Positions 1 through 57,495 of a DNA stretch of 57,495 bases are shown here, piece after piece. Both the position numbers and the translations under genes were made by a program. Numbering within the stretch: position 1 is the first letter of the stretch; every line of letters begins with the position of its first letter. Source of the stretch: Actinomycetes bacterium (GTDB lineage: Bacteria; Actinomycetota; Actinomycetes; S36-B12; UBA5976). The notes beneath the pieces were generated by a model. The model saw only the letters and a list, made by a program, of their open reading frames with translations, was not told the origin of the DNA and made no database searches. The stretch lies in the NCBI GenBank assembly GCA_021814565.1, contig JAKAIC010000002.1, forward strand, positions 1-57,495. Reading direction: 5' to 3'.

Positions 1-1586
1 TGCGGCGTGGCGCCCGCGCGCACCCGAGCATGGACCCGCTGCAGCAGCGCCCGCAGCGACTCGAAGGCCAGCGCGCCCGGCACCTCATCGGCGAGCTCGA
101 GTGCCGGCTGCGCGGCCGAAAGCGCCAGGGCGAGCGCCATGTCACTCGGCGTACGACGATCGCTGCGGAGCAGACGGGAAAGCGAGCGGACCTCACTGGC
201 GTCCAGCCCGCACATGGCCGAGACCACCAACTCGTGGGCATGTGCCGGCTCCAGCCGCAGTTCGGGCGCGGATACCGCATCCAGTGCACGCAACAGCACC
301 CGAACCGCCGGTTGCTCGGTGAGCCGGCCGCTGCGGACGTCTACCAGGCAGGGAATGCCCGCTCGCTGCAGCGCCCGTTCCACGGTACGCAGCGCGCCCG
401 CCGAGCGCGTCATGACGGCGAACTCCTCCCAGCCATCGCCGGTCTCGGAACGCAGTGCGCGAATGGCGGCCACGGTGTGCGCGGCCTCTGATGAGGCATC
501 GTCGTAGAGCTGCACCCGCACCTCGGTGTGGCGCGGCTGGGAGCGAAAGCGCCGGTGCACCTCGGCGGCTGCGACGGGCAGCACCGTTGGCACCGCCGCA
601 CCGAAGGTGGCAGACGCGAAATCCAGCAACGAGGCGGCGAAGCGATGACCGAGATCCAGGCTGAACACCTGCACCTCGCCCTGGCCAAGGGCCACGGCCA
701 TGGGCTGGAAATCCGTGCGGAAGCGGCGGATGTTCTCCACCTGGGCACCGCGGAAGGCGAACACCGACTGGTCAGGATCGGCCGCCGCCACCACGCTCTC
801 AACGTGGTTCGAAAGGGCGCCCAGCAGTGCCGCCTGCATGGCATCGGATTCCTCGTATTCGTCCACATAGACGAAACGCAGGCCCGCGAGCAGGGAGGCG
901 TTGGCGGGATCATGCAGTATTCGCAGGGCCCGGAACATGAGCTCCGCATAGTCGAGCGCCCGCTGCTGCTCCTGGCTTTCGAGGTAGGCGTCCAGCACGG
1001 GGCCGATGGCGGTCCAGGCGAGGTCGTCAGCCTTGCGGCCGAAGGCGGTGATCTCGTCGCCGGCCAGCCCCAGCGAGCGAGCAGCAGCGAAGGCTGCACG
1101 CGCCTCCTTGGCAAAGCCGCGGGTGGAGACCGCCTCGAGCAACTCGCTGGGCCAGGCGCCCTGCAGTGCCGGCTCCCGCAGGGTGCCTTCGATGACATCG
1201 CGCACCGCATGTTCCTGCTCGGCTCCAGACAGCAGGCGCCAGGGCTCATCGGGAGATGCAAGACGGGTAACCAGCGCCAGGGCGAAGGCGTGAAAGGTCG
1301 TGACGCGGACGGCGGCCCGTCCAGGGGCGCGGGTGGTGAGGTGTTCACGCAGGCGAGCGGCCGCATCACGCCCACGGGCCAGTACGAGCACGGAATCGGC
1401 GGCCGCACCTTCCGCCAGCCGGGCCAGGGCGGACTCCATGATGACCGTGGATTTCCCGGTGCCCGGTCCGCCGACGACCAGCGCGGGCCCAGAGGCCCAG
1501 GCCACGGCACGCCGTTGTACCGGGTCCAGGACGGGTGCCGGCGGGGTGGGCACGGGGGGCGCCAACTGCCAGGTGTGCCGGGTCAT
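1..1586 (-). CDS. UvrD/REP-superfamily DNA helicase, AdnA-like (3' end outside window)
   Basis: The N-terminal 528 residues of a superfamily 1A helicase are present; the rest lies beyond base 1. A Walker A motif GGPGTGKST sits at about residues 39-47, and the Walker B/motif II region reads VDEYEE near residue 240, where the family usually has DExQD. I read one continuous frame from the ATG to the window edge. The upstream neighbours (moeZ, then TetR-DUF3107-DEAD helicase) match the setting of mycobacterial adnA, which with adnB encodes an end-resecting helicase-nuclease dimer, so AdnA is the best specific guess; a plain UvrD paralog is possible because the diagnostic RecB-like nuclease domain is not in view. 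The ATG lies 6 nt from a TACCGT hexamer, so the mRNA is probably leaderless. Confidence 0.85.
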   Translation of the reverse strand, partial: MTRHTWQLAPPVPTPPAPVLDPVQRRAVAWASGPALVVGGPGTGKSTVIMESALARLAEGAAADSVLVLARGRDAAARLREHLTTRAPGRAAVRVTTFHAFALALVTRLASPDEPWRLLSGAEQEHAVRDVIEGTLREPALQGAWPSELLEAVSTRGFAKEARAAFAAARSLGLAGDEITAFGRKADDLAWTAIGPVLDAYLESQEQQRALDYAELMFRALRILHDPANASLLAGLRFVYVDEYEESDAMQAALLGALSNHVESVVAAADPDQSVFAFRGAQVENIRRFRTDFQPMAVALGQGEVQVFSLDLGHRFAASLLDFASATFGAAVPTVLPVAAAEVHRRFRSQPRHTEVRVQLYDDASSEAAHTVAAIRALRSETGDGWEEFAVMTRSAGALRTVERALQRAGIPCLVDVRSGRLTEQPAVRVLLRALDAVSAPELRLEPAHAHELVVSAMCGLDASEVRSLSRLLRSDRRTPSDMALALALSAAQPALELADEVPGALAFESLRALLQRVHARVRAGATP

Positions 1587-1592
1587 GTCCAG

Positions 1593-1615
1593 ACGGTACC
1601 GAGCGGGTCCGACAA
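1593..1615 (-). promoter_or_regulatory. RecA-NDp-type (PafBC-class) promoter of the AdnA-like gene
   Basis: On the minus strand the sequence is TTGTCGGAC, 8 nt, then TACCGT, against the mycobacterial DNA-damage promoter consensus TTGTCRGTG-N8-TAnnnT. The last two bases of the first block differ. The -10 hexamer ends 6 nt before the ATG. The match is by eye and the role is inferred from the motif and the repair-gene target. Confidence 0.6.
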
Positions 1616-1659
1616 GTCCCCGTTGGTCGGCAGGGGTGTCGACATGCAACGATCTGTCC

Positions 1660-4044
1660 GTGCAGGACACTGCGGCCACGCTCGTCATCGAGGACGGTGT
1701 CATCGCCAAGCGCGTGCGCCGACCCTCCGACCTGCTGCGCTTCGCCCTCATCCTGCTGGCCAGTGCCGGGCTCTTGCTCTTCGCCTCCTTCCTGAAGTCG
1801 ACGATCTCCGGACTGGACAGCGATCTCGCCAAGTCCGCCACCTATCTGCCCACCTGGCTGGCCCTGCCGCTGGGCGCACTCTCCGGTGTCGGACTGCTCG
1901 CGCTGCCCTTCGGCATATCGGTGAACCTCGCCCTGCGTCGCCGCGCCATCGTCATCCTCGATTGCGCCGTTGGCTTCCTGCTGGCGGCCACCGTGCTGAC
2001 CCTGCTGGGCTGGTACCTGCAGACGCGGGGTAGCGGCTCCATGTGGTTCGCGCTGGCAGGCACGCGTGATCGCGCGAGCGTCCCGCTACAGCCCTACATC
2101 GGTGGCGTGGTGGCCATCGCCACGGTGGCGCGCGTCCGCGAGCTGAGTCGTGGGGGCAGCCTCAGCATGCTCGTGATCGGCGCTTCGGCAGCGGCGGTGT
2201 TCCTGGCCGGCGGCGTCACCGTGGTGTCCATGACACTCACCTTGCTGCTGGGCTGGGCCAGTGGCCTGCTCCTGCGCTACCTCTTCGGCACCCCGACCAC
2301 GCGGCCGCGCGGCATCCGGGTGGCCGATGCGCTGGCCAAGGCCGGCTATCCGGTCACCATCCTGCGGGCCACGGCCTCCACGGCCAAGGGCCGCCGCTAC
2401 ACGGCACGGACCCAGGAGGGGCAGCGCCTGCACGTTGCGGTCTACGACCGTGATCTTGAGGGCTCGGGCGTGCTGCCGAGTTGGTGGCGCTCGCTGCGCA
2501 TGCGAGACCCCGACGCCCTGGGTGGACGCACCATGCGCCAGAACCTGGATCGCGCGGTCCTCATCTCGCAGGCCGGCACGCGTGCGGGTGCGCCCATGCC
2601 CAATCTGCTGTTCGCGCGCACCATCGACGCCGACTCCTGCATGGTCGGCTTCGACTATGTCGAGGGCACCCCGCTGTCGCGCGTGGTGGAGGCCGGCGAG
2701 ACCGTGAGCGACGCCGTCCTGGTGAGGGCCTGGCAGGCACTCGCCAGTTTGCACGACGCTGCCATCGCGCATCGCGGCCTCTCTCCCGACCATCTGGTGC
2801 GCGACCATGACGACGTCGTGTGGTTGCTGCACCCGACATCGGGCATCGTGGCCATGAGCGAGCTGCAGGAACGCATCGACCTTGCAGACATGCTCGTCAC
2901 GCTGGCCCTGGTCTCGTCGCCCGAACGCGCGGTGGCCACGGGCGTGCATGCCATCGGAGCCAAGCGCCTGGCGCTGGCCCTGCCCGCCTTGCAGCAATTC
3001 GCACTTGCGCGCGGCTCACTGCGCGCCTTGCGCAAGCACCGCGGCATGCTGCAGGCGATTCGCGATGAGGTGGTGCGCGTCACCCCCACCGGCGGGAACC
3101 TGGTGGAGCAGGTACAGATCGAGCGCCTCAGTCCCAAGCGTGTCCTCACAGTGATCGGCGGCATCGTGGCCGCCTATCTGCTGCTCGGGCAACTGGGACG
3201 AGTGGACCTCCTCGGTCTCTTCCGACAGGCCGATTACAGCTGGGTGCTGATCGGCGCGCTCGCCAGCGTCGCAACCTTCATCGGTGCGGCCATGGCACTG
3301 GAGGGCTTCGTCGCGGAGCAGCTGGTGCTCGTGCGCACACTGCTCGCGCAGTTGGCAGCCGCCTTCGCCACCCTGGTCTCGCCGCCGACGCTCGGTTCCG
3401 TCGCCGTGAACGTGCGCTACCTGCAGAAGCAGAAGGTGCCCGCGGCGGCCGCGGGGGCCAGCGTCGCCGTCTCCCAGGTGCTGGCGTTCTTCATCCACAT
3501 CGCGCTGCTCTTCACCATGGGTGTCATCGCGGGAACCTCGCGTGCCTTCGCCTTCGACCCGCCGCGGCCGGCCATCGTGGCCTTCGGCGTGGCCGCGGTG
3601 GTGCTGGGCCTGCTCATGCTGTGGGCACCGGTGCGACGGTGGGTACTGGTGCGCATGAAGCCCACACTGGAACCGGTGCTGCCGCGCCTGGCCCTGCTGG
3701 CCAAGTCGCCGATGAAGTTGGCACTGGGCGTCGCCGGCATGCTGGTGCTGAATCTTGCCTTCTGCCTGTCGCTGTTCGCTTCCGTGCATGCCTTCGGCGG
3801 GGGCGGCGCCTTTGCGGCCATTTCCATCGTCTACCTCGCCGGTTCCACGCTGGGGCAGGCCGCGCCCACGCCGGGTGGCGTAGGCGCGGTCGAGACGGTG
3901 CTGACCGCCGGTCTGGTGGCCGCTGGCATCGACTCCACCATCGCGGTGTCGTCAGTGCTGCTGTTCCGCCTGCTCACCTTCTGGCTGCCCACCGTCCCCG
4001 GCTATGTCGCCTTCCACTGGCTGCAAAGGCGAGGGCAGCTGTGA
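1660..4044 (+). CDS. Lysylphosphatidylglycerol-synthase-type (YbhN/UPF0104) membrane protein with central pseudokinase-like domain
   Basis: The protein is about 794 residues in three parts. Residues 25-210 hold several hydrophobic segments. Residues about 220-470 resemble a phosphotransferase/kinase fold, including a phrase HRGLSPDHLV at 371-380 in the place of a kinase HRDLxPxN catalytic loop; the catalytic Asp is Gly and no DFG motif is evident. Residues about 495-790 form the polytopic lysyl-PG-synthase transmembrane (flippase-like) region, with the family-typical APTPGGVGAVE near its end. No aminoacyl-transferase domain is seen, so lysyl-lipid synthesis is not implied. The start is a GTG; an in-frame GTG at 1636 is an alternative. 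It shares a 4-bp stop/start overlap with moeZ, so the two are probably co-translated. The function is unknown; a lipid-flipping or envelope role is inferred. Confidence 0.85.
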   Translation: MQDTAATLVIEDGVIAKRVRRPSDLLRFALILLASAGLLLFASFLKSTISGLDSDLAKSATYLPTWLALPLGALSGVGLLALPFGISVNLALRRRAIVILDCAVGFLLAATVLTLLGWYLQTRGSGSMWFALAGTRDRASVPLQPYIGGVVAIATVARVRELSRGGSLSMLVIGASAAAVFLAGGVTVVSMTLTLLLGWASGLLLRYLFGTPTTRPRGIRVADALAKAGYPVTILRATASTAKGRRYTARTQEGQRLHVAVYDRDLEGSGVLPSWWRSLRMRDPDALGGRTMRQNLDRAVLISQAGTRAGAPMPNLLFARTIDADSCMVGFDYVEGTPLSRVVEAGETVSDAVLVRAWQALASLHDAAIAHRGLSPDHLVRDHDDVVWLLHPTSGIVAMSELQERIDLADMLVTLALVSSPERAVATGVHAIGAKRLALALPALQQFALARGSLRALRKHRGMLQAIRDEVVRVTPTGGNLVEQVQIERLSPKRVLTVIGGIVAAYLLLGQLGRVDLLGLFRQADYSWVLIGALASVATFIGAAMALEGFVAEQLVLVRTLLAQLAAAFATLVSPPTLGSVAVNVRYLQKQKVPAAAAGASVAVSQVLAFFIHIALLFTMGVIAGTSRAFAFDPPRPAIVAFGVAAVVLGLLMLWAPVRRWVLVRMKPTLEPVLPRLALLAKSPMKLALGVAGMLVLNLAFCLSLFASVHAFGGGGAFAAISIVYLAGSTLGQAAPTPGGVGAVETVLTAGLVAAGIDSTIAVSSVLLFRLLTFWLPTVPGYVAFHWLQRRGQL

Positions 4045-5225
4045 AGCCACTGGTTGGCGTGGGCGAGACGCTCTCCCGCGAGGAGGTGGAGCGCTACAGC
4101 CGTCACCTCATCATCCCCGCGTTGGGGGTGGAGGGGCAGCGTCGACTCAAGGCGGCACGAGTCCTGTGCATCGGGGCTGGTGGCTTGGGGTCACCAGTCC
4201 TCATGTATCTGGCTGCGGCCGGTATCGGCACTATCGGCGTGGTTGAGTTCGACACGGTTGACGCATCCAATCTGCAACGTCAGATCATCCACGGCACTGC
4301 GGATGTGGGGCGTTCCAAGGCGCAGAGCGCACGGGACTCGCTGCTGGAAATCAATCCCCTCTCCAACGTGGTGCTGCATGAGACGCGGCTCGACAACAGC
4401 AATGCGCTCGAGCTCTTCGCGCAGTACGACCTGATCGTGGACGGCACCGACAACTTCGCCACGCGCTACCTGGTGAATGACGCCTGCGTACTGCTGGGCA
4501 AGCCCTGTGTGTGGGGATCCATCTACCGCTTTGAGGGTCAGGCCAGCGTGTTCTGGGCGGGCCACGGCCCCTGCTACCGCTGCCTCTACCCGGAGGCACC
4601 ACCGCCGGGCCTGGTGCCCAGTTGCGCCGAGGGCGGTGTGCTGGGGGTGCTGTGCGCGTCGATCGGATCCATCCAGGCCACCGAGGCCATCAAGCTGATC
4701 ACCGGAATCGGCGAGCCTCTGCTGGGTCGACTCATGCTGTACGACGCGCTGCAGATGCAGTACCGGACACTGGGCGTCAGCCCGGATCCCAGCTGCGCCA
4801 TTTGTGGCGAGCAGCCGTCCATCACCGGCCTCATCGACTATGAGGCCTTCTGCGGCGTGATCTCCCGCGACGCGGCCGACGCCGCCGCCGCCTCGACGAT
4901 CACCGCCGGTGACCTGTCAATCATGCTGACGCAGCGCGCACGTGGGGAGCGCAATTTCCTGCTCATCGACGTGCGCGAGCCCAACGAGCACGAGATCGTG
5001 CGCATCGAGGGCGCGGTGAACATCCCCCAGGGCCGCTTCCTCGACGGCTCCGTGCTGTCCGAGCTTCCAACGGACATGCCCATCGTGCTCCACTGCAAGC
5101 TGGGCATGCGTTCCGCGGAGTGCCTCGCCGTCCTGAAGGGCGCCGGTTTCGCCGATGCCACCCACCTCGGCGGTGGCATCCTGGCCTGGATCGATCGAGT
5201 GGAGCCTCATCTCCCCCGCTACTGA
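4041..5225 (+). CDS. moeZ: Adenylyltransferase/sulfurtransferase MoeZ (ThiF plus rhodanese)
   Basis: This 394-residue enzyme activates ubiquitin-like sulfur carriers: the ThiF domain adenylates their C-terminus and the rhodanese domain supplies sulfur. Visible features are the nucleotide loop GAGGLG (45-50), a zinc pair CYRC (178-181) with CAIC (252-255), a conserved Cys195 in the loop PSCAEGGVLG, and a C-terminal rhodanese with active Cys352 in HCKLGMRSAE. Length and order match mycobacterial MoeZ (about 392 residues), which serves CysO, MoaD2 and ThiS-type partners; none of those carriers is encoded in the window. The GTG start overlaps the stop of the preceding membrane-protein gene. Confidence 0.95.
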   Translation: MKPLVGVGETLSREEVERYSRHLIIPALGVEGQRRLKAARVLCIGAGGLGSPVLMYLAAAGIGTIGVVEFDTVDASNLQRQIIHGTADVGRSKAQSARDSLLEINPLSNVVLHETRLDNSNALELFAQYDLIVDGTDNFATRYLVNDACVLLGKPCVWGSIYRFEGQASVFWAGHGPCYRCLYPEAPPPGLVPSCAEGGVLGVLCASIGSIQATEAIKLITGIGEPLLGRLMLYDALQMQYRTLGVSPDPSCAICGEQPSITGLIDYEAFCGVISRDAADAAAASTITAGDLSIMLTQRARGERNFLLIDVREPNEHEIVRIEGAVNIPQGRFLDGSVLSELPTDMPIVLHCKLGMRSAECLAVLKGAGFADATHLGGGILAWIDRVEPHLPRY

Positions 5226-5310
5226 GCGCCTCGCAGTCCGGGCCGAACCCCTTGGCGCGCAACGGGTTCTTGCGCCGCATGGCGGCGAGGTCCTGTGCCA
5301 GACTCGGCGC

Positions 5311-6006
5311 ATGTCGCGACCAGTGATCGGTGTGAGCACCTACAACGAGCCCGCTTCATGGGGTGCATGGAACCGCGTCCCGGCAGCACAACTGCAGTGG
5401 GCATACGTGGCCAAGCTGCAGGCCGCGGGCGCCCGCGTCGTCCTGCTCCCCCCGGACGCGGGAGACGTCGATGTGCTTGACCTGCTCGACGGCCTGGTGC
5501 TCACCGGAGGCGCGGACGTCGACTCCCGGCTCTACGGTGCCGAGGCCGACCCCACGGCCGATCTGCCCCGCGAACTGCGTGACGCCAGCGAGCTTGCGCT
5601 CTATCGCGGAGCGCTCGCGCGTGACCTGCCGGTGCTGGGCATTTGTCGCGGCCTGCAGATCATGGCCGTCGCAGAAGGCGGCACACTGCACCAGCACCTG
5701 TTCGACCTCGTCGGCGACTGGCGCCACCGCGAGCTGGCTGGCACCTTCGTCACCCATGGCGCGCGCTTCCTCGAGGGCTCGCACATCGCCACGGTGTTCG
5801 GCACCACCGCCATGGAGGTGAACTCATCGCACCATCAGGCGGTTGCCGATCCCGGTGGCCTCAGTGTCACCGGCTGGGCCGATGACGACACCATCGAGGT
5901 GTGCGAGCTTCCCGGTCGCCGTTTCGTACTCGGTGTGCAGTGGCATCCCGAGGTACTCGACGACCCGCGCCTCTTCGAGGCCCTGGTGGACGCCGCCAGG
6001 CACTGA
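5311..6006 (+). CDS. Gamma-glutamyl hydrolase, class I glutamine amidotransferase (PuuD-like, peptidase C26)
   Basis: This 231-residue glutaminase-fold hydrolase has nucleophile Cys112 in GICRGLQ and the catalytic pair His212/Glu214 in QWHPE. PuuD-type enzymes release glutamate from gamma-glutamyl intermediates such as gamma-glutamyl-GABA. It converges on a dehydrogenase, aldehyde dehydrogenase and glutamine-synthetase-like ligase, so it probably performs the last step of that pathway, freeing the oxidised product and regenerating glutamate. It is on the opposite strand to those genes and separated from them by a strong hairpin, so it is transcribed separately. ATG 5311 is chosen because family homology begins there (PVIGVSTY); no clear ribosome-binding site precedes it. 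Confidence 0.88.
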   Translation: MSRPVIGVSTYNEPASWGAWNRVPAAQLQWAYVAKLQAAGARVVLLPPDAGDVDVLDLLDGLVLTGGADVDSRLYGAEADPTADLPRELRDASELALYRGALARDLPVLGICRGLQIMAVAEGGTLHQHLFDLVGDWRHRELAGTFVTHGARFLEGSHIATVFGTTAMEVNSSHHQAVADPGGLSVTGWADDDTIEVCELPGRRFVLGVQWHPEVLDDPRLFEALVDAARH

Positions 6007-6019
6007 CCCCGGGCATGAC

Positions 6020-6050
6020 GGGGGCCCACGCGCGCTGCGCGTGGGCCCCC
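6020..6050. terminator. Bidirectional hairpin between convergent genes
   Basis: Perfect 14-bp arms (6020-6033 and 6037-6050) with a 3-nt GCT loop lie between the convergent stop codons of the gamma-glutamyl hydrolase and the short-chain dehydrogenase. There is only a two-T tail, which is common in GC-rich actinobacteria. Confidence 0.8.
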
Positions 6051-6057
6051 TTGCCGT

Positions 6058-6825
6058 CTAGGACAGCGGTGTCACATAGGCGCCCGTGATGCCGCCGTCG
6101 ACCAGGAAGTTCATGGCCGTGATGAACGACGAGTCATCGGACGCGAGGAAGGCCACTGCCGCCGCGATCTCGCTGGCCTCACCGAAGCGTCCCATCGGGA
6201 TATGCACCAGGCGACGAGCTGCACGTTCGGGATCCTTGGCGAAGAGCTCCACCAGCAGCGGCGTGTTCACGGGGCCAGGCGAGAGCGCATTCACGCGAAT
6301 GCCCTCCCGGGCGAACTGCACGCCCAGCTCGCGGCTCATGGCTAGCACGCCGCCCTTGGATGCCGTGTATGAGATTTGCGAGGTGGCCGCACCCAGCGTC
6401 GCGACGAACGACGCGGTGTTGATGATGCTGCCCTTGCCTGCCTTCTGCATGTACGGGATGACCTCCTTGCAGCAGAGGTAGACCGAGGTGAGGTTCACCT
6501 CCTGCACACGACGCCAGGCGTCGATGCCCGTGGTGAGGATGGAATCGTCATCGGGCGGCGAGATGCCGGCATTGTTGAACGCGATGTCGATGCGCCCGTA
6601 GGTGTCGAACGCGGTCTTGTACATGCGAGCGACATCGTCGGCATTCGTGACGTCGGCGTACACGAAGATGCCGCCGACCGATGCCGCCACTGCCTCACCT
6701 GCCTCGGGGTTCATGTCGACCACCACCACATGCGCGCCCTCCTCGGCGAAGCGCGCGGCCGTCGCCTTGCCGAGTCCACTCGCAGCGCCGGTGATGACGG
6801 CGACACGACCTTCGAGTCGTTTCAT
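6058..6825 (-). CDS. NAD-dependent short-chain dehydrogenase/reductase
   Basis: This is a 255-residue classical SDR. The cofactor loop TGAASGLG is at 12-19, an acidic Asp ends beta-2 (VVVDMN, favouring NAD over NADP), NNAG is at 84-87, and the catalytic set is Ser139, Tyr153, Lys157 in YTASK. It starts 12 bp after the aldehyde dehydrogenase gene with a good ribosome-binding site (AGGAG), so both belong to one transcript with the glutamine-synthetase-like gene upstream. In this setting it is a reasonable candidate for oxidising the alcohol group of a gamma-glutamyl amino alcohol to the aldehyde used by the next enzyme. That substrate is inferred only from context. Confidence 0.9.
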   Translation of the reverse strand: MKRLEGRVAVITGAASGLGKATAARFAEEGAHVVVVDMNPEAGEAVAASVGGIFVYADVTNADDVARMYKTAFDTYGRIDIAFNNAGISPPDDDSILTTGIDAWRRVQEVNLTSVYLCCKEVIPYMQKAGKGSIINTASFVATLGAATSQISYTASKGGVLAMSRELGVQFAREGIRVNALSPGPVNTPLLVELFAKDPERAARRLVHIPMGRFGEASEIAAAVAFLASDDSSFITAMNFLVDGGITGAYVTPLS

Positions 6826-6837
6826 TGGAGCTCCTGT

Positions 6838-8199
6838 TCAGTGCTGGGTATCGAAGAAGACGTTCTTGGTCTCGGTGAATGCGTCGAGCGCATCCGGTCC
6901 GAGTTCCCGGCCGAGGCCGGACTGCTTGTAGCCACCGAACGGCGTCCAGTAGCGAACCGATGAATGGGAGTTCACCGAGAGGTTGCCGGCCTCCACGGCC
7001 CGGGCCACGCGCACGGCGCGGCCCAGATCGTTGGTCCAGATCGAACCGGACAAACCGTAGATGGAGTCATTGGCGATACGGATGGCGTCCGCCTCGTCGT
7101 CGAATCGCATCACCGACACCACGGGCCCGAAGATCTCCTCGGTGAAACAGCGGTCGGTGCCGTCGGACTCGAGCACGTGAGGCGCCATCCAGAAGCCGGG
7201 GCCAGCGGGCTTGCTGCCGCGGAAGGCGACGTTCGCACCCTCGAGATACTCGGCAACATGGTCGAAGTGCGCCTTGGTGACGAGCGGTCCCATTTCGGAG
7301 GTGTCGAGCGACGGGTCCTCCACCCGCACGCCCTTCACCGCCACCTCGAAGCGCTCCATGAAGCGGTCGTACACCGAGGCCTGGATGAGGATGCGCGAGC
7401 GTGCGCAGCAGTCCTGCCCCGCGTTGTCGAACACGCCGTAGGGGGCTGTGGCCGCCGCGCGATCGAGGTCGGAGTCGGCGAAGATGATGTTGGCTGACTT
7501 GCCCCCGAGCTCGAGCGTCACCGGCTTCACCTGGTCGGCAGCGCCTCGCATGATCGCCTTGCCAACTTCCGTCGAGCCGGTGAACACGAGCTTGCGCACC
7601 AGCGGATGGGTGACGAAGCGATCGCCCACCACCGAACCGCTGCCGGTGATGACATTGAACACGCCCTCAGGGATGCCGGCCTCCAGCGCGAGCTCGGCGA
7701 GCCGTAGCGCCGTGAGGGGTGTGATCTCCGCCGGCTTCAGCACGACGGTGTTGCCGGCGGCGAGCGCCGGACCGAAGCCCCAGCCCGCGATCGGCATCGG
7801 AAAATTCCAGGGCACGATGATGCCGATGACACCGAGCGGTTCCTTGAAGGTGACGTCGAGGCCGTTGGGGGCCGGAATCTGGCGCCCGAACAACCGCTCA
7901 GGCGCTGCCGAGTAGTAGTTCAGAACGTCGCGGACATTGCCCGCCTCCCAGCGTGCATTGCCTATCGTGTGCCCCGCGTTGAGCACCTCGAGCTGCGCCA
8001 ATTCCTCGTTGTGCGCATCGACCACTGCGGCGAAGCGGCGCAGTAGGCGCGCACGATCGCCGGGCGCGACCATGCGCCACGACTCGAACGCACGCGACGC
8101 CCTGGCGATGACCAGGTCGACTTCCTCGAGGCTGTGCCGGGGAACCTCGCGGACGGCTGTTGCATTGGTCGGATTTATGACGGTGAACGTCGATCCCAT
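6838..8199 (-). CDS. NAD(P)-dependent aldehyde dehydrogenase (PuuC-like role)
   Basis: This is a 453-residue aldehyde dehydrogenase with PWNFP at about 130-134, general base Glu230 in LELGGK, and catalytic Cys264 in GQDCCARSR. The start chosen is ATG 8199, 11 bp past the stop of the ligase gene and preceded by a purine-rich site; a longer in-frame extension would run into that gene. As second gene of a ligase-ALDH-SDR operon it likely oxidises a gamma-glutamyl aldehyde to the acid, the counterpart of PuuC in the putrescine pathway. It could also act on free aldehydes; sequence alone does not settle this. Confidence 0.93.
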   Translation of the reverse strand: MGSTFTVINPTNATAVREVPRHSLEEVDLVIARASRAFESWRMVAPGDRARLLRRFAAVVDAHNEELAQLEVLNAGHTIGNARWEAGNVRDVLNYYSAAPERLFGRQIPAPNGLDVTFKEPLGVIGIIVPWNFPMPIAGWGFGPALAAGNTVVLKPAEITPLTALRLAELALEAGIPEGVFNVITGSGSVVGDRFVTHPLVRKLVFTGSTEVGKAIMRGAADQVKPVTLELGGKSANIIFADSDLDRAAATAPYGVFDNAGQDCCARSRILIQASVYDRFMERFEVAVKGVRVEDPSLDTSEMGPLVTKAHFDHVAEYLEGANVAFRGSKPAGPGFWMAPHVLESDGTDRCFTEEIFGPVVSVMRFDDEADAIRIANDSIYGLSGSIWTNDLGRAVRVARAVEAGNLSVNSHSSVRYWTPFGGYKQSGLGRELGPDALDAFTETKNVFFDTQH

Positions 8200-8210
8200 T
8201 TCCTGTGCCC

Positions 8211-9572
8211 TCACATGCGCTCGAAGGAGCGGAATCGCTCCCAATCGGTGACCGAGCGGTTGAACGCGTCGATCTCCACTTCCGCCAGGTGACCGTAGTG
8301 CTTCTGCACCTCTGCACCGAAGGAATTGAGAATGAACTCACTCCCCAGCCACAACTCGCGGGATTCGCGCAGGGTCGTCGGTACGCGATCGGTCTCGAGC
8401 GCATAGGCGTTGCCGGTGAAGGCGGGCTCCAGTTCGAGGTTGCGCTGGATGCCGTCGATGCCGGCCGCGATCATGCCCGCGACTGCCAGGTACGGGTTGA
8501 CGTCACCGCCGGGAACGCGGTTCTCCACGCGCAGGCCCGGCCCGTGACCGACCAGGCGGTAGGCGCAGGTGCGGTTGTCCCGGCCCCACTTTATGGCGGT
8601 CGGCGCGAAGGTGCCGGGTTGGTAGCGCTTGTAGGAGTTGATGTTCGGCGCGTACAGCATGCCGAGGTCGCGCATGTGCGCGAGCTGGCCGGCGATGAAC
8701 GCGCGACCCAGTGCGGACAGGCCCTGCTCTGCGTCGTTGTCATCGGCGAGCACCAGTTCGCCGTTCAGGCCGCGGAACGACAGGTGGATGTGGCAGGAGT
8801 TGCCCTCGCGCTCGTTGTACTTGGCCATGAAGGTGAGCGACTTGCCGTGCGCGTGTGCAATCTCCTTGGCGCCGGTCTTGTAGATGACGTGGTTGTCGCA
8901 GGTGGTCTGTGCGTCCGCGAAGCGGAAGGCGATCTCGTGCTGGCCGAAGTTGCATTCGCCCTTCGCCGATTCGACGGTCAGGTTGGCCGCGGCCATGGCC
9001 AGGCGGATGTCGCGCAGCAATGGCTCGACGCGGGCCGAGCCCAGCATCGAGTAGTCGACGTTGTAGCGGTTGGAGGGCGTCAGGTGGCGGTAGCCGTTGT
9101 CCCAGGCCTGCTCATAGCTGTCGTCGAACACGATGAACTCGAGCTCGGTGCCGACGAGCGCGATCATGCCCATCTCGCGCAGGCGGTTGAGTTGGTGCTG
9201 CAGGATCTGTCGCGGCGACACGGCCACCCCGTGTCCGTGGTGATCGAGCAGGTCCGCGATGACGAGCGCCGAGCCCGGACGCCACGTGGTGTAGCGCAGC
9301 GTGTCCATGTCGCAACGCATCACCATGTCGCCGTACCCGGTGTCCCATGAGGAGACGTCATAGCCCTGCACCGTGTTCATCTCCACGTCGACCGCGAGCA
9401 GGTAGTTGCAGCCCTCGGTGCCGTGCGGCGCGACCTCATTGAGGAAGAAATCGCCATGGATGAACTTGGCCTGCAGTCGTCCCTGCATGTCCGTGAACGC
9501 GACCACGACCGTGTCGATACGGCCTTCGTGGATGTCGCGAGTGAGTTGTTCCAGCGTCAACGCTGATGTCAT
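8211..9572 (-). CDS. Glutamine synthetase-like gamma-glutamyl-amine ligase (PuuA/GlnA4-type)
   Basis: This 453-residue member of the glutamine synthetase fold contains metal-site Glu in GTELEF (141-146), KGECNFGQHE (204-213), CHIHLS (260-265), KRYQPGTF (315-322) and RVENRVPGGDVNPYL (348-362). It lacks the C-terminal adenylylation tyrosine motif of housekeeping GlnA and is surrounded by catabolic genes, so it is not the main nitrogen enzyme. Relatives include PuuA (putrescine), IpuC (isopropylamine) and Streptomyces GlnA3 and GlnA4 (polyamines, ethanolamine). It probably joins glutamate to an imported amine. ATG 9572 has a strong site (AAGGAAG) upstream. It is divergent from the permease across a 296-bp region. 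Confidence 0.9.
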   Translation of the reverse strand: MTSALTLEQLTRDIHEGRIDTVVVAFTDMQGRLQAKFIHGDFFLNEVAPHGTEGCNYLLAVDVEMNTVQGYDVSSWDTGYGDMVMRCDMDTLRYTTWRPGSALVIADLLDHHGHGVAVSPRQILQHQLNRLREMGMIALVGTELEFIVFDDSYEQAWDNGYRHLTPSNRYNVDYSMLGSARVEPLLRDIRLAMAAANLTVESAKGECNFGQHEIAFRFADAQTTCDNHVIYKTGAKEIAHAHGKSLTFMAKYNEREGNSCHIHLSFRGLNGELVLADDNDAEQGLSALGRAFIAGQLAHMRDLGMLYAPNINSYKRYQPGTFAPTAIKWGRDNRTCAYRLVGHGPGLRVENRVPGGDVNPYLAVAGMIAAGIDGIQRNLELEPAFTGNAYALETDRVPTTLRESRELWLGSEFILNSFGAEVQKHYGHLAEVEIDAFNRSVTDWERFRSFERM

Positions 9573-9868
9573 ATTCACTTCCTTGTGTCGCTGCGAGTGT
9601 GCCCTAGCGACTGATTTCGCGGAATGCCGCTCGACGCACATTCCGCTCGTGTTTGGTGGACACCACCGCAACCGCCTGCGCCGAAAGGCGCTGCCCCGGG
9701 TCTTTCGTCACTTCCACGCGTGAAACACACCACAGCAAGCGCCAGACCTGCAGGCTGCCGCAGGAGCACTCTGGCGACGGAACGTTCACTTCCGTTGCTC
9801 CCGACGTCGCACAACACTTCGGGAAACCCGTACAGGTTCCAAACCGGGCAGTCCTTGCAGGAGGTCGC
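9573..9868. promoter_or_regulatory. Divergent control region between ligase operon and permease
   Basis: This 296-bp non-coding stretch holds three symmetric elements: 8-bp perfect inverted repeats GCGGAATG/CATTCCGC at 9619-9626 and 9639-9646, a TGGTG-GA-CACCA palindrome at 9654-9665, and a GCGCC-GAAA-GGCGC hairpin at 9678-9691. The first two are operator candidates for a substrate-sensing repressor; no obvious partner regulator is adjacent. Confidence 0.55.
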
Positions 9869-11419
9869 GTGACAGACAAGATTCTCAGCGACGACGAACG
9901 TCGTCTCGCCGAGCTCGGATACAAACAGGAACTCAACCGCTCGTGGTCGAGCTTCTCCAACTTCGCCATTTCGTTCTCCATCATCTCCATCCTCGCTGGT
10001 TGCTTCACCACCTTCGCGCAGGCCTGGAACAACGGTGGCCCGGTCGCCATCTCACTGGGCTGGCCCCTGATTTCCGCCTTCATCCTCATCATCGGCTTCT
10101 GCATGGCGGAGCTGGCCTCGGCCTACCCCACCTCGGGCGGCATCTACTGGTGGGCATCCCGGCTCGGTGGCCCGCGCGCGGGCTACTACACCGGGTGGCT
10201 GAACCTGATCGGTCTGCTCGCCGTGGTGGCGTCGGTGGCATACGGCGCGGCAACCTTCCTCAACATCTTCATCGACTCCTTCTCGGACACGTACGCCAAC
10301 TCCTTCCTTGGCGGCGAATACCTGCTCCAGCAGTTCTTCTGGTTCCTGGTCATCATGGTGCTCGTGACGCTGGTAAACATCTTCAGCGGACACCTGCTGG
10401 CCGTGATCAACAACGTCTCGGTGTGGTGGCATGTCTTCGGCTCGGCGCTGGTGGTGCTCATCTGCGTGTTCACGCCGTCGAGCCACCAGTCGCTGTCCTG
10501 GATCTTCAGCACCCGCATCAACAACAGCGGATTCGGTGACGGCTCCTACTGGTTCTACGTGCTGCCGCTGGGTTTCCTGCTCACGCAGTACACGATCACC
10601 GGATTCGACGCTTCAGCGCACCTCGCCGAGGAGACGAGAGGTGCGCACCTGGCAGCCGCCAAGGGCATCTGGAAGTCGATCTTCTACTCGGCCATCGGTG
10701 GCTACATCCTGCTGCTCTCGTTCCTGTGGGCGGCATACAAGGTCGATGCCATCAACTCGCTCGATCCCAAGGTGAATCCATATGGCCAGGGCTCGGTCAT
10801 CCAGATCTTCGCCACCGCCCTCTCGCCGGCACTGTTCAAGCTGGTCATGTTCATCACCACGTCCGGACAGATCTTCTGCACCACGGCCTGCCTCACCTCA
10901 TCGTCGCGCATGATGTTCGCCTTCTCGCGTGACGGTGCCGTCCCCGGGCATCGTCGTCTGGCCAAGGTCAACCAGCACCGCGTGCCGGTGAACGGGGTGC
11001 TGGCCTCGGCCATCATCGGGGTCGTCATCACCTTGCCTGCACTGTGGAAGAGCCCAACCGGCGCACCCACGGCGTTCTACGCGGTCGTATCCGTCGCGGT
11101 CATCGGCCTGTACCTGGCCTTCCTCATCCCCATCTGGCTGCGCTGGACCCACGGTGACAAGTTCCAGCCGGGTGAGTGGACCCTGGGCAAGAAGTACAAG
11201 TGGATGAACCTGCTGGCCTCGGCTGAGATCGTCATCATCTCCATTTACTTCATCCTGCCCTTCACACCGGCTGGAACGCCGGGCAACAAGGACTTCACCT
11301 GGACGGCCGTGAACTACGCGCCCCTCCTCACCGGTGGCACCTTGGTCTTCCTCGCGGTCTGGTGGCAGGTATCGGTGAGGCACTGGTTCGCCGGACCCAA
11401 GCGGACCGTCGACAAATAG
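9869..11419 (+). CDS. APC-superfamily amino acid/polyamine/amine permease
   Basis: This 516-residue integral membrane protein has about 12 hydrophobic segments. A conserved first-helix region (FAISFSIISILAGC) and the phrase AELASAYPTSGG are typical of actinobacterial amino acid/choline-type (ACT) permeases in the APC superfamily. It begins at GTG 9869 after a textbook site (GCAGGAGG). Divergent pairing with the glutamine-synthetase-like ligase operon suggests that it imports the amine that is then gamma-glutamylated. Substrate identity cannot be read from sequence. Confidence 0.9.
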   Translation: MTDKILSDDERRLAELGYKQELNRSWSSFSNFAISFSIISILAGCFTTFAQAWNNGGPVAISLGWPLISAFILIIGFCMAELASAYPTSGGIYWWASRLGGPRAGYYTGWLNLIGLLAVVASVAYGAATFLNIFIDSFSDTYANSFLGGEYLLQQFFWFLVIMVLVTLVNIFSGHLLAVINNVSVWWHVFGSALVVLICVFTPSSHQSLSWIFSTRINNSGFGDGSYWFYVLPLGFLLTQYTITGFDASAHLAEETRGAHLAAAKGIWKSIFYSAIGGYILLLSFLWAAYKVDAINSLDPKVNPYGQGSVIQIFATALSPALFKLVMFITTSGQIFCTTACLTSSSRMMFAFSRDGAVPGHRRLAKVNQHRVPVNGVLASAIIGVVITLPALWKSPTGAPTAFYAVVSVAVIGLYLAFLIPIWLRWTHGDKFQPGEWTLGKKYKWMNLLASAEIVIISIYFILPFTPAGTPGNKDFTWTAVNYAPLLTGGTLVFLAVWWQVSVRHWFAGPKRTVDK

Positions 11420-11433
11420 CCGCTCCCAGCGAA

Positions 11434-11461
11434 GGGGCGATCACCATCCGGTGGTCGCCCC
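11434..11461 (+). terminator. Hairpin terminator after the permease
   Basis: GGGGCGATCACC pairs with GGTGGTCGCCCC (12 bp with one G-U pair) around a 4-nt loop, 14 bp after the permease stop, followed by CCTTCTCATT. Confidence 0.75.
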
Positions 11462-11627
11462 CTTCTCATTCCGGCATTCATTCGGCACCGGCAGGACCCC
11501 GACTCGACGTCTCCGGCCTCGGATACTGGCGCAGCAAGGTTGCCCTTCACTGCACGGTGGACGCACCCTCGGCGAAGGCCCGGCCGGGGAATCCGATCAT
11601 GAAACGGCTCGCACCGGGTGAGCGTCG

Positions 11628-11653
11628 CTCAGGCCATGCGCTCAGGCCATGCG
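11628..11653. repeat. 13-bp tandem duplication spanning the hydrolase stop codon
   Basis: The unit CTCAGGCCATGCG occurs twice head to tail. The stop codon of the alpha/beta hydrolase (11642-11644) lies in the second copy as numbered, so the extra copy falls downstream of the coding region. Apart from this and the upstream terminator, the interval 11462-11641 shows nothing recognisable. Confidence 0.85.
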
Positions 11654-12526
11654 CTCGCGCCACAGGCGTGCGACTTCGAGCGGCGCCTCGATCTGCGACA
11701 CATGAGCGGTGCCCATGATGATGCCGACCATCGCGCCCGGACGTTCACGGGTGATGCGATGCGCGGCAAGGGGATCGACGAGCTGGTCGCGGCGTCCGTA
11801 TATGACGAGAAGTGGAGCGTCGATCCCACGCAGCCGGTGCCACGGATCGGCCGAACGCGGACGCAGGTAGGACAGCATGAGCGAACGCGCGGAACCGAGA
11901 TAGGTGGAAGCCGCATGGTCGTCCTGGTCGCGCCGCCGGGTCTCATCGAGCAGTTCCTCGCGGCGCACCGGATGCACGTGTGCGGGATCGGCGAAGTTCA
12001 CCGAGAGTGTGCCCGCAACCCGTTGCTCCACGCTGGCCCGCTGCCAGCGTGCCAACAGGCGGTCTCCGATGCGGGGTAGGGCGACCACGGGAACCGCGTA
12101 GTTGGTACGGGTGAGCCGGTAGGCGGGGAGCGCCGGCGACACCAGGGTGAGGCTGCGCACGAGATCTGGACGACGCGCCGCCAGGTCGATGGCAACCACC
12201 CCGCCCAGCGAGTTGCCGAACAGGTGCACGGCACGCCCACCGAGCTGCTGCTCGATGAACGACTCGACGGCATCCACGAAGTCCTTGATGGTGGGCGGTG
12301 CGGGCGTCGGGTCCGAGTGGCCGAAGCCGGGCAGGTCGATGGCGTGCGAGTGCAGGGGAAGGGCGTGCATGAGGTCGGTCCAATTGGTGGCACGGCCCCC
12401 CAGCCCGTGGATGAGGATTGCTGGATCACCCGCACCAAGTTCGCGGAAGGCCAGGCGTCGTCCATCGACGAGGGCGAACTGCGCGGGCGGCGAAGGAAAA
12501 CCCCTGCCATCCATTACGGTCCCCAT
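11642..12526 (-). CDS. Alpha/beta hydrolase
   Basis: This 294-residue alpha/beta-fold hydrolase has an oxyanion loop HGLGG (40-44), nucleophile Ser106 in GNSLGG, and probable Asp247 (YGRRDQLVDP) and His275 (GTAHVSQIE). ATG 12526 is preferred because GGGAGGAC lies just upstream. It is divergent from the TetR gene with a 37-bp gap; hydrolases at this locus recur beside TetR-DUF3107 in actinobacteria. The substrate is unknown: esterase, epoxide hydrolase and haloperoxidase-like activities all share these residues. Confidence 0.88.
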   Translation of the reverse strand: MGTVMDGRGFPSPPAQFALVDGRRLAFRELGAGDPAILIHGLGGRATNWTDLMHALPLHSHAIDLPGFGHSDPTPAPPTIKDFVDAVESFIEQQLGGRAVHLFGNSLGGVVAIDLAARRPDLVRSLTLVSPALPAYRLTRTNYAVPVVALPRIGDRLLARWQRASVEQRVAGTLSVNFADPAHVHPVRREELLDETRRRDQDDHAASTYLGSARSLMLSYLRPRSADPWHRLRGIDAPLLVIYGRRDQLVDPLAAHRITRERPGAMVGIIMGTAHVSQIEAPLEVARLWRERMA

Positions 12527-12551
12527 TCCGTCCTCCCGGCATCCCCGACGA

Positions 12552-12557
12552 TAGGCT
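12552..12557 (+). promoter_or_regulatory. -10 element TAGGCT of leaderless TetR gene
   Basis: TAGGCT is followed by exactly 6 nt and the GTG start, with no Shine-Dalgarno sequence. It supports GTG 12564 as the start. Confidence 0.55.
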
Positions 12558-12563
12558 GCGATC

Positions 12564-13172
12564 GTGAGTTTCGATCGCACCGCGCCGCGTATGCCCCGTG
12601 AAGCGCGGCGCGCGCAACTCATCGACGCAGCGCGCACTGTATTTGTAGCACAGGGCTATCACGCTGCCGCGATGGACGACATCGCCGATCGTGCCGGCGT
12701 CTCCAAGCCGGTCCTGTACCAGCATTTCCCGGGCAAGCTTGACCTGTACCTGGCATTGCTGGAGATCAGCGGTGAGCAGCTCATCGATGCCGTGCGTGCC
12801 GCGCTGGCCTCCACCTCGGACAACCGCGAACGCGTCCAGGCCGCCGTGGGCGCCTACTTCGAGTTCGTGAACGACGCCGATGGCGCCTACCGCCTGGTCT
12901 TCGAATCCGATCTCACCAATGAGCCGTCCGTGCGGGATCGGGTGGAGGCCATCGAGGACGCCTGCACCGTGATGATCGCCCGTGTCATTGCCGAGGACAC
13001 CGGCTTGAACGATGACGAGGCCACCTTGCTCGCCATCGGCATCAGCGGCACGGCTGAGACCGCGGCACGCCGTTGGCTGAGGGAGGGTAAGGTCATCCCT
13101 ATCGGCCACGCTGTGGCCCTCGTGAATCGGCTGGTCTGGCGCGGCATCTCGGGTGTCCCCCGCAGCCACTAA
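12564..13172 (+). CDS. TetR/AcrR-family transcriptional regulator
   Basis: This 202-residue regulator has an N-terminal helix-turn-helix around 35-60 (MDDIADRAGVSKPVLYQHF), a highly typical TetR signature, followed by a helical ligand/dimer domain. It starts an apparent operon with DUF3107 (14-bp gap) and the DEAD-box helicase (4-bp overlap), the same order as mycobacterial Rv3208-Rv3208A. It may control itself and the divergent hydrolase. The ligand is unknown. The GTG start is supported by the TAGGCT hexamer 6 nt upstream. Confidence 0.9.
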   Translation: MSFDRTAPRMPREARRAQLIDAARTVFVAQGYHAAAMDDIADRAGVSKPVLYQHFPGKLDLYLALLEISGEQLIDAVRAALASTSDNRERVQAAVGAYFEFVNDADGAYRLVFESDLTNEPSVRDRVEAIEDACTVMIARVIAEDTGLNDDEATLLAIGISGTAETAARRWLREGKVIPIGHAVALVNRLVWRGISGVPRSH

Positions 13173-13186
13173 GTATTTGGAGCAAC

Positions 13187-13417
13187 ATGGAAGTCCGTAT
13201 CGGAGTCCTGCATGCGCCCCGCGAAGTCGTGTTCGAGTCGACGGAGTCCGTCGACAACCTGCAGGCCGCGGTGGATGCCGCCATCGCCTCGGGATCCACG
13301 CTTCGCCTGCATGACGACAAGGGCCGCGTGATCCTTGTTCCCGGCGCACTCATTGCCTACGTCGACATCGCAGCCGCCGATGCCCGCCGCATCGGATTCG
13401 GCGGGGCCGCATCTTGA
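13187..13417 (+). CDS. DUF3107 family small protein
   Basis: This 76-residue protein matches the actinobacterial DUF3107 family (mycobacterial TB9.4): it opens MEVRIGVLHAPREVVFES and has a hydrophobic VPGALIAYVDI near the end. The biochemical role is not established. It sits between the TetR gene and the DEAD-box helicase; its TGA overlaps the TTG of the helicase, so translation is likely coupled. GGAG precedes the ATG. Confidence 0.92.
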   Translation: MEVRIGVLHAPREVVFESTESVDNLQAAVDAAIASGSTLRLHDDKGRVILVPGALIAYVDIAAADARRIGFGGAAS

Positions 13418-14886
13418 CGCACCATCCCGGTCCGCTGTTCAGCGATTTCGGCGTCGATCCTGAGATCTGCGCCGCGCTCGAACATGCCGGCATCACCCAC
13501 GCCTTCCCCATCCAGGCCCAGACCCTGCCTCTCGCCCTCGCTGGCAATGACCTCATCGGTCAGGCCAAGACCGGCACCGGCAAGACGCTCGGTTTCGGCA
13601 TACCGCTGCTGCAGCGCATCACGGACCCCGATGGCACGCCACAGGCGCTCGTCATCGTGCCGACGCGTGAGTTGTGCATCCAGGTGGCGTCCGATCTCGA
13701 AATCGCAGGCAAACTCAAGGGCCTTCGCGTACTTGCCGTCTACGGCGGCCGCGCCTACGAGCCGCAGGTCGACGCACTGCACAAGGGCATCGACGTGGTC
13801 GTGGGCACTCCAGGCCGTCTCATCGACCTCATGAAGCAGAAGCACCTGGTGTTGTCCAAGGTGAAGACGCTGGTGCTGGACGAGGCCGACGAGATGCTCG
13901 ACATGGGCTTCCTGCCCGACGTCGAGACCCTCGTCAACGCCACCTCCCCGGCCCGCCAGACCATGCTCTTCTCGGCCACCATGCCGGGCGTCATCGTCAC
14001 CATGGCGCGTCGCTACATGTCCAATCCCACGCACATCCGTGCCAGCGATCCCGAGGACGCCGGTGCCACCGTCGACACCGTGGAACTGCACGTGTGGCAG
14101 GCGCACATGCTCGACAAGCCCGAACTCGTCGCTCGCGTGCTGCAGGCCGAGGGCCGCGGCCTCACCATCATCTTCACCCACACCAAGCGGCGTGCCCAGG
14201 AACTGGCCGACAACCTGGCGGAACGCGGGTTCGCCGCCGCCGCCGTGCACGGCGACCTCGGTCAGGGTGCACGCGAACAGGCCCTGCGCGCCTTCCGCGC
14301 CGGCAAGGTGGATGTGCTGGTGGCCACCGACGTGGCTGCCCGCGGCATCGATGTGGACGATGTCACGCACGTCATCAACTACGAATGTCCTGACGACGAC
14401 CGCACCTTCCTGCACCGTATTGGCCGCACCGGTCGCGCCGGAGCCAGTGGCGTGGCCATCACGCTCGTCGATTGGGCAGACCTCACGCGCTGGCACCTCA
14501 TCAACAAGACGCTGGGCCTGGCCTTCCACGATCCCATCGAGACCTACTCCAGCTCGGAGCACGTCTTCACCGGCCTCAACATCCCCAAGGACGCCACGGG
14601 CCGCCTCAGCAAGGCCAAGCAGACACGCGCCGGGCTGGCTGCCGAGGCCATCGAGGACCTCGGTGAGACCGGCAAGCGCCACAGCAAGAGCGGATCTCGA
14701 GAGGGACGCGACAACCGCGGGCGCGGCCCCCGTGACGCCGGCAAGCCCCGTGACGAGCGTCGCGAACGCAAGCCCCGCGAGGATCGACCAGCGCACGGAG
14801 ATGCGCCACGCGCGGAGACGGCACCGCGAGCACCTCGCGCTGAACGTCAGCGCAAGCGCACACGTGGTGGAGGCTCCGACAGCTAG
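13414..14886 (+). CDS. DEAD/DEAH-box ATP-dependent RNA helicase
   Basis: This 490-residue RNA helicase shows the Q-motif region (HAFPIQAQTLPLAL), Walker A AKTGTGKT (51-58), PTREL, DEAD (156-159), SAT, TDVAARGIDV and HRIGRTGRAG. The C-terminal 110 residues are disordered and very Arg/Lys-rich, typical of an RNA-binding tail in RhlE/CsdA-like proteins involved in ribosome assembly or RNA decay. A TTG start overlaps the stop of DUF3107. It is convergent with the ParA-like gene, only 12 bp away. Confidence 0.95.
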   Translation: MTHHPGPLFSDFGVDPEICAALEHAGITHAFPIQAQTLPLALAGNDLIGQAKTGTGKTLGFGIPLLQRITDPDGTPQALVIVPTRELCIQVASDLEIAGKLKGLRVLAVYGGRAYEPQVDALHKGIDVVVGTPGRLIDLMKQKHLVLSKVKTLVLDEADEMLDMGFLPDVETLVNATSPARQTMLFSATMPGVIVTMARRYMSNPTHIRASDPEDAGATVDTVELHVWQAHMLDKPELVARVLQAEGRGLTIIFTHTKRRAQELADNLAERGFAAAAVHGDLGQGAREQALRAFRAGKVDVLVATDVAARGIDVDDVTHVINYECPDDDRTFLHRIGRTGRAGASGVAITLVDWADLTRWHLINKTLGLAFHDPIETYSSSEHVFTGLNIPKDATGRLSKAKQTRAGLAAEAIEDLGETGKRHSKSGSREGRDNRGRGPRDAGKPRDERRERKPREDRPAHGDAPRAETAPRAPRAERQRKRTRGGGSDS

Positions 14887-14898
14887 GCGCCGGACAGG

Positions 14899-15552
14899 TC
14901 ACGCAGCCAGCAGGCGCTTGGCGAATTCACGATAGGCATTGAGCGCCATCGGGGGATGCGGGATGGCCATCGATACCGGCACCACGCTGGCGTCGAGCCC
15001 TGCTCCTCCGATGACCAGCAGGCCACGGAACTCCAGCGCCGGATTCACAAAGCGCCTTACCTCATCCATGGACGCGAGCAATTGCGCCTCCGCCCGCGGT
15101 GAATGCTGACGCACCGGCATCAGCACCACATCCGCGGCCGCCAGCGCATTTTGTGTGAGCAGGCCCAAGGATGACGCGCAGTCAACAATGATCCAGTCGT
15201 AGTCATCGACCACATCGGCCAGCGCATGACGCAACAGTTGCTCGCGTCCGGAGCGCGTGATCAAGAATGCTTCCACTCCCGAGAGTTCGAGCGTCGCGGG
15301 CAGCACATCCAGGCCGGCATCGGTGTCCAGCATGGCCTCCGTGACCGGCAGTGCATGCACCAGCACGTCGAAGAGCGAGCAGGAGAGCGTCTCGGCGTCA
15401 ATGGCAAATGCCCGCGTCAAATGCGCCTGGGCATCGAGATCCACTGCCAGCACCCGCTGGCCGAGGTCGACCAGCATGCTGGCGATGCCCACGGCGGCAC
15501 TGGTCTTGCCGGAGCCGCTCGCCGGGTTGGCCAGGGCCAGCAGGCGTGCCAT
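14899..15552 (-). CDS. Orphan ParA/MinD-like P-loop ATPase with altered Walker A
   Basis: This 217-residue ParA-superfamily protein has a P-loop reading ANPASGSGKTS (8-18): the signature lysine of the KGGxGKT loop is replaced by Ala11, while Lys16-Thr17 remain. Downstream motifs VLAVDLDAQAHLT and IIVDCASSLGLL correspond to the A-prime and Walker B regions. No ParB or parS lies nearby. The ATG shares one base with the marC stop (TGATG), indicating coupling. Loss of the signature lysine, which stabilises ATP sandwich dimers in this family, makes a canonical chromosome-segregation role doubtful. Confidence 0.85.
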   Translation of the reverse strand: MARLLALANPASGSGKTSAAVGIASMLVDLGQRVLAVDLDAQAHLTRAFAIDAETLSCSLFDVLVHALPVTEAMLDTDAGLDVLPATLELSGVEAFLITRSGREQLLRHALADVVDDYDWIIVDCASSLGLLTQNALAAADVVLMPVRQHSPRAEAQLLASMDEVRRFVNPALEFRGLLVIGGAGLDASVVPVSMAIPHPPMALNAYREFAKRLLAA

Positions 15553-16172
15553 CAATGCGCCAGTCCGATGAAGCCCTCGACCGAGTTCGCGAGCAACTGC
15601 ACACCGATGGCGGCAAGCAACAGGCCCATGATGCGCGAGAAGACCATGATGCCTCCGGTACCGGCGAGGCGTGCGATGAAGCCCGAGAAGCGCATGGCGA
15701 TCCAGATCATGATGTGCACCGCCAGCACTGCGGCGGCCAGCGCCACCCACTTGGGCGCGGTGTCCGCCTGCCGCGAGTAGAGGATGGTGGCAACGATGGC
15801 ACCCGGACCGGCTAGCAGCGGCGTGCCCAGCGGCACCAGCGCCACCGAGACGTCGTTGACGGCTTCGTTCTGTGTCTGCTCGGCTCCCGTGAGCAGTTGC
15901 AAGGCGATCAGCAGGAGCAGCAGGCCACCGGCTCCCTGCAAGGCCGGCAACGAGATTTTGAGGTACTGCAGCACCTGCTCACCAAGCAGGGCGAAGGCGA
16001 CGATCACCCCCAGCGAGGTGGCGGTGGCGGTGCGCGCGATATGCGCTCGCTGCTCCCGTGTCTTGCCCTGCGCGAGTGCCATGAAGATGGGCACGATCCC
16101 GGGCGGATCCATGATGACGAAGATGGTGACCAGCGCGGAACCGAACACCCGCATGTCGATCAGCGCACCCAT
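15552..16172 (-). CDS. MarC family integral membrane protein
   Basis: This 206-residue protein has six predicted membrane helices and the family signatures IVMDPPGIVPIF-like (FVIMDPPGIVPIF, residues about 18-30) and VPLGTPLLAGPGAI. MarC proteins have no agreed function; the early link to antibiotic resistance in E. coli was withdrawn. It lies 26 bp after the NRAMP-like gene and overlaps the ParA-like gene, so these probably form one operon led by the MgtE-type sensor gene. Confidence 0.93.
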   Translation of the reverse strand: MGALIDMRVFGSALVTIFVIMDPPGIVPIFMALAQGKTREQRAHIARTATATSLGVIVAFALLGEQVLQYLKISLPALQGAGGLLLLLIALQLLTGAEQTQNEAVNDVSVALVPLGTPLLAGPGAIVATILYSRQADTAPKWVALAAAVLAVHIMIWIAMRFSGFIARLAGTGGIMVFSRIMGLLLAAIGVQLLANSVEGFIGLAH

Positions 16173-16198
16173 GGCGAAATCCTAAGTGCTGCAAGGGC

Positions 16199-17452
16199 TT
16201 AGGCCACGGAGTGCATTGAGAACCAGAACATGGCGAGGATCGCGCCACTGACGATGACGATGAAGGCGATGTACCAGGCACGCATGCCGCGGGAGGACCG
16301 GTAGTCGCCCATCAGGCGGCGATCGGCGGAGATGCCGTACATGTAGATCATGAGCGGCAGCAGCAGCACCGCATTCAGCACCTGCGACGCCACCAGGACC
16401 GTGACCAGCGGCACGCCGGGCAGCAGGATCATGGCTGCCGCGATGATGGTGACGGCAGTGAAGGTGCCGTAGAACAGCGGCGCCTCGCGCGGCGAGTCAT
16501 CGAGCGCGGCGGGGCGCCCGGTGAGGTCGCTCATGGCGTACGCAGTGGAGAGGGGCAGGATCGAGGCCGCCAGCAGTGCGGCACCGATGAGGCCGACGGC
16601 GAACAGCGCCTGCGCCAGATCACCCGCCAGCGGCTTGAGTGCACGGGCGGCGTCTGACGCGTCGTTGATGGAGATGCCCTGCCGGTGCAAGGTGGCGGCA
16701 CAGGTGACGATGACGAAGAAGCCGATGACGGCCGTCAGGATGGACCCCACCCACACGTCCATGCGCAGGTGCCGGAGGTCGTCGCGCGTGAGCCGCTTGT
16801 CGACCGCGTAGGACTGGATGAAGGTGAGACCCCATGGGGCCAGCGTGGTGCCGAGCGTGGCGGTGGCCATGAAGGTGGCATCACCTGTTAGCGGCATGCT
16901 GGGCACGAAGGAGCCATGCAGAGCGCTGCCCCAATCCGGGTGCGCGAGGAAGGCGGCCAGCACGTAGCAGATGAAGACGGCGCTGAGGGCGAAGAAGACG
17001 CGCTCGATCTTGCCGAAATTGCCGCGCGTGACCAGCAAGGTGACCACGATGGCAGCCAGCGGCACGCTCACGTACTTGGTGAGCCCGAACAGCTCGCCGG
17101 CTGCAGCGATGCCCGCGAACTCGGCGGCCATGGTGCCGAGATTGGCCAGCATGAGCGTGGTGGCGCTCAGCGCACCGGCACGGGCACCGTACTTCTGGCG
17201 GATGAGCCCGATCAGGCCCTGACGCGTGACCACACCGATGCGTGCACCGAGATCCTGGAACAGGACCAGGGCGATGGTGGACACGATCAGCGTCCAGATC
17301 ATCTGGTAGCCGTACTTGGCGCCCAGCACCGAGTAGGTGGTGATACCGGCCGGATCGTCGTCGGAGAGACCGGCGATGACACCGGGGCCCATCACTGCGA
17401 GGAAGGCGATGAGACCGGCCCGGCGATGCGAGGTGCGGACCTCGCCCGTCAT
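16199..17452 (-). CDS. NRAMP-related divalent cation transporter, probable Mg2+-type (NRMT-like)
   Basis: This 417-residue polytopic protein has the NRAMP fold, but the two unwound metal-site helices differ from Mn/Fe transporters. The first helix reads DDDPAG (31-36) instead of DPGN, and the sixth reads TLAPWG (203-208) where the canonical protein has MPHN, so both the Asn and the metal-selective Met ligand are gone. NRAMP-related magnesium transporters show the same kind of replacement. The gene overlaps by 4 bp (ATGA) the preceding gene, which encodes the cytosolic MgtE Mg2+ sensor domains without a channel. I infer Mg2+ transport gated or regulated by that partner; Mn2+ cannot be excluded. 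Confidence 0.87.
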   Translation of the reverse strand: MTGEVRTSHRRAGLIAFLAVMGPGVIAGLSDDDPAGITTYSVLGAKYGYQMIWTLIVSTIALVLFQDLGARIGVVTRQGLIGLIRQKYGARAGALSATTLMLANLGTMAAEFAGIAAAGELFGLTKYVSVPLAAIVVTLLVTRGNFGKIERVFFALSAVFICYVLAAFLAHPDWGSALHGSFVPSMPLTGDATFMATATLGTTLAPWGLTFIQSYAVDKRLTRDDLRHLRMDVWVGSILTAVIGFFVIVTCAATLHRQGISINDASDAARALKPLAGDLAQALFAVGLIGAALLAASILPLSTAYAMSDLTGRPAALDDSPREAPLFYGTFTAVTIIAAAMILLPGVPLVTVLVASQVLNAVLLLPLMIYMYGISADRRLMGDYRSSRGMRAWYIAFIVIVSGAILAMFWFSMHSVA

Positions 17453-18765
17453 GCCAGGCCTCCGGGGTTCTGCCAGGGCCAGCGTCGATCCTCGCCGCCG
17501 ACCAGCGCGTCGATGAGGTCGTCGGCGTGGATCTGTCCGACCGGCTTCTGCTCCTCGTCGACCACCACAATCGACGATCCACGGTTGTTGGTGAACTCCT
17601 CGAGCACCTCTTCGATGGAGGTGTCTGCGAGCACGGCTGTGGGGAAGGGCGGACCCACGATCTCGGCCAGCACGCGATCACCCGCCTCCACCAGTTCGAT
17701 GACCGGCACGTGGTCGAGCAGCTTGCCCTCGCCGTCGATCACCACGACGCCGTCCAGGGAGCGACGATCGTCATGGGCCAGCAACTGGCGCAGAGCGTCG
17801 CGCGCGGACTGGGATTCGCGCACCACCAGCATGTCGGTGTTCATGATGCCGCCGGCACTCTCGTCGTCGTAGGAGGCGATGAGTCGCAGGTTGTCCGACG
17901 CTTCCTCGGACATCTCCGAGAGCACGGACTCGCGATGGTCGTCGCTGAGTTCACGCAGCACCTCGGCACCCTCATCGGGCTCCATCAACTCGAGGTAGTC
18001 GGCGGCCTTGTCGGCGTCCAGGCCGCGGAACAACGCCACCAGTTCCGGGGACTCCATTTCCTCCAGCACATCGGCGGCGACTTCTGGTTCGAGCAACTCG
18101 AGCAGCGCCTCCTGCTCACGGCCACTCAGGTCCTCGATCAGGTCAGCCAGGTCCGCGGGGCGCATCTGGCCCAGCTTGGAGCGCGAGGACACGGTGCGCA
18201 CCGGGCCCACGCCCTCGGCGAGTGACTCCACGGCCGCCCAGTCCAGCACCTGGCTGGGGGTGGGGCGGCGGCGGTAGCCACCAGGCACGATGCGACGCAC
18301 GAAGGAACGGAAGGACACGTCGACGCCGACCACCACGTATTCACGCTCCACCCGGGCCAGGTAGGCATCGGACGAGCGCACCACGCGCATGCCGTCCACG
18401 TCGAGAATCTGGTGATCGAGCACATCGGCATCGAGCAGCGATTCCCCTTCCCGGCGCTGGAAATCCGAGAGGTAGATGCGAGTTGAGGAGAGCCGCACCT
18501 CGTCGTTGGACATGGTGAGGATGTGTGCAGCCTCGATGAAGGAGCGGCGAGGTCCCACCTTGACGATGAGTCCGGACACGGGCGGGTAGGTGGCCGTGCC
18601 GTGGCGCACCACGATGTCGATGAGCTTGCCGATGTCGTGGCCGGATTCGTCGCGCACGGGGCGCCCGATGAGGCCGGCGACGGAAACCAGGGATTCGGCA
18701 ACCTGTTTGGCCGTCAATGCCGATTCGCGTGGCGTGGCTTGCCAGCGTGTCAGACGCACGGCCAT
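17449..18765 (-). CDS. Soluble MgtE-N/CBS magnesium-sensor protein with PRC-barrel
   Basis: This 438-residue protein contains PRC-barrel-like segments at about 28-165, an MgtE N-domain of acidic superhelical repeats at about 197-300 (LADLIEDLSGREQEALLELL and similar), then a CBS pair at about 303-425 starting DESAGGIMNTD. No transmembrane segment follows, so the MgtE channel domain is absent. In MgtE these cytosolic domains bind Mg2+ at acidic sites and close the pore. Here they are translationally coupled to an NRAMP-like transporter, pointing to a separate regulatory subunit. Related stand-alone proteins sit beside mrp in mycobacteria (Rv1232c region). ATG 18765 follows a GGGAG-like site. 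Confidence 0.9.
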   Translation of the reverse strand: MAVRLTRWQATPRESALTAKQVAESLVSVAGLIGRPVRDESGHDIGKLIDIVVRHGTATYPPVSGLIVKVGPRRSFIEAAHILTMSNDEVRLSSTRIYLSDFQRREGESLLDADVLDHQILDVDGMRVVRSSDAYLARVEREYVVVGVDVSFRSFVRRIVPGGYRRRPTPSQVLDWAAVESLAEGVGPVRTVSSRSKLGQMRPADLADLIEDLSGREQEALLELLEPEVAADVLEEMESPELVALFRGLDADKAADYLELMEPDEGAEVLRELSDDHRESVLSEMSEEASDNLRLIASYDDESAGGIMNTDMLVVRESQSARDALRQLLAHDDRRSLDGVVVIDGEGKLLDHVPVIELVEAGDRVLAEIVGPPFPTAVLADTSIEEVLEEFTNNRGSSIVVVDEEQKPVGQIHADDLIDALVGGEDRRWPWQNPGGLA

Positions 18766-18886
18766 GGGCGTCTCCCATCCATCAGCAGTTGTTCATCAAT
18801 CGCAGCCTAGCAGCGGGAATGTGCTTGGGAATCCTGGTTTTTCGCGCGAGTCGACGGCCCGTCACATGGCTGCGGACTGTTCACCG

Positions 18887-18892
18887 TACGAT
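18887..18892 (+). promoter_or_regulatory. -10 element TACGAT of leaderless mrp
   Basis: TACGAT, then 6 nt, then ATG 18899, with no ribosome-binding site. It favours this ATG over an in-frame ATG at 18866. Confidence 0.55.
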
Positions 18893-18898
18893 TACGAG

Positions 18899-20029
18899 AT
18901 GTTCGCTGAACCAGATGTGATGGCCCTGCTGGGCACCGTCCACGACCCCGAGATCCACCGTCCCATCACCGAACTGGGCATGGTCGACACGGTCACCATC
19001 AATGGAGCCGACGTGACCGTGCGGGTGCTCCTCACCGTGGGCGGCTGCCCCATGCGCGACACCATCACCACCCGCGTTCGTGACGCGCTGGGCCGCCTGC
19101 CACAGGTCGGAGCCATCGACGTGGAGTTGGGCGTCATGAGCGATGAACAGCGCACCGCCATGCGCGACAAGCTGCAAGGCCCCAGCAAGGAGATCGCCTT
19201 CGCCAAACCCGGCTCGCTCACGCGCGTCATCGGTGTCACCTCGGGCAAGGGCGGCGTGGGCAAGTCCTCGCTCACCGTGAACCTGGCCGTGGCCATGGCC
19301 CAGCGCGGCAAGCAGGTGGCCATCGTGGACGCCGACGTCTACGGCCACTCGGTGCCGCGCATGCTCGGCATCACCGAGCCGCCGACACGCATCGACGACG
19401 GCTTCATGATGCCGCCGCAGGCCAACGGTGTACGTGCCATCTCCATGCTGCCCTTCAAGCGCGGTGGCAGCCCCGAGCCGGTGCTCTTCCGGGGCCCCAT
19501 GCTGCACCGCGTGCTGCAGCAGTTCCTCTCCGACTTCTTCTGGGGCGACCTCGACGTCCTGCTGGTGGACCTGCCCCCGGGTACCGGTGACATCGCCATG
19601 AGCCTGGCCCAGCTGCTCCCGGCCTCCGAACTGGTCATCGTCACCACGCCGCAACCGGCTGCGGCAGAGGTAGCGGTACGTGCGGGCATGGTGGCGCAGC
19701 AGACGCATCAGAAGGTGCTGGGCGTCATCGAGAACATGTCGAGCACTCCCTGCCCCCACTGCGGCGAGCCGCTTGATCTGTTCGGCTTCGGCGGTGGTCA
19801 GATCGTGGCCGATGTGCTGACGCGTGAGCTCGGCAGCAATACGCCGCTGCTCGCCAGGGTGCCCTTCGATGTGCGCCTGCGCGAGGGCGGCGATGCAGGC
19901 CGGCCGCTGGTGCTGGAGGCTCCCGATTCACCGGCAGCACTGGAGATCTTCCGCATGGCCGACGGCTTCCTGCAGCAGCCGAGAGGCCTGGTGGGCAAGA
20001 CCCTCAACCTCACTCCGACCAAGCACTGA
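18899..20029 (+). CDS. mrp: Mrp/NBP35 family Fe-S cluster carrier ATPase
   Basis: This 376-residue protein comprises an N-terminal MIP18/DUF59 domain (about 1-95, with Cys50 in GGCPMRD) and a deviant Walker A ATPase (SGKGGVGKSS, 115-124) with the CxxC cluster motif TPCPHCGE (Cys285, Cys288). Mrp/ApbC proteins carry [4Fe-4S] clusters to target apoproteins. The domain order and neighbours (MgtE-type sensor, tatB, htrA) match mycobacterial mrp. It converges on tatB with a 2-bp gap and no visible terminator. Confidence 0.95.
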   Translation: MFAEPDVMALLGTVHDPEIHRPITELGMVDTVTINGADVTVRVLLTVGGCPMRDTITTRVRDALGRLPQVGAIDVELGVMSDEQRTAMRDKLQGPSKEIAFAKPGSLTRVIGVTSGKGGVGKSSLTVNLAVAMAQRGKQVAIVDADVYGHSVPRMLGITEPPTRIDDGFMMPPQANGVRAISMLPFKRGGSPEPVLFRGPMLHRVLQQFLSDFFWGDLDVLLVDLPPGTGDIAMSLAQLLPASELVIVTTPQPAAAEVAVRAGMVAQQTHQKVLGVIENMSSTPCPHCGEPLDLFGFGGGQIVADVLTRELGSNTPLLARVPFDVRLREGGDAGRPLVLEAPDSPAALEIFRMADGFLQQPRGLVGKTLNLTPTKH

Positions 20030-20031
20030 GC

Positions 20032-20415
20032 TCAGCTGATATCCCGGGGATCCACGGTCGCCGGACCCGGTTGCTCAGGTGTCGCCGGCTCCGCGGCGGG
20101 GTTGGTCGCCGGGCCGCGGATCGCGCCATCGGCCCCACGCAGGGAGTCGTTGGCCTGGCGGCGCGCCTCATCGATGGGCGACACGACGTCACGAAGCGCA
20201 CGCCGGGGATCGAGATCACGGATGTCACGCAACGTCTGCTCGTCGATCTCAGCGGCCTGGACCAGGCTGTCCTTGGCAGCGTTGGCCTGCTCGCGCAGCG
20301 TGCGCAGGAACTGTGCCGCCTGCAAGGCGACCTTCGGCAGTCGGTCAGGCCCGAAGACGACCAGACCGACGACCGCGATCATCAGGATCTCGCCTATACC
20401 CATGTCAAACAGCAC
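20032..20415 (-). CDS. tatB: Sec-independent protein translocase subunit TatB
   Basis: This 127-residue protein has one N-terminal membrane helix (IGEILMIAVVGLVVFGPDRLP) followed by an amphipathic helix and a charged, proline-rich tail, the TatB layout. The motif FGPDRLPKVA is diagnostic of TatA/B, and the longer tail and neighbouring htrA indicate TatB. It works with TatC to receive twin-arginine precursors. The GTG start is 9 bp after the htrA stop, as in the mycobacterial htrA-tatB pair. Confidence 0.92.
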   Translation of the reverse strand: MLFDMGIGEILMIAVVGLVVFGPDRLPKVALQAAQFLRTLREQANAAKDSLVQAAEIDEQTLRDIRDLDPRRALRDVVSPIDEARRQANDSLRGADGAIRGPATNPAAEPATPEQPGPATVDPRDIS

Positions 20416-20424
20416 ACGAGCAGC

Positions 20425-21690
<1,266 letters not shown>

Positions 21691-21839
21691 GTGGCCATTC
21701 TTGCGCGCGACCCCGCACCGTGAAGTACCGCGCTGGCGTCGGTACACAGGCGTGACACAGGAATTGCCGATCGCTTACTCGTTCGGGGGCAATCTGGGAA
21801 ATGCGCCCGCGCCTCCACGCACGCCCCCACCGGCACCAC

Positions 21840-21845
21840 TAGCCT
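21840..21845 (+). promoter_or_regulatory. -10 element TAGCCT of leaderless O-methyltransferase
   Basis: TAGCCT, 6 nt, then GTG 21852; no ribosome-binding site is visible. Confidence 0.5.
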
Positions 21846-21851
21846 GCAGAC

Positions 21852-22517
21852 GTGTATGTAGACGAACCCCTGTGGCCGGTGCCCTCCGAGGCTACGTGGG
21901 ATTTCGCGGAGGCCTACTGTCCCGAGACGGACGCCATCGTGCAGGCACGGCAACGCGCCGACGAACTCGGTGTCACCGCGGTGTCCCCCGGTGCCGGCGC
22001 CGCACTGCGCATGCTCACGGCCATGACCCACGCCAGGAACGTGGTGGAAATCGGCACGGGTACCGGAGTCACGGCTCTGTGGATGCTGCAGGCGCTGCGC
22101 GACGACGGCCAGTTCACATCCATAGACGTCGAGGGTGAGCACCATCGCATCGCTCGCGAGATGCTGGCGGCGGCTGATGTGCCGCAGGGCCGTGTACGCC
22201 TGATCGCCGGACGTCCGGGTGAGATCCTGCCCAGACTGCAGGACGGCGCCTACGACGTGGTGCTGCTCAATGTGGAGCCCGCGGCACTCAATCCCATGCT
22301 GGACCTGGCCTTGCGTCTGCTGCGGCCGGGCGGCATCTTCGCGGTGTCGAATATCTTCGGGAACAACAAGTTGGGCGATCCCGCCCAACGCGATCCGGCA
22401 ACAGTGGCCAGGCGGCTCTTCGTCCATCGGGTGGCCGAGGATCCGCGACTGCTTCCTGCGCTGTTGGCGGCCGGTGACGGCCTGCTCGTCAGCGTGCTCG
22501 TGCCGACGGAGACCTAG
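21852..22517 (+). CDS. SAM-dependent O-methyltransferase (family 3, CCoAOMT-like)
   Basis: This 221-residue class I methyltransferase has a SAM loop VEIGTGTGVTALWM (about 65-78), acidic SIDVEGEH ending beta-2, and YDVVLLNVEP at motif III. It resembles mycobacterial Rv1220c, the O-methyltransferase just upstream of sigE. The methyl acceptor is unknown. It is divergent from htrA and convergent with DUF3117 across a hairpin. Confidence 0.9.
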   Translation: MYVDEPLWPVPSEATWDFAEAYCPETDAIVQARQRADELGVTAVSPGAGAALRMLTAMTHARNVVEIGTGTGVTALWMLQALRDDGQFTSIDVEGEHHRIAREMLAAADVPQGRVRLIAGRPGEILPRLQDGAYDVVLLNVEPAALNPMLDLALRLLRPGGIFAVSNIFGNNKLGDPAQRDPATVARRLFVHRVAEDPRLLPALLAAGDGLLVSVLVPTET

Positions 22518-22526
22518 GACAGGAAA

Positions 22527-22554
22527 AGGCCCCGATCCACAGGGATCGAGGCCT
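22527..22554 (-). terminator. Intrinsic terminator of the DUF3117 transcript
   Basis: The arms at 22527-22538 and 22543-22554 form a 12-bp stem with one mismatch. Read on the minus strand the hairpin is followed by TTTTCCT, a good intrinsic terminator downstream of DUF3117; it may also slow the opposing methyltransferase transcript. Confidence 0.75.
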
Positions 22555-22566
22555 CGCGTGGGATCG

Positions 22567-22734
22567 TCAGCCGACGACTCCCGCAATCTGGCTTCCCAGA
22601 TCGCGTGCCTCGTCAGGAGTGAGTGCGACAACCAGACGCCCGCCACCCTCGAGGGGGACCCGCATCACGATGACGCGCCCTTCCTTGACGACCTCCATGG
22701 GACCATCACCGGTACGGGGCTTCATTGCCGCCAT
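22567..22734 (-). CDS. DUF3117 family small protein
   Basis: This 55-residue protein starts MAAMKPRTGDGPMEVVKEG and matches the near-invariant actinobacterial DUF3117 family (mycobacterial Rv1211). The function is unknown. An AAAGG site precedes ATG 22734; upstream in-frame codons lack family similarity. Its neighbour tag is the same as in mycobacteria (Rv1210-Rv1211). Confidence 0.93.
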   Translation of the reverse strand: MAAMKPRTGDGPMEVVKEGRVIVMRVPLEGGGRLVVALTPDEARDLGSQIAGVVG

Positions 22735-22805
22735 GCTGCTGCCTTTCGTAGTCGACGTAACCGTCGGATTGACCATTATTCCGTACGGGCTTGGTGATTC
22801 CGAAA

Positions 22806-23444
22806 TCAGGGGTCGGTACGGGCGGCTGCCATCCCCCTGCGGAAACAGCCCTGCAGGTGGTCATCGACCAGACCGTTGGCCTGCATGCCGGCGTACAGGG
22901 TGGTGGGACCTACGAAGACGAACCCGCGCTGCTTGAGCAGATTGGCAAGTGCCGTGGAGGCGGCAGTGGCTGTCGGCAGGTCGCCGGATCGGCGCGGCGG
23001 GCGGCGGAAGCCCTCAATGCGCAACTCGCGGTCGGTGGGCGCATGCCGGAGCATGGTGGCCTCCAAGGCGCCCTCGCCTTCACGCTGACGGAGTTCACGC
23101 AGCGCCCGGGCATTGGTGATGGTGGCCAGGATCTTCCGGCGGTTGCGGATGATGCCGGGGTCCGTGAGCAGGCGGCTCACATCCGCGTCATCGAAGTCGG
23201 CCACCCGTTCCGGCTCGAAGCCGGCGAAGGCCAGCCGGAAGGCGGGTCGTTTGCGCATGACGATGAGCCAGGAGAGGCCGCTTTGGAAAGACTCGAACGT
23301 GAGGCGCTCGAAGTAGGCGACATCGCCCCTGATGGGCACCCCCCATTCCTCGTCGTGGTAGCGCACATAATCGCTGGTGAGGCCCGGCCAGGCGCAGCGT
23401 CGCAAGCCGACGCCCGCGTCCGAGGCATCGATCAGGGATTCCAT
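22806..23444 (-). CDS. tag: DNA-3-methyladenine glycosylase I
   Basis: This 212-residue base-excision repair enzyme removes 3-methyladenine. Family features are the N-terminal RCAWPGLTSDYVRYHDEEWG, the internal SWLIVMRKRPAFR, and the zinc-site tail containing LQGC (Tag uses paired Cys and His residues at both ends). It ends 71 bp before DUF3117. GAAGGTGGGTGG upstream of ATG 23444 is a likely ribosome-binding site. Confidence 0.95.
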   Translation of the reverse strand: MESLIDASDAGVGLRRCAWPGLTSDYVRYHDEEWGVPIRGDVAYFERLTFESFQSGLSWLIVMRKRPAFRLAFAGFEPERVADFDDADVSRLLTDPGIIRNRRKILATITNARALRELRQREGEGALEATMLRHAPTDRELRIEGFRRPPRRSGDLPTATAASTALANLLKQRGFVFVGPTTLYAGMQANGLVDDHLQGCFRRGMAAARTDP

Positions 23445-23480
23445 CCACCCACCTTCACACCTGGGGAGCGCCGGGAACCA

Positions 23481-24587
23481 TCAGGCGCTCAGCCATGCTT
23501 TCATCTGCGCCTCCATGCGCTGCAGCTGCGCCACCGGCGCATACTCATGCGGCGTGTGGGCAAGCGAGGGGTCCGCGGGACCGAAGTTGACCGCGGGCAC
23601 ATCGAGTGCCGTGAAACGGGCGACGTCCGTCCATCCGTACTTGGGATTCACCACGCTCCCGGTGACGGCCACGAAGGCAGCCGCCGCGGGACGCGTGAGC
23701 CCCGGCAGGGCCCCCTCCGCGGCGTCGACCACGCGCAACTCGTAGCCCGTGAAGAGCTCCCGCAGCTGCGCTTCCGCCTGCGCGCTTGTGCGATCGGGTG
23801 CGAAACGGTGATTCACCGTGATCACCACCTCATCGGGCACGACGTTGCCCGCCACTCCTCCCCTGATGAAGACGGCCTGCAGCCCCTCTCTGTACTCCAG
23901 ACCATCGATCACCGGGCATCGCGGCATATAGTCGTTGATGCGATTGAGGATCTCCGCGCTGGCATGAATCGCGTTCTGCCCCAGCCAGCCGCGTGCGGTG
24001 TGGGCACGACGGCCTCGCACCACCACCTCAACCCGCATGGTCCCCTGGCAGCCGGCTTCGATGACGCCGTTCGATGGTTCCATCAGGATCGCGAAATCCC
24101 CTTGCAGCAATTGGGGTTTCGTCTCGGCGATTCGTTTGAGGCCATTGCGGGTCGCCTCCACTTCCTCGCATTCGTAGAACACGAAGGTGAGGTCGCGATT
24201 GGGCGCGGTGAGGTCATGTGCCAGCTTCAGTTGCACTGCAAGGCCGCTCTTCATGTCACAGGCGCCGAGCCCGTACAGGCGATCCTCATGCACCGAGTGG
24301 TTCCCGGCAGCATCGGCCACCGGCGCCCTGTCGCCAGCTCGCACCAGCAGCGCCCGATCGTTCCCGGACGAAGGCACGGTGTCGATGTGGCCGGCGATGA
24401 TGACGCGTTCTGCGCGCCCCAGCGTGGTGGAGGCGACGACGGAGTCACCATCGCGCACCACCGTGAGGTGGGGCAGCGCACGCAGCGCGTTCTCGATGGC
24501 GTCGGCCAGGGCGCCCTCCCGGCCCGACTCGCTGGGAGTGTCGATGAGTGCACATGCCAGCTCGACGAGGTCGACGGAGAGGTCCAT
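23481..24587 (-). CDS. dapE: Succinyl-diaminopimelate desuccinylase
   Basis: This 368-residue M20-family di-zinc hydrolase has metal ligands in GHIDTVP, GACDMKSG and YECEEVEATRNG plus a C-terminal His in HTPHEY. It cleaves N-succinyl-LL-2,6-diaminopimelate to LL-DAP for lysine and peptidoglycan. Divergent pairing with dapD, which makes the succinylated precursor, confirms DapE over other M20 amidohydrolases. The start is taken at ATG 24587 (MDLSVDLVELA), where family similarity begins. Confidence 0.95.
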   Translation of the reverse strand: MDLSVDLVELACALIDTPSESGREGALADAIENALRALPHLTVVRDGDSVVASTTLGRAERVIIAGHIDTVPSSGNDRALLVRAGDRAPVADAAGNHSVHEDRLYGLGACDMKSGLAVQLKLAHDLTAPNRDLTFVFYECEEVEATRNGLKRIAETKPQLLQGDFAILMEPSNGVIEAGCQGTMRVEVVVRGRRAHTARGWLGQNAIHASAEILNRINDYMPRCPVIDGLEYREGLQAVFIRGGVAGNVVPDEVVITVNHRFAPDRTSAQAEAQLRELFTGYELRVVDAAEGALPGLTRPAAAAFVAVTGSVVNPKYGWTDVARFTALDVPAVNFGPADPSLAHTPHEYAPVAQLQRMEAQMKAWLSA

Positions 24588-24638
24588 GGGGTAAGCGTGC
24601 CCTAGTGACGTGGTTCGATCCAATGCGCGGCCTGTGGG

Positions 24639-24644
24639 TAGCGT
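24639..24644 (+). promoter_or_regulatory. -10 element TAGCGT of dapD
   Basis: TAGCGT, 7 nt, ATG 24652; no Shine-Dalgarno sequence, so dapD is probably leaderless. Confidence 0.5.
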
Positions 24645-24651
24645 TGGCGCC

Positions 24652-25563
24652 ATGACTGCTGCTGCCGCCCTCGGCCTGGCCACCTTCTCCGGCGACACCC
24701 TGCTGGACGTCTGGTACCCGCAACCGGTGCTGGGATCCAGGCCGGCGGACGTGGCCGAACTCGAGCATGCGGCCCGTCATGACGACCTCCGCGCCGTTCG
24801 CGTCGCGGTGGTCACCACCATCATCAACGACCTTGATGCACCACCCACGGACGGCGCGGACGTGTACCTGCGTCTGCACCTGCTCTCGCATCGGCTGGTC
24901 AGGCCCCGATCCATCAATCTCGACGGCATCTTCGGCCTGCTCTCCAATGTGGTCTGGACCTCGATCGGCCCGGTGGCCGTGGAGGCGATCCCGGCAGTGC
25001 GTCTGCGCGCTCGCACCCGCGGCATCGAGTTCCAGGTGTTCGGAATCGACAAGTTCCCACGCATGGTCGACTACGTGGTGCCCACGGGCGTCCGCATCGC
25101 CGACGCCGATCGCGTACGACTCGGTGCGCACCTCGCCGAAGGCACCACCGTCATGCATGAGGGCTTCGTGAACTTCAACGCCGGAACGCTGGGCAGTTCC
25201 ATGGTGGAGGGCCGCATCTCGCAGGGTGTGCTGGTAGGCGACGGGTCGGACATCGGTGGCGGCTCCTCGATCATGGGCACGCTGTCGGGCGGTGGCCAGG
25301 AGGTCATCAGCATCGGCGCGGGCTGCCTCATCGGGGCCAACGCCGGCGTCGGCATCTCACTGGGCGACGGCTCGGTGGTGGAGGCCGGCACCTACATAAC
25401 CGCGGGCTCCAAGCTCACCCTGCCCGACGGCCAGGTGGTGAAGGGCCGCGAACTCTCCGGTGTCCCGAACCTGCTGTTCTGGCGCAACTCGGTCACGGGG
25501 GCGCTGGAGGCCAGGCCGCGCAAGGGCAACTGGGGCGGATTGAACGCCGCACTGCACGCATGA
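24652..25563 (+). CDS. dapD: Tetrahydrodipicolinate N-succinyltransferase (actinobacterial type)
   Basis: This 303-residue acyltransferase transfers succinyl from succinyl-CoA to tetrahydrodipicolinate. The C-terminal half is a left-handed beta helix of hexapeptide repeats (about 160-265, for example [19 protein letters not shown]), and the tail [13 protein letters not shown] is typical of the actinobacterial family. It is divergent from dapE and overlaps the LOG-family gene by 4 bp (ATGA). Confidence 0.96.
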
Positions 25564-26171
25564 GCAAGGCCCAGGCGCACGCGGTCTGCGTCTTCTGCGC
25601 CTCCAGCAGCGCCATCGACGAGCGCTACCTCCGGCTGGCGGCGGAGTTGGGAACAACCCTGGCGGGTCACGGCATTTCCCTGGTGACGGGCGGTGGGAGC
25701 GTGTCCATGATGGGTGCCATCGCGCGTGCCACGCGCGCCTCCGGCGGCCACACGGTGGGCGTGATCCCCAGCGCCCTGGTGGACATGGAGGTAGCCGACC
25801 ATGAAGCCGACGAGCTCATAGTCACCCCGGACATGCGCACCCGCAAGGCGGAGATGGACCGGCGGGCAGATGCCTTCATCACCCTGCCCGGTGGCATCGG
25901 CACCCTCGAGGAACTCACCGAGGTGTGGACTTCGTTCACGCTCGGCATGCACCGCAAACCGGTGATCGTCATCGATCCCTGGGGCGACTACGCACACCTG
26001 CGCGCGCTCATCGCGCACCTCACGGACAGCGGTTTCGTGCGCTCGCAGGCCGCGGCGGCGCTGCACTGGGTCACGGGAGTCGATCAGGCCATGGCGTTGC
26101 TCGACAGCCATCTGGAAACCTTCGAGGGCCCCACCACCACCGTGGATGAGGCCCTCGAATCGAGCGGGTGA
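25560..26171 (+). CDS. LOG-family protein (TIGR00730 Rossmann fold, nucleotide 5'-monophosphate phosphoribohydrolase)
   Basis: This 203-residue Rossmann-fold protein has the two family signatures GGGSVSMMG (44-52) and [14 protein letters not shown] enzymes hydrolyse cytokinin riboside or purine nucleotide monophosphates to base plus ribose-5-phosphate; the mycobacterial homologue is Rv1205. Translation is coupled to dapD. It converges on citrate synthase with a 4-bp gap. Confidence 0.92.
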
Positions 26172-26175
26172 GCGA

Positions 26176-27459
26176 TCAGCGCTGGCCGACCGGTACGTAG
26201 TCACGCTCAGGAACGCCGATGTACACCTGACGCGGACGACCGATCTTGGTGGTCGGGTCCTCGATCATCTCGCGCCACTGCGCAATCCAGCCCGGCAGTC
26301 GGCCGAGTGCGAAGAGCACCGTGAACATCTGTGTCGGGAAGCCCAGCGCCTTGTAGATGAGGCCGGTGTAGAAGTCGACGTTGGGGTACAGCTTGCGCTC
26401 GATGAAGTAGTCGTCGCTCAGGGCAGCAGCCTCGAGCTTCTTGGCGATGTCGAACAGCGGATCGTCGATGTGCAGCGCCGTAAGCACCTCATCCGCCGAC
26501 TCCTTGGCGATGCGCGCACGCGGATCGAAGTTCTTGTACACGCGGTGGCCGAAGCCCATGAGCTTGATGCCGTCTTCCTTGTTCTTGACCTTCTCGATGA
26601 AGGTCTCGGCACTCATGCCGGATGCGTGGATCTGCTCCAGCATCTCCAGCACCGCTTGGTTGGCACCGCCGTGCAACGGGCCGAAGAGCGCGTTGATGCC
26701 GGCCGAGACGGAGGCGAACATGTTGGCGTGCGAGGAGCCCACGAGACGCACCGTCGAGGTGGAGCAGTTCTGCTCGTGATCGGCATGCAGGATGAGCAGC
26801 CGGTCGAGTGCCTTGACCGCGATGGGATCCGCGTAGTACTCGGCCGCAGGAACCGCGAAGGTCATGCGCAGGAAGTTCTCGACCAGTCCCAGATGGTTCT
26901 TGGGATAGGCATGCGGCTGACCCACGCTCTTCTTGTAGGCCAGAGCGGCCAGCGTCGGCACCTTGGCCAGCAGGCGGATGGTGGAGCGGTGCACGTGGTC
27001 GGGGTTGAAGGGATCCATCGAATCCTGGAAGAAGGTGGAGAGCGCGGAGACCGCGGATGAAAGCACCGGCATGGGGTGCGCGTTCGAGGGGAAGGCGTCG
27101 AAGAGGTGACGCATCTCCTCGTGCACCATGGTGTGTTCCTTGATGTTCTGCTCGAAGCTGGCGTACTCCGCAGCAGTGGGCAGGTTGCCGTAGATGAGCA
27201 GGTACACCACTTCGTAGAAGGTGGACTGCTCTGCCAGCTGCTCGATGGGGTAGCCGCGGTAGCGCAGGATGCCGGCGTCACCGTCGATGTAGGTGATCGA
27301 CGACTCGCAGGACGCGGTGTTCATGAAACCCGTGTCCAGCGTCACGTTGCCGGTCTTGGCCAACAGCGGGGAGATGTCCAGGCCGGAGCTGCCCACTGTG
27401 GCCGGATGCACAGCAAGGTCGATCTCACCGTTGGGGTAACGAAGGGCGTAGTCGGACAT
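26176..27459 (-). CDS. gltA: Citrate synthase
   Basis: This 427-residue enzyme condenses oxaloacetate and acetyl-CoA. Active-site segments are visible: LHADHEQN, FGPLHGGANQAV, GFGHRVYKNFDPRA and the catalytic Asp in NVDFYTG. Length and the N-terminal beta domain match the hexameric, NADH-sensitive bacterial type; allosteric behaviour is not testable here. GGGAG precedes ATG 27459, and a TAGTTT hexamer further upstream could be its own -10. It lies 30 bp after dapC and may also be read through from that transcript. Confidence 0.97.
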   Translation of the reverse strand: MSDYALRYPNGEIDLAVHPATVGSSGLDISPLLAKTGNVTLDTGFMNTASCESSITYIDGDAGILRYRGYPIEQLAEQSTFYEVVYLLIYGNLPTAAEYASFEQNIKEHTMVHEEMRHLFDAFPSNAHPMPVLSSAVSALSTFFQDSMDPFNPDHVHRSTIRLLAKVPTLAALAYKKSVGQPHAYPKNHLGLVENFLRMTFAVPAAEYYADPIAVKALDRLLILHADHEQNCSTSTVRLVGSSHANMFASVSAGINALFGPLHGGANQAVLEMLEQIHASGMSAETFIEKVKNKEDGIKLMGFGHRVYKNFDPRARIAKESADEVLTALHIDDPLFDIAKKLEAAALSDDYFIERKLYPNVDFYTGLIYKALGFPTQMFTVLFALGRLPGWIAQWREMIEDPTTKIGRPRQVYIGVPERDYVPVGQR

Positions 27460-27489
27460 GGGGACTCCCGTGCGTTGGATGAAGCAAAA

Positions 27490-28656
27490 CTACTGGTGAA
27501 GGGTGGGCCCGAGTATGTGCCTTTGGGCCAGTCTCACCGCGGCAGTCGCGATGTCGGCGTCACTCGCGGTGAGCGCGATGCGCACATGCTGCTCACCGGC
27601 AGGCCCGTAGAAGGCACCGGGGGCGGCCAGAAGGCCCAAATCCGCCAGCCTGCCGATGGTGAGCCAGCAGTCCTCGCCTCGCGTGGCCCAGAGGTACAGC
27701 CCGGCATGCGAATGATCGACGCGGAAGCCCGCAGCTTCGAGCGCGGGACGCAGTAGGGCCCGTCGCCTGGCGTACCGCTCCCGCTGGGTCGCCACGTGGG
27801 CGTCGTCTCCATAGGCCACGGCCATGGCCGCCTGCACGGGAGTGGGGACCATGAAGCCCGAGTGCTTGCGCACCTCCAGCAACTGTTGAATGCGCATGCG
27901 GTCACCGGTGATGAAGGCGCCGCGATACCCGGCCAGATTCGAGCGCTTGGACAGCGAATGCACCGCCAGCAGGCCGCGATGGGCATCGTCCGCCGTGCCG
28001 CAAACGTCCGGGTGCAGGACGGAGCGCGGTTCGCAGTCCCAACCGAACTCGATGTAGCACTCATCGTTGACGATGAGCACGTCATGCGCGCGACCCCAGG
28101 CGACGATTTCCCGCAACTGGTCGGTGCCGAGCACCGCGCCCGAGGGATTGGAGGGCGAGTTCAGCCACACCAGGGAAAGTCTGCGGCCGCCGGCCCCGGC
28201 ACGCATGCGCAGTGCCTCCAGCTCCCCCACTCCATCGGCCGTGGCGACAGCGGCACCGACCAGCCGGGCACCGAGGTCGTAGGTCGGGTAGGCGACGGCT
28301 GGGATGGCGATGACGTCACTGGCCCCCAGTGCCAGCTGGAAGGGCAGCATCGCCACCAGTTCCTTGGAGCCCATGGTCGGCAGGATGTCTGCGTCGGCTA
28401 CGGACACACCCAGACGGCGTTGCAGCCAACCCGCGATCGCGGAGCGCAGGGCCGGTGTTCCCCATACCGTCGGATAGCCCGGGCTGTCCGCTGCTGCACG
28501 CAGGGCCTCCTGCACCACCGACGGCGTGGCGTCGACCGGGGTTCCGATCGACAGGTCGATGAGGCCCTGCGCGGCGGCGCGTTCCTTGAACGGGAGCAGG
28601 CGATCCCAGGGGAATTCCGGTAGGGATCGCTGCTCGGCGCGGGACGTCGTCGCCAC
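27490..28656 (-). CDS. dapC: Succinyldiaminopimelate aminotransferase
   Basis: This 388-residue fold-type I PLP aminotransferase has the PLP lysine in HSLSKRSNLAGYRGAF, with NSPSNPSGAVL and VNDECYIEFGW as other hallmarks. Its position 8 bp after a 7Fe ferredoxin gene reproduces the mycobacterial fdxC-dapC pair (Rv1177-Rv1178), which supports DapC over other class I/II aminotransferases. It converts N-succinyl-2-amino-6-ketopimelate to succinyl-DAP, the step between DapD and DapE. The start is GTG 28656. Confidence 0.9.
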   Translation of the reverse strand: MATTSRAEQRSLPEFPWDRLLPFKERAAAQGLIDLSIGTPVDATPSVVQEALRAAADSPGYPTVWGTPALRSAIAGWLQRRLGVSVADADILPTMGSKELVAMLPFQLALGASDVIAIPAVAYPTYDLGARLVGAAVATADGVGELEALRMRAGAGGRRLSLVWLNSPSNPSGAVLGTDQLREIVAWGRAHDVLIVNDECYIEFGWDCEPRSVLHPDVCGTADDAHRGLLAVHSLSKRSNLAGYRGAFITGDRMRIQQLLEVRKHSGFMVPTPVQAAMAVAYGDDAHVATQRERYARRRALLRPALEAAGFRVDHSHAGLYLWATRGEDCWLTIGRLADLGLLAAPGAFYGPAGEQHVRIALTASDADIATAAVRLAQRHILGPTLHQ

Positions 28657-28664
28657 TCCCGGGA

Positions 28665-28985
28665 TCAGTGCGACTGCGGCGGCAGGGCAGCCACCATAGG
28701 TGCATCGAACTTCTGGGGACCGAGCTTGGCGGCGCCACCGGGCGATCCGATCTCAGCGAAGAAGTCGATGTTGGCCTTGGCGAAATCGGCCTGCTCGGCC
28801 GGAACGTCGTCCTCGTAGAAGATGGCCTCAACCGGGCAGACCGGCTCGCAGGCACCGCAGTCGACGCACTCGTCGGCCTGGATGTAGAGCATCCGATCGC
28901 CTTCGTAGATGCAGTCGACGGGGCATTCCTCGATGCATGCCTTGTCCTTCACATCGACACAGGCTGCCGTGATGACGTACGTCAT
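28665..28985 (-). CDS. fdxC: 7Fe (3Fe-4S plus 4Fe-4S) ferredoxin
   Basis: This 106-residue ferredoxin has Cys9, Cys17 and Cys50 positioned for a [3Fe-4S] cluster and Cys21, Cys40, Cys43 and Cys46 for a [4Fe-4S] cluster; Cys25 matches the free cysteine of 7Fe ferredoxins. The C-terminal extension (70-106) is normal for the actinobacterial/Azotobacter type. It carries low-potential electrons; the partner is unknown. A strong site GGGAGGG precedes ATG 28985. The 170 bp beyond its start, up to the mshB stop, contain no other gene I can support. Confidence 0.94.
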
Positions 28986-29155
28986 GGACCCTCCCAGGAT
29001 TCGCAGCCCATTCTGCACCAGCGTCGGGACCCGTACCGCGCGGGGGCCATGCCTCACGCGGTGGGCGTGTCCCTCGGCACGACCGTCGGCACCACGCTGC
29101 CAGCGGAGGCCGTAGCAGCAGTGGCCGATTCCCCTTGTTGGCGAGGAGCCGCCCG

Positions 29156-30025
29156 CTATTCGATCCCGGCGAAGAGATCGGTTTCACGATCCTTCCCCGC
29201 ACTCACGCCCTTCACTCCCCGGAAGTACTCGATACCGAGCGCCTCGGAGCCGAGGTTGTTGGACAGCGCGAAGAAGCCATTCCTGACATCGATCTGGGTC
29301 GCGTGCTCTCGCAGCGCCGCCAGTTTGCGGTCTAGGTAGTCGGTCGCACGGATCTCGGTGGTGACGAATTCGTCGGGCGTGGCCATGGGCAGGTCATCGG
29401 GGTTCATGGTCGCGAAGGGGCTGTCGGACCCCTGCGCCTGCAGTGCCTCGATGCCCGCTCTCATGACGCTGCGCGGGAAGGCAGTCCAGTAGATCTTGCT
29501 GATCTCCCAGGCCTCGCCCAGGTCCGGGCGGAAGGAGTCAACGGCCGCCAGCAGTTGCGCATACATGGCCACGCGATGGGCCTGGATGTGATCGGGATGC
29601 CCGTAGCCACCGAAGTCGTCATAGGTGACGAGCACCTGCGGCCTCACCTCGCGGATCACTTCCACCAGGTACGCGGCTGCGGTCAGCAGATCGGCACGCC
29701 AGAAGCAGTCAGGTCGATCATTGGGCGGCGTTCCCACCATGCCGCTGTCGCGGAAACGGCCCGCACCGCCGAGGAATCGGTGATCCATGACGCCCAGCGC
29801 CCGCATGGCGTTGGCAAGTTCCTGTCGGCGGTGTTCACCCAGGGTGTCGTCGGCATGTGCGGCGAGATGCGCGAGCTCCTCGATCAGGATCTCGCCCTCC
29901 TCGCCGGAGGTGCAGGTGACAAGTGTGACTGCAGCACCCTCTGCAACGTACTTGGCCATGGTGGCGCCTGATCCGATGGTCTCGTCGTCGGGGTGTGCAT
30001 GGACCAGCAGCAGTCGACGTGTCAT
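29156..30025 (-). CDS. mshB: GlcNAc-Ins deacetylase of mycothiol biosynthesis
   Basis: This 289-residue LmbE/PIG-L zinc deacetylase has metal ligands in VHAHPDDE (AHPDDE motif) and [11 protein letters not shown]. MshB removes acetyl from GlcNAc-inositol in mycothiol synthesis; length, the [11 protein letters not shown]-type insert and its genomic setting near fdxC-dapC and typA (Rv1170 region) favour MshB over the related Mca amidase. The start is ATG 30025, where similarity begins ([14 protein letters not shown]). Confidence 0.9.
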
Positions 30026-30032
30026 AGGCGCG

Positions 30033-30038
30033 AGCCTA
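30033..30038 (-). promoter_or_regulatory. -10 element TAGGCT of mshB
   Basis: On the minus strand TAGGCT is 7 nt before ATG 30025 and no ribosome-binding site intervenes. Confidence 0.5.
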
Positions 30039-30101
30039 GCCATTGGGCGCGCCGTAGCGACTGAGGTTGAAGGCTTGGTGACGAACGCGCAGGATGACTC
30101 C

Positions 30102-32177
30102 ATGCCCATCGCGCTCGACGCCGACTTCCCCCGTACCTATGCCCGCACCGACCGCTTCCGACGTGGTGTGCCGCGAACCTTCGAGGTCACAGACAGGCAT
30201 GTCACCTTCCTACGATCCTCGGGACCCTTCGATGCCCAGTTGAGCCTGTGGCGCTTCGACCTGGATGGCGGGGCTGAGCAGCTGCTGGTGGCAGCCGACG
30301 ATCTGCACGCCGATGATGCGGCGCTGCCCGCAGCCGAGCGCGCCCGCCGCGAACGCCTGCGCGAAAGCGGGGCCGGTATCACCGGCTACTCCCAGAACGC
30401 GCAGGGAGATCGCATGGTGTTCGCCGTGGGCGGGGTGCTCTGGTGCTGGGACCGCTTCGGCCTGCGTAGCATCGAGACCGACGGCACGGTCTTCGATCCG
30501 CGGCTCGACCCCAGCGGCGAATTGGTGGCATGCGTCATCGACGGTGGAGTGCAGGTCGTGCGCTTCGTCGATGGCGATCCCCTGTTGCGCATCGCGCGGG
30601 AGGGCCGGACGGTGGGCAGCGCCGACTTCGCGGCGGCCGAGGAGCTGAGCAGGTATCGGGGTCACTGGTGGGCACCGGACGGTAGCGCCCTGCTGGTGGA
30701 GGTGGTCGACGAATCGATGGTGCCGGTATGGCGCATCGCCGATCCCACCTTCCCTGATCGCGAGCCACGCGAGCATCGCTACCCGCGCGCGGGCGCCACG
30801 AACGCGGAATGCTCGCTGCTGCTGGTGGACATCGCCTCCGGCGAGGCGCGTGAAATCCCTTGGGATCGCTCGGCTTTCGAATATCTGGTGGCGGTGCACT
30901 GGAGCCGTTACGGGAGTCCGTTGGTCACCCTTGCCAACCGCGAACAGACCCGCTTCGAGACCTTCGCGCTCGATCTGGAGACGGCCACCCTGCGATCGGT
31001 GCTGGTCACCAGCGGTGAACCGTGGGTGGAGGTAAGCATCGGTGCTCCAGCCTGGCTCCCCGACGGCCGCCTCGTACACATCATCGAGGAACGGCAGTCC
31101 GACACTCGCCGCCTGGCCATTGATGGCAGGTGTGTCACGCCCGTCGGTTTCCAGGTAGCCGGCTTGGTGCATGTCGGAGAGCACGGCGTGGTGGTGGCGG
31201 GCGCCACCGATCCGCGCACACTCATGGCCCTGCACATCGACAGCGACGGCATCCAGACTCCGCTCTCCTACGGCTTCTCCTACAGCCAATTCGCGAGCAA
31301 TGGCAAGGTCCACGTGCGCTCCCTACTCACCGCCACCTCCACCCGACGACAGGTCGAGGTGATGCGTGGGGAGGCCGTGATCGGACATATCGAGGTGCTC
31401 GCGGAGCGCGCCTCCATGAAAGCCCCGGAATTTGAGGTGCTGGCCGGACTCAACGCGGTTGTGCTGTGGCCTGAGCACGGTTTCCAGGGTCGCCTGCCTA
31501 TCGTGATGGCGCCCTACGGCGGACCCCATCACCTCGAGGTCATTGCCGCCGCCGGCAGCTTCGCAGAGGACCAGTGGCTGGCCAATCAGGGTTTCTGCGT
31601 CATCATTGCCGACGGCCGGGGCACACCAGGGCGCGGCCTGGCCTGGGAACACGCCATCCTGGGCCAGTTCGCCTCGGTCACACTCGAGGACCAGGTGCTG
31701 GCCTTGCAGGCGGCACTGGAACGGTTCCCCGACCGCCTCGACGGGTCACGCGTGGGCATCCGCGGCTGGTCCTACGGCGGCTACCTCACCGCCCTGGCCC
31801 TGCTGGCCCGTCCCGATCTCTTCCATGTGGGGGTCGCCGGGGCACCCGTCACCGACTGGACGCTCTACGACACCGCCTACACCGAGCGCTATCTGGGCCA
31901 TCCGGACAAGGCGCCGGAGGTGTATGCAGAGAACTCGCTGGTGCACCTGGCACCCAACCTGCGGGGCAAGCTGATGCTCGTGCACGGGCTGGCGGACGAC
32001 AACGTGGTGTCCGCGCATTCGCTGCAACTGTCGGGCGCGCTCTTGGCGGCCGGGCGCCTGCATGAGTTCCTGCCGCTGGCAGGCGTCTCACACATGACGC
32101 CGCAGGAAGCCGTCACCGAGAACCTGATGCGCGTCGAGGCGGAGTATTTCGCACGGCACCTGCATGCGCGGCAGTAG
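30102..32177 (+). CDS. S9 family prolyl oligopeptidase/dipeptidyl peptidase IV-like peptidase
   Basis: This 691-residue protein has an N-terminal beta-propeller (about 40-430, DPPIV-N-like) and a C-terminal alpha/beta hydrolase domain with triad Ser557 (GWSYGGYL), Asp632 (HGLADD) and His664 (GVSHMT). Such enzymes trim peptides from the N-terminus, often after proline. No signal peptide is seen, so it is likely cytoplasmic. An in-frame GTG at 30078 with GAAGG upstream is an alternative start. It is convergent with the degenerate ABC genes. Confidence 0.92.
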
Positions 32178-32180
32178 CGC

Positions 32181-32200
32181 TATTCGTCGCTATTCGTCGC
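32181..32200. repeat. 10-bp tandem duplication at a stop codon
   Basis: TATTCGTCGC occurs twice in tandem. The stop codon of the second degenerate ABC gene (32190-32192) spans the junction, so one copy is downstream of coding sequence. Confidence 0.85.
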
Positions 32201-32903
32201 CACCAGCCAGGGCGATGCTCTCCTGCGTCGGCAGCTGGATGATCGTGGTGTGCGCGTAGTTCACCGCCGCCGTTGCCACGCGCTGCACCCGGCGCATCTG
32301 CATGGCCAGCGGGCTGGGAATGGGCGTGGCCTCCAGGCGATGCAGGAGCGCCTCGCTCCGTGGATCCGCAAGCGTCGACGTGACGGAACCGGCCTCGACC
32401 AACTGGCCCTGGGAGATGACCACGAGGTGTGCACCGGCGCTGGAAATCAGCGCCGGGTCGGCGATGACTCCGATCACGGTGACGGGGAACTCCATGGCCA
32501 CCCGGCGCATATGCGCGCAGGCATGCGCGACGTCGAAGGGCGAACCGCTCAGGGCACTGAAATCGAAGATGAGCAGGTCCTCCTCACGCACCAGAGCCAG
32601 CAGCGTCGAGGCCACCATGCGCGGCAGGGGCCCTGAATCCCTGGGTCGCCAGGACAGGACATCCTCGTGCAATCGCAGCGCACCCCGAATGCGCGTCACC
32701 AGATCCTCGCCCGTGCGCTTGGGGAGTTGCTCGGCGACGGTGCCGCGTGCCACTTCCCGGCCGTCAATGAGTGTGCCTCCCGCTGCCTGCAGGGCCGCGG
32801 CCGTGCGCTGGGCCTCCTCCTCGTTGTCGCAGAGGATGACGGTGCGCGGCTCGAGCTGCAGATGCAGCATGTGCTTGCCCAGCTTGCAGGCGACCTCACG
32901 CAT
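32190..32903 (-). CDS. Degenerate ABC ATPase-like protein, second of a pair
   Basis: This 237-residue protein aligns by eye with an OppF/DppF-type ABC ATPase, but the nucleotide site is gone. The Walker A region reads ILCDNEEEAQRTAAAL (23-38), there is no LSGGQ, and the Walker B region is LLIFDFSALSG (110-120) without the catalytic Glu. The C-terminal half still looks like an ABC domain (AHLVVISQGQLVEAGSV, in the place of a ADRVxVMxxGxIVExG phrase). The ATG overlaps the previous gene by 8 bp, so the two proteins are made together. No permease or binding protein is nearby. The function is unknown; a structural or regulatory heterodimer is inferred. Confidence 0.75.
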   Translation of the reverse strand: MREVACKLGKHMLHLQLEPRTVILCDNEEEAQRTAAALQAAGGTLIDGREVARGTVAEQLPKRTGEDLVTRIRGALRLHEDVLSWRPRDSGPLPRMVASTLLALVREEDLLIFDFSALSGSPFDVAHACAHMRRVAMEFPVTVIGVIADPALISSAGAHLVVISQGQLVEAGSVTSTLADPRSEALLHRLEATPIPSPLAMQMRRVQRVATAAVNYAHTTIIQLPTQESIALAGGDE

Positions 32904-33765
32904 GGCCTTGCACCCCCAGCAGATGGCAGGCGGCGCTGTGCCCCAGAGCCACCGTGCGCATGGCGGGGACCTCCTGCGAGCAGGCGCGCACCACGGCCTC
33001 CCGGCAATTGAGCACCCATGGGCAACCCTGGCGGGAGGTGAGATCAACGAAGCCCGAGAACTCGGGCAAGGCGCGGTGGGGGCTGGGCGTGAGCCGCAGC
33101 AGGTCCTGGACATAGGGCATGGCGGGCCGCAGGCACACGTCGTACACCGAGCCCGACTCCACCACCCGTCCATCGAGCACCACCAGCACATCGTCGGCGA
33201 GATCCGCAGCCACCGCCAGGGAGTCGGTGCAGATGATGAAGGCCACGTCGGCCTCGCGGGAGAGGCGATGCAGCAGTTCGCTGTATGTGGGATAGAGGGC
33301 GCCCGCATGCGGCTGGTAGGGAAGGTCAATGACGATGACCTTGGGCCGTCGCGCCAACGCTTGGGCGAAGGCTGCTCGCAGGCGATCGGCTTCATCAAGC
33401 GCGTGCACACGTTCGTTGATGGCGAACAGCTGCACGCGTTCAAGGATGCTGGCATCCGCAAGCTCGTGTACGCGAGCGCGTGAATCCAGCGGCCCGCTGA
33501 CCGAGCTCACGTGCAGTGACGCCTGCGTTCCACTGCTCACGCGCGAGACCAGCTCGCGACCCTCCATGACCAGATCGCCACCAACCTCGTAGCGATCGGT
33601 TTCCCCTTGCAGCACCAGACCGAGCGCCCGTCGCGCGTCGGCACGGTCACACACCATGGCCAGCACGCGATCGGGTGCCACATCCACGGACAGGCGCCGG
33701 ATCAGGGACGTCCCGGCGACACTGATATCGACGTCGCGCAACTCGATGATGGCGTGTGCGGGCAT
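32896..33765 (-). CDS. Degenerate oligopeptide-type ABC ATPase with intact four-cysteine C-terminal domain
   Basis: This 289-residue protein has the overall plan of OppD/DppD, but Walker A is MVCDRADARRA (37-47), the signature is LDEAD (123-127) instead of LSGGQ, Walker B is VIVIDLPYQ (143-151) with no Glu, and the switch His is lost (IICTD, 178-181). ATP hydrolysis is therefore unlikely. The C-terminal oligopeptide-transporter domain keeps its four cysteines (Cys248, Cys254, Cys262, Cys280), which in mycobacterial Opp/Dpp proteins bind an Fe-S cluster. The reading frame is open and codon use resembles neighbours, so this does not look like a dying pseudogene. Confidence 0.78.
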   Translation of the reverse strand: MPAHAIIELRDVDISVAGTSLIRRLSVDVAPDRVLAMVCDRADARRALGLVLQGETDRYEVGGDLVMEGRELVSRVSSGTQASLHVSSVSGPLDSRARVHELADASILERVQLFAINERVHALDEADRLRAAFAQALARRPKVIVIDLPYQPHAGALYPTYSELLHRLSREADVAFIICTDSLAVAADLADDVLVVLDGRVVESGSVYDVCLRPAMPYVQDLLRLTPSPHRALPEFSGFVDLTSRQGCPWVLNCREAVVRACSQEVPAMRTVALGHSAACHLLGVQGHA

Positions 33766-33817
33766 GTTCCTAGCCTGACAAAGGCGGCACGACTTGTGGC
33801 CGTGACTCGCCGGAGTC

Positions 33818-35692
33818 TTACGACTTGGCGCGCCGGTTGGACTTCACACGCTCTGTCTGATCGAGGATCACCTTGCGCATGCGCACGCCCGTGGGCGTCA
33901 CCTCGATGCACTCGTCCTCGCGACAGAACTCCAGCGCCTGTTCGAGGGACATGATGTGGGGCGGGATCAGCCGCTCCAGTTCCTCAGACGTGGCCGAACG
34001 CATGTTCGTGACCTTGCGCTCCTTGGTGGGATTCACGTCCATGTCCTCGGAACGCGCGTTCTCGCCGATGATCATGCCCTCGTACACCTCGACGCCGGGC
34101 TCGACGAAGAGCGCACCGCGCTCCTGCAGCGCGAACAGGGCGTAGGAAGTGACCTTGCCCCGTCGATCGGCCACCAGCGAGCCGTTGGGGCGCGTGCGCA
34201 CCTCGCCGAACCAGGGCTCATAGGCCTCGAAGACGTGGTGCAGCAGCCCCGTGCCGCGCGTCTCGGTGAGGAATTCGGTGCGGAAGCCGATGAGGCCGCG
34301 GGCTGGCACCAGGTACTCCAGGCGCACCCAGCCGGTCCCGTGGTTGATCATCTGCTCCATGCGGCCCTTGCGGGTTCCGAGCAACTGCGTGACGGTTCCC
34401 ACGAAATCCTCGGGAACGTCGACGGTGAGGCGCTCCACCGGTTCGTGCAGTTTGCCGTCGATCAGGCGGGTGACCACCTGGGGCTTGCCCACGGTGAGTT
34501 CGAAGCCCTCACGACGCATGAGTTCCACCAGTACTGCCAGCTGCAACTCGCCGCGACCCTGGACCTCCCAGGCATCAGGGCGCTCCGTGTCGAGAACGCG
34601 GAGGGACACATTGCCGACCAGTTCCGCATCGAGCCGGTTCTTGAGCAGGCGCGACGTCAGCTTCTTGCCGCTTTGGCCCACCAGCGGCGAGGTGTTGGTG
34701 CCGATGGTCATGGAGATGCTGGGTTCATCCACGGTGATGACGGGAAGCGGGCGGGGATCGTCGGCATCGGCGAGCGTGTCACCGATCGTGATCTCCGCGA
34801 TACCCGCCACGGCCACGATGTCGCCGGGCCCCGCGAACTCGACCGAGACTCGCTCCAGTGCATCTGCCATGAGCAGTTCGGCGACCTTGGCCCGCTCGAT
34901 GGTGCCGTCGTGACGACACCAGGCAACCTGCTGACCCTTGCGGATGGTGCCGTTGTGCACGCGGCAGAGGGCCAGGCGCCCCAGGTAGGGCGAGGCGTCA
35001 AGGTTGGTGACGTGTGCCTGCAACGGCATCTCGTCGTCGTACTCGGGGCAGGGGATGGAGTTGATGAGGGTTTCGAAGAGCGGCTCGAGGTTCTCGGCAT
35101 CGGGCATGCCACCGTCCTCGGGTTGGTTCAACGAGGCGCGGCCGGCACGGGCAGAGGCGTAGACGACTGTGAAGTCGAGGGCGTCGTGACGGTGCGAGTC
35201 GTCGATCAGATCCATGAACAGTTCGTATGTCTCCTCGACCACCTCGCTGATGCGGGCATCAGAGCGATCCACCTTGTTCACGACCACGACGATGGGCAGG
35301 TGCTTGGCCAGCGCTTTGCGCAGCACGAAGCGGGTTTGGGGCAGCGGCCCCTCTGAGGCATCGACGAGGAGCAGCACACCGTCCACCATCTCCAGGCCAC
35401 GTTCCACTTCGCCACCGAAATCGGCGTGGCCGGGGGTGTCGACGATGTTGAGGGTGATCTTGCGGCCCTTGGCGGCAGCGCCTTCGTAGCTCACGGCCGT
35501 GTTCTTGGCCAGGATGGTGATGCCCTTCTCACGCTCCAGATCCATGGAGTCCATGACGCGCTCTGCAACATCCTGGTTGGCGCGGAAATTGCCGGTCTGC
35601 CAGAGCATGGAGTCGACAAGGGTGGTCTTGCCATGGTCGACGTGGGCGATGATGGCGACATTGCGGATGTCATTGCGAAGTTGTTTCGTCAC
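33818..35692 (-). CDS. typA: Ribosome-associated translational GTPase TypA/BipA
   Basis: This 624-residue EF-G-like GTPase has the G1 loop [17 protein letters not shown] (G3) and NKVDRSDA (G4), followed by EF-Tu domain 2, an EF-G-like C-terminal domain and the BipA-specific tail. It acts on ribosome assembly and stress adaptation. It starts at GTG 35692, 6 nt from a TAAACT hexamer with no ribosome-binding site, so it is probably leaderless. It is 52 bp before the degenerate ABC pair. Confidence 0.97.
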
Positions 35693-35698
35693 CTGTGG

Positions 35699-35704
35699 AG
35701 TTTA
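35699..35704 (-). promoter_or_regulatory. -10 element TAAACT of leaderless typA
   Basis: On the minus strand TAAACT-CCACAG-GTG places transcription initiation at or next to the start codon. Confidence 0.6.
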
Positions 35705-35746
35705 GCGGGCCAAAGGGCCTTGATTTCCCAAGCTTTTTGCGGCCGC

Positions 35747-36265
35747 TCAGGGACCCGTCGACTCGCTCACGACCGCCCAGCCCTGTGGGCTGTCGGCCAG
35801 GGTGAGGAAATCCCCGGGGGTTTGTGTGACCGGGTAGGGATCATGCGTCACCCAGACCATGGCCGCGGCGGTTGCGGTCTCCGGCACGCTGCCAGTCCAG
35901 GCACTCTCGCCACCGTCGACCGTGCGACAGCGGTGTTCGCCCACGCGTTGTGCCGTCACATCGAGCAGCACTGCCTGGGCGGAGATTGCCTTCACTCGCA
36001 TGCCCTTGACGGCGTAGTAAGCGCGGATGACGTCCTCCCAGACCGGAAGCACCGGCACCCGGGGCAGGGAGTCGATGCTGACGCAAGGCCCCAAGGCTGG
36101 CGCGCTGGCCGAGACACTGGCAGAGACGCTGGGGGAGGCTGTGGTCAGGGGCTGCGATCTCCAGGGAAGATCGCTTCCTACGGCGCCGGATACGAGCAGC
36201 CATCCCGACCCGCCGAGAATGCACAATCCGAGGATCGTGGCCACCACTCCCAGTGTCCGCTTCAT
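35747..36265 (-). CDS. Hypothetical membrane-anchored secreted protein
   Basis: This 172-residue protein has an N-terminal hydrophobic helix (about 6-30), a Ser/Ala-rich repetitive linker (SVSASVSASAPA, about 47-58) and a small extracytoplasmic domain with two cysteines (about 62 and 114) that could pair. I recognise no family. A very strong ribosome-binding site (GGGGGAG) precedes ATG 36265. It lies 30 bp after recX and may be read through from the recA-recX transcript. Confidence 0.75.
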   Translation of the reverse strand: MKRTLGVVATILGLCILGGSGWLLVSGAVGSDLPWRSQPLTTASPSVSASVSASAPALGPCVSIDSLPRVPVLPVWEDVIRAYYAVKGMRVKAISAQAVLLDVTAQRVGEHRCRTVDGGESAWTGSVPETATAAAMVWVTHDPYPVTQTPGDFLTLADSPQGWAVVSESTGP

Positions 36266-36295
36266 GGCTCCCCCTTCCCGGCTCAGGCTACGCGC

Positions 36296-36865
36296 CTACT
36301 CCAGCATCTCGTCACCCTGAAGTGAACTGCGCACGACCTCGAAGGCCAGGCTGGAATTGAACCCCTTGCGTATGAGCATGTTGGCCAGCCGGCGGGTTCG
36401 CGCCTGCGGATCCAAACCAGCGGTTGCGGGCAGTCGCTTGTGCACCAGCGAACTGGCCAGGGCTCGATCGTCCTCGACATCGATGGTCGAGAGCTCGTGG
36501 TCGATGAGTTCAGCGCTGATGCCCTTGGCGCGAAGTTCCTGTGCCAGCACGCGCGGTGCCAGGCCGCGCGAGGCACGCCGCGATCGCACGTAGAGCTCCG
36601 CGTATTCGGCATCATTCACGAGGCCCACCTCGACCATGCGGTCAAGCACCTGACCCGCGACCTCATCGGGAATCCCCTTGGCCGCCAAGGCTTCTGCCAG
36701 TTGCGCCCGGGACTGCGGCGCACGCGTGAGCCGACGCAACACGATATTTCGAGCCGCGGTGGCGGGGTCTGCCTCGCCGATGGATGAAGGGTCTACCCCG
36801 AGGTCCGGCGCAGACCCTTCATCCTCGAAGATCTGTCTACGCGTCGATGGGCGACGACTCTTCAA
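36296..36865 (-). CDS. recX: Recombination regulator RecX
   Basis: This 189-residue protein matches RecX, which binds RecA filaments and limits their activity. Three-helix repeats are visible ([23 protein letters not shown], then the [17 protein letters not shown] block). The only sensible start is a TTG at 36865, which overlaps the recA 3' end by 29 bp, similar to the recA-recX overlap of mycobacteria. A GTG further in would cut the first repeat. The first 35 residues are a non-conserved extension whose DNA contains a strong hairpin. Confidence 0.9.
36782..36824 (-). promoter_or_regulatory. 13-bp hairpin just after recA stop, inside recX 5' coding region
   Basis: Perfect 13-bp arms GGATGAAGGGTCT (36782-36794) and AGACCCTTCATCC (36812-36824) enclose a 17-nt loop, starting 12 nt after the recA stop on the minus strand. 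No U-tract follows, so it could be an attenuator, an mRNA stability element or a translation brake on recX. Confidence 0.7.
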
Positions 36866-37877
36866 CCTTCACTCCCACACCGAGCGCGGTCTTGATGGCT
36901 GTCTCGATCTCGGTTGCCAGATCCGGGTTGTCACGAAGGAACTGCCGGGCGTTCTCCTTGCCCTGGCCGAGTTGATCTCCGTCGTAGGTGTACCAGGCTC
37001 CCGCCTTGCGCACGATGCCATGATCGACGCCCATGTCGATGAGCGACCCCTCGCGGCTGATGCCCTCGCCGTAGATGATGTCGAACTCAGCCTGCTTGAA
37101 GGGCGGTGCCACCTTGTTCTTCACGACCTTGACACGGGTGCGATTGCCCACCACTTCCTGGCCGTCCTTGAGCGCTTCAATGCGGCGAATGTCCAGGCGA
37201 ACAGAGGCATAGAACTTGAGTGCCTTGCCGCCCGTGGTGGTCTCGGGGTTGCCGAACATGACGCCGATCTTCTCGCGCAACTGGTTGATGAAGATGCAGG
37301 TGGTCTTGGAATTCGAGAGTGCCCCGGTGATCTTGCGCAGCGCCTGGCTCATGAGGCGCGCTTGCAGACCGACGTGGGAGTCACCCATTTCGCCTTCGAT
37401 TTCCGCTCGCGGCACCAGCGCGGCCACCGAGTCGATGACAATGAGGCCGATGGCACCGGAACGGATGAGCATGTCGGCGATCTCGAGTGCCTGCTCGCCT
37501 GTGTCGGGCTGACTCACGAGCAGCGCGTCGATGTCGACGCCCAGCTTCTTGGCATATTCGGGATCAAGAGCGTGCTCGGCATCGATGAATGCGCAGATGT
37601 CTCCGGAGCGCTGGGCGTTGGCAATGGCATGGAGTGCCACGGTGGTCTTGCCTGAGGACTCCGGGCCATAGATCTCGATGACACGTCCCCGCGGCAGACC
37701 GCCGATACCGAGCGCCACATCGAGCGCGATGGAACCGGTGGGGATGAACTCCATGGGTGCACGGTTCTCATCACCGAGACGCATCACCGAGCCCTTGCCG
37801 AACTGCCGTTCGATCTGTGCGAGTGCTGCATCGAGCGCCTTCGCGCGATCGTTGCCGGGTGTGGTGCTGGGTGCCAT
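36837..37877 (-). CDS. recA: Recombinase RecA
   Basis: This is a 346-residue RecA with Walker [30 protein letters not shown] and the DNA-binding region [16 protein letters not shown]; no intein interrupts it. ATG 37877 follows AAGGAGC. Upstream lie two DNA-damage elements, a LexA box and a RecA-NDp-type promoter. It is co-transcribed with recX. Confidence 0.99.
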
Positions 37878-37913
37878 GTTGCTCCTTGCCTCGTCGTTGT
37901 TGAGCTGGGCCTG

Positions 37914-37936
37914 ACCATAGGCAGGGCCACTGACAG
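37914..37936 (-). promoter_or_regulatory. RecA-NDp-type (PafBC-class) proximal promoter of recA
   Basis: Minus strand: CTGTCAGTG, 8 nt (GCCCTGCC), TATGGT. Consensus TTGTCRGTG-N8-TAnnnT is matched at all but the first base. The -10 is 36 nt from the ATG, leaving a short leader with the AAGGAG site. Confidence 0.75.
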
Positions 37937-37964
37937 TCAACGGTCGACTGTGGATAACAAGTGA

Positions 37965-37987
37965 ATGGTAGTCGAACACCTGTTCGA
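37965..37987 (-). promoter_or_regulatory. LexA SOS box and distal -10 of recA
   Basis: TCGAACACCTGTTCGA on the plus strand (37972-37987) is a perfect 6-4-6 palindrome matching the actinobacterial/Gram-positive SOS box. On the minus strand it is directly followed by TACCAT (37965-37970), so LexA would occupy the spacer of this distal promoter. Confidence 0.85.
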
Positions 37988-38076
37988 ATGTGGACGACAC
38001 GCCGGCAGGCTCGCTTCCCGGCGCCCGCTCGCCGCCGGCACTGATTGTGCAGCGGGAACACGCGACAGATTGTCCC

Positions 38077-38271
38077 TCAGCGCTCGGCCAAGGGCAGGCG
38101 CTCGTGCGTCCATACCGCGCGCCAGATGTCCACCGTCGCCATGCCAGCGATGATGGCTTCATCGCAGGTACGTCCGCCCAGCGCTGCCAGCTGGAAGTCA
38201 TGCGCCCAGGAGCGTGCATAGGCCGGTCCGAAATGGGCCTCCATGCGAGCCCAGAAATCGGTTAGTCGCAT
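38077..38271 (-). CDS. DUF3046 family small protein
   Basis: This 64-residue protein opens [15 protein letters not shown] and contains GGRTCDEAI and DIWRAVW, the DUF3046 pattern found upstream of recA throughout actinobacteria (mycobacterial Rv2738c). The function is unknown. The ATG shares one base with the TAA of the upstream TetR-like gene, so translation is coupled. Confidence 0.93.
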
Positions 38272-38936
38272 TACGACAGTGTCTTCGCCATGGCGCCAGC
38301 CTGCAAGCGCCGCGACTGGCCGTCACTGGGAACACTGACGAAGGAGGCGAGCCAGCGCAGGGACAGGTCGAGCGCGGCCTCCGTCACCTGCAGGCCGCGC
38401 GCCTGCATGGCGCCCGCCGCCAGCTCACGCACGCGGACATGACTCGCAGTCGCCAGCCTGGCCAGCGCGGCCGTGTCGTGTTCACGGATGCCCGCCAGGG
38501 CCGGGTGCACCGCCACAGCGTCGGCCACCTCCGTCAGGGCCTGCTCCAGCGATGGCGCGCCGACGAATTGCGCAGCCAGCCGCTGAATCTCGTGCTCGAG
38601 CACCAAGTCCAGCAACGCGCTCTTGTCGCGGGCGTGGTTGTAGAGGGTCGCCCTTGCCACACCTCCACGGTCGGCGGCTTCGGCCATGGTGAGTCGCCTG
38701 ATGCCACGCCGCGCAATGGTCTCCAGCGCGCCACGGATCACGCCCTCCCGAGCGCGATGCATGGCGTTGCCCGCGCGCAGGCGGGTGTTGGGACCATTGA
38801 TGACGGTGGCATCGCCAGGTTCCGGCTCCGGCCGCGGCGGGTCGGACACGGCCCGCACTGCATCCACCACAGGGTCGTCTGCAAGGAAGGAAAGCTGTCC
38901 CTCGACGTGCGAGGCGTCAGCGGGCTTGGCGGCCAC
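38271..38936 (-). CDS. TetR/AcrR-like transcriptional regulator
   Basis: This 221-residue protein has a helix-turn-helix around 80-105 (LTMAEAADRGGVARATLYNHARDKSALLD) and a helical C-terminal domain, hence TetR-like. The first 60 residues form an unusual acidic/proline-rich extension before the DNA-binding domain. It sits between clgR (3-bp gap) and DUF3046 (1-bp overlap), an operon that leads to recA. Targets are unknown; a role in the clgR/recA neighbourhood is only suggested by position. Confidence 0.85.
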   Translation of the reverse strand: MAAKPADASHVEGQLSFLADDPVVDAVRAVSDPPRPEPEPGDATVINGPNTRLRAGNAMHRAREGVIRGALETIARRGIRRLTMAEAADRGGVARATLYNHARDKSALLDLVLEHEIQRLAAQFVGAPSLEQALTEVADAVAVHPALAGIREHDTAALARLATASHVRVRELAAGAMQARGLQVTEAALDLSLRWLASFVSVPSDGQSRRLQAGAMAKTLS

Positions 38937-38939
38937 GGA

Positions 38940-39221
38940 TCAGGCTGCGGCGGGCTTGCGGATCGGCATAGGCACGACGATGGGGCGCTCACGCCGCGCC
39001 ACTTCGCGGGACACCGAGGCCAGCAGCTCGGAGAGCTGCACCTGCAGCGCGTCGCAAATGGAGGCCAAGCACTCGCTGCCCACCTCCTTGCGCCCGCGTT
39101 CCACTTCTGAGAGGTAGCCAAGGGACACCCGGGCGGAGGAGGAGACGTCGAGCAGGGTTCGCTTCTGCTCAATGCGCAGGCGACGCAGTTCCTCGCCCAG
39201 CACCTGCCGCAACACGATCAT
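38940..39221 (-). CDS. clgR: XRE-family regulator ClgR
   Basis: This 93-residue protein is a compact Cro/C1-type helix-turn-helix ([32 protein letters not shown]) matching ClgR, the activator of clp protease genes in actinobacteria. It ends KPAAA; terminal alanines target streptomycete ClgR to ClpP, and the same degron-like end is present. An excellent ribosome-binding site (GAAGGAGGTG) fixes ATG 39221. It follows cinA by 52 bp. Confidence 0.92.
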
Positions 39222-39273
39222 TCCCGCACCTCCTTCACCGCGCTCTGCAGGCACACGCTACCGCCACAGGCCC

Positions 39274-39837
39274 TCAAAGGCCCGACATATCCACAAGGGG
39301 CAGCAATGCGTCGAGCAGCATTCCCAGCACAACGAGCACCGTGCTGTGCCGTATTCCATCGCGATCGCCCTGCAACGTCAGCGAATGCGTGCGCACCGAG
39401 CCGGGACCAGCCACTGCCACATGCACCTCGCCCGCGGGATGGCCGTCCTGCCCCTCGGGTCCCGCCACACCGGTGCAGGCCACGGCGTAGTCAGCCCCGG
39501 TGGCCGCACAGGCGCCCTGCGCCATGGCCTCGGCCACGGGTGCCTGAATGACACCGCCACGCTCAATCAGTGAAGCCGGCACCCGGAGTAGCGAGCACTT
39601 GAGGTCCGTGGCGTAGGCGATGATGCCGCCGCGCAGCACCACTGACGCGCCCGGCACGGTGGCCAGCGTGGCTGCGATCAGGCCGGCGGTGACACTTTCC
39701 GCGGTGGCCAGGGTCTTGCCCGCGAGCGAGGCGGCGATGATGACCGCCCGTGCCAGCTCGGACTCGGTGGCCGGGAGCGTGGAGTCGGACAGCGCCTCCA
39801 GCGCCGCGCTGAGGTCGGCCCGGGTGTACGTCATCAT
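39274..39837 (-). CDS. CinA C-terminal domain nicotinamide-nucleotide amidohydrolase
   Basis: This 187-residue PncC-type protein is equivalent to the C-terminal domain of CinA; the N-terminal molybdopterin-binding-like domain is absent, as usual in actinobacteria. Signature phrases are TAESVTAGLIAA, GGIIAYATDLKCSLL and ACTGVAGPEGQDGHPAGEV. It deamidates NMN to nicotinate mononucleotide for NAD recycling. Tandem ATGs at 39837 and 39834 overlap the pgsA stop. Confidence 0.92.
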   Translation of the reverse strand: MMTYTRADLSAALEALSDSTLPATESELARAVIIAASLAGKTLATAESVTAGLIAATLATVPGASVVLRGGIIAYATDLKCSLLRVPASLIERGGVIQAPVAEAMAQGACAATGADYAVACTGVAGPEGQDGHPAGEVHVAVAGPGSVRTHSLTLQGDRDGIRHSTVLVVLGMLLDALLPLVDMSGL

Positions 39838-40373
39838 GCGGCCCGCAGTTCTCGTGCATACACAGCGCCCGACCACATGGTGAGGACGAAGGCCACCCAC
39901 AGCACGGCCAGACCCGCATCCTGGATGAGGCTGCCGAACCAGGCCGCCTGCGGCCAGAAGGCAAGCACAATGCCGATCAACTGCAGCGTGGTCTTGAGCT
40001 TGCCACCGGTGTTGGCCGCATGGACCACGCGGTTGCGGACGCGCAAACGCCAGATGGTGATGCCCCATTCCCTGATGAGCAGCAACACCGTTGCCCACCA
40101 CGGGAAATGACCCTGCAGCGAGAGAATGACGAAGGCCGCGCCGGTCAGCGCCTTGTCAGCGATGGGGTCGGCCAGCTTGCCGAAGTCGGTGACCTCGTTG
40201 CGCTGGCGCGCGAGCCTGCCGTCCCAGGCATCGGTGATGGAGGCGACGATGAAAACAGCCATGGCCACGAAGCCGAACCACATGGTCTGCTGCAGTGCCG
40301 TCCAGCAGAATACGGGGACCAGGGCCGCGCGCAGCATGGTGAGCCCGTTGGAGAGTGTCCACAACCGATTCAT
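39834..40373 (-). CDS. pgsA: CDP-diacylglycerol-glycerol-3-phosphate 3-phosphatidyltransferase-like enzyme
   Basis: This 179-residue CDP-alcohol phosphatidyltransferase has about five membrane helices and the catalytic motif D-x2-DG-x2-AR-x8-G-x3-D-x3-D, seen as [26 protein letters not shown] in the sequence at about 48-73 (quoted here in parts: DAWDGRLAR and GKLADPIAD). It is predicted to make phosphatidylglycerophosphate. It overlaps rimO (ATGA) and cinA, the standard actinobacterial order rimO-pgsA-cinA. Confidence 0.93.
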
Positions 40374-41731
40374 GTCAATGCCTCGGCCAGCAGGTCTACG
40401 CCATCGGTGGCCACCACCACGGCATCGACGAAGTCGCCGATCGTGGCAGTACCGGTGATGCGCGTTGTGCCGTCGACCTCCGGGCCCTGGTGCTCAGCCC
40501 GACCCTCGACGCCGTCCGCATCCACCCGCTCCACCAGCACCCGCAGCTGTTCACCGATGCGGTCCTCAGCGCGCTGGTTGCACAACTCGTCGGCCAGCTC
40601 GGTGAGGGTTTCGACGCGCGCGTCGATGAGGTCCTGGTCAAGCTGCTGCCCGAAGTTGGCGGCCTCCGTGCCATCCTCGTTCGAGTACCCGAAAACGCCG
40701 ATGTAATCGAGCCGGGCCCGCGAGATGAACCCGACCAGCTCGTCGAACTCGGCCTCCGACTCGCCGGGGAAACCCACGATGAAGTTGGAGCGCACACCGG
40801 CCTCCGGCGCCTCGGCTCGCACCTGTTCGAGCAGTTCGAGGAATTCCGAGACTCCTCCGAAGCGACGCATGCGACGGAGCACGGTGGCCGAAGCATGCTG
40901 GAAGCTGAGATCGAAATACGGCACCACCTTGGGGATGCCCGCCATTGCCTTGATCAGGCCCGGCCGGATTTCCGCGGGCTGCAGGTACGAGACCCTGATC
41001 CGCTCGATGCCGTCCACCTCAGCCAGCGACGGCAGCAGGGATTCCAGCAGCCGCAGGTCGCCGAGATCCTTGCCGTAGGAGGTGGAGTTCTCGCTCACCA
41101 GGAAAAGCTCCCGCACCCCCTGATCGGCCAACCAGCGCGCCTCATCGAGGATCTCATGAGGACGGCGGGACTGGTAGGCGCCGCGGAACATGGGAATGGC
41201 GCAGAAGGTGCAGCGCCGGTCGCAGCCGGATGCGATCTTCAGCGAGGCCCATGGTCCATGGTCGAGCCGCAACCGAGGCACCGGCATGGCGGCAAGGGGA
41301 CGCGCACGCTCCACGGGCGAAAGTGGCAGCAGGCTGCGCCGGTCATGCGGAACATGTGATTCCAGATGCTCGCCCCCGAGGATGCGCCGCAGACGGTCCG
41401 CGATATCCGCGTAGTCGTCGAAGCCCAACACCGCATCGGCTTCGGGAAGTTCTGCCGCCAGCTCCCTGCCGTAACGCTCGGCCATGCAGCCCACGGCCAC
41501 CACTGCCTGGGGGCCGCCCGCAGATCCCTTGAGATCAGCCTGGGCGAGAATGGTGTCGATGGAATCCTTCTTGGCGGCTTCCACGAAACCGCAGGTGTTC
41601 ACCACCACCACATCGGCGCCTTGCGGCTGGCTCGCCAACTCGAAGCCTGCGGCAGCCAGGCGCGCCGCCAACTCGTCGGAATCGACATCATTGCGTGCAC
41701 AGCCCAGGGTGATCATGTGAACGCGCTGCAT
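40370..41731 (-). CDS. rimO: Ribosomal protein S12 methylthiotransferase RimO
   Basis: This 453-residue radical-SAM enzyme adds a methylthio group to an aspartate of ribosomal protein S12. The N-terminal UPF0004 domain has [11 protein letters not shown] and [11 protein letters not shown] cysteines, the radical SAM motif is [11 protein letters not shown], and a TRAM domain closes the protein. RimO rather than MiaB is indicated by the GFVEAA form and the pgsA-linked position. ATG 41731 is 6 nt from a TAGGCT hexamer. Confidence 0.94.
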
Positions 41732-41737
41732 TGGTGC

Positions 41738-41743
41738 AGCCTA
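41738..41743 (-). promoter_or_regulatory. -10 element TAGGCT of leaderless rimO
   Basis: Minus strand TAGGCT-GCACCA-ATG; no ribosome-binding site. It marks rimO as first gene of the pgsA-cinA-clgR transcript. Confidence 0.55.
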
Positions 41744-41757
41744 CCGGCGGGGGTGGG

Positions 41758-42516
41758 TCAGCCGACGGTGAAGGTGTGGTCGTAGACCTGCCCCGAAGCT
41801 CCGAGGGTTCCCATCGCGCGACCGTTGACAGTGAGGGCGATGCCAGCGGCATTGCCGATGCGCACATGGAGGTCGGAGGTACTGGAGAACGACTTGCTGT
41901 CACCGCTGCGCATATTGCCCTCGAAGAGCACAGTGGATGGGTTGGAGACGCGCACCCAGGAGAGCGCCGTGCTACGCAGTTGCAGGGTGAGGGCACCGGC
42001 CTGGTTGGCGCTGGGCGTGGCCGTTGGCGTCGATGTTGCTGTCGTCGACGGCGTGGCGCTCGGTGATGCGGTGGCCGTGGGTGTTGCAGTGACGGAGGCG
42101 GTGGCGACGGCCAGGTTCTCGGTGTTGGTGCGCGAACGGGATTGCCAGATGAGCACACCGATCACGGCCACGGCGATCGCGCCCAGCACCAACCACGTGC
42201 GCATCTCCGAGGGAACCCGGGAGCGACGGTCGAGCGCCCAGATGTTCACCGAGTCCTCCCCGGCAGCACTGCCCGAGACATCGAGTGGAACATCATCGAC
42301 GGGCAGGGCCGCGAGCAGTGCATCGGTGTCCAGACCCAAGGCACCCCCCAGGGCCTTCACGTGACCGCGGGCGTAGACGTCGCCGCCACATTTGCGGAAG
42401 TCATTGGCCTCGATGGCCTCGATGATTCCCGCCCGGATATGGGTGCGATAGACGAGTTCAGGAATGTACAAGCCCTGCGCGATGCGCGCACGCTTGATCT
42501 CTGTCCCGACGTCCAC
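41758..42516 (-). CDS. RodZ-like helix-turn-helix membrane protein (HTH_25/DUF4115)
   Basis: This 252-residue protein has an N-terminal XRE-like HTH (about 5-70, including IPELVYRTHIRAGIIEAIE and VYARGHVKALGG), one membrane helix (about 108-126), a Thr/Ala/Ser/Pro repeat linker (about 137-170) and a DUF4115 beta domain. This is the RodZ plan, a protein tied to MreB and cell shape in rods; in actinobacteria, which often lack MreB, its role is unclear. It begins at GTG 42516 after AGAGG and is encoded 111 bp downstream of ftsK; that gap holds nothing I recognise. Confidence 0.85.
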   Translation of the reverse strand: MDVGTEIKRARIAQGLYIPELVYRTHIRAGIIEAIEANDFRKCGGDVYARGHVKALGGALGLDTDALLAALPVDDVPLDVSGSAAGEDSVNIWALDRRSRVPSEMRTWLVLGAIAVAVIGVLIWQSRSRTNTENLAVATASVTATPTATASPSATPSTTATSTPTATPSANQAGALTLQLRSTALSWVRVSNPSTVLFEGNMRSGDSKSFSSTSDLHVRIGNAAGIALTVNGRAMGTLGASGQVYDHTFTVG

Positions 42517-42627
42517 TACATCCTCTGTGAAGCCCTGCGGTGCCCGAATTCGTCCACTTTAGCCCTGCAATGGACGCGACGAAAGCCTCAGAACACGAGC
42601 AGGGGGTGTTCACCACCAATTCAGAGG

Positions 42628-45033
42628 TCAATTGCGTACGCGTTCGAGGGCATCGGCGAGCTCATCCGGCTTCACCAGGACCTCTCGCGCCTTGGAACCC
42701 TCCGAAGGACCGACGATGCCGCGGGACTCCATGAGGTCCATCAGGCGCCCCGCCTTGGCGAAGCCCACGCGGAGTTTGCGCTGCAGCATCGAGGTTGATC
42801 CGAACTGCGTGCTCACAACGAGTTCGATGGCCTGCAGCAGCACATCGAGATCATCGCCTATGTCCTCGGCGGCCTCGGTCCTGGCCGCTTTGGTGGCGAG
42901 CACATCCTCGCGATATCTGGCTTCTGCCTGTGATTTGCAATGACCGACGACATTGCGGATCTCGGCCTCGCTGACGAATGCGCCCTGGATGCGAATGGCC
43001 TTGCTGGCTCCCATGGGCAGGAAGAGGCCGTCGCCCTGGCCCACCAGTTTCTCGGCGCCCGGCTGGTCGAGGATGACGCGTGAGTCGGCGAGGCTGGAGG
43101 TGGCGAAGGAGAGGCGCGAGGGCACGTTGGCCTTGATGAGGCCGGTGACTACGTCGACGGACGGGCGTTGTGTGGCCAGCACCAGGTGAATGCCGGCGGC
43201 GCGCGCCAACTGGGTGATGCGCACAATCGAGTCCTCGACGTCACGCGGCGCCACGATCATGAGGTCGGCCAGTTCGTCGACGACCACCACCAGATAGGGG
43301 TAGGTGGTGAGGACGCGCTGCGAATCAGGCGGCAGTTTCACCTTGCCGGCAACCACCGCCTTGTTGAAGTCGTCGATATGGCGGAAGCCGAAGGCGGCGA
43401 GGTCGTCGTACCGCATGTCCATCTCCTTGACCACCCACTGCAGCACTTCGGCTGCCTTCTTGGGGCTGGTCACGATGGGGGTGATGAGATGGGGAACGCC
43501 CTCGTAGGCGTTGAGCTCCACGCGCTTGGGGTCGACCAGAACCAGGCGCACCTCCTGCGGAGTGGCGCGCATGAGGATCGAGGTGATGAAGGAGTTGATG
43601 CAGGAGGACTTGCCTGCGCCCGTGGCGCCGGCCACCAGGATGTGCGGCATCTTGGCCAGATTGGCCATCACGAAACCGCCCTCCACATCCTTGCCCAGTG
43701 CCACCAGCAACGGATGCTGGTCGGAGGTGGCGACCTTGCTGCGCAGCACGTCACCGAGGCTGACGAGTTCGCGGTCGGTGTTGGGGATCTCGATGCCCAC
43801 GGCCGACTTGCCGGGGATCGGCGAGAGAATTCGCACCTCTGCACTGGCCACGGCATAGGAGATGTTGCGCTGCAGCGCGGTGATCCGCTCCACCTTGACG
43901 CCCGGCCCCAGTTCCACCTCGTAGCGCGTGACCGTGGGCCCGCGCTGGAAACCGGTGACGGCCGCGTCTACGTCGAACTCCTCGAAGACGATGCGCAGCG
44001 ACTCGATGATGCGGTCGTTGGCAGCGGTGTTCTTCTTGGGTGTCGCTCCGCTGGAGAGGGTTTCGACGGCCGGGAGTCTGTAATTGAGGGCGCCCGAGAG
44101 CTGCAGTTGCTTGGCCCGGGCCGGCTTGGCCGGGGCGGTTGCAGCAGGAGCGGTGGGCCGCACCAGTTCCAGGATGGCCGTATCCGCATTGGGATCGATC
44201 TCGGGACGCGGCAGGATGACGGTGGCGTGTTCTGCCAGATCCTGTTCGTAATCGGTGTCGTCGTATTCAGCGAGGTCATCCATCGTTGCGTCCTCGGTGC
44301 CCGAACCCGGCTCGATCACTGCAACCGGCTGGAACGGGGTATCAGCAACGAAACTCTGCACCTCCTCGACGGCTGCCGGATGCTGTCGCTGAGGCCGGTG
44401 GCGGCGCAGGAAGTCCACGACCACACGCAGTCGATCCGGGATCCTGGCCACCGGCGTCTTGGTCACGATGAGGATCGCAAACACGAGGAGCAGCACCGTG
44501 ATCACGAGCGTGACCGGCTTGCCCACGGCACCCAGCAGCGGGGTGGCGAGGGCCCAGCCCAGGAAGCCACCACTGTGCGTCCATCCGGGATCACCAGGCG
44601 ACGGCGCACCGGAGGTGACATGCCGCAGCACCAGCAGCATCCACACCAGCAGACTGCCGCCGATGGCGATACGGCCGTTGTCGGGGCCGGCCTCGGGATG
44701 ACGCAGGATGCGGACGGCCATGTAGAGGACGAGCAGCGGGACCAGGATGTCGAAGGAGCCGGTGAGCTGGGTGACCACCTCGGCCACCATGGTGGAGAAC
44801 CAGCCGCTGGTGCCGAACCAGATGGGTGCCGCGATGACCACGGACAAGAGGACCAGCAGCAGGCCCAGGCCATCGCGTCGGTGCGCGGGGTCCAGCGATG
44901 CTGCATTGCGACCGAGGCCGCGTGCCAGCGAGCCCAGCGAGAGGGCGATGCCGTCCCAGACGCGACGGAGCACATGTGCGATGCCCGCGCCGATGCGAGC
45001 CGGCAAGGGGGAAGGCTGCTTGCGTTTGGCCAT
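42628..45033 (-). CDS. ftsK: DNA translocase FtsK/SpoIIIE
   Basis: This 801-residue protein has four or five N-terminal membrane helices (about 45-200), a short acidic linker, an FtsK motor with Walker A AGATGAGKSS and Walker B VVVVDELADLM, and a C-terminal gamma winged helix (STSMLQRKLRVGFAKAGRLM) that reads polar DNA motifs. It pumps DNA at septa for chromosome segregation. ATG 45033 is preferred over in-frame upstream codons because the TACCCT hexamer lies 8 nt before it, which implies a leaderless or very short leader. Confidence 0.96.
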   Translation of the reverse strand: MAKRKQPSPLPARIGAGIAHVLRRVWDGIALSLGSLARGLGRNAASLDPAHRRDGLGLLLVLLSVVIAAPIWFGTSGWFSTMVAEVVTQLTGSFDILVPLLVLYMAVRILRHPEAGPDNGRIAIGGSLLVWMLLVLRHVTSGAPSPGDPGWTHSGGFLGWALATPLLGAVGKPVTLVITVLLLVFAILIVTKTPVARIPDRLRVVVDFLRRHRPQRQHPAAVEEVQSFVADTPFQPVAVIEPGSGTEDATMDDLAEYDDTDYEQDLAEHATVILPRPEIDPNADTAILELVRPTAPAATAPAKPARAKQLQLSGALNYRLPAVETLSSGATPKKNTAANDRIIESLRIVFEEFDVDAAVTGFQRGPTVTRYEVELGPGVKVERITALQRNISYAVASAEVRILSPIPGKSAVGIEIPNTDRELVSLGDVLRSKVATSDQHPLLVALGKDVEGGFVMANLAKMPHILVAGATGAGKSSCINSFITSILMRATPQEVRLVLVDPKRVELNAYEGVPHLITPIVTSPKKAAEVLQWVVKEMDMRYDDLAAFGFRHIDDFNKAVVAGKVKLPPDSQRVLTTYPYLVVVVDELADLMIVAPRDVEDSIVRITQLARAAGIHLVLATQRPSVDVVTGLIKANVPSRLSFATSSLADSRVILDQPGAEKLVGQGDGLFLPMGASKAIRIQGAFVSEAEIRNVVGHCKSQAEARYREDVLATKAARTEAAEDIGDDLDVLLQAIELVVSTQFGSTSMLQRKLRVGFAKAGRLMDLMESRGIVGPSEGSKAREVLVKPDELADALERVRN

Positions 45034-45054
45034 GATGTCGCAGGGTATCGAGCA

Positions 45055-45083
45055 GCGGCGGGCAAATCCCGTCGCCCCGCCGC
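45055..45083. terminator. Possible hairpin between rnj and ftsK
   Basis: GCGGCGGG (45055-45062) and CCCGCCGC (45076-45083) form an 8-bp stem with a 13-nt loop, just after the rnj stop. No T-tract, so termination is uncertain. Confidence 0.4.
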
Positions 45084-45095
45084 GCAGGGACCCGC

Positions 45096-46772
45096 TTAGG
45101 CCTCGACGACCACGGGCACGATCATGGGCTTGCGGCGCAAGGTGTTGGACACCCAACGGCCGAGTGTGCGCCGCACCAGTTGCTGCAGCTCATACTGGTC
45201 GGTGATCCCGGCCTTGACCGAGCCTTCGACAACGCGGCGCAGTTCGCCCAGGATCTCGTCGAACACGGCGTCGTCCTCACTGAAGCCACGTGCGTGGATC
45301 TGCGGACCCGCGACCACCACGCACTCGGTGAGGTCAACCGCGACGAAGCAGGAGATGAAACCCTCCTCGCCGAGTATGCGGCGATCCTTGAGCGAGGCCT
45401 CCGAGATGTCACCGACGGTGGAGCCGTCGACGTAGACGTACCCGCAGGGCACCGCGCCCACCAGGGTGGCCACGCCGTCCTTGAGATCCACGACGGCACC
45501 ATCGCGGGTGAGCAGCACACGCTCGCGAGGCAGGCCCGTCTTCATGGCGATCTTCATGTTGGCATGCAGGTGACGTGGTTCGCCGTGCACCGGCATCACG
45601 TTGCGCGGCTTGACGATGTTGTACAGGTACAGCAGTTCACCAGTGGCGGCATGGCCGGACACGTGCACCTTGGCGTTGCCCTTGTGCACCACCACCGCGC
45701 CCAGATTGGTGAGGCTGTTGATGATGCGGTTCACCGCATGCTCGTTGCCGGGGATAAGCGATGAGGCCAGCACGATGGTGTCGCCGGGACCCACACTGAT
45801 CTGGTGTGAGCGGTTGGCGATGCGGGCCAGCGCAGCCATGGGCTCCCCTTGCGAGCCGGTGGAGATGAGGACGGTCTGGCTGTCGTCGTACTTCTCGAGT
45901 TCGTCGACCGCGATGATGGTGTCGCCGGGAACGTGCAGGTAGCCGAGATCACGGGCAATGGCCATGGTGCGCACCATGGAACGGCCGATGAAGGCCACCT
46001 TGCGTTGGTACTGCACGGCCACATCGATGATCTGTTGCACGCGGTGGATATGCGAGGCGAAGGAGGCGACGACGATGCGGCCCTGGGCCGTGCCGAACAC
46101 CTTGTGCAATGCCGGCTCGATCTCACGCTCGGACATCAGGAACCCTGGGACCTCCGCATTTGTGGAATCCACCATGAGCAGGTCGACGCCGGCATCACCG
46201 AAGCGGGCGAAGGCGTTGAGGTCGGTGATACGGCCATCGAGCGGGAGCTGGTCCATCTTTAAGTCACCGGTGTGCAGCACCATCCCCGCGGGCGTCGCGA
46301 TGGCCACGGCGAGTGCGTCGGGTATGGAGTGCGAGACGGCAAGGAACTCGAGCTGGAAGGGGCCCAGTTTCTCGCGCTGGCCCTCGCGCACCTCGAGCGT
46401 ATAGGGCTTGATGCGATGCTCCTTGAGTTTCGCCTCCAGCAACGCCAAGGTGAGGCGCGATCCGAGCAGCGGGATGTCCGCCTTCTCGCGCAAGAGATAG
46501 GGCACGCCTCCGATGTGGTCCTCGTGCCCATGCGTCAGCACAATCCCGACGACGTCGTCGAGCCGCTCGCGGATGTAGTCAAAGTCCGGGAGGATGAGAT
46601 CGATTCCGGGTTGTGAGTCTTCGGGGAAGAGCACGCCGCAATCGACGATGAGCAACTTACCGTCGAACTCGAACACCGTCATGTTGCGGCCGATTTCGCC
46701 AATGCCGCCGAGCGGCACGATGCGCAGGGTGCCCTTGTCCAGGACCGGGGGAAGCTCGAGATTGGGAACCAT
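45096..46772 (-). CDS. rnj: Ribonuclease J
   Basis: This 558-residue metallo-beta-lactamase/beta-CASP ribonuclease has HGHEDHIGG for the zinc site, HTGDLKMDQ, STNAEVPG, beta-CASP segments (FASHIHRVQQ, STGSQGEP, HVSGHA) and a C-terminal domain ending VPVVVEA. It processes and degrades RNA with 5'-3' exo- and endonuclease activity. The start shares one base with the dapA stop (TGATG), the conserved actinobacterial thyX-dapA-rnj-ftsK order. Confidence 0.97.
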   Translation of the reverse strand: MVPNLELPPVLDKGTLRIVPLGGIGEIGRNMTVFEFDGKLLIVDCGVLFPEDSQPGIDLILPDFDYIRERLDDVVGIVLTHGHEDHIGGVPYLLREKADIPLLGSRLTLALLEAKLKEHRIKPYTLEVREGQREKLGPFQLEFLAVSHSIPDALAVAIATPAGMVLHTGDLKMDQLPLDGRITDLNAFARFGDAGVDLLMVDSTNAEVPGFLMSEREIEPALHKVFGTAQGRIVVASFASHIHRVQQIIDVAVQYQRKVAFIGRSMVRTMAIARDLGYLHVPGDTIIAVDELEKYDDSQTVLISTGSQGEPMAALARIANRSHQISVGPGDTIVLASSLIPGNEHAVNRIINSLTNLGAVVVHKGNAKVHVSGHAATGELLYLYNIVKPRNVMPVHGEPRHLHANMKIAMKTGLPRERVLLTRDGAVVDLKDGVATLVGAVPCGYVYVDGSTVGDISEASLKDRRILGEEGFISCFVAVDLTECVVVAGPQIHARGFSEDDAVFDEILGELRRVVEGSVKAGITDQYELQQLVRRTLGRWVSNTLRRKPMIVPVVVEA

Positions 46773-47677
46773 CAGAAGCTGACGCCGCCGGCAATGAGAT
46801 CGGCCCTGAGCTGCACACGTGTGGCCTCGTCGGCCGGCACCATGGGCAGGCGCATGGCGCCACCACCCACACGACCGAGCAGATCCAGCGCAGCCTTCAC
46901 CATGATGGCACCGCCCAGCCGGCCCATGATGCCGTGTGTCACCGGCACCAGTGCCATGTTCAGCTCACGAGCCAGCGCCACATCGCCCGCGTTGTAGGCG
47001 GCGATCATGGCCTTGATGCGATCGGCCACGATGTGGCCGGTCACGCTGATGCAGCCCACCGCACCCACAGCGAGGAGCGGCAGGTTGAGGGGGTCGTCGC
47101 CGCTGTACCAAGGCAGGCCGGTGGCCTGAATGACACGCTGCGCCGCCCACACATCACCCTTGGCATCCTTGTTCGCCACGATGCGCGGGTGGGCTGCCAG
47201 GGCCAGGAAGGTCTCGTGCGCGATCTGGATGCCCGTGCGGCCGGGAATGTCGTAGGTGACGACACCGAGGTCGGTGGCATCGGCCACCGCGCGGTAGTGC
47301 GCAAGCACACCGGCCTGTGTGGGCTTGCTGTAGTAGGGGCAGACGACGAGCAGCCCATGGGCGCCGGCACGGGCGGCTTCCTCTGCGTGCTCCACCGTGT
47401 CACGGGTGTCGTTGTTGCCGACGCCGGCCACCACGAAGGCGCGGTCGCCCACCGCTTCCACCACGGCCCGCACCAGTTTGGCCTTCTCCTTGGGCCAGGT
47501 GGTGGGCGCCTCCCCTGTGGTGCCGTTGATGATGAGTCCGTCATTGCCAAGTGCCACCAGATCGGCGGCCAGCTGCTGCGCAGTGTCGTAGTCGACCTCA
47601 AGCTCGGCAGTGAAGGGTGTCACCATGGCCGTGAGGACGGTGCCGAACGGCTTGGAAGCAGTGCCTGTAGGACTCAT
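46772..47677 (-). CDS. dapA: 4-hydroxy-tetrahydrodipicolinate synthase
   Basis: This 301-residue TIM-barrel lyase condenses pyruvate with aspartate semialdehyde, the entry to diaminopimelate/lysine synthesis. GTTGEAPT, the Tyr of YDIPGRTG and the Schiff-base Lys in ANKDAKGDV are present. ATG 47677 is the start that fits family length. It is coupled to rnj by a 1-bp overlap and follows thyX by 37 bp. Confidence 0.97.
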   Translation of the reverse strand: MSPTGTASKPFGTVLTAMVTPFTAELEVDYDTAQQLAADLVALGNDGLIINGTTGEAPTTWPKEKAKLVRAVVEAVGDRAFVVAGVGNNDTRDTVEHAEEAARAGAHGLLVVCPYYSKPTQAGVLAHYRAVADATDLGVVTYDIPGRTGIQIAHETFLALAAHPRIVANKDAKGDVWAAQRVIQATGLPWYSGDDPLNLPLLAVGAVGCISVTGHIVADRIKAMIAAYNAGDVALARELNMALVPVTHGIMGRLGGAIMVKAALDLLGRVGGGAMRLPMVPADEATRVQLRADLIAGGVSF

Positions 47678-47714
47678 GTCTGAAGGGTAGCGGCCACGCC
47701 TCCGCCCGTCGCGG

Positions 47715-48431
47715 TTACGGGGCGACGCGACCGTTCGACACGAAAGCGGCATGGGTCAGCGGCATCAGCTCCCGGAACACTGCCTCGTACTTCTCCCCCA
47801 CCATCTCGATCTCCCGCTGGGGGAAGGAGGGGAAACGCGAATCAGCGCTGGTGGTGCGCAGGGAAAGGAAGTTCATGAGCGACCGCGCGTTCATCGTCAC
47901 ATAGGCGGATGAGTAGATGTTGAGCGGCAACACGATGCGCGCGACCTCGCGGGCCACACCAGCCTCGAGCATGGTGTTGTAGGCGGCGTAGGCCATGCGG
48001 CAGGCCTGCTTGGTAGCCGCCACCACCGTCTCATACTGCTCAGCCGTGCCGTCGACGAATTCGTAGGCTCCCGTCTTGCCCACCTGCACCAGTTTGCGCT
48101 CCGGGCCCGGTACATAGAAGAGCGGCTCCAGCACCTTGTAGCGGCCACTCTCCTCGTTGTACGAGGCGATGCGGTGGCGGAAGTGCTCGCGCCACATGAA
48201 GATGGGGGCGCGCACGAAGAAGGTGAAGCTGGCGTGCTCGAAGGGCGAGCCGTGACGATCACGCATCAGGTAATTGATGAGGCCGCCGGAGCGCGAGGAA
48301 TCGGCATTCACGTCATCAAGCGACTGCTCACCTTTGGTCGAGACGCGTGCCGCCCAGATGACGTCGGCATCGGAAGCCGCGTGCTTCACCAACTCGACCG
48401 TGACATCGCTCCGGAATGCGATCTCCTCCAT
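47715..48431 (-). CDS. thyX: Flavin-dependent thymidylate synthase ThyX
   Basis: This 238-residue ThyX makes dTMP with FAD and folate. The signature RHRIASYNEESGRY fits RHR-x7-S, and SSRSGGLINYLMRDRHGSPFEH precedes it in the usual spacing (quoted in parts: INYLMRDRHGSPFEH). No thyA is in the window. ATG 48431 heads a transcript with dapA and rnj. The 118 bp to the next gene hold a TAGCGT hexamer and a ribosome-binding site for that divergent gene. Confidence 0.97.
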   Translation of the reverse strand: MEEIAFRSDVTVELVKHAASDADVIWAARVSTKGEQSLDDVNADSSRSGGLINYLMRDRHGSPFEHASFTFFVRAPIFMWREHFRHRIASYNEESGRYKVLEPLFYVPGPERKLVQVGKTGAYEFVDGTAEQYETVVAATKQACRMAYAAYNTMLEAGVAREVARIVLPLNIYSSAYVTMNARSLMNFLSLRTTSADSRFPSFPQREIEMVGEKYEAVFRELMPLTHAAFVSNGRVAP

Positions 48432-48549
48432 GACAGCCCCAATCCCCTAGGTGTGGCCCCACGATACTGACTCGTCCGGTGAAGGCCTTTCGACCCCTGT
48501 CTGCTGGTCAACACCGCCACCTAGCGTGCGGCCACCGAAGGGAGCCATC

Positions 48550-48903
48550 ATGACGCCATCACCCGAGACCACCGTTGGCACCGAACTTGGGTGCATCCGA
48601 ATCCACCCCCTGTTGCTCGATCGTGACAGCCGTCGCGTCTTCGTCTCCGGCACCGAGGTGCAACTGAGCCGAGTCCAGTTCGATGTGCTGGAAATGCTCA
48701 TGGAGAACCCTCGTCGGGTCGTCGACCGCCGCACCCTGTTGCTCGCGGGCTGGGGCGGGTACGGAAGTTCCAAGGCCCTGGAGGATGCCATCAGTCGGCT
48801 GCGCGCGCGCATTGCCGTAGCCGGTGGACCACGCATCGCCGAGTGCGTCCGTGGCGTCGGCTATCGGCTGGGAATCGCAGTGCCGCCCGTCCTCGGCGGG
48901 TAG
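48550..48903 (+). CDS. Stand-alone OmpR/PhoB-type winged-helix DNA-binding protein
   Basis: This 117-residue protein is essentially one Trans_reg_C winged helix (LSRVQFDVLEMLMENPRRVVDR, then ISRLRARI and RGVGYRLG) with a short N-terminal strand and no receiver domain. Such lone domains can be constitutive regulators or work with a partner. ATG 48550 follows AAGGGAG. It is 27 bp before azlC on the same strand. Confidence 0.88.
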   Translation: MTPSPETTVGTELGCIRIHPLLLDRDSRRVFVSGTEVQLSRVQFDVLEMLMENPRRVVDRRTLLLAGWGGYGSSKALEDAISRLRARIAVAGGPRIAECVRGVGYRLGIAVPPVLGG

Positions 48904-48918
48904 GCGCGTCGATCCCCA

Positions 48919-48924
48919 TACGCT
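48919..48924 (+). promoter_or_regulatory. -10 element TACGCT of leaderless azlC
   Basis: TACGCT, 6 nt, ATG 48931; picks this ATG over the GTG at 48925. Confidence 0.5.
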
Positions 48925-48930
48925 GTGCCG

Positions 48931-49653
48931 ATGCAGAGTCCCGAGGCCACCACCGGCTACGCCGCGGTCCGGGCCACCATCCTGCGCAATGCCCTGTTCA
49001 TCGGCCTGGCCGTGTCCGTTTACGGCATCTCCTTCGGTGCCATGGGCATCACGGCCGGCCTCTCGGTGGCGGAGACCTGCGCGCTGTCCCTGCTCATGTT
49101 CACCGGCGCCTCGCAACTGGCCTTCGTCGGCATCCTGGGTGCAGGTGGAGCACCGGCCACGGCCATCGCCACGGCGCTGCTGCTGGGTGCGCGGAACGCC
49201 ATGTACGCAGTACGACTGTCGACCATGCTGCGAGTGCGCGGCGGCTGGCGGATGCTGGCCGCGCAGCTGACCATCGACGAATCCACTGCACTCTCCATCG
49301 CCCAGGACGAGAAGCTGGCGGATGGCCGCGCATCACGGCTCGGCTTCTGGGCCGGAGGGGTCTCGGTCTACCTGCTGTGGAACACCGCTACCGTGATCGG
49401 CGCGCTCTCCGCGCGGGCCATGGGAGACCCCAAGGCCTTCGGCCTCGACGCCGCCATCGCCGCCGGACTGGCCGGCCTGCTGTGGCCGCGCTTGCGTGAC
49501 CGTGAATCCTGGTCGGTCGCCGCCGGATCTTTCGCGCTCGCGCTCGTCATGGTCCCCTTCGTACCCGCGGGCGTGCCGGTGCTGGCCTGCGCGCTCATCG
49601 CCTTCGGCGTGGCCACCTCGACCCTGCGACGCCACCGGGAGTTGATGGGCTGA
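48931..49653 (+). CDS. azlC: AzlC family branched-chain amino acid exporter, large subunit
   Basis: This 240-residue polytopic protein has about seven hydrophobic segments and the AzlC signatures YGISFGAMG, MFTGASQLAFVG and LLGARNAMYAV. With AzlD it exports branched-chain amino acids or relatives. Its TGA overlaps the azlD ATG (TGATG). Confidence 0.93.
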   Translation: MQSPEATTGYAAVRATILRNALFIGLAVSVYGISFGAMGITAGLSVAETCALSLLMFTGASQLAFVGILGAGGAPATAIATALLLGARNAMYAVRLSTMLRVRGGWRMLAAQLTIDESTALSIAQDEKLADGRASRLGFWAGGVSVYLLWNTATVIGALSARAMGDPKAFGLDAAIAAGLAGLLWPRLRDRESWSVAAGSFALALVMVPFVPAGVPVLACALIAFGVATSTLRRHRELMG

Positions 49654-49961
49654 TGTGGCCGGCGGTGCTCATCTCCTCACTCGGCTGCTACGCCGAGAAA
49701 CTGGCGGGCTATCTGCTGCCCGAACAGCTTCTGGATCGGCGCGTGGTGCATCACGTCGCTGCGCTGCTGCCGGTGGCGCTGCTCGCCGGAATCGTGACCG
49801 TGCAGGCGCTGAGCACGGGGCAGGCAGTGGTCCTTGATGCGCGAGTGCCGGGCATGGCGGTGGCCGTGGGGCTGATGGCGCGCAGGACCAACTTCCTGGT
49901 GATGGTGGTGAGCGCGGCTGCGACCACAGCGTTGGTGCGGCATCTGGGGTGGATGCCCTGA
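49653..49961 (+). CDS. azlD: AzlD family branched-chain amino acid exporter, small subunit
   Basis: This 102-residue protein has about four membrane helices and typical AzlD ends (SSLGCYAEKLAGYLLP; RRTNFLVMVVSAAATTALVRHL in parts). It works as obligate partner of AzlC. It converges on the next gene with 3 bp between stops. Confidence 0.93.
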   Translation: MWPAVLISSLGCYAEKLAGYLLPEQLLDRRVVHHVAALLPVALLAGIVTVQALSTGQAVVLDARVPGMAVAVGLMARRTNFLVMVVSAAATTALVRHLGWMP

Positions 49962-49964
49962 GCC

Positions 49965-50402
49965 TCAGCGCTGCCGGTAGAGCCTGATCGCCTCTCGCAC
50001 CGCCGCACGTCCCTGCCGGCGATCACGCGCGTTGTCGTAGGCGATGCCCAGCATGAACCAGGCGCGCCAATCATTGGGAGCGTTGTCGACGATGCCCTTG
50101 CGCCGCTGCCATTCCAGCTCGGCGGCTGCGGGATCGGGCCGGCCCAGAGCATCGCGCGCCACGGTGTCGAGCGGCACACCGTCCTCTTCCGTGAGCGTGC
50201 GGGCCAGGCGCATGCTGTCGACGCCGAAACGCACCTCGCGCACCACCGCCCAGAGGCTGGCCACCAGCACGGCATACAGGCCCAGGCCCATGACAATGCC
50301 CAGACCGCCCGCGGCCATGAAAGCGGCGCCCATGCCCAGCAGGGCCAGGGCATAGAACGCTACGACGAAGAGCAGCACACCGACGATGAGGCGACTTCTC
50401 AC
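49965..50402 (-). CDS. Conserved two-helix membrane protein with TPR-like tail
   Basis: This 145-residue protein has two membrane helices (about 5-52) and a cytoplasmic C-terminal helical hairpin ([30 protein letters not shown] region) resembling one tetratricopeptide repeat. Similar proteins follow dapB in mycobacteria (Rv2772c). The function is unknown. The GTG start overlaps the dapB stop. Confidence 0.85.
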
Positions 50403-51139
50403 AGGAAGCCGTCCAGGCCGATGGTGAGTCCGGGCCGGCTCGCCACCTTGCGCACAGCGAGCAGGATCCCGGGCATGAACGAGGAGCGATCAAGCGAATC
50501 GTGGCGCAGGGTGAGGAGCTCGCCGGGGTTGCCGAACAGCACTTCCTCGTGTGCCAACAGCCCGCGCAGTCGCACCGAGTGCACATGGACTCCGTCGACC
50601 TCCGCCCCACGCGCTCCCTCGATCTGCTGCGAGGTGGCATCAGGCATGGCGCCCAGTCCGGCTCGCGCACGCGCTGCTGCAATGCCCTGGGCCGTGGTGC
50701 GCGCCGTGCCGGAGGGGGCATCGACCTTGTTGGGGTGATGCAGTTCCACGATCTCGACACTCTCGTACAAGGCGGCCGCCTGCGCGGCGAACTTCATGAG
50801 CAGGACCGCGCCGATGGCGAAGTTGGGGGCGATGAGCACACCCACTCCAGGATGCTCACGGAGTTCGACACGAACGGCCTCGTAGCGTTCGGCATTCCAG
50901 CCGGTGGTTCCCACCACGGCGTGGATGTCATGGCGCATGCACCAGGAGAGGTTGTGCGTCACGACCTCGGGAGTGGTGAAGTCAACCACCACCTGGGCGC
51001 CGGCCGCGGTGAGCTCGGCGAGGTCGTCACCGGCATCAACCTGCGCCACCAGTTCGAGATCGACAGCCGCTTCCACCTGCTTGCAGACGTCACTGCCCAT
51101 GCGTCCGCGTGCTCCAAGCACGCCCACCTTGATGGCCAT
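50399..51139 (-). CDS. dapB: 4-hydroxy-tetrahydrodipicolinate reductase
   Basis: This 246-residue reductase acts after DapA. The NAD(P)H loop GARGRMG is near the N-terminus, and [15 protein letters not shown] carries the catalytic His/Lys. AGAGGGG precedes ATG 51139. It is 23 bp after the M16 peptidase gene in the pnp operon, as in mycobacteria and streptomycetes. Confidence 0.97.
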
Positions 51140-51162
51140 GGCCGATCCCCTCTTCGCGTGCG

Positions 51163-52533
51163 TCACACGGTACGCGACGTGAGCGATGCCTCGAAGCGCG
51201 CTGCACTGCGGAAGGGACCCACGATGGCCAGCGTGGGGCTCTGCGTGAACAGATCCCTGGCCACCGCGGCCACATCAGCCAGGGTGACCGCGTCGATGCG
51301 ACGCAATGCCTCGTCGATGGAGGGTAGTTCGCCAGTGACCAATTCAGCCTTGGCAATGCGGGTCATGCGGGCACCGGTGTCCTCGAGTCCGAGCACCATG
51401 CCACCCTTGATCTGCCCCTTGCCGCGGTCAAGTTCGTCCGCCGTGATGCCATTCGCGATGACGTCGGCGATGGTGCGCTTCACCACCTGCAACACCTCGT
51501 CGATGTTGGCGGGCTGGGTGCCGACGTATACGCCGACCTGTCCGCAATCGGCGAAGCCGGAGAGGAAGGAGTACACGCTGTAGGCCATGCCCCGCTTCTC
51601 GCGCACCTCCTGGAAGAGCCGCGACGACATGCCGCCACCGAGCACCGCGTTGAGGACGCCCACCGCGTATCGGCGTTGGTCATCGCGAGCCAGTCCCGGG
51701 ACACCCCAGATGAGATGTGCCTGTTCGGTCTTGCGGGTGAGCACGCGAGTGCCGTGCCCGATGGAGTTCGCAGCGCGCATGGCGCGACGTTCCGAGGGCA
51801 GCGATTCTCCGTCCAGCACATGCGCGAAAGCGCGCTTGACCTGCCGCACCACGGTGGCGTGGTCGACGTTGCCAGCCACGGCGACCACCAGCTTGTGGGG
51901 CTTGTAATGCTTGGCGTAGAAGCGCTGGATACTCGCGGCACGGGCCGCCTTGATGGTGTCGACGGTGCCCAGGATGGGCCGTCCGAGGTCATGGTCGCCG
52001 AACATGGCTTCCGCGAAGAGTTCGTGTGCCGAGTCCGCCTGGTCGTCGTCGCGCATGGCGATCTCTTCGAGGATGACGTGGCGTTCCTGCTCCACATCGG
52101 CCTTGCGGATCAAGGCGTTGTTGGCGATATCGCAGATGATGTCGATGGCGAGCGGTAGATCCTGATCCAGCACCCGTGCGTAGTAGCAGGTGTACTCCTT
52201 GGTGGTGAAGGCATTGAGATCTCCGCCGACCGCCTCGATGGCGGACGAGATCTCCAGCGCCTCTCGCGTGGGCGTTCCCTTGAAGAGCAGGTGCTCAAGG
52301 AAATGCGCAGAGCCGGCCATGGCCACGGTCTCGTCGCGTGACCCCACACCCGCCCACACGCCGAAGGAGGCGGAGCGGACGCCTGGCACATGTTCGGTGA
52401 TGACACGCAGGCCACCAGGCAGCACGGTGCGCTTGACCAGCGAACCATCGGTTTCGCTGAGCAGGGTTCGAGTGGTGCCCGGACGCTGCTCGCGGGCCGG
52501 GAAGTACCCGGCCCGCGAACGCGCATTCGTCAT
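51163..52533 (-). CDS. M16 family zinc metallopeptidase (PepR-like)
   Basis: This 456-residue protein carries the inverted zinc motif HFLEH (near residue 78) with the downstream Glu in [10 protein letters not shown], followed by the inactive second M16 domain. It is homologous to mycobacterial Rv2782c/PepR, always beside pnp. Substrates are unknown. The ATG overlaps the pnp stop by 4 bp. Confidence 0.95.
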
Positions 52534-54752
52534 TCGGCAACTGCCTCAACCGACGCGTCAGCCTTGACGGCCTCGTCATCGTCGGCAACCTCGAGCGAGA
52601 GCTTGCCTCGTGAGTCGATCTCGGTGATCTCGACGAGCACCTTCTGGCCGACCTTCACGATGTCTTCGACGTTCTCGATGCGCTTGCCACCGGCCAGCTT
52701 GCGCATCTTGGTGACGTGCAGCAGGCCGTCCTTGCCCGGCAGCAGGGAGATGAAGGCGCCGAAGGCAGCGATCTTCACGACCGTGCCCAGGAAGCGTTCG
52801 CCGACCTCGGGCATGTGCGGGTTGGCGATGGCATTGATGGCTGCACGCGCTGCTTCCGCCGACGGACCGTCGGTGGCACCGATGAAGATGGTGCCGTCGT
52901 CCTCGATCGAGATGTCCGCGCCCGTGTCTTCCTGGATCTGGTTGATCATCTTGCCCTTGGGGCCGATGACCTCGCCGATCTTGTCGACAGGAATGCGGAT
53001 GGAGATGATGCGTGGCGCGTACTTCGACATCTCGTCGGGCATGGCGATGGCATCGTTCATGACGTCGAGGATGGTGAAGCGTGCGTCGCGTGCCTGCTTG
53101 AGGGCAGCGCCCAGCACGTGGGCCGGGATGCCGTCGAGCTTGGTGTCGAGCTGCAGCGCCGTCACGAATTCACGCGTACCGGCAACCTTGAAGTCCATGT
53201 CACCGAAGGCATCCTCGGCGCCCAGGATGTCGGTGATGGCGACGTACTCCGCCTTGCCATCGACCAGATCCGAGACCAGGCCCATGGCGATACCGGCAAC
53301 CGGCGCCTTGAGCGGCACACCGGCGTTGAGCAACGACATGGTGGAGGCGCAGACCGAACCCATGGACGTGGAGCCGTTGGAGCCGAGGGCCTCGGACACC
53401 TGACGGATGGCGTAGGGGAACTCCTCGCGACCGGGCAGCACGGGCACGAGTGCACGCTCGGCCAGCGCGCCGTGGCCGATCTCGCGACGCTTGGGCGCAC
53501 CGACCCGACCGGTCTCACCGGTCGAGTAGGGCGGGAAGTTGTAGTTGTGCATGTAGCGCTTGCGCGTGACCGGGCTCAGCGTGTCCAGCTGCTGCTCCAT
53601 CTTGAGCATATTCAGCGTGGTGACACCGAGGATCTGCGTCTCGCCGCGCTCGAACATGGCCGAACCGTGAGCACGGGGCACCACCTCGACCTCGGCGGAG
53701 AGCTGACGGATGTCGGTGATGCCGCGTCCGTCGATGCGCTTCTTCTCGCGCAGGATGCGCTGACGCACAACCTTCTTGGTGACGCTGCGCAGGGCGGCGG
53801 AGAGTTCCTTCTCGCGGCCCTCGAACTGCTCGGCCAGGCGCTCGACGATCTCGACCTTGATCTCGTCCAGCCGGGCTTCGCGCTCGGCCTTGCTCACGAT
53901 GGTCATGGCCTTGGCGACCTCGTCCATGGCGGCGGCTTCCACTGCCTCGTAGGCATCGGCCTGGTAGTCGAGGAAGATCGGGAACTCAGAGGTGGGCTTG
54001 GCTGCCTTGGCGGCGAGCTCGGCCTGGGCCTCGCAGAGCACGCGGATGAACTTCTTCGAGGCCTCGAGGCCCTCGGCCACAACCTCCTCGGTGGGCGCCG
54101 TGGCACCGCCCTTGATGAGCTCGATGGTGTTCTCGGTGGCTTCCGCCTCGACCATCATGATGGCGACGTCGTCACCGACGATGCGACCGGCCACGACCAT
54201 GTCGAAGACGGCCTCATCGAGCTGCTCAACGCTGGGGAAGGCAACCCACTGGCCACGGATGAGCGCAACGCGCACACCACCGATGGGACCGGAGAAGGGC
54301 AGGCCCGCCAGCTGCGTGGACAACGACGCCGCATTGATGGCGACGACGTCGTACAGGTGCTGCGGGTTGAGACTGAGCACCGTCACCACGACCTGAACCT
54401 CGTTGCGCAGGCCCTTGACGAAGGCGGGACGCAACGGGCGATCGATGAGACGGCAGGTGAGGATGGCGTCCTCGGACGCGCGACCCTCGCGACGGAAGAA
54501 CGAGCCGGGGATGCGACCCACGGCGTACATGCGCTCCTCGACGTCAATCGTGAGCGGGAAGAAATCGAACTGATCCTTCGGCTGCTTGCCGGCCGTGGTG
54601 GCCGAGAGCAGCATGGTTTCCGCATCGAGGTAGACGGCTGCGGAGCCGGCTGCCTGACGCGCGAAGCGACCGGTTTCGAAACCGATCGTTCGGATGCCGA
54701 AGGCGCCATTGTCAATGCGCGCTTCGGACGTGTGGATTGTGGGACCCGTCAC
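52530..54752 (-). CDS. pnp: Polyribonucleotide nucleotidyltransferase (PNPase)
   Basis: This 740-residue 3'-5' phosphorolytic exoribonuclease has two RNase PH domains (second with [17 protein letters not shown] and [12 protein letters not shown]), KH ([17 protein letters not shown]) and S1 ([12 protein letters not shown]) domains. GTG 54752 follows a strong AAGGAGG. It follows rpsO by 388 bp, the usual order. Confidence 0.98.
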
Positions 54753-55140
54753 GGGTGCCCTCCTTCTGCGTACGGTGTATCCGTGCGCGGAGGACCCGAG
54801 AAGGACTCGCCGGTCTTCGATCGAAACCGCCGAGCACCCCGCGCCTGGCGCAGTTCCTCGACGATCACTACCGGAGACCGACCTCGAATTTCTCGAGTCC
54901 TCGGCTTCGGATATTCGGTTGTAGTGCGCCCACGCTGGTGCCTGGGCAGGCTGACGCTCAGCGCACAGCCACGGTAAGGCTACGGGACGTTCGGGTCCCG
55001 CACCAATCGACAGCACCTCGGAACACGCTGAAGGGCGCCCGGACGTGGCCCGGACGCCCTTGGTACTGCGAATGCTGCGGCCCTGTCGACGGAAGCCGAG
55101 GCGCGAGTGGCGCCGCAGGCGGACGGCGAAGGCCAGCTAC
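54753..55140. other. Non-coding interval between rpsO and pnp
   Basis: These 388 bp hold no supported gene. A hairpin (55031-55042 with 55050-55061, 12 bp with one mismatch, 7-nt loop) follows rpsO and may slow or end its transcript; the pnp ribosome-binding site is at the other end. The space is long for this compact genome and could hold a processing site, as in other rpsO-pnp operons. Confidence 0.5.
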
Positions 55141-55401
55141 TTATCGACGGATGCCGAGGCGCTCGATAAGGGCGCGGTAGCGCTCGATGTCCTTCTTCGC
55201 CAGGTACTGGAGAAGACGGCGACGGCGACCGACAAGCAGCAGCAGGCCACGACGCGAGTGGTGGTCGTGCTTGTGCTCCTTGAGGTGCTCCGTCAGGTGG
55301 TTGATGCGTGAGGTCAGGATTGCCACCTGAACCTCGGGGCTGCCGGTGTCGCCCTCTGAGCGGGCGAAATCGGTGATGACCTTGGATTTGGCGTCAGCCA
55401 T
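55141..55401 (-). CDS. rpsO: 30S ribosomal protein S15
   Basis: This 86-residue protein has the S15 hallmarks [33 protein letters not shown] and [15 protein letters not shown] 55401 follows GAGGAG. It binds 16S rRNA in the platform of the small subunit. The 177 bp upstream, to DUF3467, are its leader region and show no other gene. Confidence 0.99.
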
Positions 55402-55578
55402 GGTTACTCCTCGGGCGCGGTTCGTCCCGGAGTGCGTGCACCGCAACCGCGATGTGCAGACCGGGCGCAGCGTCCTGTCCGACGGTTGCCGTACAGGTGA
55501 GTCGCGATCAGCAAGGCGCCCGCCGTGCCGTCGTCAGGGTCAAGGCTACGGGAGCCCGCCCGCCCCGCCAAACCGTCC

Positions 55579-55935
55579 CTATTGCTGGGCGCCGGGCCCC
55601 GGCGAGAACCAGGCTTCCGGCGGTTCCTCGCGACCGGTGGCCTGCAGCCAGGCATTGGCCTGCGTGGTGAGGGCCTGGATGAGCGGGAAGACCTGTTCTG
55701 CTGGGAGCCGGATGCGCGACACCACCTTGCTCAGAAGCACCGAGCCTTCCGCTTCAGGATTCAGCAGCTTCGCATCCACCGGCGGTTGCTTCACGGATAG
55801 GAAGTCAACCACGAAGGTGGAGGGCGTGTTCCAGATGTTGGCAAAGTCAGCGAAGACACCGGCCTCGTGCTCACTGGGCAGTTCGATGCTCAAGGCGGGG
55901 GGCGTGGGGTCGAGGGGCAGCTCGGGCTCAGTCAT
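55579..55935 (-). CDS. DUF3467 domain protein
   Basis: This 118-residue protein contains the DUF3467 pattern FADFANIWNTPSTFVVDF and RIRLPAEQVFPLIQALTTQ. The function of the family is unknown. It lies 22 bp after ribF, separating it from rpsO, which usually follows ribF directly. GTG 55944 is an alternative start. Confidence 0.8.
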   Translation of the reverse strand: MTEPELPLDPTPPALSIELPSEHEAGVFADFANIWNTPSTFVVDFLSVKQPPVDAKLLNPEAEGSVLLSKVVSRIRLPAEQVFPLIQALTTQANAWLQATGREEPPEAWFSPGPGAQQ

Positions 55936-55957
55936 GCCCCGCACTGTACGCCGGCGC

Positions 55958-56896
55958 TCAGACCTGACCGAGGGCGATGCGCGTCTGCTCCACGTCGTGT
56001 GCCATGGCTGCCATCAGTGAGTCGATGCCATCGAACTTCTGCATGGCCCGCAAGCGGGCCTGGAAATCGAGCGCGACGTACTCTCCGTACAGGTCAAGAC
56101 CGCTGGTGTCGAGCACGAAGGCCTCAACTCGACGATCGATGACGTCGTCGAAGGTGGGATTGGTGCCGATGGAGATGGCCGCGGGCAGTGCTGTTTCGCC
56201 TTCGAATCCGTGTGCGATCTCACCCCGCGTGAGCCATCCCGCATAGACGCCGTCAGCGGGGACGAGCAGGCCGTTGGTGACGCCGACGTTGGCCGTGGGG
56301 TAGCCGAAGGTGCGCCCACGCTGGCTGCCGTGCAGCACCAGCCCTTCGATGCGATGGGGTCGTCCCAGCAGTGCGCGTGCCTCTGTCACATCACCTTCGA
56401 TGAGTGCACCACGGATGCGAGTGCTGGACACGCGATCGACACCGGCAATCACCGCGGGAACCTCATGCACGATGAGCCCTGCATCGCGCAGGCCGTTGGC
56501 GTCACCCATTGCCTTGTGGCCGAAACGGAAGCCCTCGCCCACCACCACCATGCGTGCGCCGCAGACCTGCATGAGTATCTCCTCGATGAAGGCGCGCGGT
56601 TCCTGCTGTGCGCGTTCGAGGTCGAAATGGCAGACATGGACATGCTCAATGCCCTGCTCCATCAGCAGGTCACGTCTTCGGGCGGCCGTGGTCAGAAGCG
56701 GGATGTCAAGGCCCCGCACCACGGACATGGGGTGCGGGTCGAAAGTGACGGCTACCGAACGCAGTCCCTCGGTCCGGGCGAGTGACACGGTGAGGTCGAT
56801 CAGCGCGCGGTGACCGAGATGCACACCGTCGAATACGCCGATCGTCACGACGCTGGCAGGGGCTGGCATGGGCCTATCCAACCATCCACCTGACAT
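55958..56896 (-). CDS. ribF: Bifunctional riboflavin kinase/FAD synthetase
   Basis: This 312-residue enzyme makes FMN and FAD. The nucleotidyltransferase domain has GVFDGVHLGH and the ISSTRIR-like VSSTRIRGALIEGD; the kinase domain has GYPTANV and SIGTNPTFD. ATG 56896 keeps a conserved Trp before the first motif; ATG 56869 is possible. It usually follows truB, but here the next gene is divergent and truB is absent from the window. Confidence 0.95.
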   Translation of the reverse strand: MSGGWLDRPMPAPASVVTIGVFDGVHLGHRALIDLTVSLARTEGLRSVAVTFDPHPMSVVRGLDIPLLTTAARRRDLLMEQGIEHVHVCHFDLERAQQEPRAFIEEILMQVCGARMVVVGEGFRFGHKAMGDANGLRDAGLIVHEVPAVIAGVDRVSSTRIRGALIEGDVTEARALLGRPHRIEGLVLHGSQRGRTFGYPTANVGVTNGLLVPADGVYAGWLTRGEIAHGFEGETALPAAISIGTNPTFDDVIDRRVEAFVLDTSGLDLYGEYVALDFQARLRAMQKFDGIDSLMAAMAHDVEQTRIALGQV

Positions 56897-56994
56897 GTTC
56901 GAGCGATGTTCGGATCAGCCAGCTCCCCTGCGACACTCGGCGTTGAGGTGCGGCTTCTTACCTTCTGTGGTCGGGGCGGGCTTGAGCAGGTTGT

Positions 56995-57000
56995 TAGCGT
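56995..57000 (+). promoter_or_regulatory. -10 element TAGCGT of the secreted coiled-coil gene
   Basis: TAGCGT, 6 nt, ATG 57007; no ribosome-binding site. Confidence 0.5.
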
Positions 57001-57006
57001 TGCCGG

Positions 57007-57495
57007 ATGCGATTCACCCCACGTGGAACCGCCACCGCAGTCGCTGTTCTGGCCCTGGCGCTGGTGGCCCCACCCAGCATGGCCGCACACGCACCTGGTA
57101 TCGCACAGGTGGAAGCGCAGGTGTCGGACCTGCAAGGGCAGGCCGAGGCCGCAGCACAGGAGTGGAACCGCAGCCGCGATCAACTCGCCGCCTCACAGGC
57201 CCGGCTGCGGGCCCTGCGGGGTCGGGCGGCGGGCGCTGACGCCTCCTACCGCGCCATCTCGAAGGATCTCAACAGCCTCATCGGCACCATGTATCGCACC
57301 GGCAGTGTCGACCTCGACATTCAGGCCCTGTTCTCCGACAACCCTTCCCAGTTCCTGCAGGAGATGTCGGCGATCCAGCAGGTCGGCAGCACACAGCTCA
57401 TCACCCTCAAGCGCATCCGAGCCAGCAGGCTCTCGCTGCAGCAGGCACAGGCCGCTGTGCGCGCTGAGCAGGCGACGGCCAACCAGCTCATCGCA
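57007..57495 (+). CDS. Secreted coiled-coil protein, probable NlpC/P60-type hydrolase N-terminus (3' end outside window)
   Basis: The first 163 residues are present. A signal peptide (1 to about 29, cleavage near MAAHA) is followed by a long coiled coil rich in Ala, Gln and Arg (QVSDLQGQAEAAAQEW and so on), interrupted by a segment with YRTGSVDLDIQALFSDNPSQF. That layout is the N-terminal domain of actinobacterial cell-wall hydrolases such as RipA-like NlpC/P60 proteins, where the coiled coil restrains the catalytic domain. The catalytic part is not in view, so the enzyme class is inferred. Confidence 0.8.
   Translation, partial: MRFTPRGTATAVAVLALALVAPPSMAAHAPGIAQVEAQVSDLQGQAEAAAQEWNRSRDQLAASQARLRALRGRAAGADASYRAISKDLNSLIGTMYRTGSVDLDIQALFSDNPSQFLQEMSAIQQVGSTQLITLKRIRASRLSLQQAQAAVRAEQATANQLIA

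Follow-up and report, generated by a model that had tools for sequence, protein, structure and literature searches.

The adnA locus and its promoter

The window analyzed here, namely the whole stretch of 57,495 nucleotides, begins within a minus-strand gene (3..1586) that is cut by the contig start and codes for an AdnA-like helicase of the UvrD family. The 528 readable residues match PF00580 with 128 bits, i.e. the N-terminal UvrD-type helicase motor is present, and the counterpart in the sister genome (G001) aligns with query residues 1-528. The closest PDB entry by sequence is 6ppj chain A (residues 31-489, 92.8 bits; the best DNA helicase II entry scores 72.4), deposited merely as 'ATP-dependent DNA helicase (UvrD/REP)', which we take to be the AdnAB of M. 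smegmatis, a mycobacterium. Most of the uncut homologs in related genomes have open frames of more than 1000 residues. The PF00580 and 6ppj matches bear out an earlier reading of this DNA made from the sequence alone, which had placed an AdnA-like helicase behind the promoter described below. Divergently oriented to this gene is one for a lysylphosphatidylglycerol-synthase-like membrane protein (PF03706; 1660..4044, plus strand, start codon inferred).

Ahead of the adnA ATG (1586-1584) the minus strand contains, at 1615-1593, the site TTGTCGGAC-N8-TACCGT. In full it reads TTGTCGGACCCGCTCGGTACCGT, which can be split as TTGTCGGAC CCGCTCGG TACCGT and is followed by CTGGAC and the ATG. Its constituents are the hexamer TGTCGG, a PafBC-type -26 element (1609..1614, minus strand); the -10 element TACCGT, of the form TAnnnT and separated from the former by N10 (1593..1598, minus strand); and the 6-nt gap CTGGAC that leads to the start codon (1587..1592, minus strand). 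The site thus fits the pattern TGTCRG-N10-TAnnnT of actinobacterial RecA-NDp/PafBC promoters in both the element and the spacer, and the sequence-only reading was right both in assigning it to a RecA-NDp-like class and in placing its -10 exactly 6 nt from the ATG. With TAnnnT at -12 to -7, the predicted transcription start would be the A of the ATG itself, and TGTCGG would lie at -28 to -23, in agreement with the -26 motif that is contacted and bound by PafB (PMC11804915).

The window contains a single match to TTGTCRG-N10-TAnnnT, that at the adnA site, against 0.01 expected from 100 shuffles. The RecA-NDp motif has been written as tTGTCRgtg-8-TannnT (PMC5656591); at bases 8-9 the adnA site has AC and not the weak, lower-case tg of this 2004 consensus. 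As tg does not belong to the M. tuberculosis motif definition given in PMC8151990, these bases are not defining, and AC is likewise seen in many recA promoters of one related family (f7). A scan of positions 1400-1800 returned no sigma-70-type promoter, and the 200 nt ahead of the adnA motif contain no SOS-type box. An ordinary -35/-10 promoter was considered and rejected: the gap between TTGTCG and TACCGT is 11 nt, which is too short, and the promoter scan was empty.

The recA locus

The second repair locus of the same motif class, as had been claimed, is that of recA (36837-37877, minus strand; TIGR02012, 579 bits), downstream of which lies recX (36296..36865, minus strand). The RecA-NDp/PafBC-type motif of recA, TGTCAGTGGCCCTGCCTATGGT (37914..37935, minus strand), reads TGTCAGTG-N8-TATGGT and conforms to the strict pattern TGTCRG-N10-TAnnnT; the base preceding TGTCAGTG is C, so that the site departs at one position from the longer pattern TTGTCRGTG-N8-TAnnnT. 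At a distance of 36 nt upstream of the motif there is a LexA (SOS) box, TCGAAC-N4-GTTCGA, without mismatches (37972..37987, minus strand). The genome also codes for LexA, with SOS-type boxes within the lexA locus. The sequence-only reading had seen in the two loci, 36 kb apart, the sign of a LexA-independent damage regulon. The motif is indeed found at both, while no meaning could be seen in their spacing; independence from LexA fits adnA, which lacks an SOS box within 200 nt upstream, but is only partial at recA on account of the perfect box and the LexA encoded in the genome.

Genome-wide distribution of the motif

The source genome (G000; 2.0 Mb in 156 contigs, 97.7% complete) was searched with the strict motif TGTCRG-N10-TAnnnT, and the reversed pattern served as a control for both counts and start-codon offsets. 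The strict motif occurs 15 times and the reversed pattern 8 times. Eight of the 15 sites precede DNA replication or repair genes or gene runs, a class assigned after the matches had been seen: 1) recA; 2) adnA; 3) dnaE, with an uncertain GTG start 53 nt further on; 4) dnaX; 5) a UvrD/PcrA-like helicase; 6) a DEDD exonuclease that also has a UvrC-like part; 7) rpsF followed by ssb; 8) a HAD hydrolase gene with tlyA, nadK and recN behind it in the same orientation, all assumed to form a single transcript (recN scores 398.6 bits against a cut-off of 407.9). The binomial chance of 8 in 15 is 2e-7 if 5% of the genes are assumed, rather than counted, to belong to this class. Other sites precede ssrA, i.e. 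tmRNA (C44:418-439, L133; the gene begins 18 nt past the motif), a Clp ATPase gene, an hsdM-like type I methylase subunit, two DUF222 genes (C38:9447, L132; and C123:2317, L140, the latter weaker) and an open reading frame of about 70 residues that contains cysteines and has no family match in G000 (C48:15289, L135); the site on contig C6 has no gene assigned to it. SOS-type boxes accompany only the recA and C6 sites among the 15.

The census thus does not refute the enrichment at repair genes that the sequence-only reading had proposed as a check. Its proposal of a damage regulon also agrees with the eight loci held in common with the sister genome (see below) and with the presence of PafB and PafC genes. 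As a sequence-based reading, a LexA-independent damage regulon in this genome is therefore supported, but it is not a new regulon, since it would be the RecA-NDp/PafBC regulon, in which AdnAB has been reported for both M. smegmatis and M. tuberculosis.

In both G000 and G001 (C117:49097, L193) ssrA is directly preceded by the strict motif, an arrangement that would tie ribosome rescue to DNA damage. The small cysteine-containing frame is found behind a strict motif in three genomes, namely G000, G001 (L170) and G012 (L179), and in the first two it is divergent from the DEDD exonuclease.

Predicted leaderless layout of motif-bearing genes

The distance between motif and start codon was examined at 45 sites (15 of G000, 18 of the 21 of G001 and 12 of G012), with frames that were still open at the locus end being included, one of them just 10 codons long. 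At 16 of these sites the final T of the -10 element is followed by an ATG at a distance of 6 or 7 nt, as against 20 for the other 59 offsets between 0 and 60 combined (p ~1e-17). None of the 8 reversed-pattern control sites passes this test, though one has an ATG/GTG triplet at 7 nt. Given this placement, leaderless transcripts are to be expected from such promoters, and the tight distance between motif and start codon provides a simple rule for finding genes of this kind.

Conservation in related genomes

The sister genome contains 21 strict motifs and no reversed ones, whereas G012 has 12 and 10, respectively. Across 59 genomes there are 805 strict against 545 reversed matches, with the strict motif being more frequent in 38, less frequent in 15 and equally frequent in 6. 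Counts set against the reversed pattern are in themselves a weak test, and the excess is weak or absent in many relatives; hence the argument relies on where the motif lies and on which genes follow it. Comparison of the 15 sites of G000 with the 18 of 21 examined in G001 recovered eight common loci: dnaE, the UvrD-like helicase, the exonuclease, the gene stretch beside the exonuclease, recA, adnA, the HAD gene (in G001 preceded by a 100-residue frame without a family match) and ssrA. In seven of the eight pairs only 3-9 of the 20 positions just upstream of the motif are identical, the exception being adnA with 12 of 20. A further gene, radA (TIGR00416), has the strict motif in G001 and G012 and is not among the 15 of G000.

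Genes related to adnA were found in 92 of 119 genomes, and the upstream side was examined at 70 of them. At 58 of the 70, an in-frame ATG or GTG is preceded at 25-33 nt by a TGTC-type element (TGTC[AGT][GC] or NGTCRG), compared with 4-10 of the 70 for each of seven windows at other distances; several starts were tried per gene, in all windows alike. The 70 loci are related to each other, and a small number of the 58 will be chance occurrences. The remaining 12 loci have no TGTC-type element at this distance. The -10 element of adnA is TACCGT in the genus of the source genome, with the hexamer being identical in the sister genome, and varies elsewhere: TAGTTT or TAGAGT in genus g6, TGGAAT in genus g5 and TAnnnAT in family f6, so that TAnnnT is not matched in the adnA promoters of many relatives. 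Most adnA promoters of genus g5 (L070-L078, L080-L090) take the form TGTCA[CG]-N7-TGG-TGGAAT, with an extended -10, and often have a purine-rich stretch directly before the ATG. Among 80 further adnA-like loci from a wider set of genome contigs, many of them Streptomyces, the strict motif was found at none and a looser form at 9; a few Nocardioides- or Kribbella-like adnA loci, read by eye, show TGTCGG with a variant -10.

The gene for recA was found in 104 of the 119 genomes. In the 50 upstream regions examined, the strict motif is present in 44 and absent from 6, and a LexA box of the GAAC-N4-GTTC type is present in 48.

The PafBC regulator

Contig C155 of the source genome encodes PafC (PF19187, 118 bits) and PafB (a WYL protein) in tandem, with genes for the proteasome ATPase, Dop and PafA upstream of them. 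Each of the two proteins resembles one half of 6sj9, a PafBC structure determined for an Arthrobacter protein (PMC6789036), and together they account for all WYL (PF13280) matches in this genome. In family f4 the helix-turn-helix model of PafC (PF19187) gave no match in any of 8 genomes, and the motif is present in all five recA regions examined there. WYL pairs occur in six of the eight (in tandem in G045, G053, G061, G065, G069 and G073), which indicates that the apparent absence of PafC is mostly a limit of the model; the PafBC of this family seems, from its sequences, to be strongly diverged. Of the other two genomes, G050 has one WYL match, and G057 has none and yet bears motifs at recA and adnA. 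The use of f4 as a natural experiment on the loss of PafC was dropped in view of the WYL pairs.

Multi-copy DUF222/HNH genes

Some relatives contain many near-identical copies of the motif, and five of the six frames tested behind such copies in G048, G055 and G063 match DUF222 and/or HNH. DUF222 was sought in 12 genomes, of which the 7 with complete motif lists were compared. These yielded 54 DUF222 matches, not including two more that were second pieces of one frame. In 45 of the 54 the 5' side was taken to be readable, including minus-strand ones near a contig end that were accepted without a check. In 19 of these 45 a strict motif in the same orientation lies no more than 700 nt upstream, as against 0.14 expected, with the copies within a genome not being independent of each other. 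By genome the motif-bearing fraction is 10/16 in G048, 4/7 in G063, 3/10 in G055, 2/4 in G000, 0/5 in G051, 0/2 in G001 and 0/1 in G059. The motif-bearing genes include those at L132 and L140 in G000 and at L291, L298, L302, L304 and L305 in G048, G055 and G063, and in several cases the ATG lies 6-7 nt past the -10 element.

The open-licence literature yielded no paper joining DUF222, HNH and DNA damage. DUF222 presumably corresponds to the 13E12 repeat family of M. tuberculosis. Genes of that family have been reported to be regulated by LexA (PMC5005354, PMC4181829), which makes them a likely parallel, with DUF222/HNH genes in multiple copies behind a DNA-damage promoter, though the promoters seen here are of the NDp/PafBC type. 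We tentatively raise the possibility that PafBC runs a largely leaderless damage program that comprises resection, recombination, dnaE/dnaX, ssb, tmRNA and also DUF222/HNH genes, the latter under PafBC rather than LexA. If so, DNA damage would switch on a mobile-looking nuclease family in several actinobacteria via a different regulator; in any case the link marks a gene family that is worth testing for a role in the damage response.

Proposed mechanism and alternative explanations

We consider it highly probable that the adnA site is a promoter of the RecA-NDp class under the control of PafBC, that adnA has a leaderless start, and that the same promoter class serves recA and a group of genes for replication and repair. 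On the mycobacterial precedent, DNA damage would give rise to single-stranded DNA, which would be bound by the PafB/PafC heterodimer; PafBC could then dock on TGTCGG, centered near -26, together with the housekeeping sigma factor, acting as a sigma adapter. RNA polymerase would need no -35 element to initiate from the TACCGT -10, and the first transcribed base of adnA would be the A of its start codon, so that the mRNA would be leaderless. By the same promoter class, recA (additionally provided with its LexA box) and the other replication and repair genes would be driven, and AdnA, the helicase for resection, might thereby rise together with the recombinase RecA. The motif sequence, its conservation, spacing and genome-wide placement, and the genes for PafB, PafC, RecA and LexA are observed directly in these genomes. 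A joint, damage-triggered switch-on of the motif-bearing genes is very likely by analogy with mycobacteria, from which activation by single-stranded DNA, sigma adaptation and induction are all carried over.

That the adnA motif is a chance near-match in a GC-rich genome, devoid of a regulatory role, might be argued from the 44 occurrences of the long consensus with up to 3 mismatches in the window (27 expected) and from several relatives in which motif and reversed-motif counts are about the same. However, the exact match is expected only 0.01 times per window, position and sequence are kept across families at both adnA and recA, and the ATG is sharply concentrated at 6-7 nt past the -10, so that on position and conservation we set this explanation aside as very improbable. 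A constitutive, leaderless sigma-A promoter with an extended -10, at which TGTC is a generic upstream contact and PafBC has no part, would account for the leaderless layout, for the TG noted by eye one base ahead of the -10 in the adnA promoters of many relatives, for the motif sites that precede genes without a clear link to repair, and for the motifs of G057, where no WYL gene was detected. Against it, TGTCRG-N10-TAnnnT is the mycobacterial signature of PafBC (PMC8151990), 8 of the 15 sites in the source genome lie at replication or repair genes, and WYL pairs are present in six of the eight f4 genomes despite being missed by the PafC model; we accordingly hold it to be improbable.

ClgR controls Clp genes, and the Clp ATPase gene among the motif sites of the source genome could be taken to mean that the motif is read by a regulator of this kind. 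ClgR was indeed once reported to bind the motif in M. smegmatis, a claim cited in PMC5656591, but later in vivo binding and structural data assign the motif to PafBC (PMC6789036, PMC11804915), and control by another regulator such as ClgR is thus extremely unlikely.

Comparison with known damage-response systems

The closest known system is the mycobacterial RecA-NDp/PafBC regulon, which shares with the present one the pattern TGTCRG-N10-TAnnnT, the location of PafB and PafC beside pafA, a recA gene with both a LexA box and an NDp motif, and AdnAB and SSB as targets (PMC8223512, PMC8151990, PMC5656591). PafBC control of AdnAB has been reported in M. smegmatis (PMC8223512) and in M. tuberculosis, where AdnAB and SSB are upregulated by PafBC and the variants TGTCGG, TGTCAG and TGTCAC-N10-TAnnnT are described (PMC8151990). 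The present case differs in its lineage, in the adnA promoter lying exactly 6 nt before the ATG and in having AC rather than tg at bases 8-9. Strict sites are also seen here at dnaE, dnaX, ssrA and DUF222 genes, which may or may not be mycobacterial targets; PMC8151990 mentions neither dnaE1 nor dnaX in its main text. The LexA/SOS regulon resembles it in the lexA gene with SOS-type boxes in its locus and in the perfect box at recA, and is unlike it in that adnA has no such box within 200 nt upstream of its motif.

The promoter class is stated to extend to other Actinobacteria in the review PMC8223512. In Streptomyces, RecA-NDp promoters are described for recA and for SCO6735 (PMC5087735), i.e. 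the same class occurs outside mycobacteria before a UV-inducible gene; the account in PMC5087735 ties no regulator to the promoter, whereas in the present genome the regulon is seen along with the PafBC genes. A 2022 study found the M. smegmatis motif not to be conserved in S. venezuelae and left open whether such a response exists there (PMC9380542). Although the PafBC system itself is already known, the lineage, the leaderless layout and the link to multi-copy DUF222/HNH genes are new, and the genomes considered here provide evidence, at the sequence level, of a complete PafBC damage regulon, with both regulator and targets, in a lineage far from the mycobacteria.

Follow-up and report, generated by a model that had tools for sequence, protein, structure and literature searches.

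A two-gene operon on the minus strand of the window, by which we mean the entire 57,495-nucleotide stretch that was analysed (contig JAKAIC010000002.1 of the Actinomycetes bacterium assembly GCA_021814565.1), encodes an MgtE-like sensor protein followed by an NRAMP-related transporter (Table 1). The stop codon of the sensor gene and the start codon of the transporter gene overlap by 4 bp in the tetranucleotide ATGA (17449-17452). The initial annotation had described a 438-residue MgtE_N plus CBS protein that lacks a membrane part and overlaps an NRAMP gene in this way, and the two open reading frames, Pfam and AlphaFold all bear this out.

Table 1. Features of the sensor-transporter locus, its flanks and related loci. 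Positions are those of the window unless a locus is named; Tt, Thermus MgtE.
Feature	Position	Strand	Description
Sensor gene	17449-18765	-	438 aa; tandem PRC barrel, MgtE_N and CBS pair, without membrane segment
Tandem PRC barrels	18223-18681	-	Sensor residues about 29-181; AlphaFold strands 36-92 and 108-181, Foldseek, alignment with PRC-only partners
MgtE_N superhelix	17860-18165	-	Sensor residues 201-302; holds D232 (Tt E59), D264 (Tt D91), E268 (Tt D95)
CBS pair	17500-17856	-	Sensor residues 304-422; D416 (Tt D247) and D419 (Tt D250) retained, R395 replaces Tt D226
Short C-terminal tail	17452-17499	-	Sensor residues 423-438; replaces MgtE plug helix and membrane domain
NRAMP-related transporter, NRMT clade	16199-17452	-	417 aa
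TM1 metal-site motif D33-P-A-G36	17345-17356	-	DxxG; canonical DPGN
TM6 metal-site motif T202-T-L-A205	16838-16849	-	TxxA; canonical AxxM
Mrp/ApbC-type ATPase	18590-20029	+	Divergent neighbour; true start probably near 18900; follows sensor-DUF1003 in relatives
MarC-family membrane protein	15552-16172	-	Other flank of the slot; adjoins the sensor in L241 too
Stand-alone tandem-PRC genes beside NRMT	L080 3530-4108; L081 1762-2337		Also L085-L095

The Pfam matches of the sensor are MgtE_N (E 2e-21) and a CBS pair (5e-16), the MgtE membrane domain (PF01769) was not found in the protein by Pfam, and AlphaFold models it as a soluble protein (mean pLDDT 84) whose MgtE_N-CBS half superposes on the cytosolic part of MgtE as solved in 8gpv and 2yvy (TM 0.81 by target length). 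In MgtE channels Mg2+ drives closure, and sensing reaches the pore via the plug helix. The window sensor shares with the cytosolic N and CBS domains of these channels (2yvy, 2zy9) the fold and domain order and the Mg4-type acid pair, but it has neither plug helix nor pore, it has lost Mg5 and ATP ligands, and tandem PRC barrels are placed ahead of its MgtE_N domain. The PRC barrel claimed in the initial annotation has a weak match, under the Pfam cut-off (E 0.0037), when the window sequence is taken by itself, yet it is upheld by 46 of 49 relatives, in which PRC was found, and by the fold, the best Foldseek match of the N-terminus being the tandem-PRC protein CdpB1/CdpB2 (8qzo, E 6e-5) with PRC-H proteins as weak matches. 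The single barrel of that annotation is in fact a pair, which makes up the N-terminal 180 residues.

With Thermus MgtE as the reference for residue mapping and its Mg2+ and ATP sites as assigned previously (PMC5882242; PMC5529423), the Mg4-type acids are retained (Tt D91 as D264, Tt D247 as D416), the Mg7 acid is conservatively changed (Tt E59 as D232), Tt D250 is present as D419, and half of Mg5 is lost with the replacement of Tt D226 by R395. The equivalents of the ATP ligands Y170, R187, D188, N203 and F227 are G, I, E, G, and G, a loss that makes ATP sensing by the CBS pair unlikely. Among 104 other NRMT-linked sensors, the Tt D91 and D247 positions are Asp in 89 and 92, respectively, the D226 position is mostly Asn, and Tyr170 and Arg187 are usually retained while Asn203 and Phe227 are not; all five sensors of the window sub-clade have Arg at D226 and Gly at F227. 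D416 is also the usual aspartate of the CBS motif, and its conservation may be structural rather than metal-related.

The NRAMP domain spans the whole length of the transporter (Pfam E 3e-86), which scores under the curated MntH cut-off and has EleNRMT of Eggerthella lenta (PDB 7qia) as its best solved match (phmmer E 7.5e-94, compared with about 1e-22 for MntH). As the initial annotation had read them, the canonical DPGN has become D33-P34-A35-G36, a ligand change from N to G, and the TM6 Met has become A205, to which we add T202 in place of Ala. These residues make up the published NRMT signature of DxxG in TM1 and TxxA or TxxT in TM6 (PMC8806188), which in its DxxG/TxxA form is also found in 87 of 109 paired NRMTs. 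The TM6b histidines for H+ coupling are lost (APWGLTFIQ in the window and APWMMFFNQ in EleNRMT), and the Trp that replaces the TM6 histidine is shared, along with the fold family, by EleNRMT, which carries Mg2+ and Mn2+ with no H+ coupling (PMC8806188). By sequence, then, the window transporter is a member of the NRMT clade with predicted Mg2+ transport, and in the tree it lies inside the clade that holds EleNRMT, although in a separate branch with the NRMTs of genomes G038, G121, and G058 (support 100), whose sensor is reduced or missing. The two systems also differ at the C-terminal end of the sensor, where Eggerthella-type sensors, those of the nearest kin of EleNRMT, have a plug-like helix followed by a single hydrophobic segment and the window sensor does not. 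Elsewhere in the family the NRMTs can be longer, reaching 526-564 aa in L036, L037, L069-L071, L073, and L074, with about 120 residues beyond the Pfam NRAMP domain in that of L037.

Targeted searches of the source genome (2.0 Mb in 156 contigs, 98% complete) found no second NRAMP, leaving the NRMT as the only one, and no MgtE channel (PF01769); its Mg2+-related genes are one CorA and two CNNM proteins, and it has five P-type ATPases of unassigned substrate. An M-box (RF00380) was not found in the window upstream of the operon, even at a relaxed threshold, and promoter and terminator scans of the operon gave nothing exceeding shuffles. M-boxes are present at eight of the Bacillota NRMT loci scanned. 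The Bacillota NRMTs of L118 and L119 have an M-box, but no PRC or MgtE_N partner was found near them.

The pairing of sensor and transporter is widespread. In 296 Actinomycetota genomes, 55 sensor matches are no more than 3 kb from an NRAMP match, and the sensor directly adjoins an NRMT in more than 50 loci of this phylum; in the fetched loci it immediately precedes the transporter gene on the same strand in almost all cases, frequently no more than 30 bp away or overlapping. Of 80 named loci that were taken from a scan of GTDB genomes and span many phyla, 62 have a full PRC-MgtE_N-CBS gene next to the NRMT, one of them with an additional PRC-only gene, while the other 18 have a PRC-PRC gene only (five), a partial sensor match nearby (two) or no partner (11, of which 4 lie at a contig start). 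The identities of NRMTs and sensors are correlated (r 0.68 over 107 pairs; shuffles at most 0.11). The linkage is far above chance in this kind of co-occurrence survey, which the initial annotation had suggested as a check, and the pairs are in general co-inherited. Some long NRAMP reading frames (e.g., L031 and L047) are not read as sensor-NRMT fusions, their overlap with the upstream sensor gene being in another frame and due to an early start choice.

Shin et al. (2014; PMC4072509) had reported that an MgtE-N-like gene adjoins most NrmT genes and proposed feedback regulation. The pairing and the idea of a detached sensor are thus already published, and our counts extend that work and do not found it. 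The window pair resembles their units as a two-gene unit with the gene order of most members, in its clade of NRAMP relatives, and in fitting the published speculation on cytoplasmic feedback. It differs from them in lacking an M-box, in its mixed ancestry and in its location in an mrp-tatB-htrA region, and the PRC part is not mentioned in the main text of PMC4072509.

The partners of NRMTs vary most outside the PRC part. Thirteen actinobacterial NRMTs that had seemed unlinked have, directly downstream, a stand-alone PRC-PRC protein of about 190 aa without MgtE_N or CBS, although these loci are mostly from one family and possibly represent few events. The homology of these PRC-PRC proteins with the N-terminal part of the sensor extends to the motif DxLDKQIVDxxGxKVVRVND. 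The partner in G038, whose NRMT is the closest to that of the window outside its genus (62%), consists of PRC and a partial MgtE_N without CBS; the transporter is thus able to function on its own, as its closest relatives among NRMTs (54-62% identical) are accompanied by no sensor at all or by one that lacks CBS. At the other extreme, L044 (1830-3656) encodes, next to an NRMT, a PRC-MgtE_N-CBS protein whose MgtE membrane domain is still intact (PF01769 E 1e-16), which may be the ancestral state. This domain is degenerate in L050 (PF01769 1e-5) and L038 (0.06), is reduced to one hydrophobic segment in L039 and L052, and is still matched by PF01769 in 7 of 15 long sensors. The simplest reading of this series is of a channel decaying to a sensor with the PRC part staying, a direction of change that we infer, as the trees are unrooted. 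Of the elements that partner NRMTs, the PRC tandem seems to be the most constant. Both types of partner occur in the L107 operon, where a PRC-MgtE_N-CBS protein with a membrane-domain remnant is followed by the NRMT and then by a PRC-only protein (5253-5843). In the literature searched, with most subscription journals uncovered, we found no paper that treats both NRAMP and PRC-barrel proteins.

While most pairs have been inherited together, that of the window is by sequence chimeric, its sensor and transporter descending from different ancestors. The sensor groups with those of G016, G092, G102, and G189 (support 99), and the NRMTs of these four genomes are only 33-38% identical to the window NRMT, which belongs with the branch described above. 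Vertical co-inheritance is rejected by the AU test, as forcing the window NRMT into one group with the NRMTs that accompany the related sensors made the lnL 113 worse (p = 3e-44), and the window pair is the most discordant of the 107 (r -0.06 compared with a median of 0.74). The trees are quick searches with long branches, but the identities alone already show the discordance. The pair is also present, 83-86% identical, in G296, a member of the same genus, and the recombinant thus arose before these two species diverged; in this genus, two NRMT lineages appear to have recombined into one operon. These results also bear on the detachment of the sensor proposed in the initial annotation. The graded series from intact to absent membrane domains beside NRMTs fits such a process, but within the window lineage the sensor was not detached, having come with, or been re-paired to, an unrelated NRMT lineage.

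The operon also occupies a distinctive chromosomal slot. In all 18 fetched relatives of the same family or order that have the common sensor, DUF1003 comes next after the sensor gene and mrp after that, no more than 2 kb on; tatB and htrA lie past mrp, and several of these relatives have DEAD-box, ParA, and MarC genes on the opposite side. The window has the same flanks: MarC-ParA-DEAD genes border one end of the slot and Mrp-TatB-HtrA genes its other end, and the slot itself holds NRMT and sensor in inverted orientation. Neither DUF1003 nor a second sensor was found in the source genome. Moreover, in the sensor tree a single partner change divides NRMT-linked from DUF1003-linked sensors, and the latter form one clade (support 100) apart from all NRMT-linked ones, which rules out the window sensor as a vertical descendant of the family's resident one. 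Because the flanks match, DUF1003 and a second sensor are absent, and the DUF1003-linked sensors are a separate clade, a foreign-type sensor-NRMT operon appears to have taken the chromosomal place of a resident sensor-DUF1003 operon. The two operons are alike in sensor architecture and in their slot in this family or order but differ in their membrane partner, DUF1003 in the one and an NRAMP in the other. The operon of PRC-MgtE_N-CBS and DUF1003, with or without mrp, is conserved in Actinomycetota (L033, L034, L040, L041, L224-L228, and L230-L242), and Pfam confirmed DUF1003 in three of these loci that are more distant (L033, L040, and L041).

We propose that the operon couples NRMT to an Mg2+-dependent sensor that limits its uptake, an overall explanation that we consider somewhat better than an even prospect. 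The NRMT would take up Mg2+, and probably Mn2+, down the electrochemical gradient without H+ coupling, as EleNRMT does, and the soluble PRC-MgtE_N-CBS protein, translated just ahead of it, would sit on its cytoplasmic face, most likely docked by the PRC tandem. At high cytosolic Mg2+ the sensor would limit uptake, with Mg2+ bridging the acidic interface so that the MgtE_N-CBS dimer closes and the transporter is pushed towards an inactive state. As there is no M-box, control at the protein level would be the simplest and most economical route. The proposal draws on what the window shows, namely its domain content, the NRMT signature at the metal site, the conserved coupling, retention of the Mg4-type acids and lack of an M-box, and on what relatives do, since EleNRMT transports Mg2+ without H+ and Mg2+ drives the closure of MgtE; physical contact, the direction of control and the role of PRC as a dock are what we infer from these. 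The losses in the window sensor count against sensor control: Tt D226 has given way to R395, and every ATP ligand and the plug helix are gone.

The published complementation results call for caution on the choice of metal. The NrmT of Acidobacterium capsulatum, which has an MgtE-like neighbour, rescued an Mn2+-uptake mutant and an Mg2+ mutant only weakly, and co-expression of its sensor did not improve Mg2+ rescue (PMC4072509), so that adjacency and signature are no proof of Mg2+ control. It is therefore conceivable, though we think it unlikely, that the window NRMT is mainly an Mn2+ (or mixed Mn2+/Fe2+) importer and that what the sensor monitors is not Mg2+ but the imported metal, or else nucleotide or energy state. 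EleNRMT transports Mn2+ too, the window NRMT is the sole NRAMP of a genome in which CorA could cover Mg2+, and the M-box is absent, all of which would fit such a role. On the other hand, the soft Met ligand is missing, the full NRMT set D/G/T/A is that with which EleNRMT moves Mg2+, and the changes at the ATP-ligand positions make nucleotide sensing unlikely. A comparably low probability attaches to the sensor serving the transporter as chaperone, assembly factor or Mg2+ buffer and not as a gate, with PRC capping the membrane protein as the H subunit does the photosynthetic reaction centre. That sensors were dispensable in complementation (PMC4072509), that PRC-H proteins are among the weak fold matches, and that the most strongly reduced partners (the 13 PRC-only proteins and the CBS-less one of G038, with PRC and a partial MgtE_N) keep the PRC tandem and not MgtE_N-CBS speak for it, but a protein that served assembly alone could do without MgtE_N-CBS and its acids, which are intact in most partners across phyla.

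Least probable of the alternatives, in our estimate, is that the two genes share a transcript and not a complex, the sensor acting elsewhere, e.g., on CNNM, CorA or general Mg2+ homeostasis. The partner is evidently not fixed, as the same sensor architecture accompanies the unrelated DUF1003 membrane protein in relatives, and the window sensor and NRMT differ in their nearest kin. Yet both the single partner change in the sensor tree and the correlated identities of the 107 pairs point to partner-specific co-evolution.

If two operons built on the same sensor architecture were swapped, as the window slot suggests from one replacement event, their functions would overlap, and DUF1003 would thus be a candidate Mg2+-related membrane protein. 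More broadly, the PRC-tandem proteins could be a shared type of cytoplasmic subunit that plugs MgtE-type Mg2+ sensing into MgtE pores, NRMTs, and DUF1003 alike, in which case the displacement of sensor-DUF1003 by the recombinant sensor-NRMT would imply that DUF1003 is a component of an Mg2+-controlled transporter or channel; we put this forward tentatively, as a proposal that may well be wrong. The papers searched assign no function to DUF1003, which comes up in two papers on streptococci. DUF1003 occurs in Streptomyces- and Mycobacterium-type genomes. The finding of sensor-NRMT in the place of sensor-DUF1003 makes this membrane family, which adjoins the same sensor across Actinomycetota, a testable Mg2+ candidate and, as an alternative partner of the sensor, a useful lead. 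No mechanism for the sensor is assigned in the papers searched, nor did we find in them the constancy of PRC, the decay series, the chimeric origin or the DUF1003 swap. For work on that mechanism, the PRC tandem as a candidate dock, the series from full channel to bare sensor and the locus of the sensor-DUF1003 swap offer handles. Away from the operon, the window also contains an Actino-pnp RNA (RF01688, 49.8 bits) at 54809-54882 on the minus strand.
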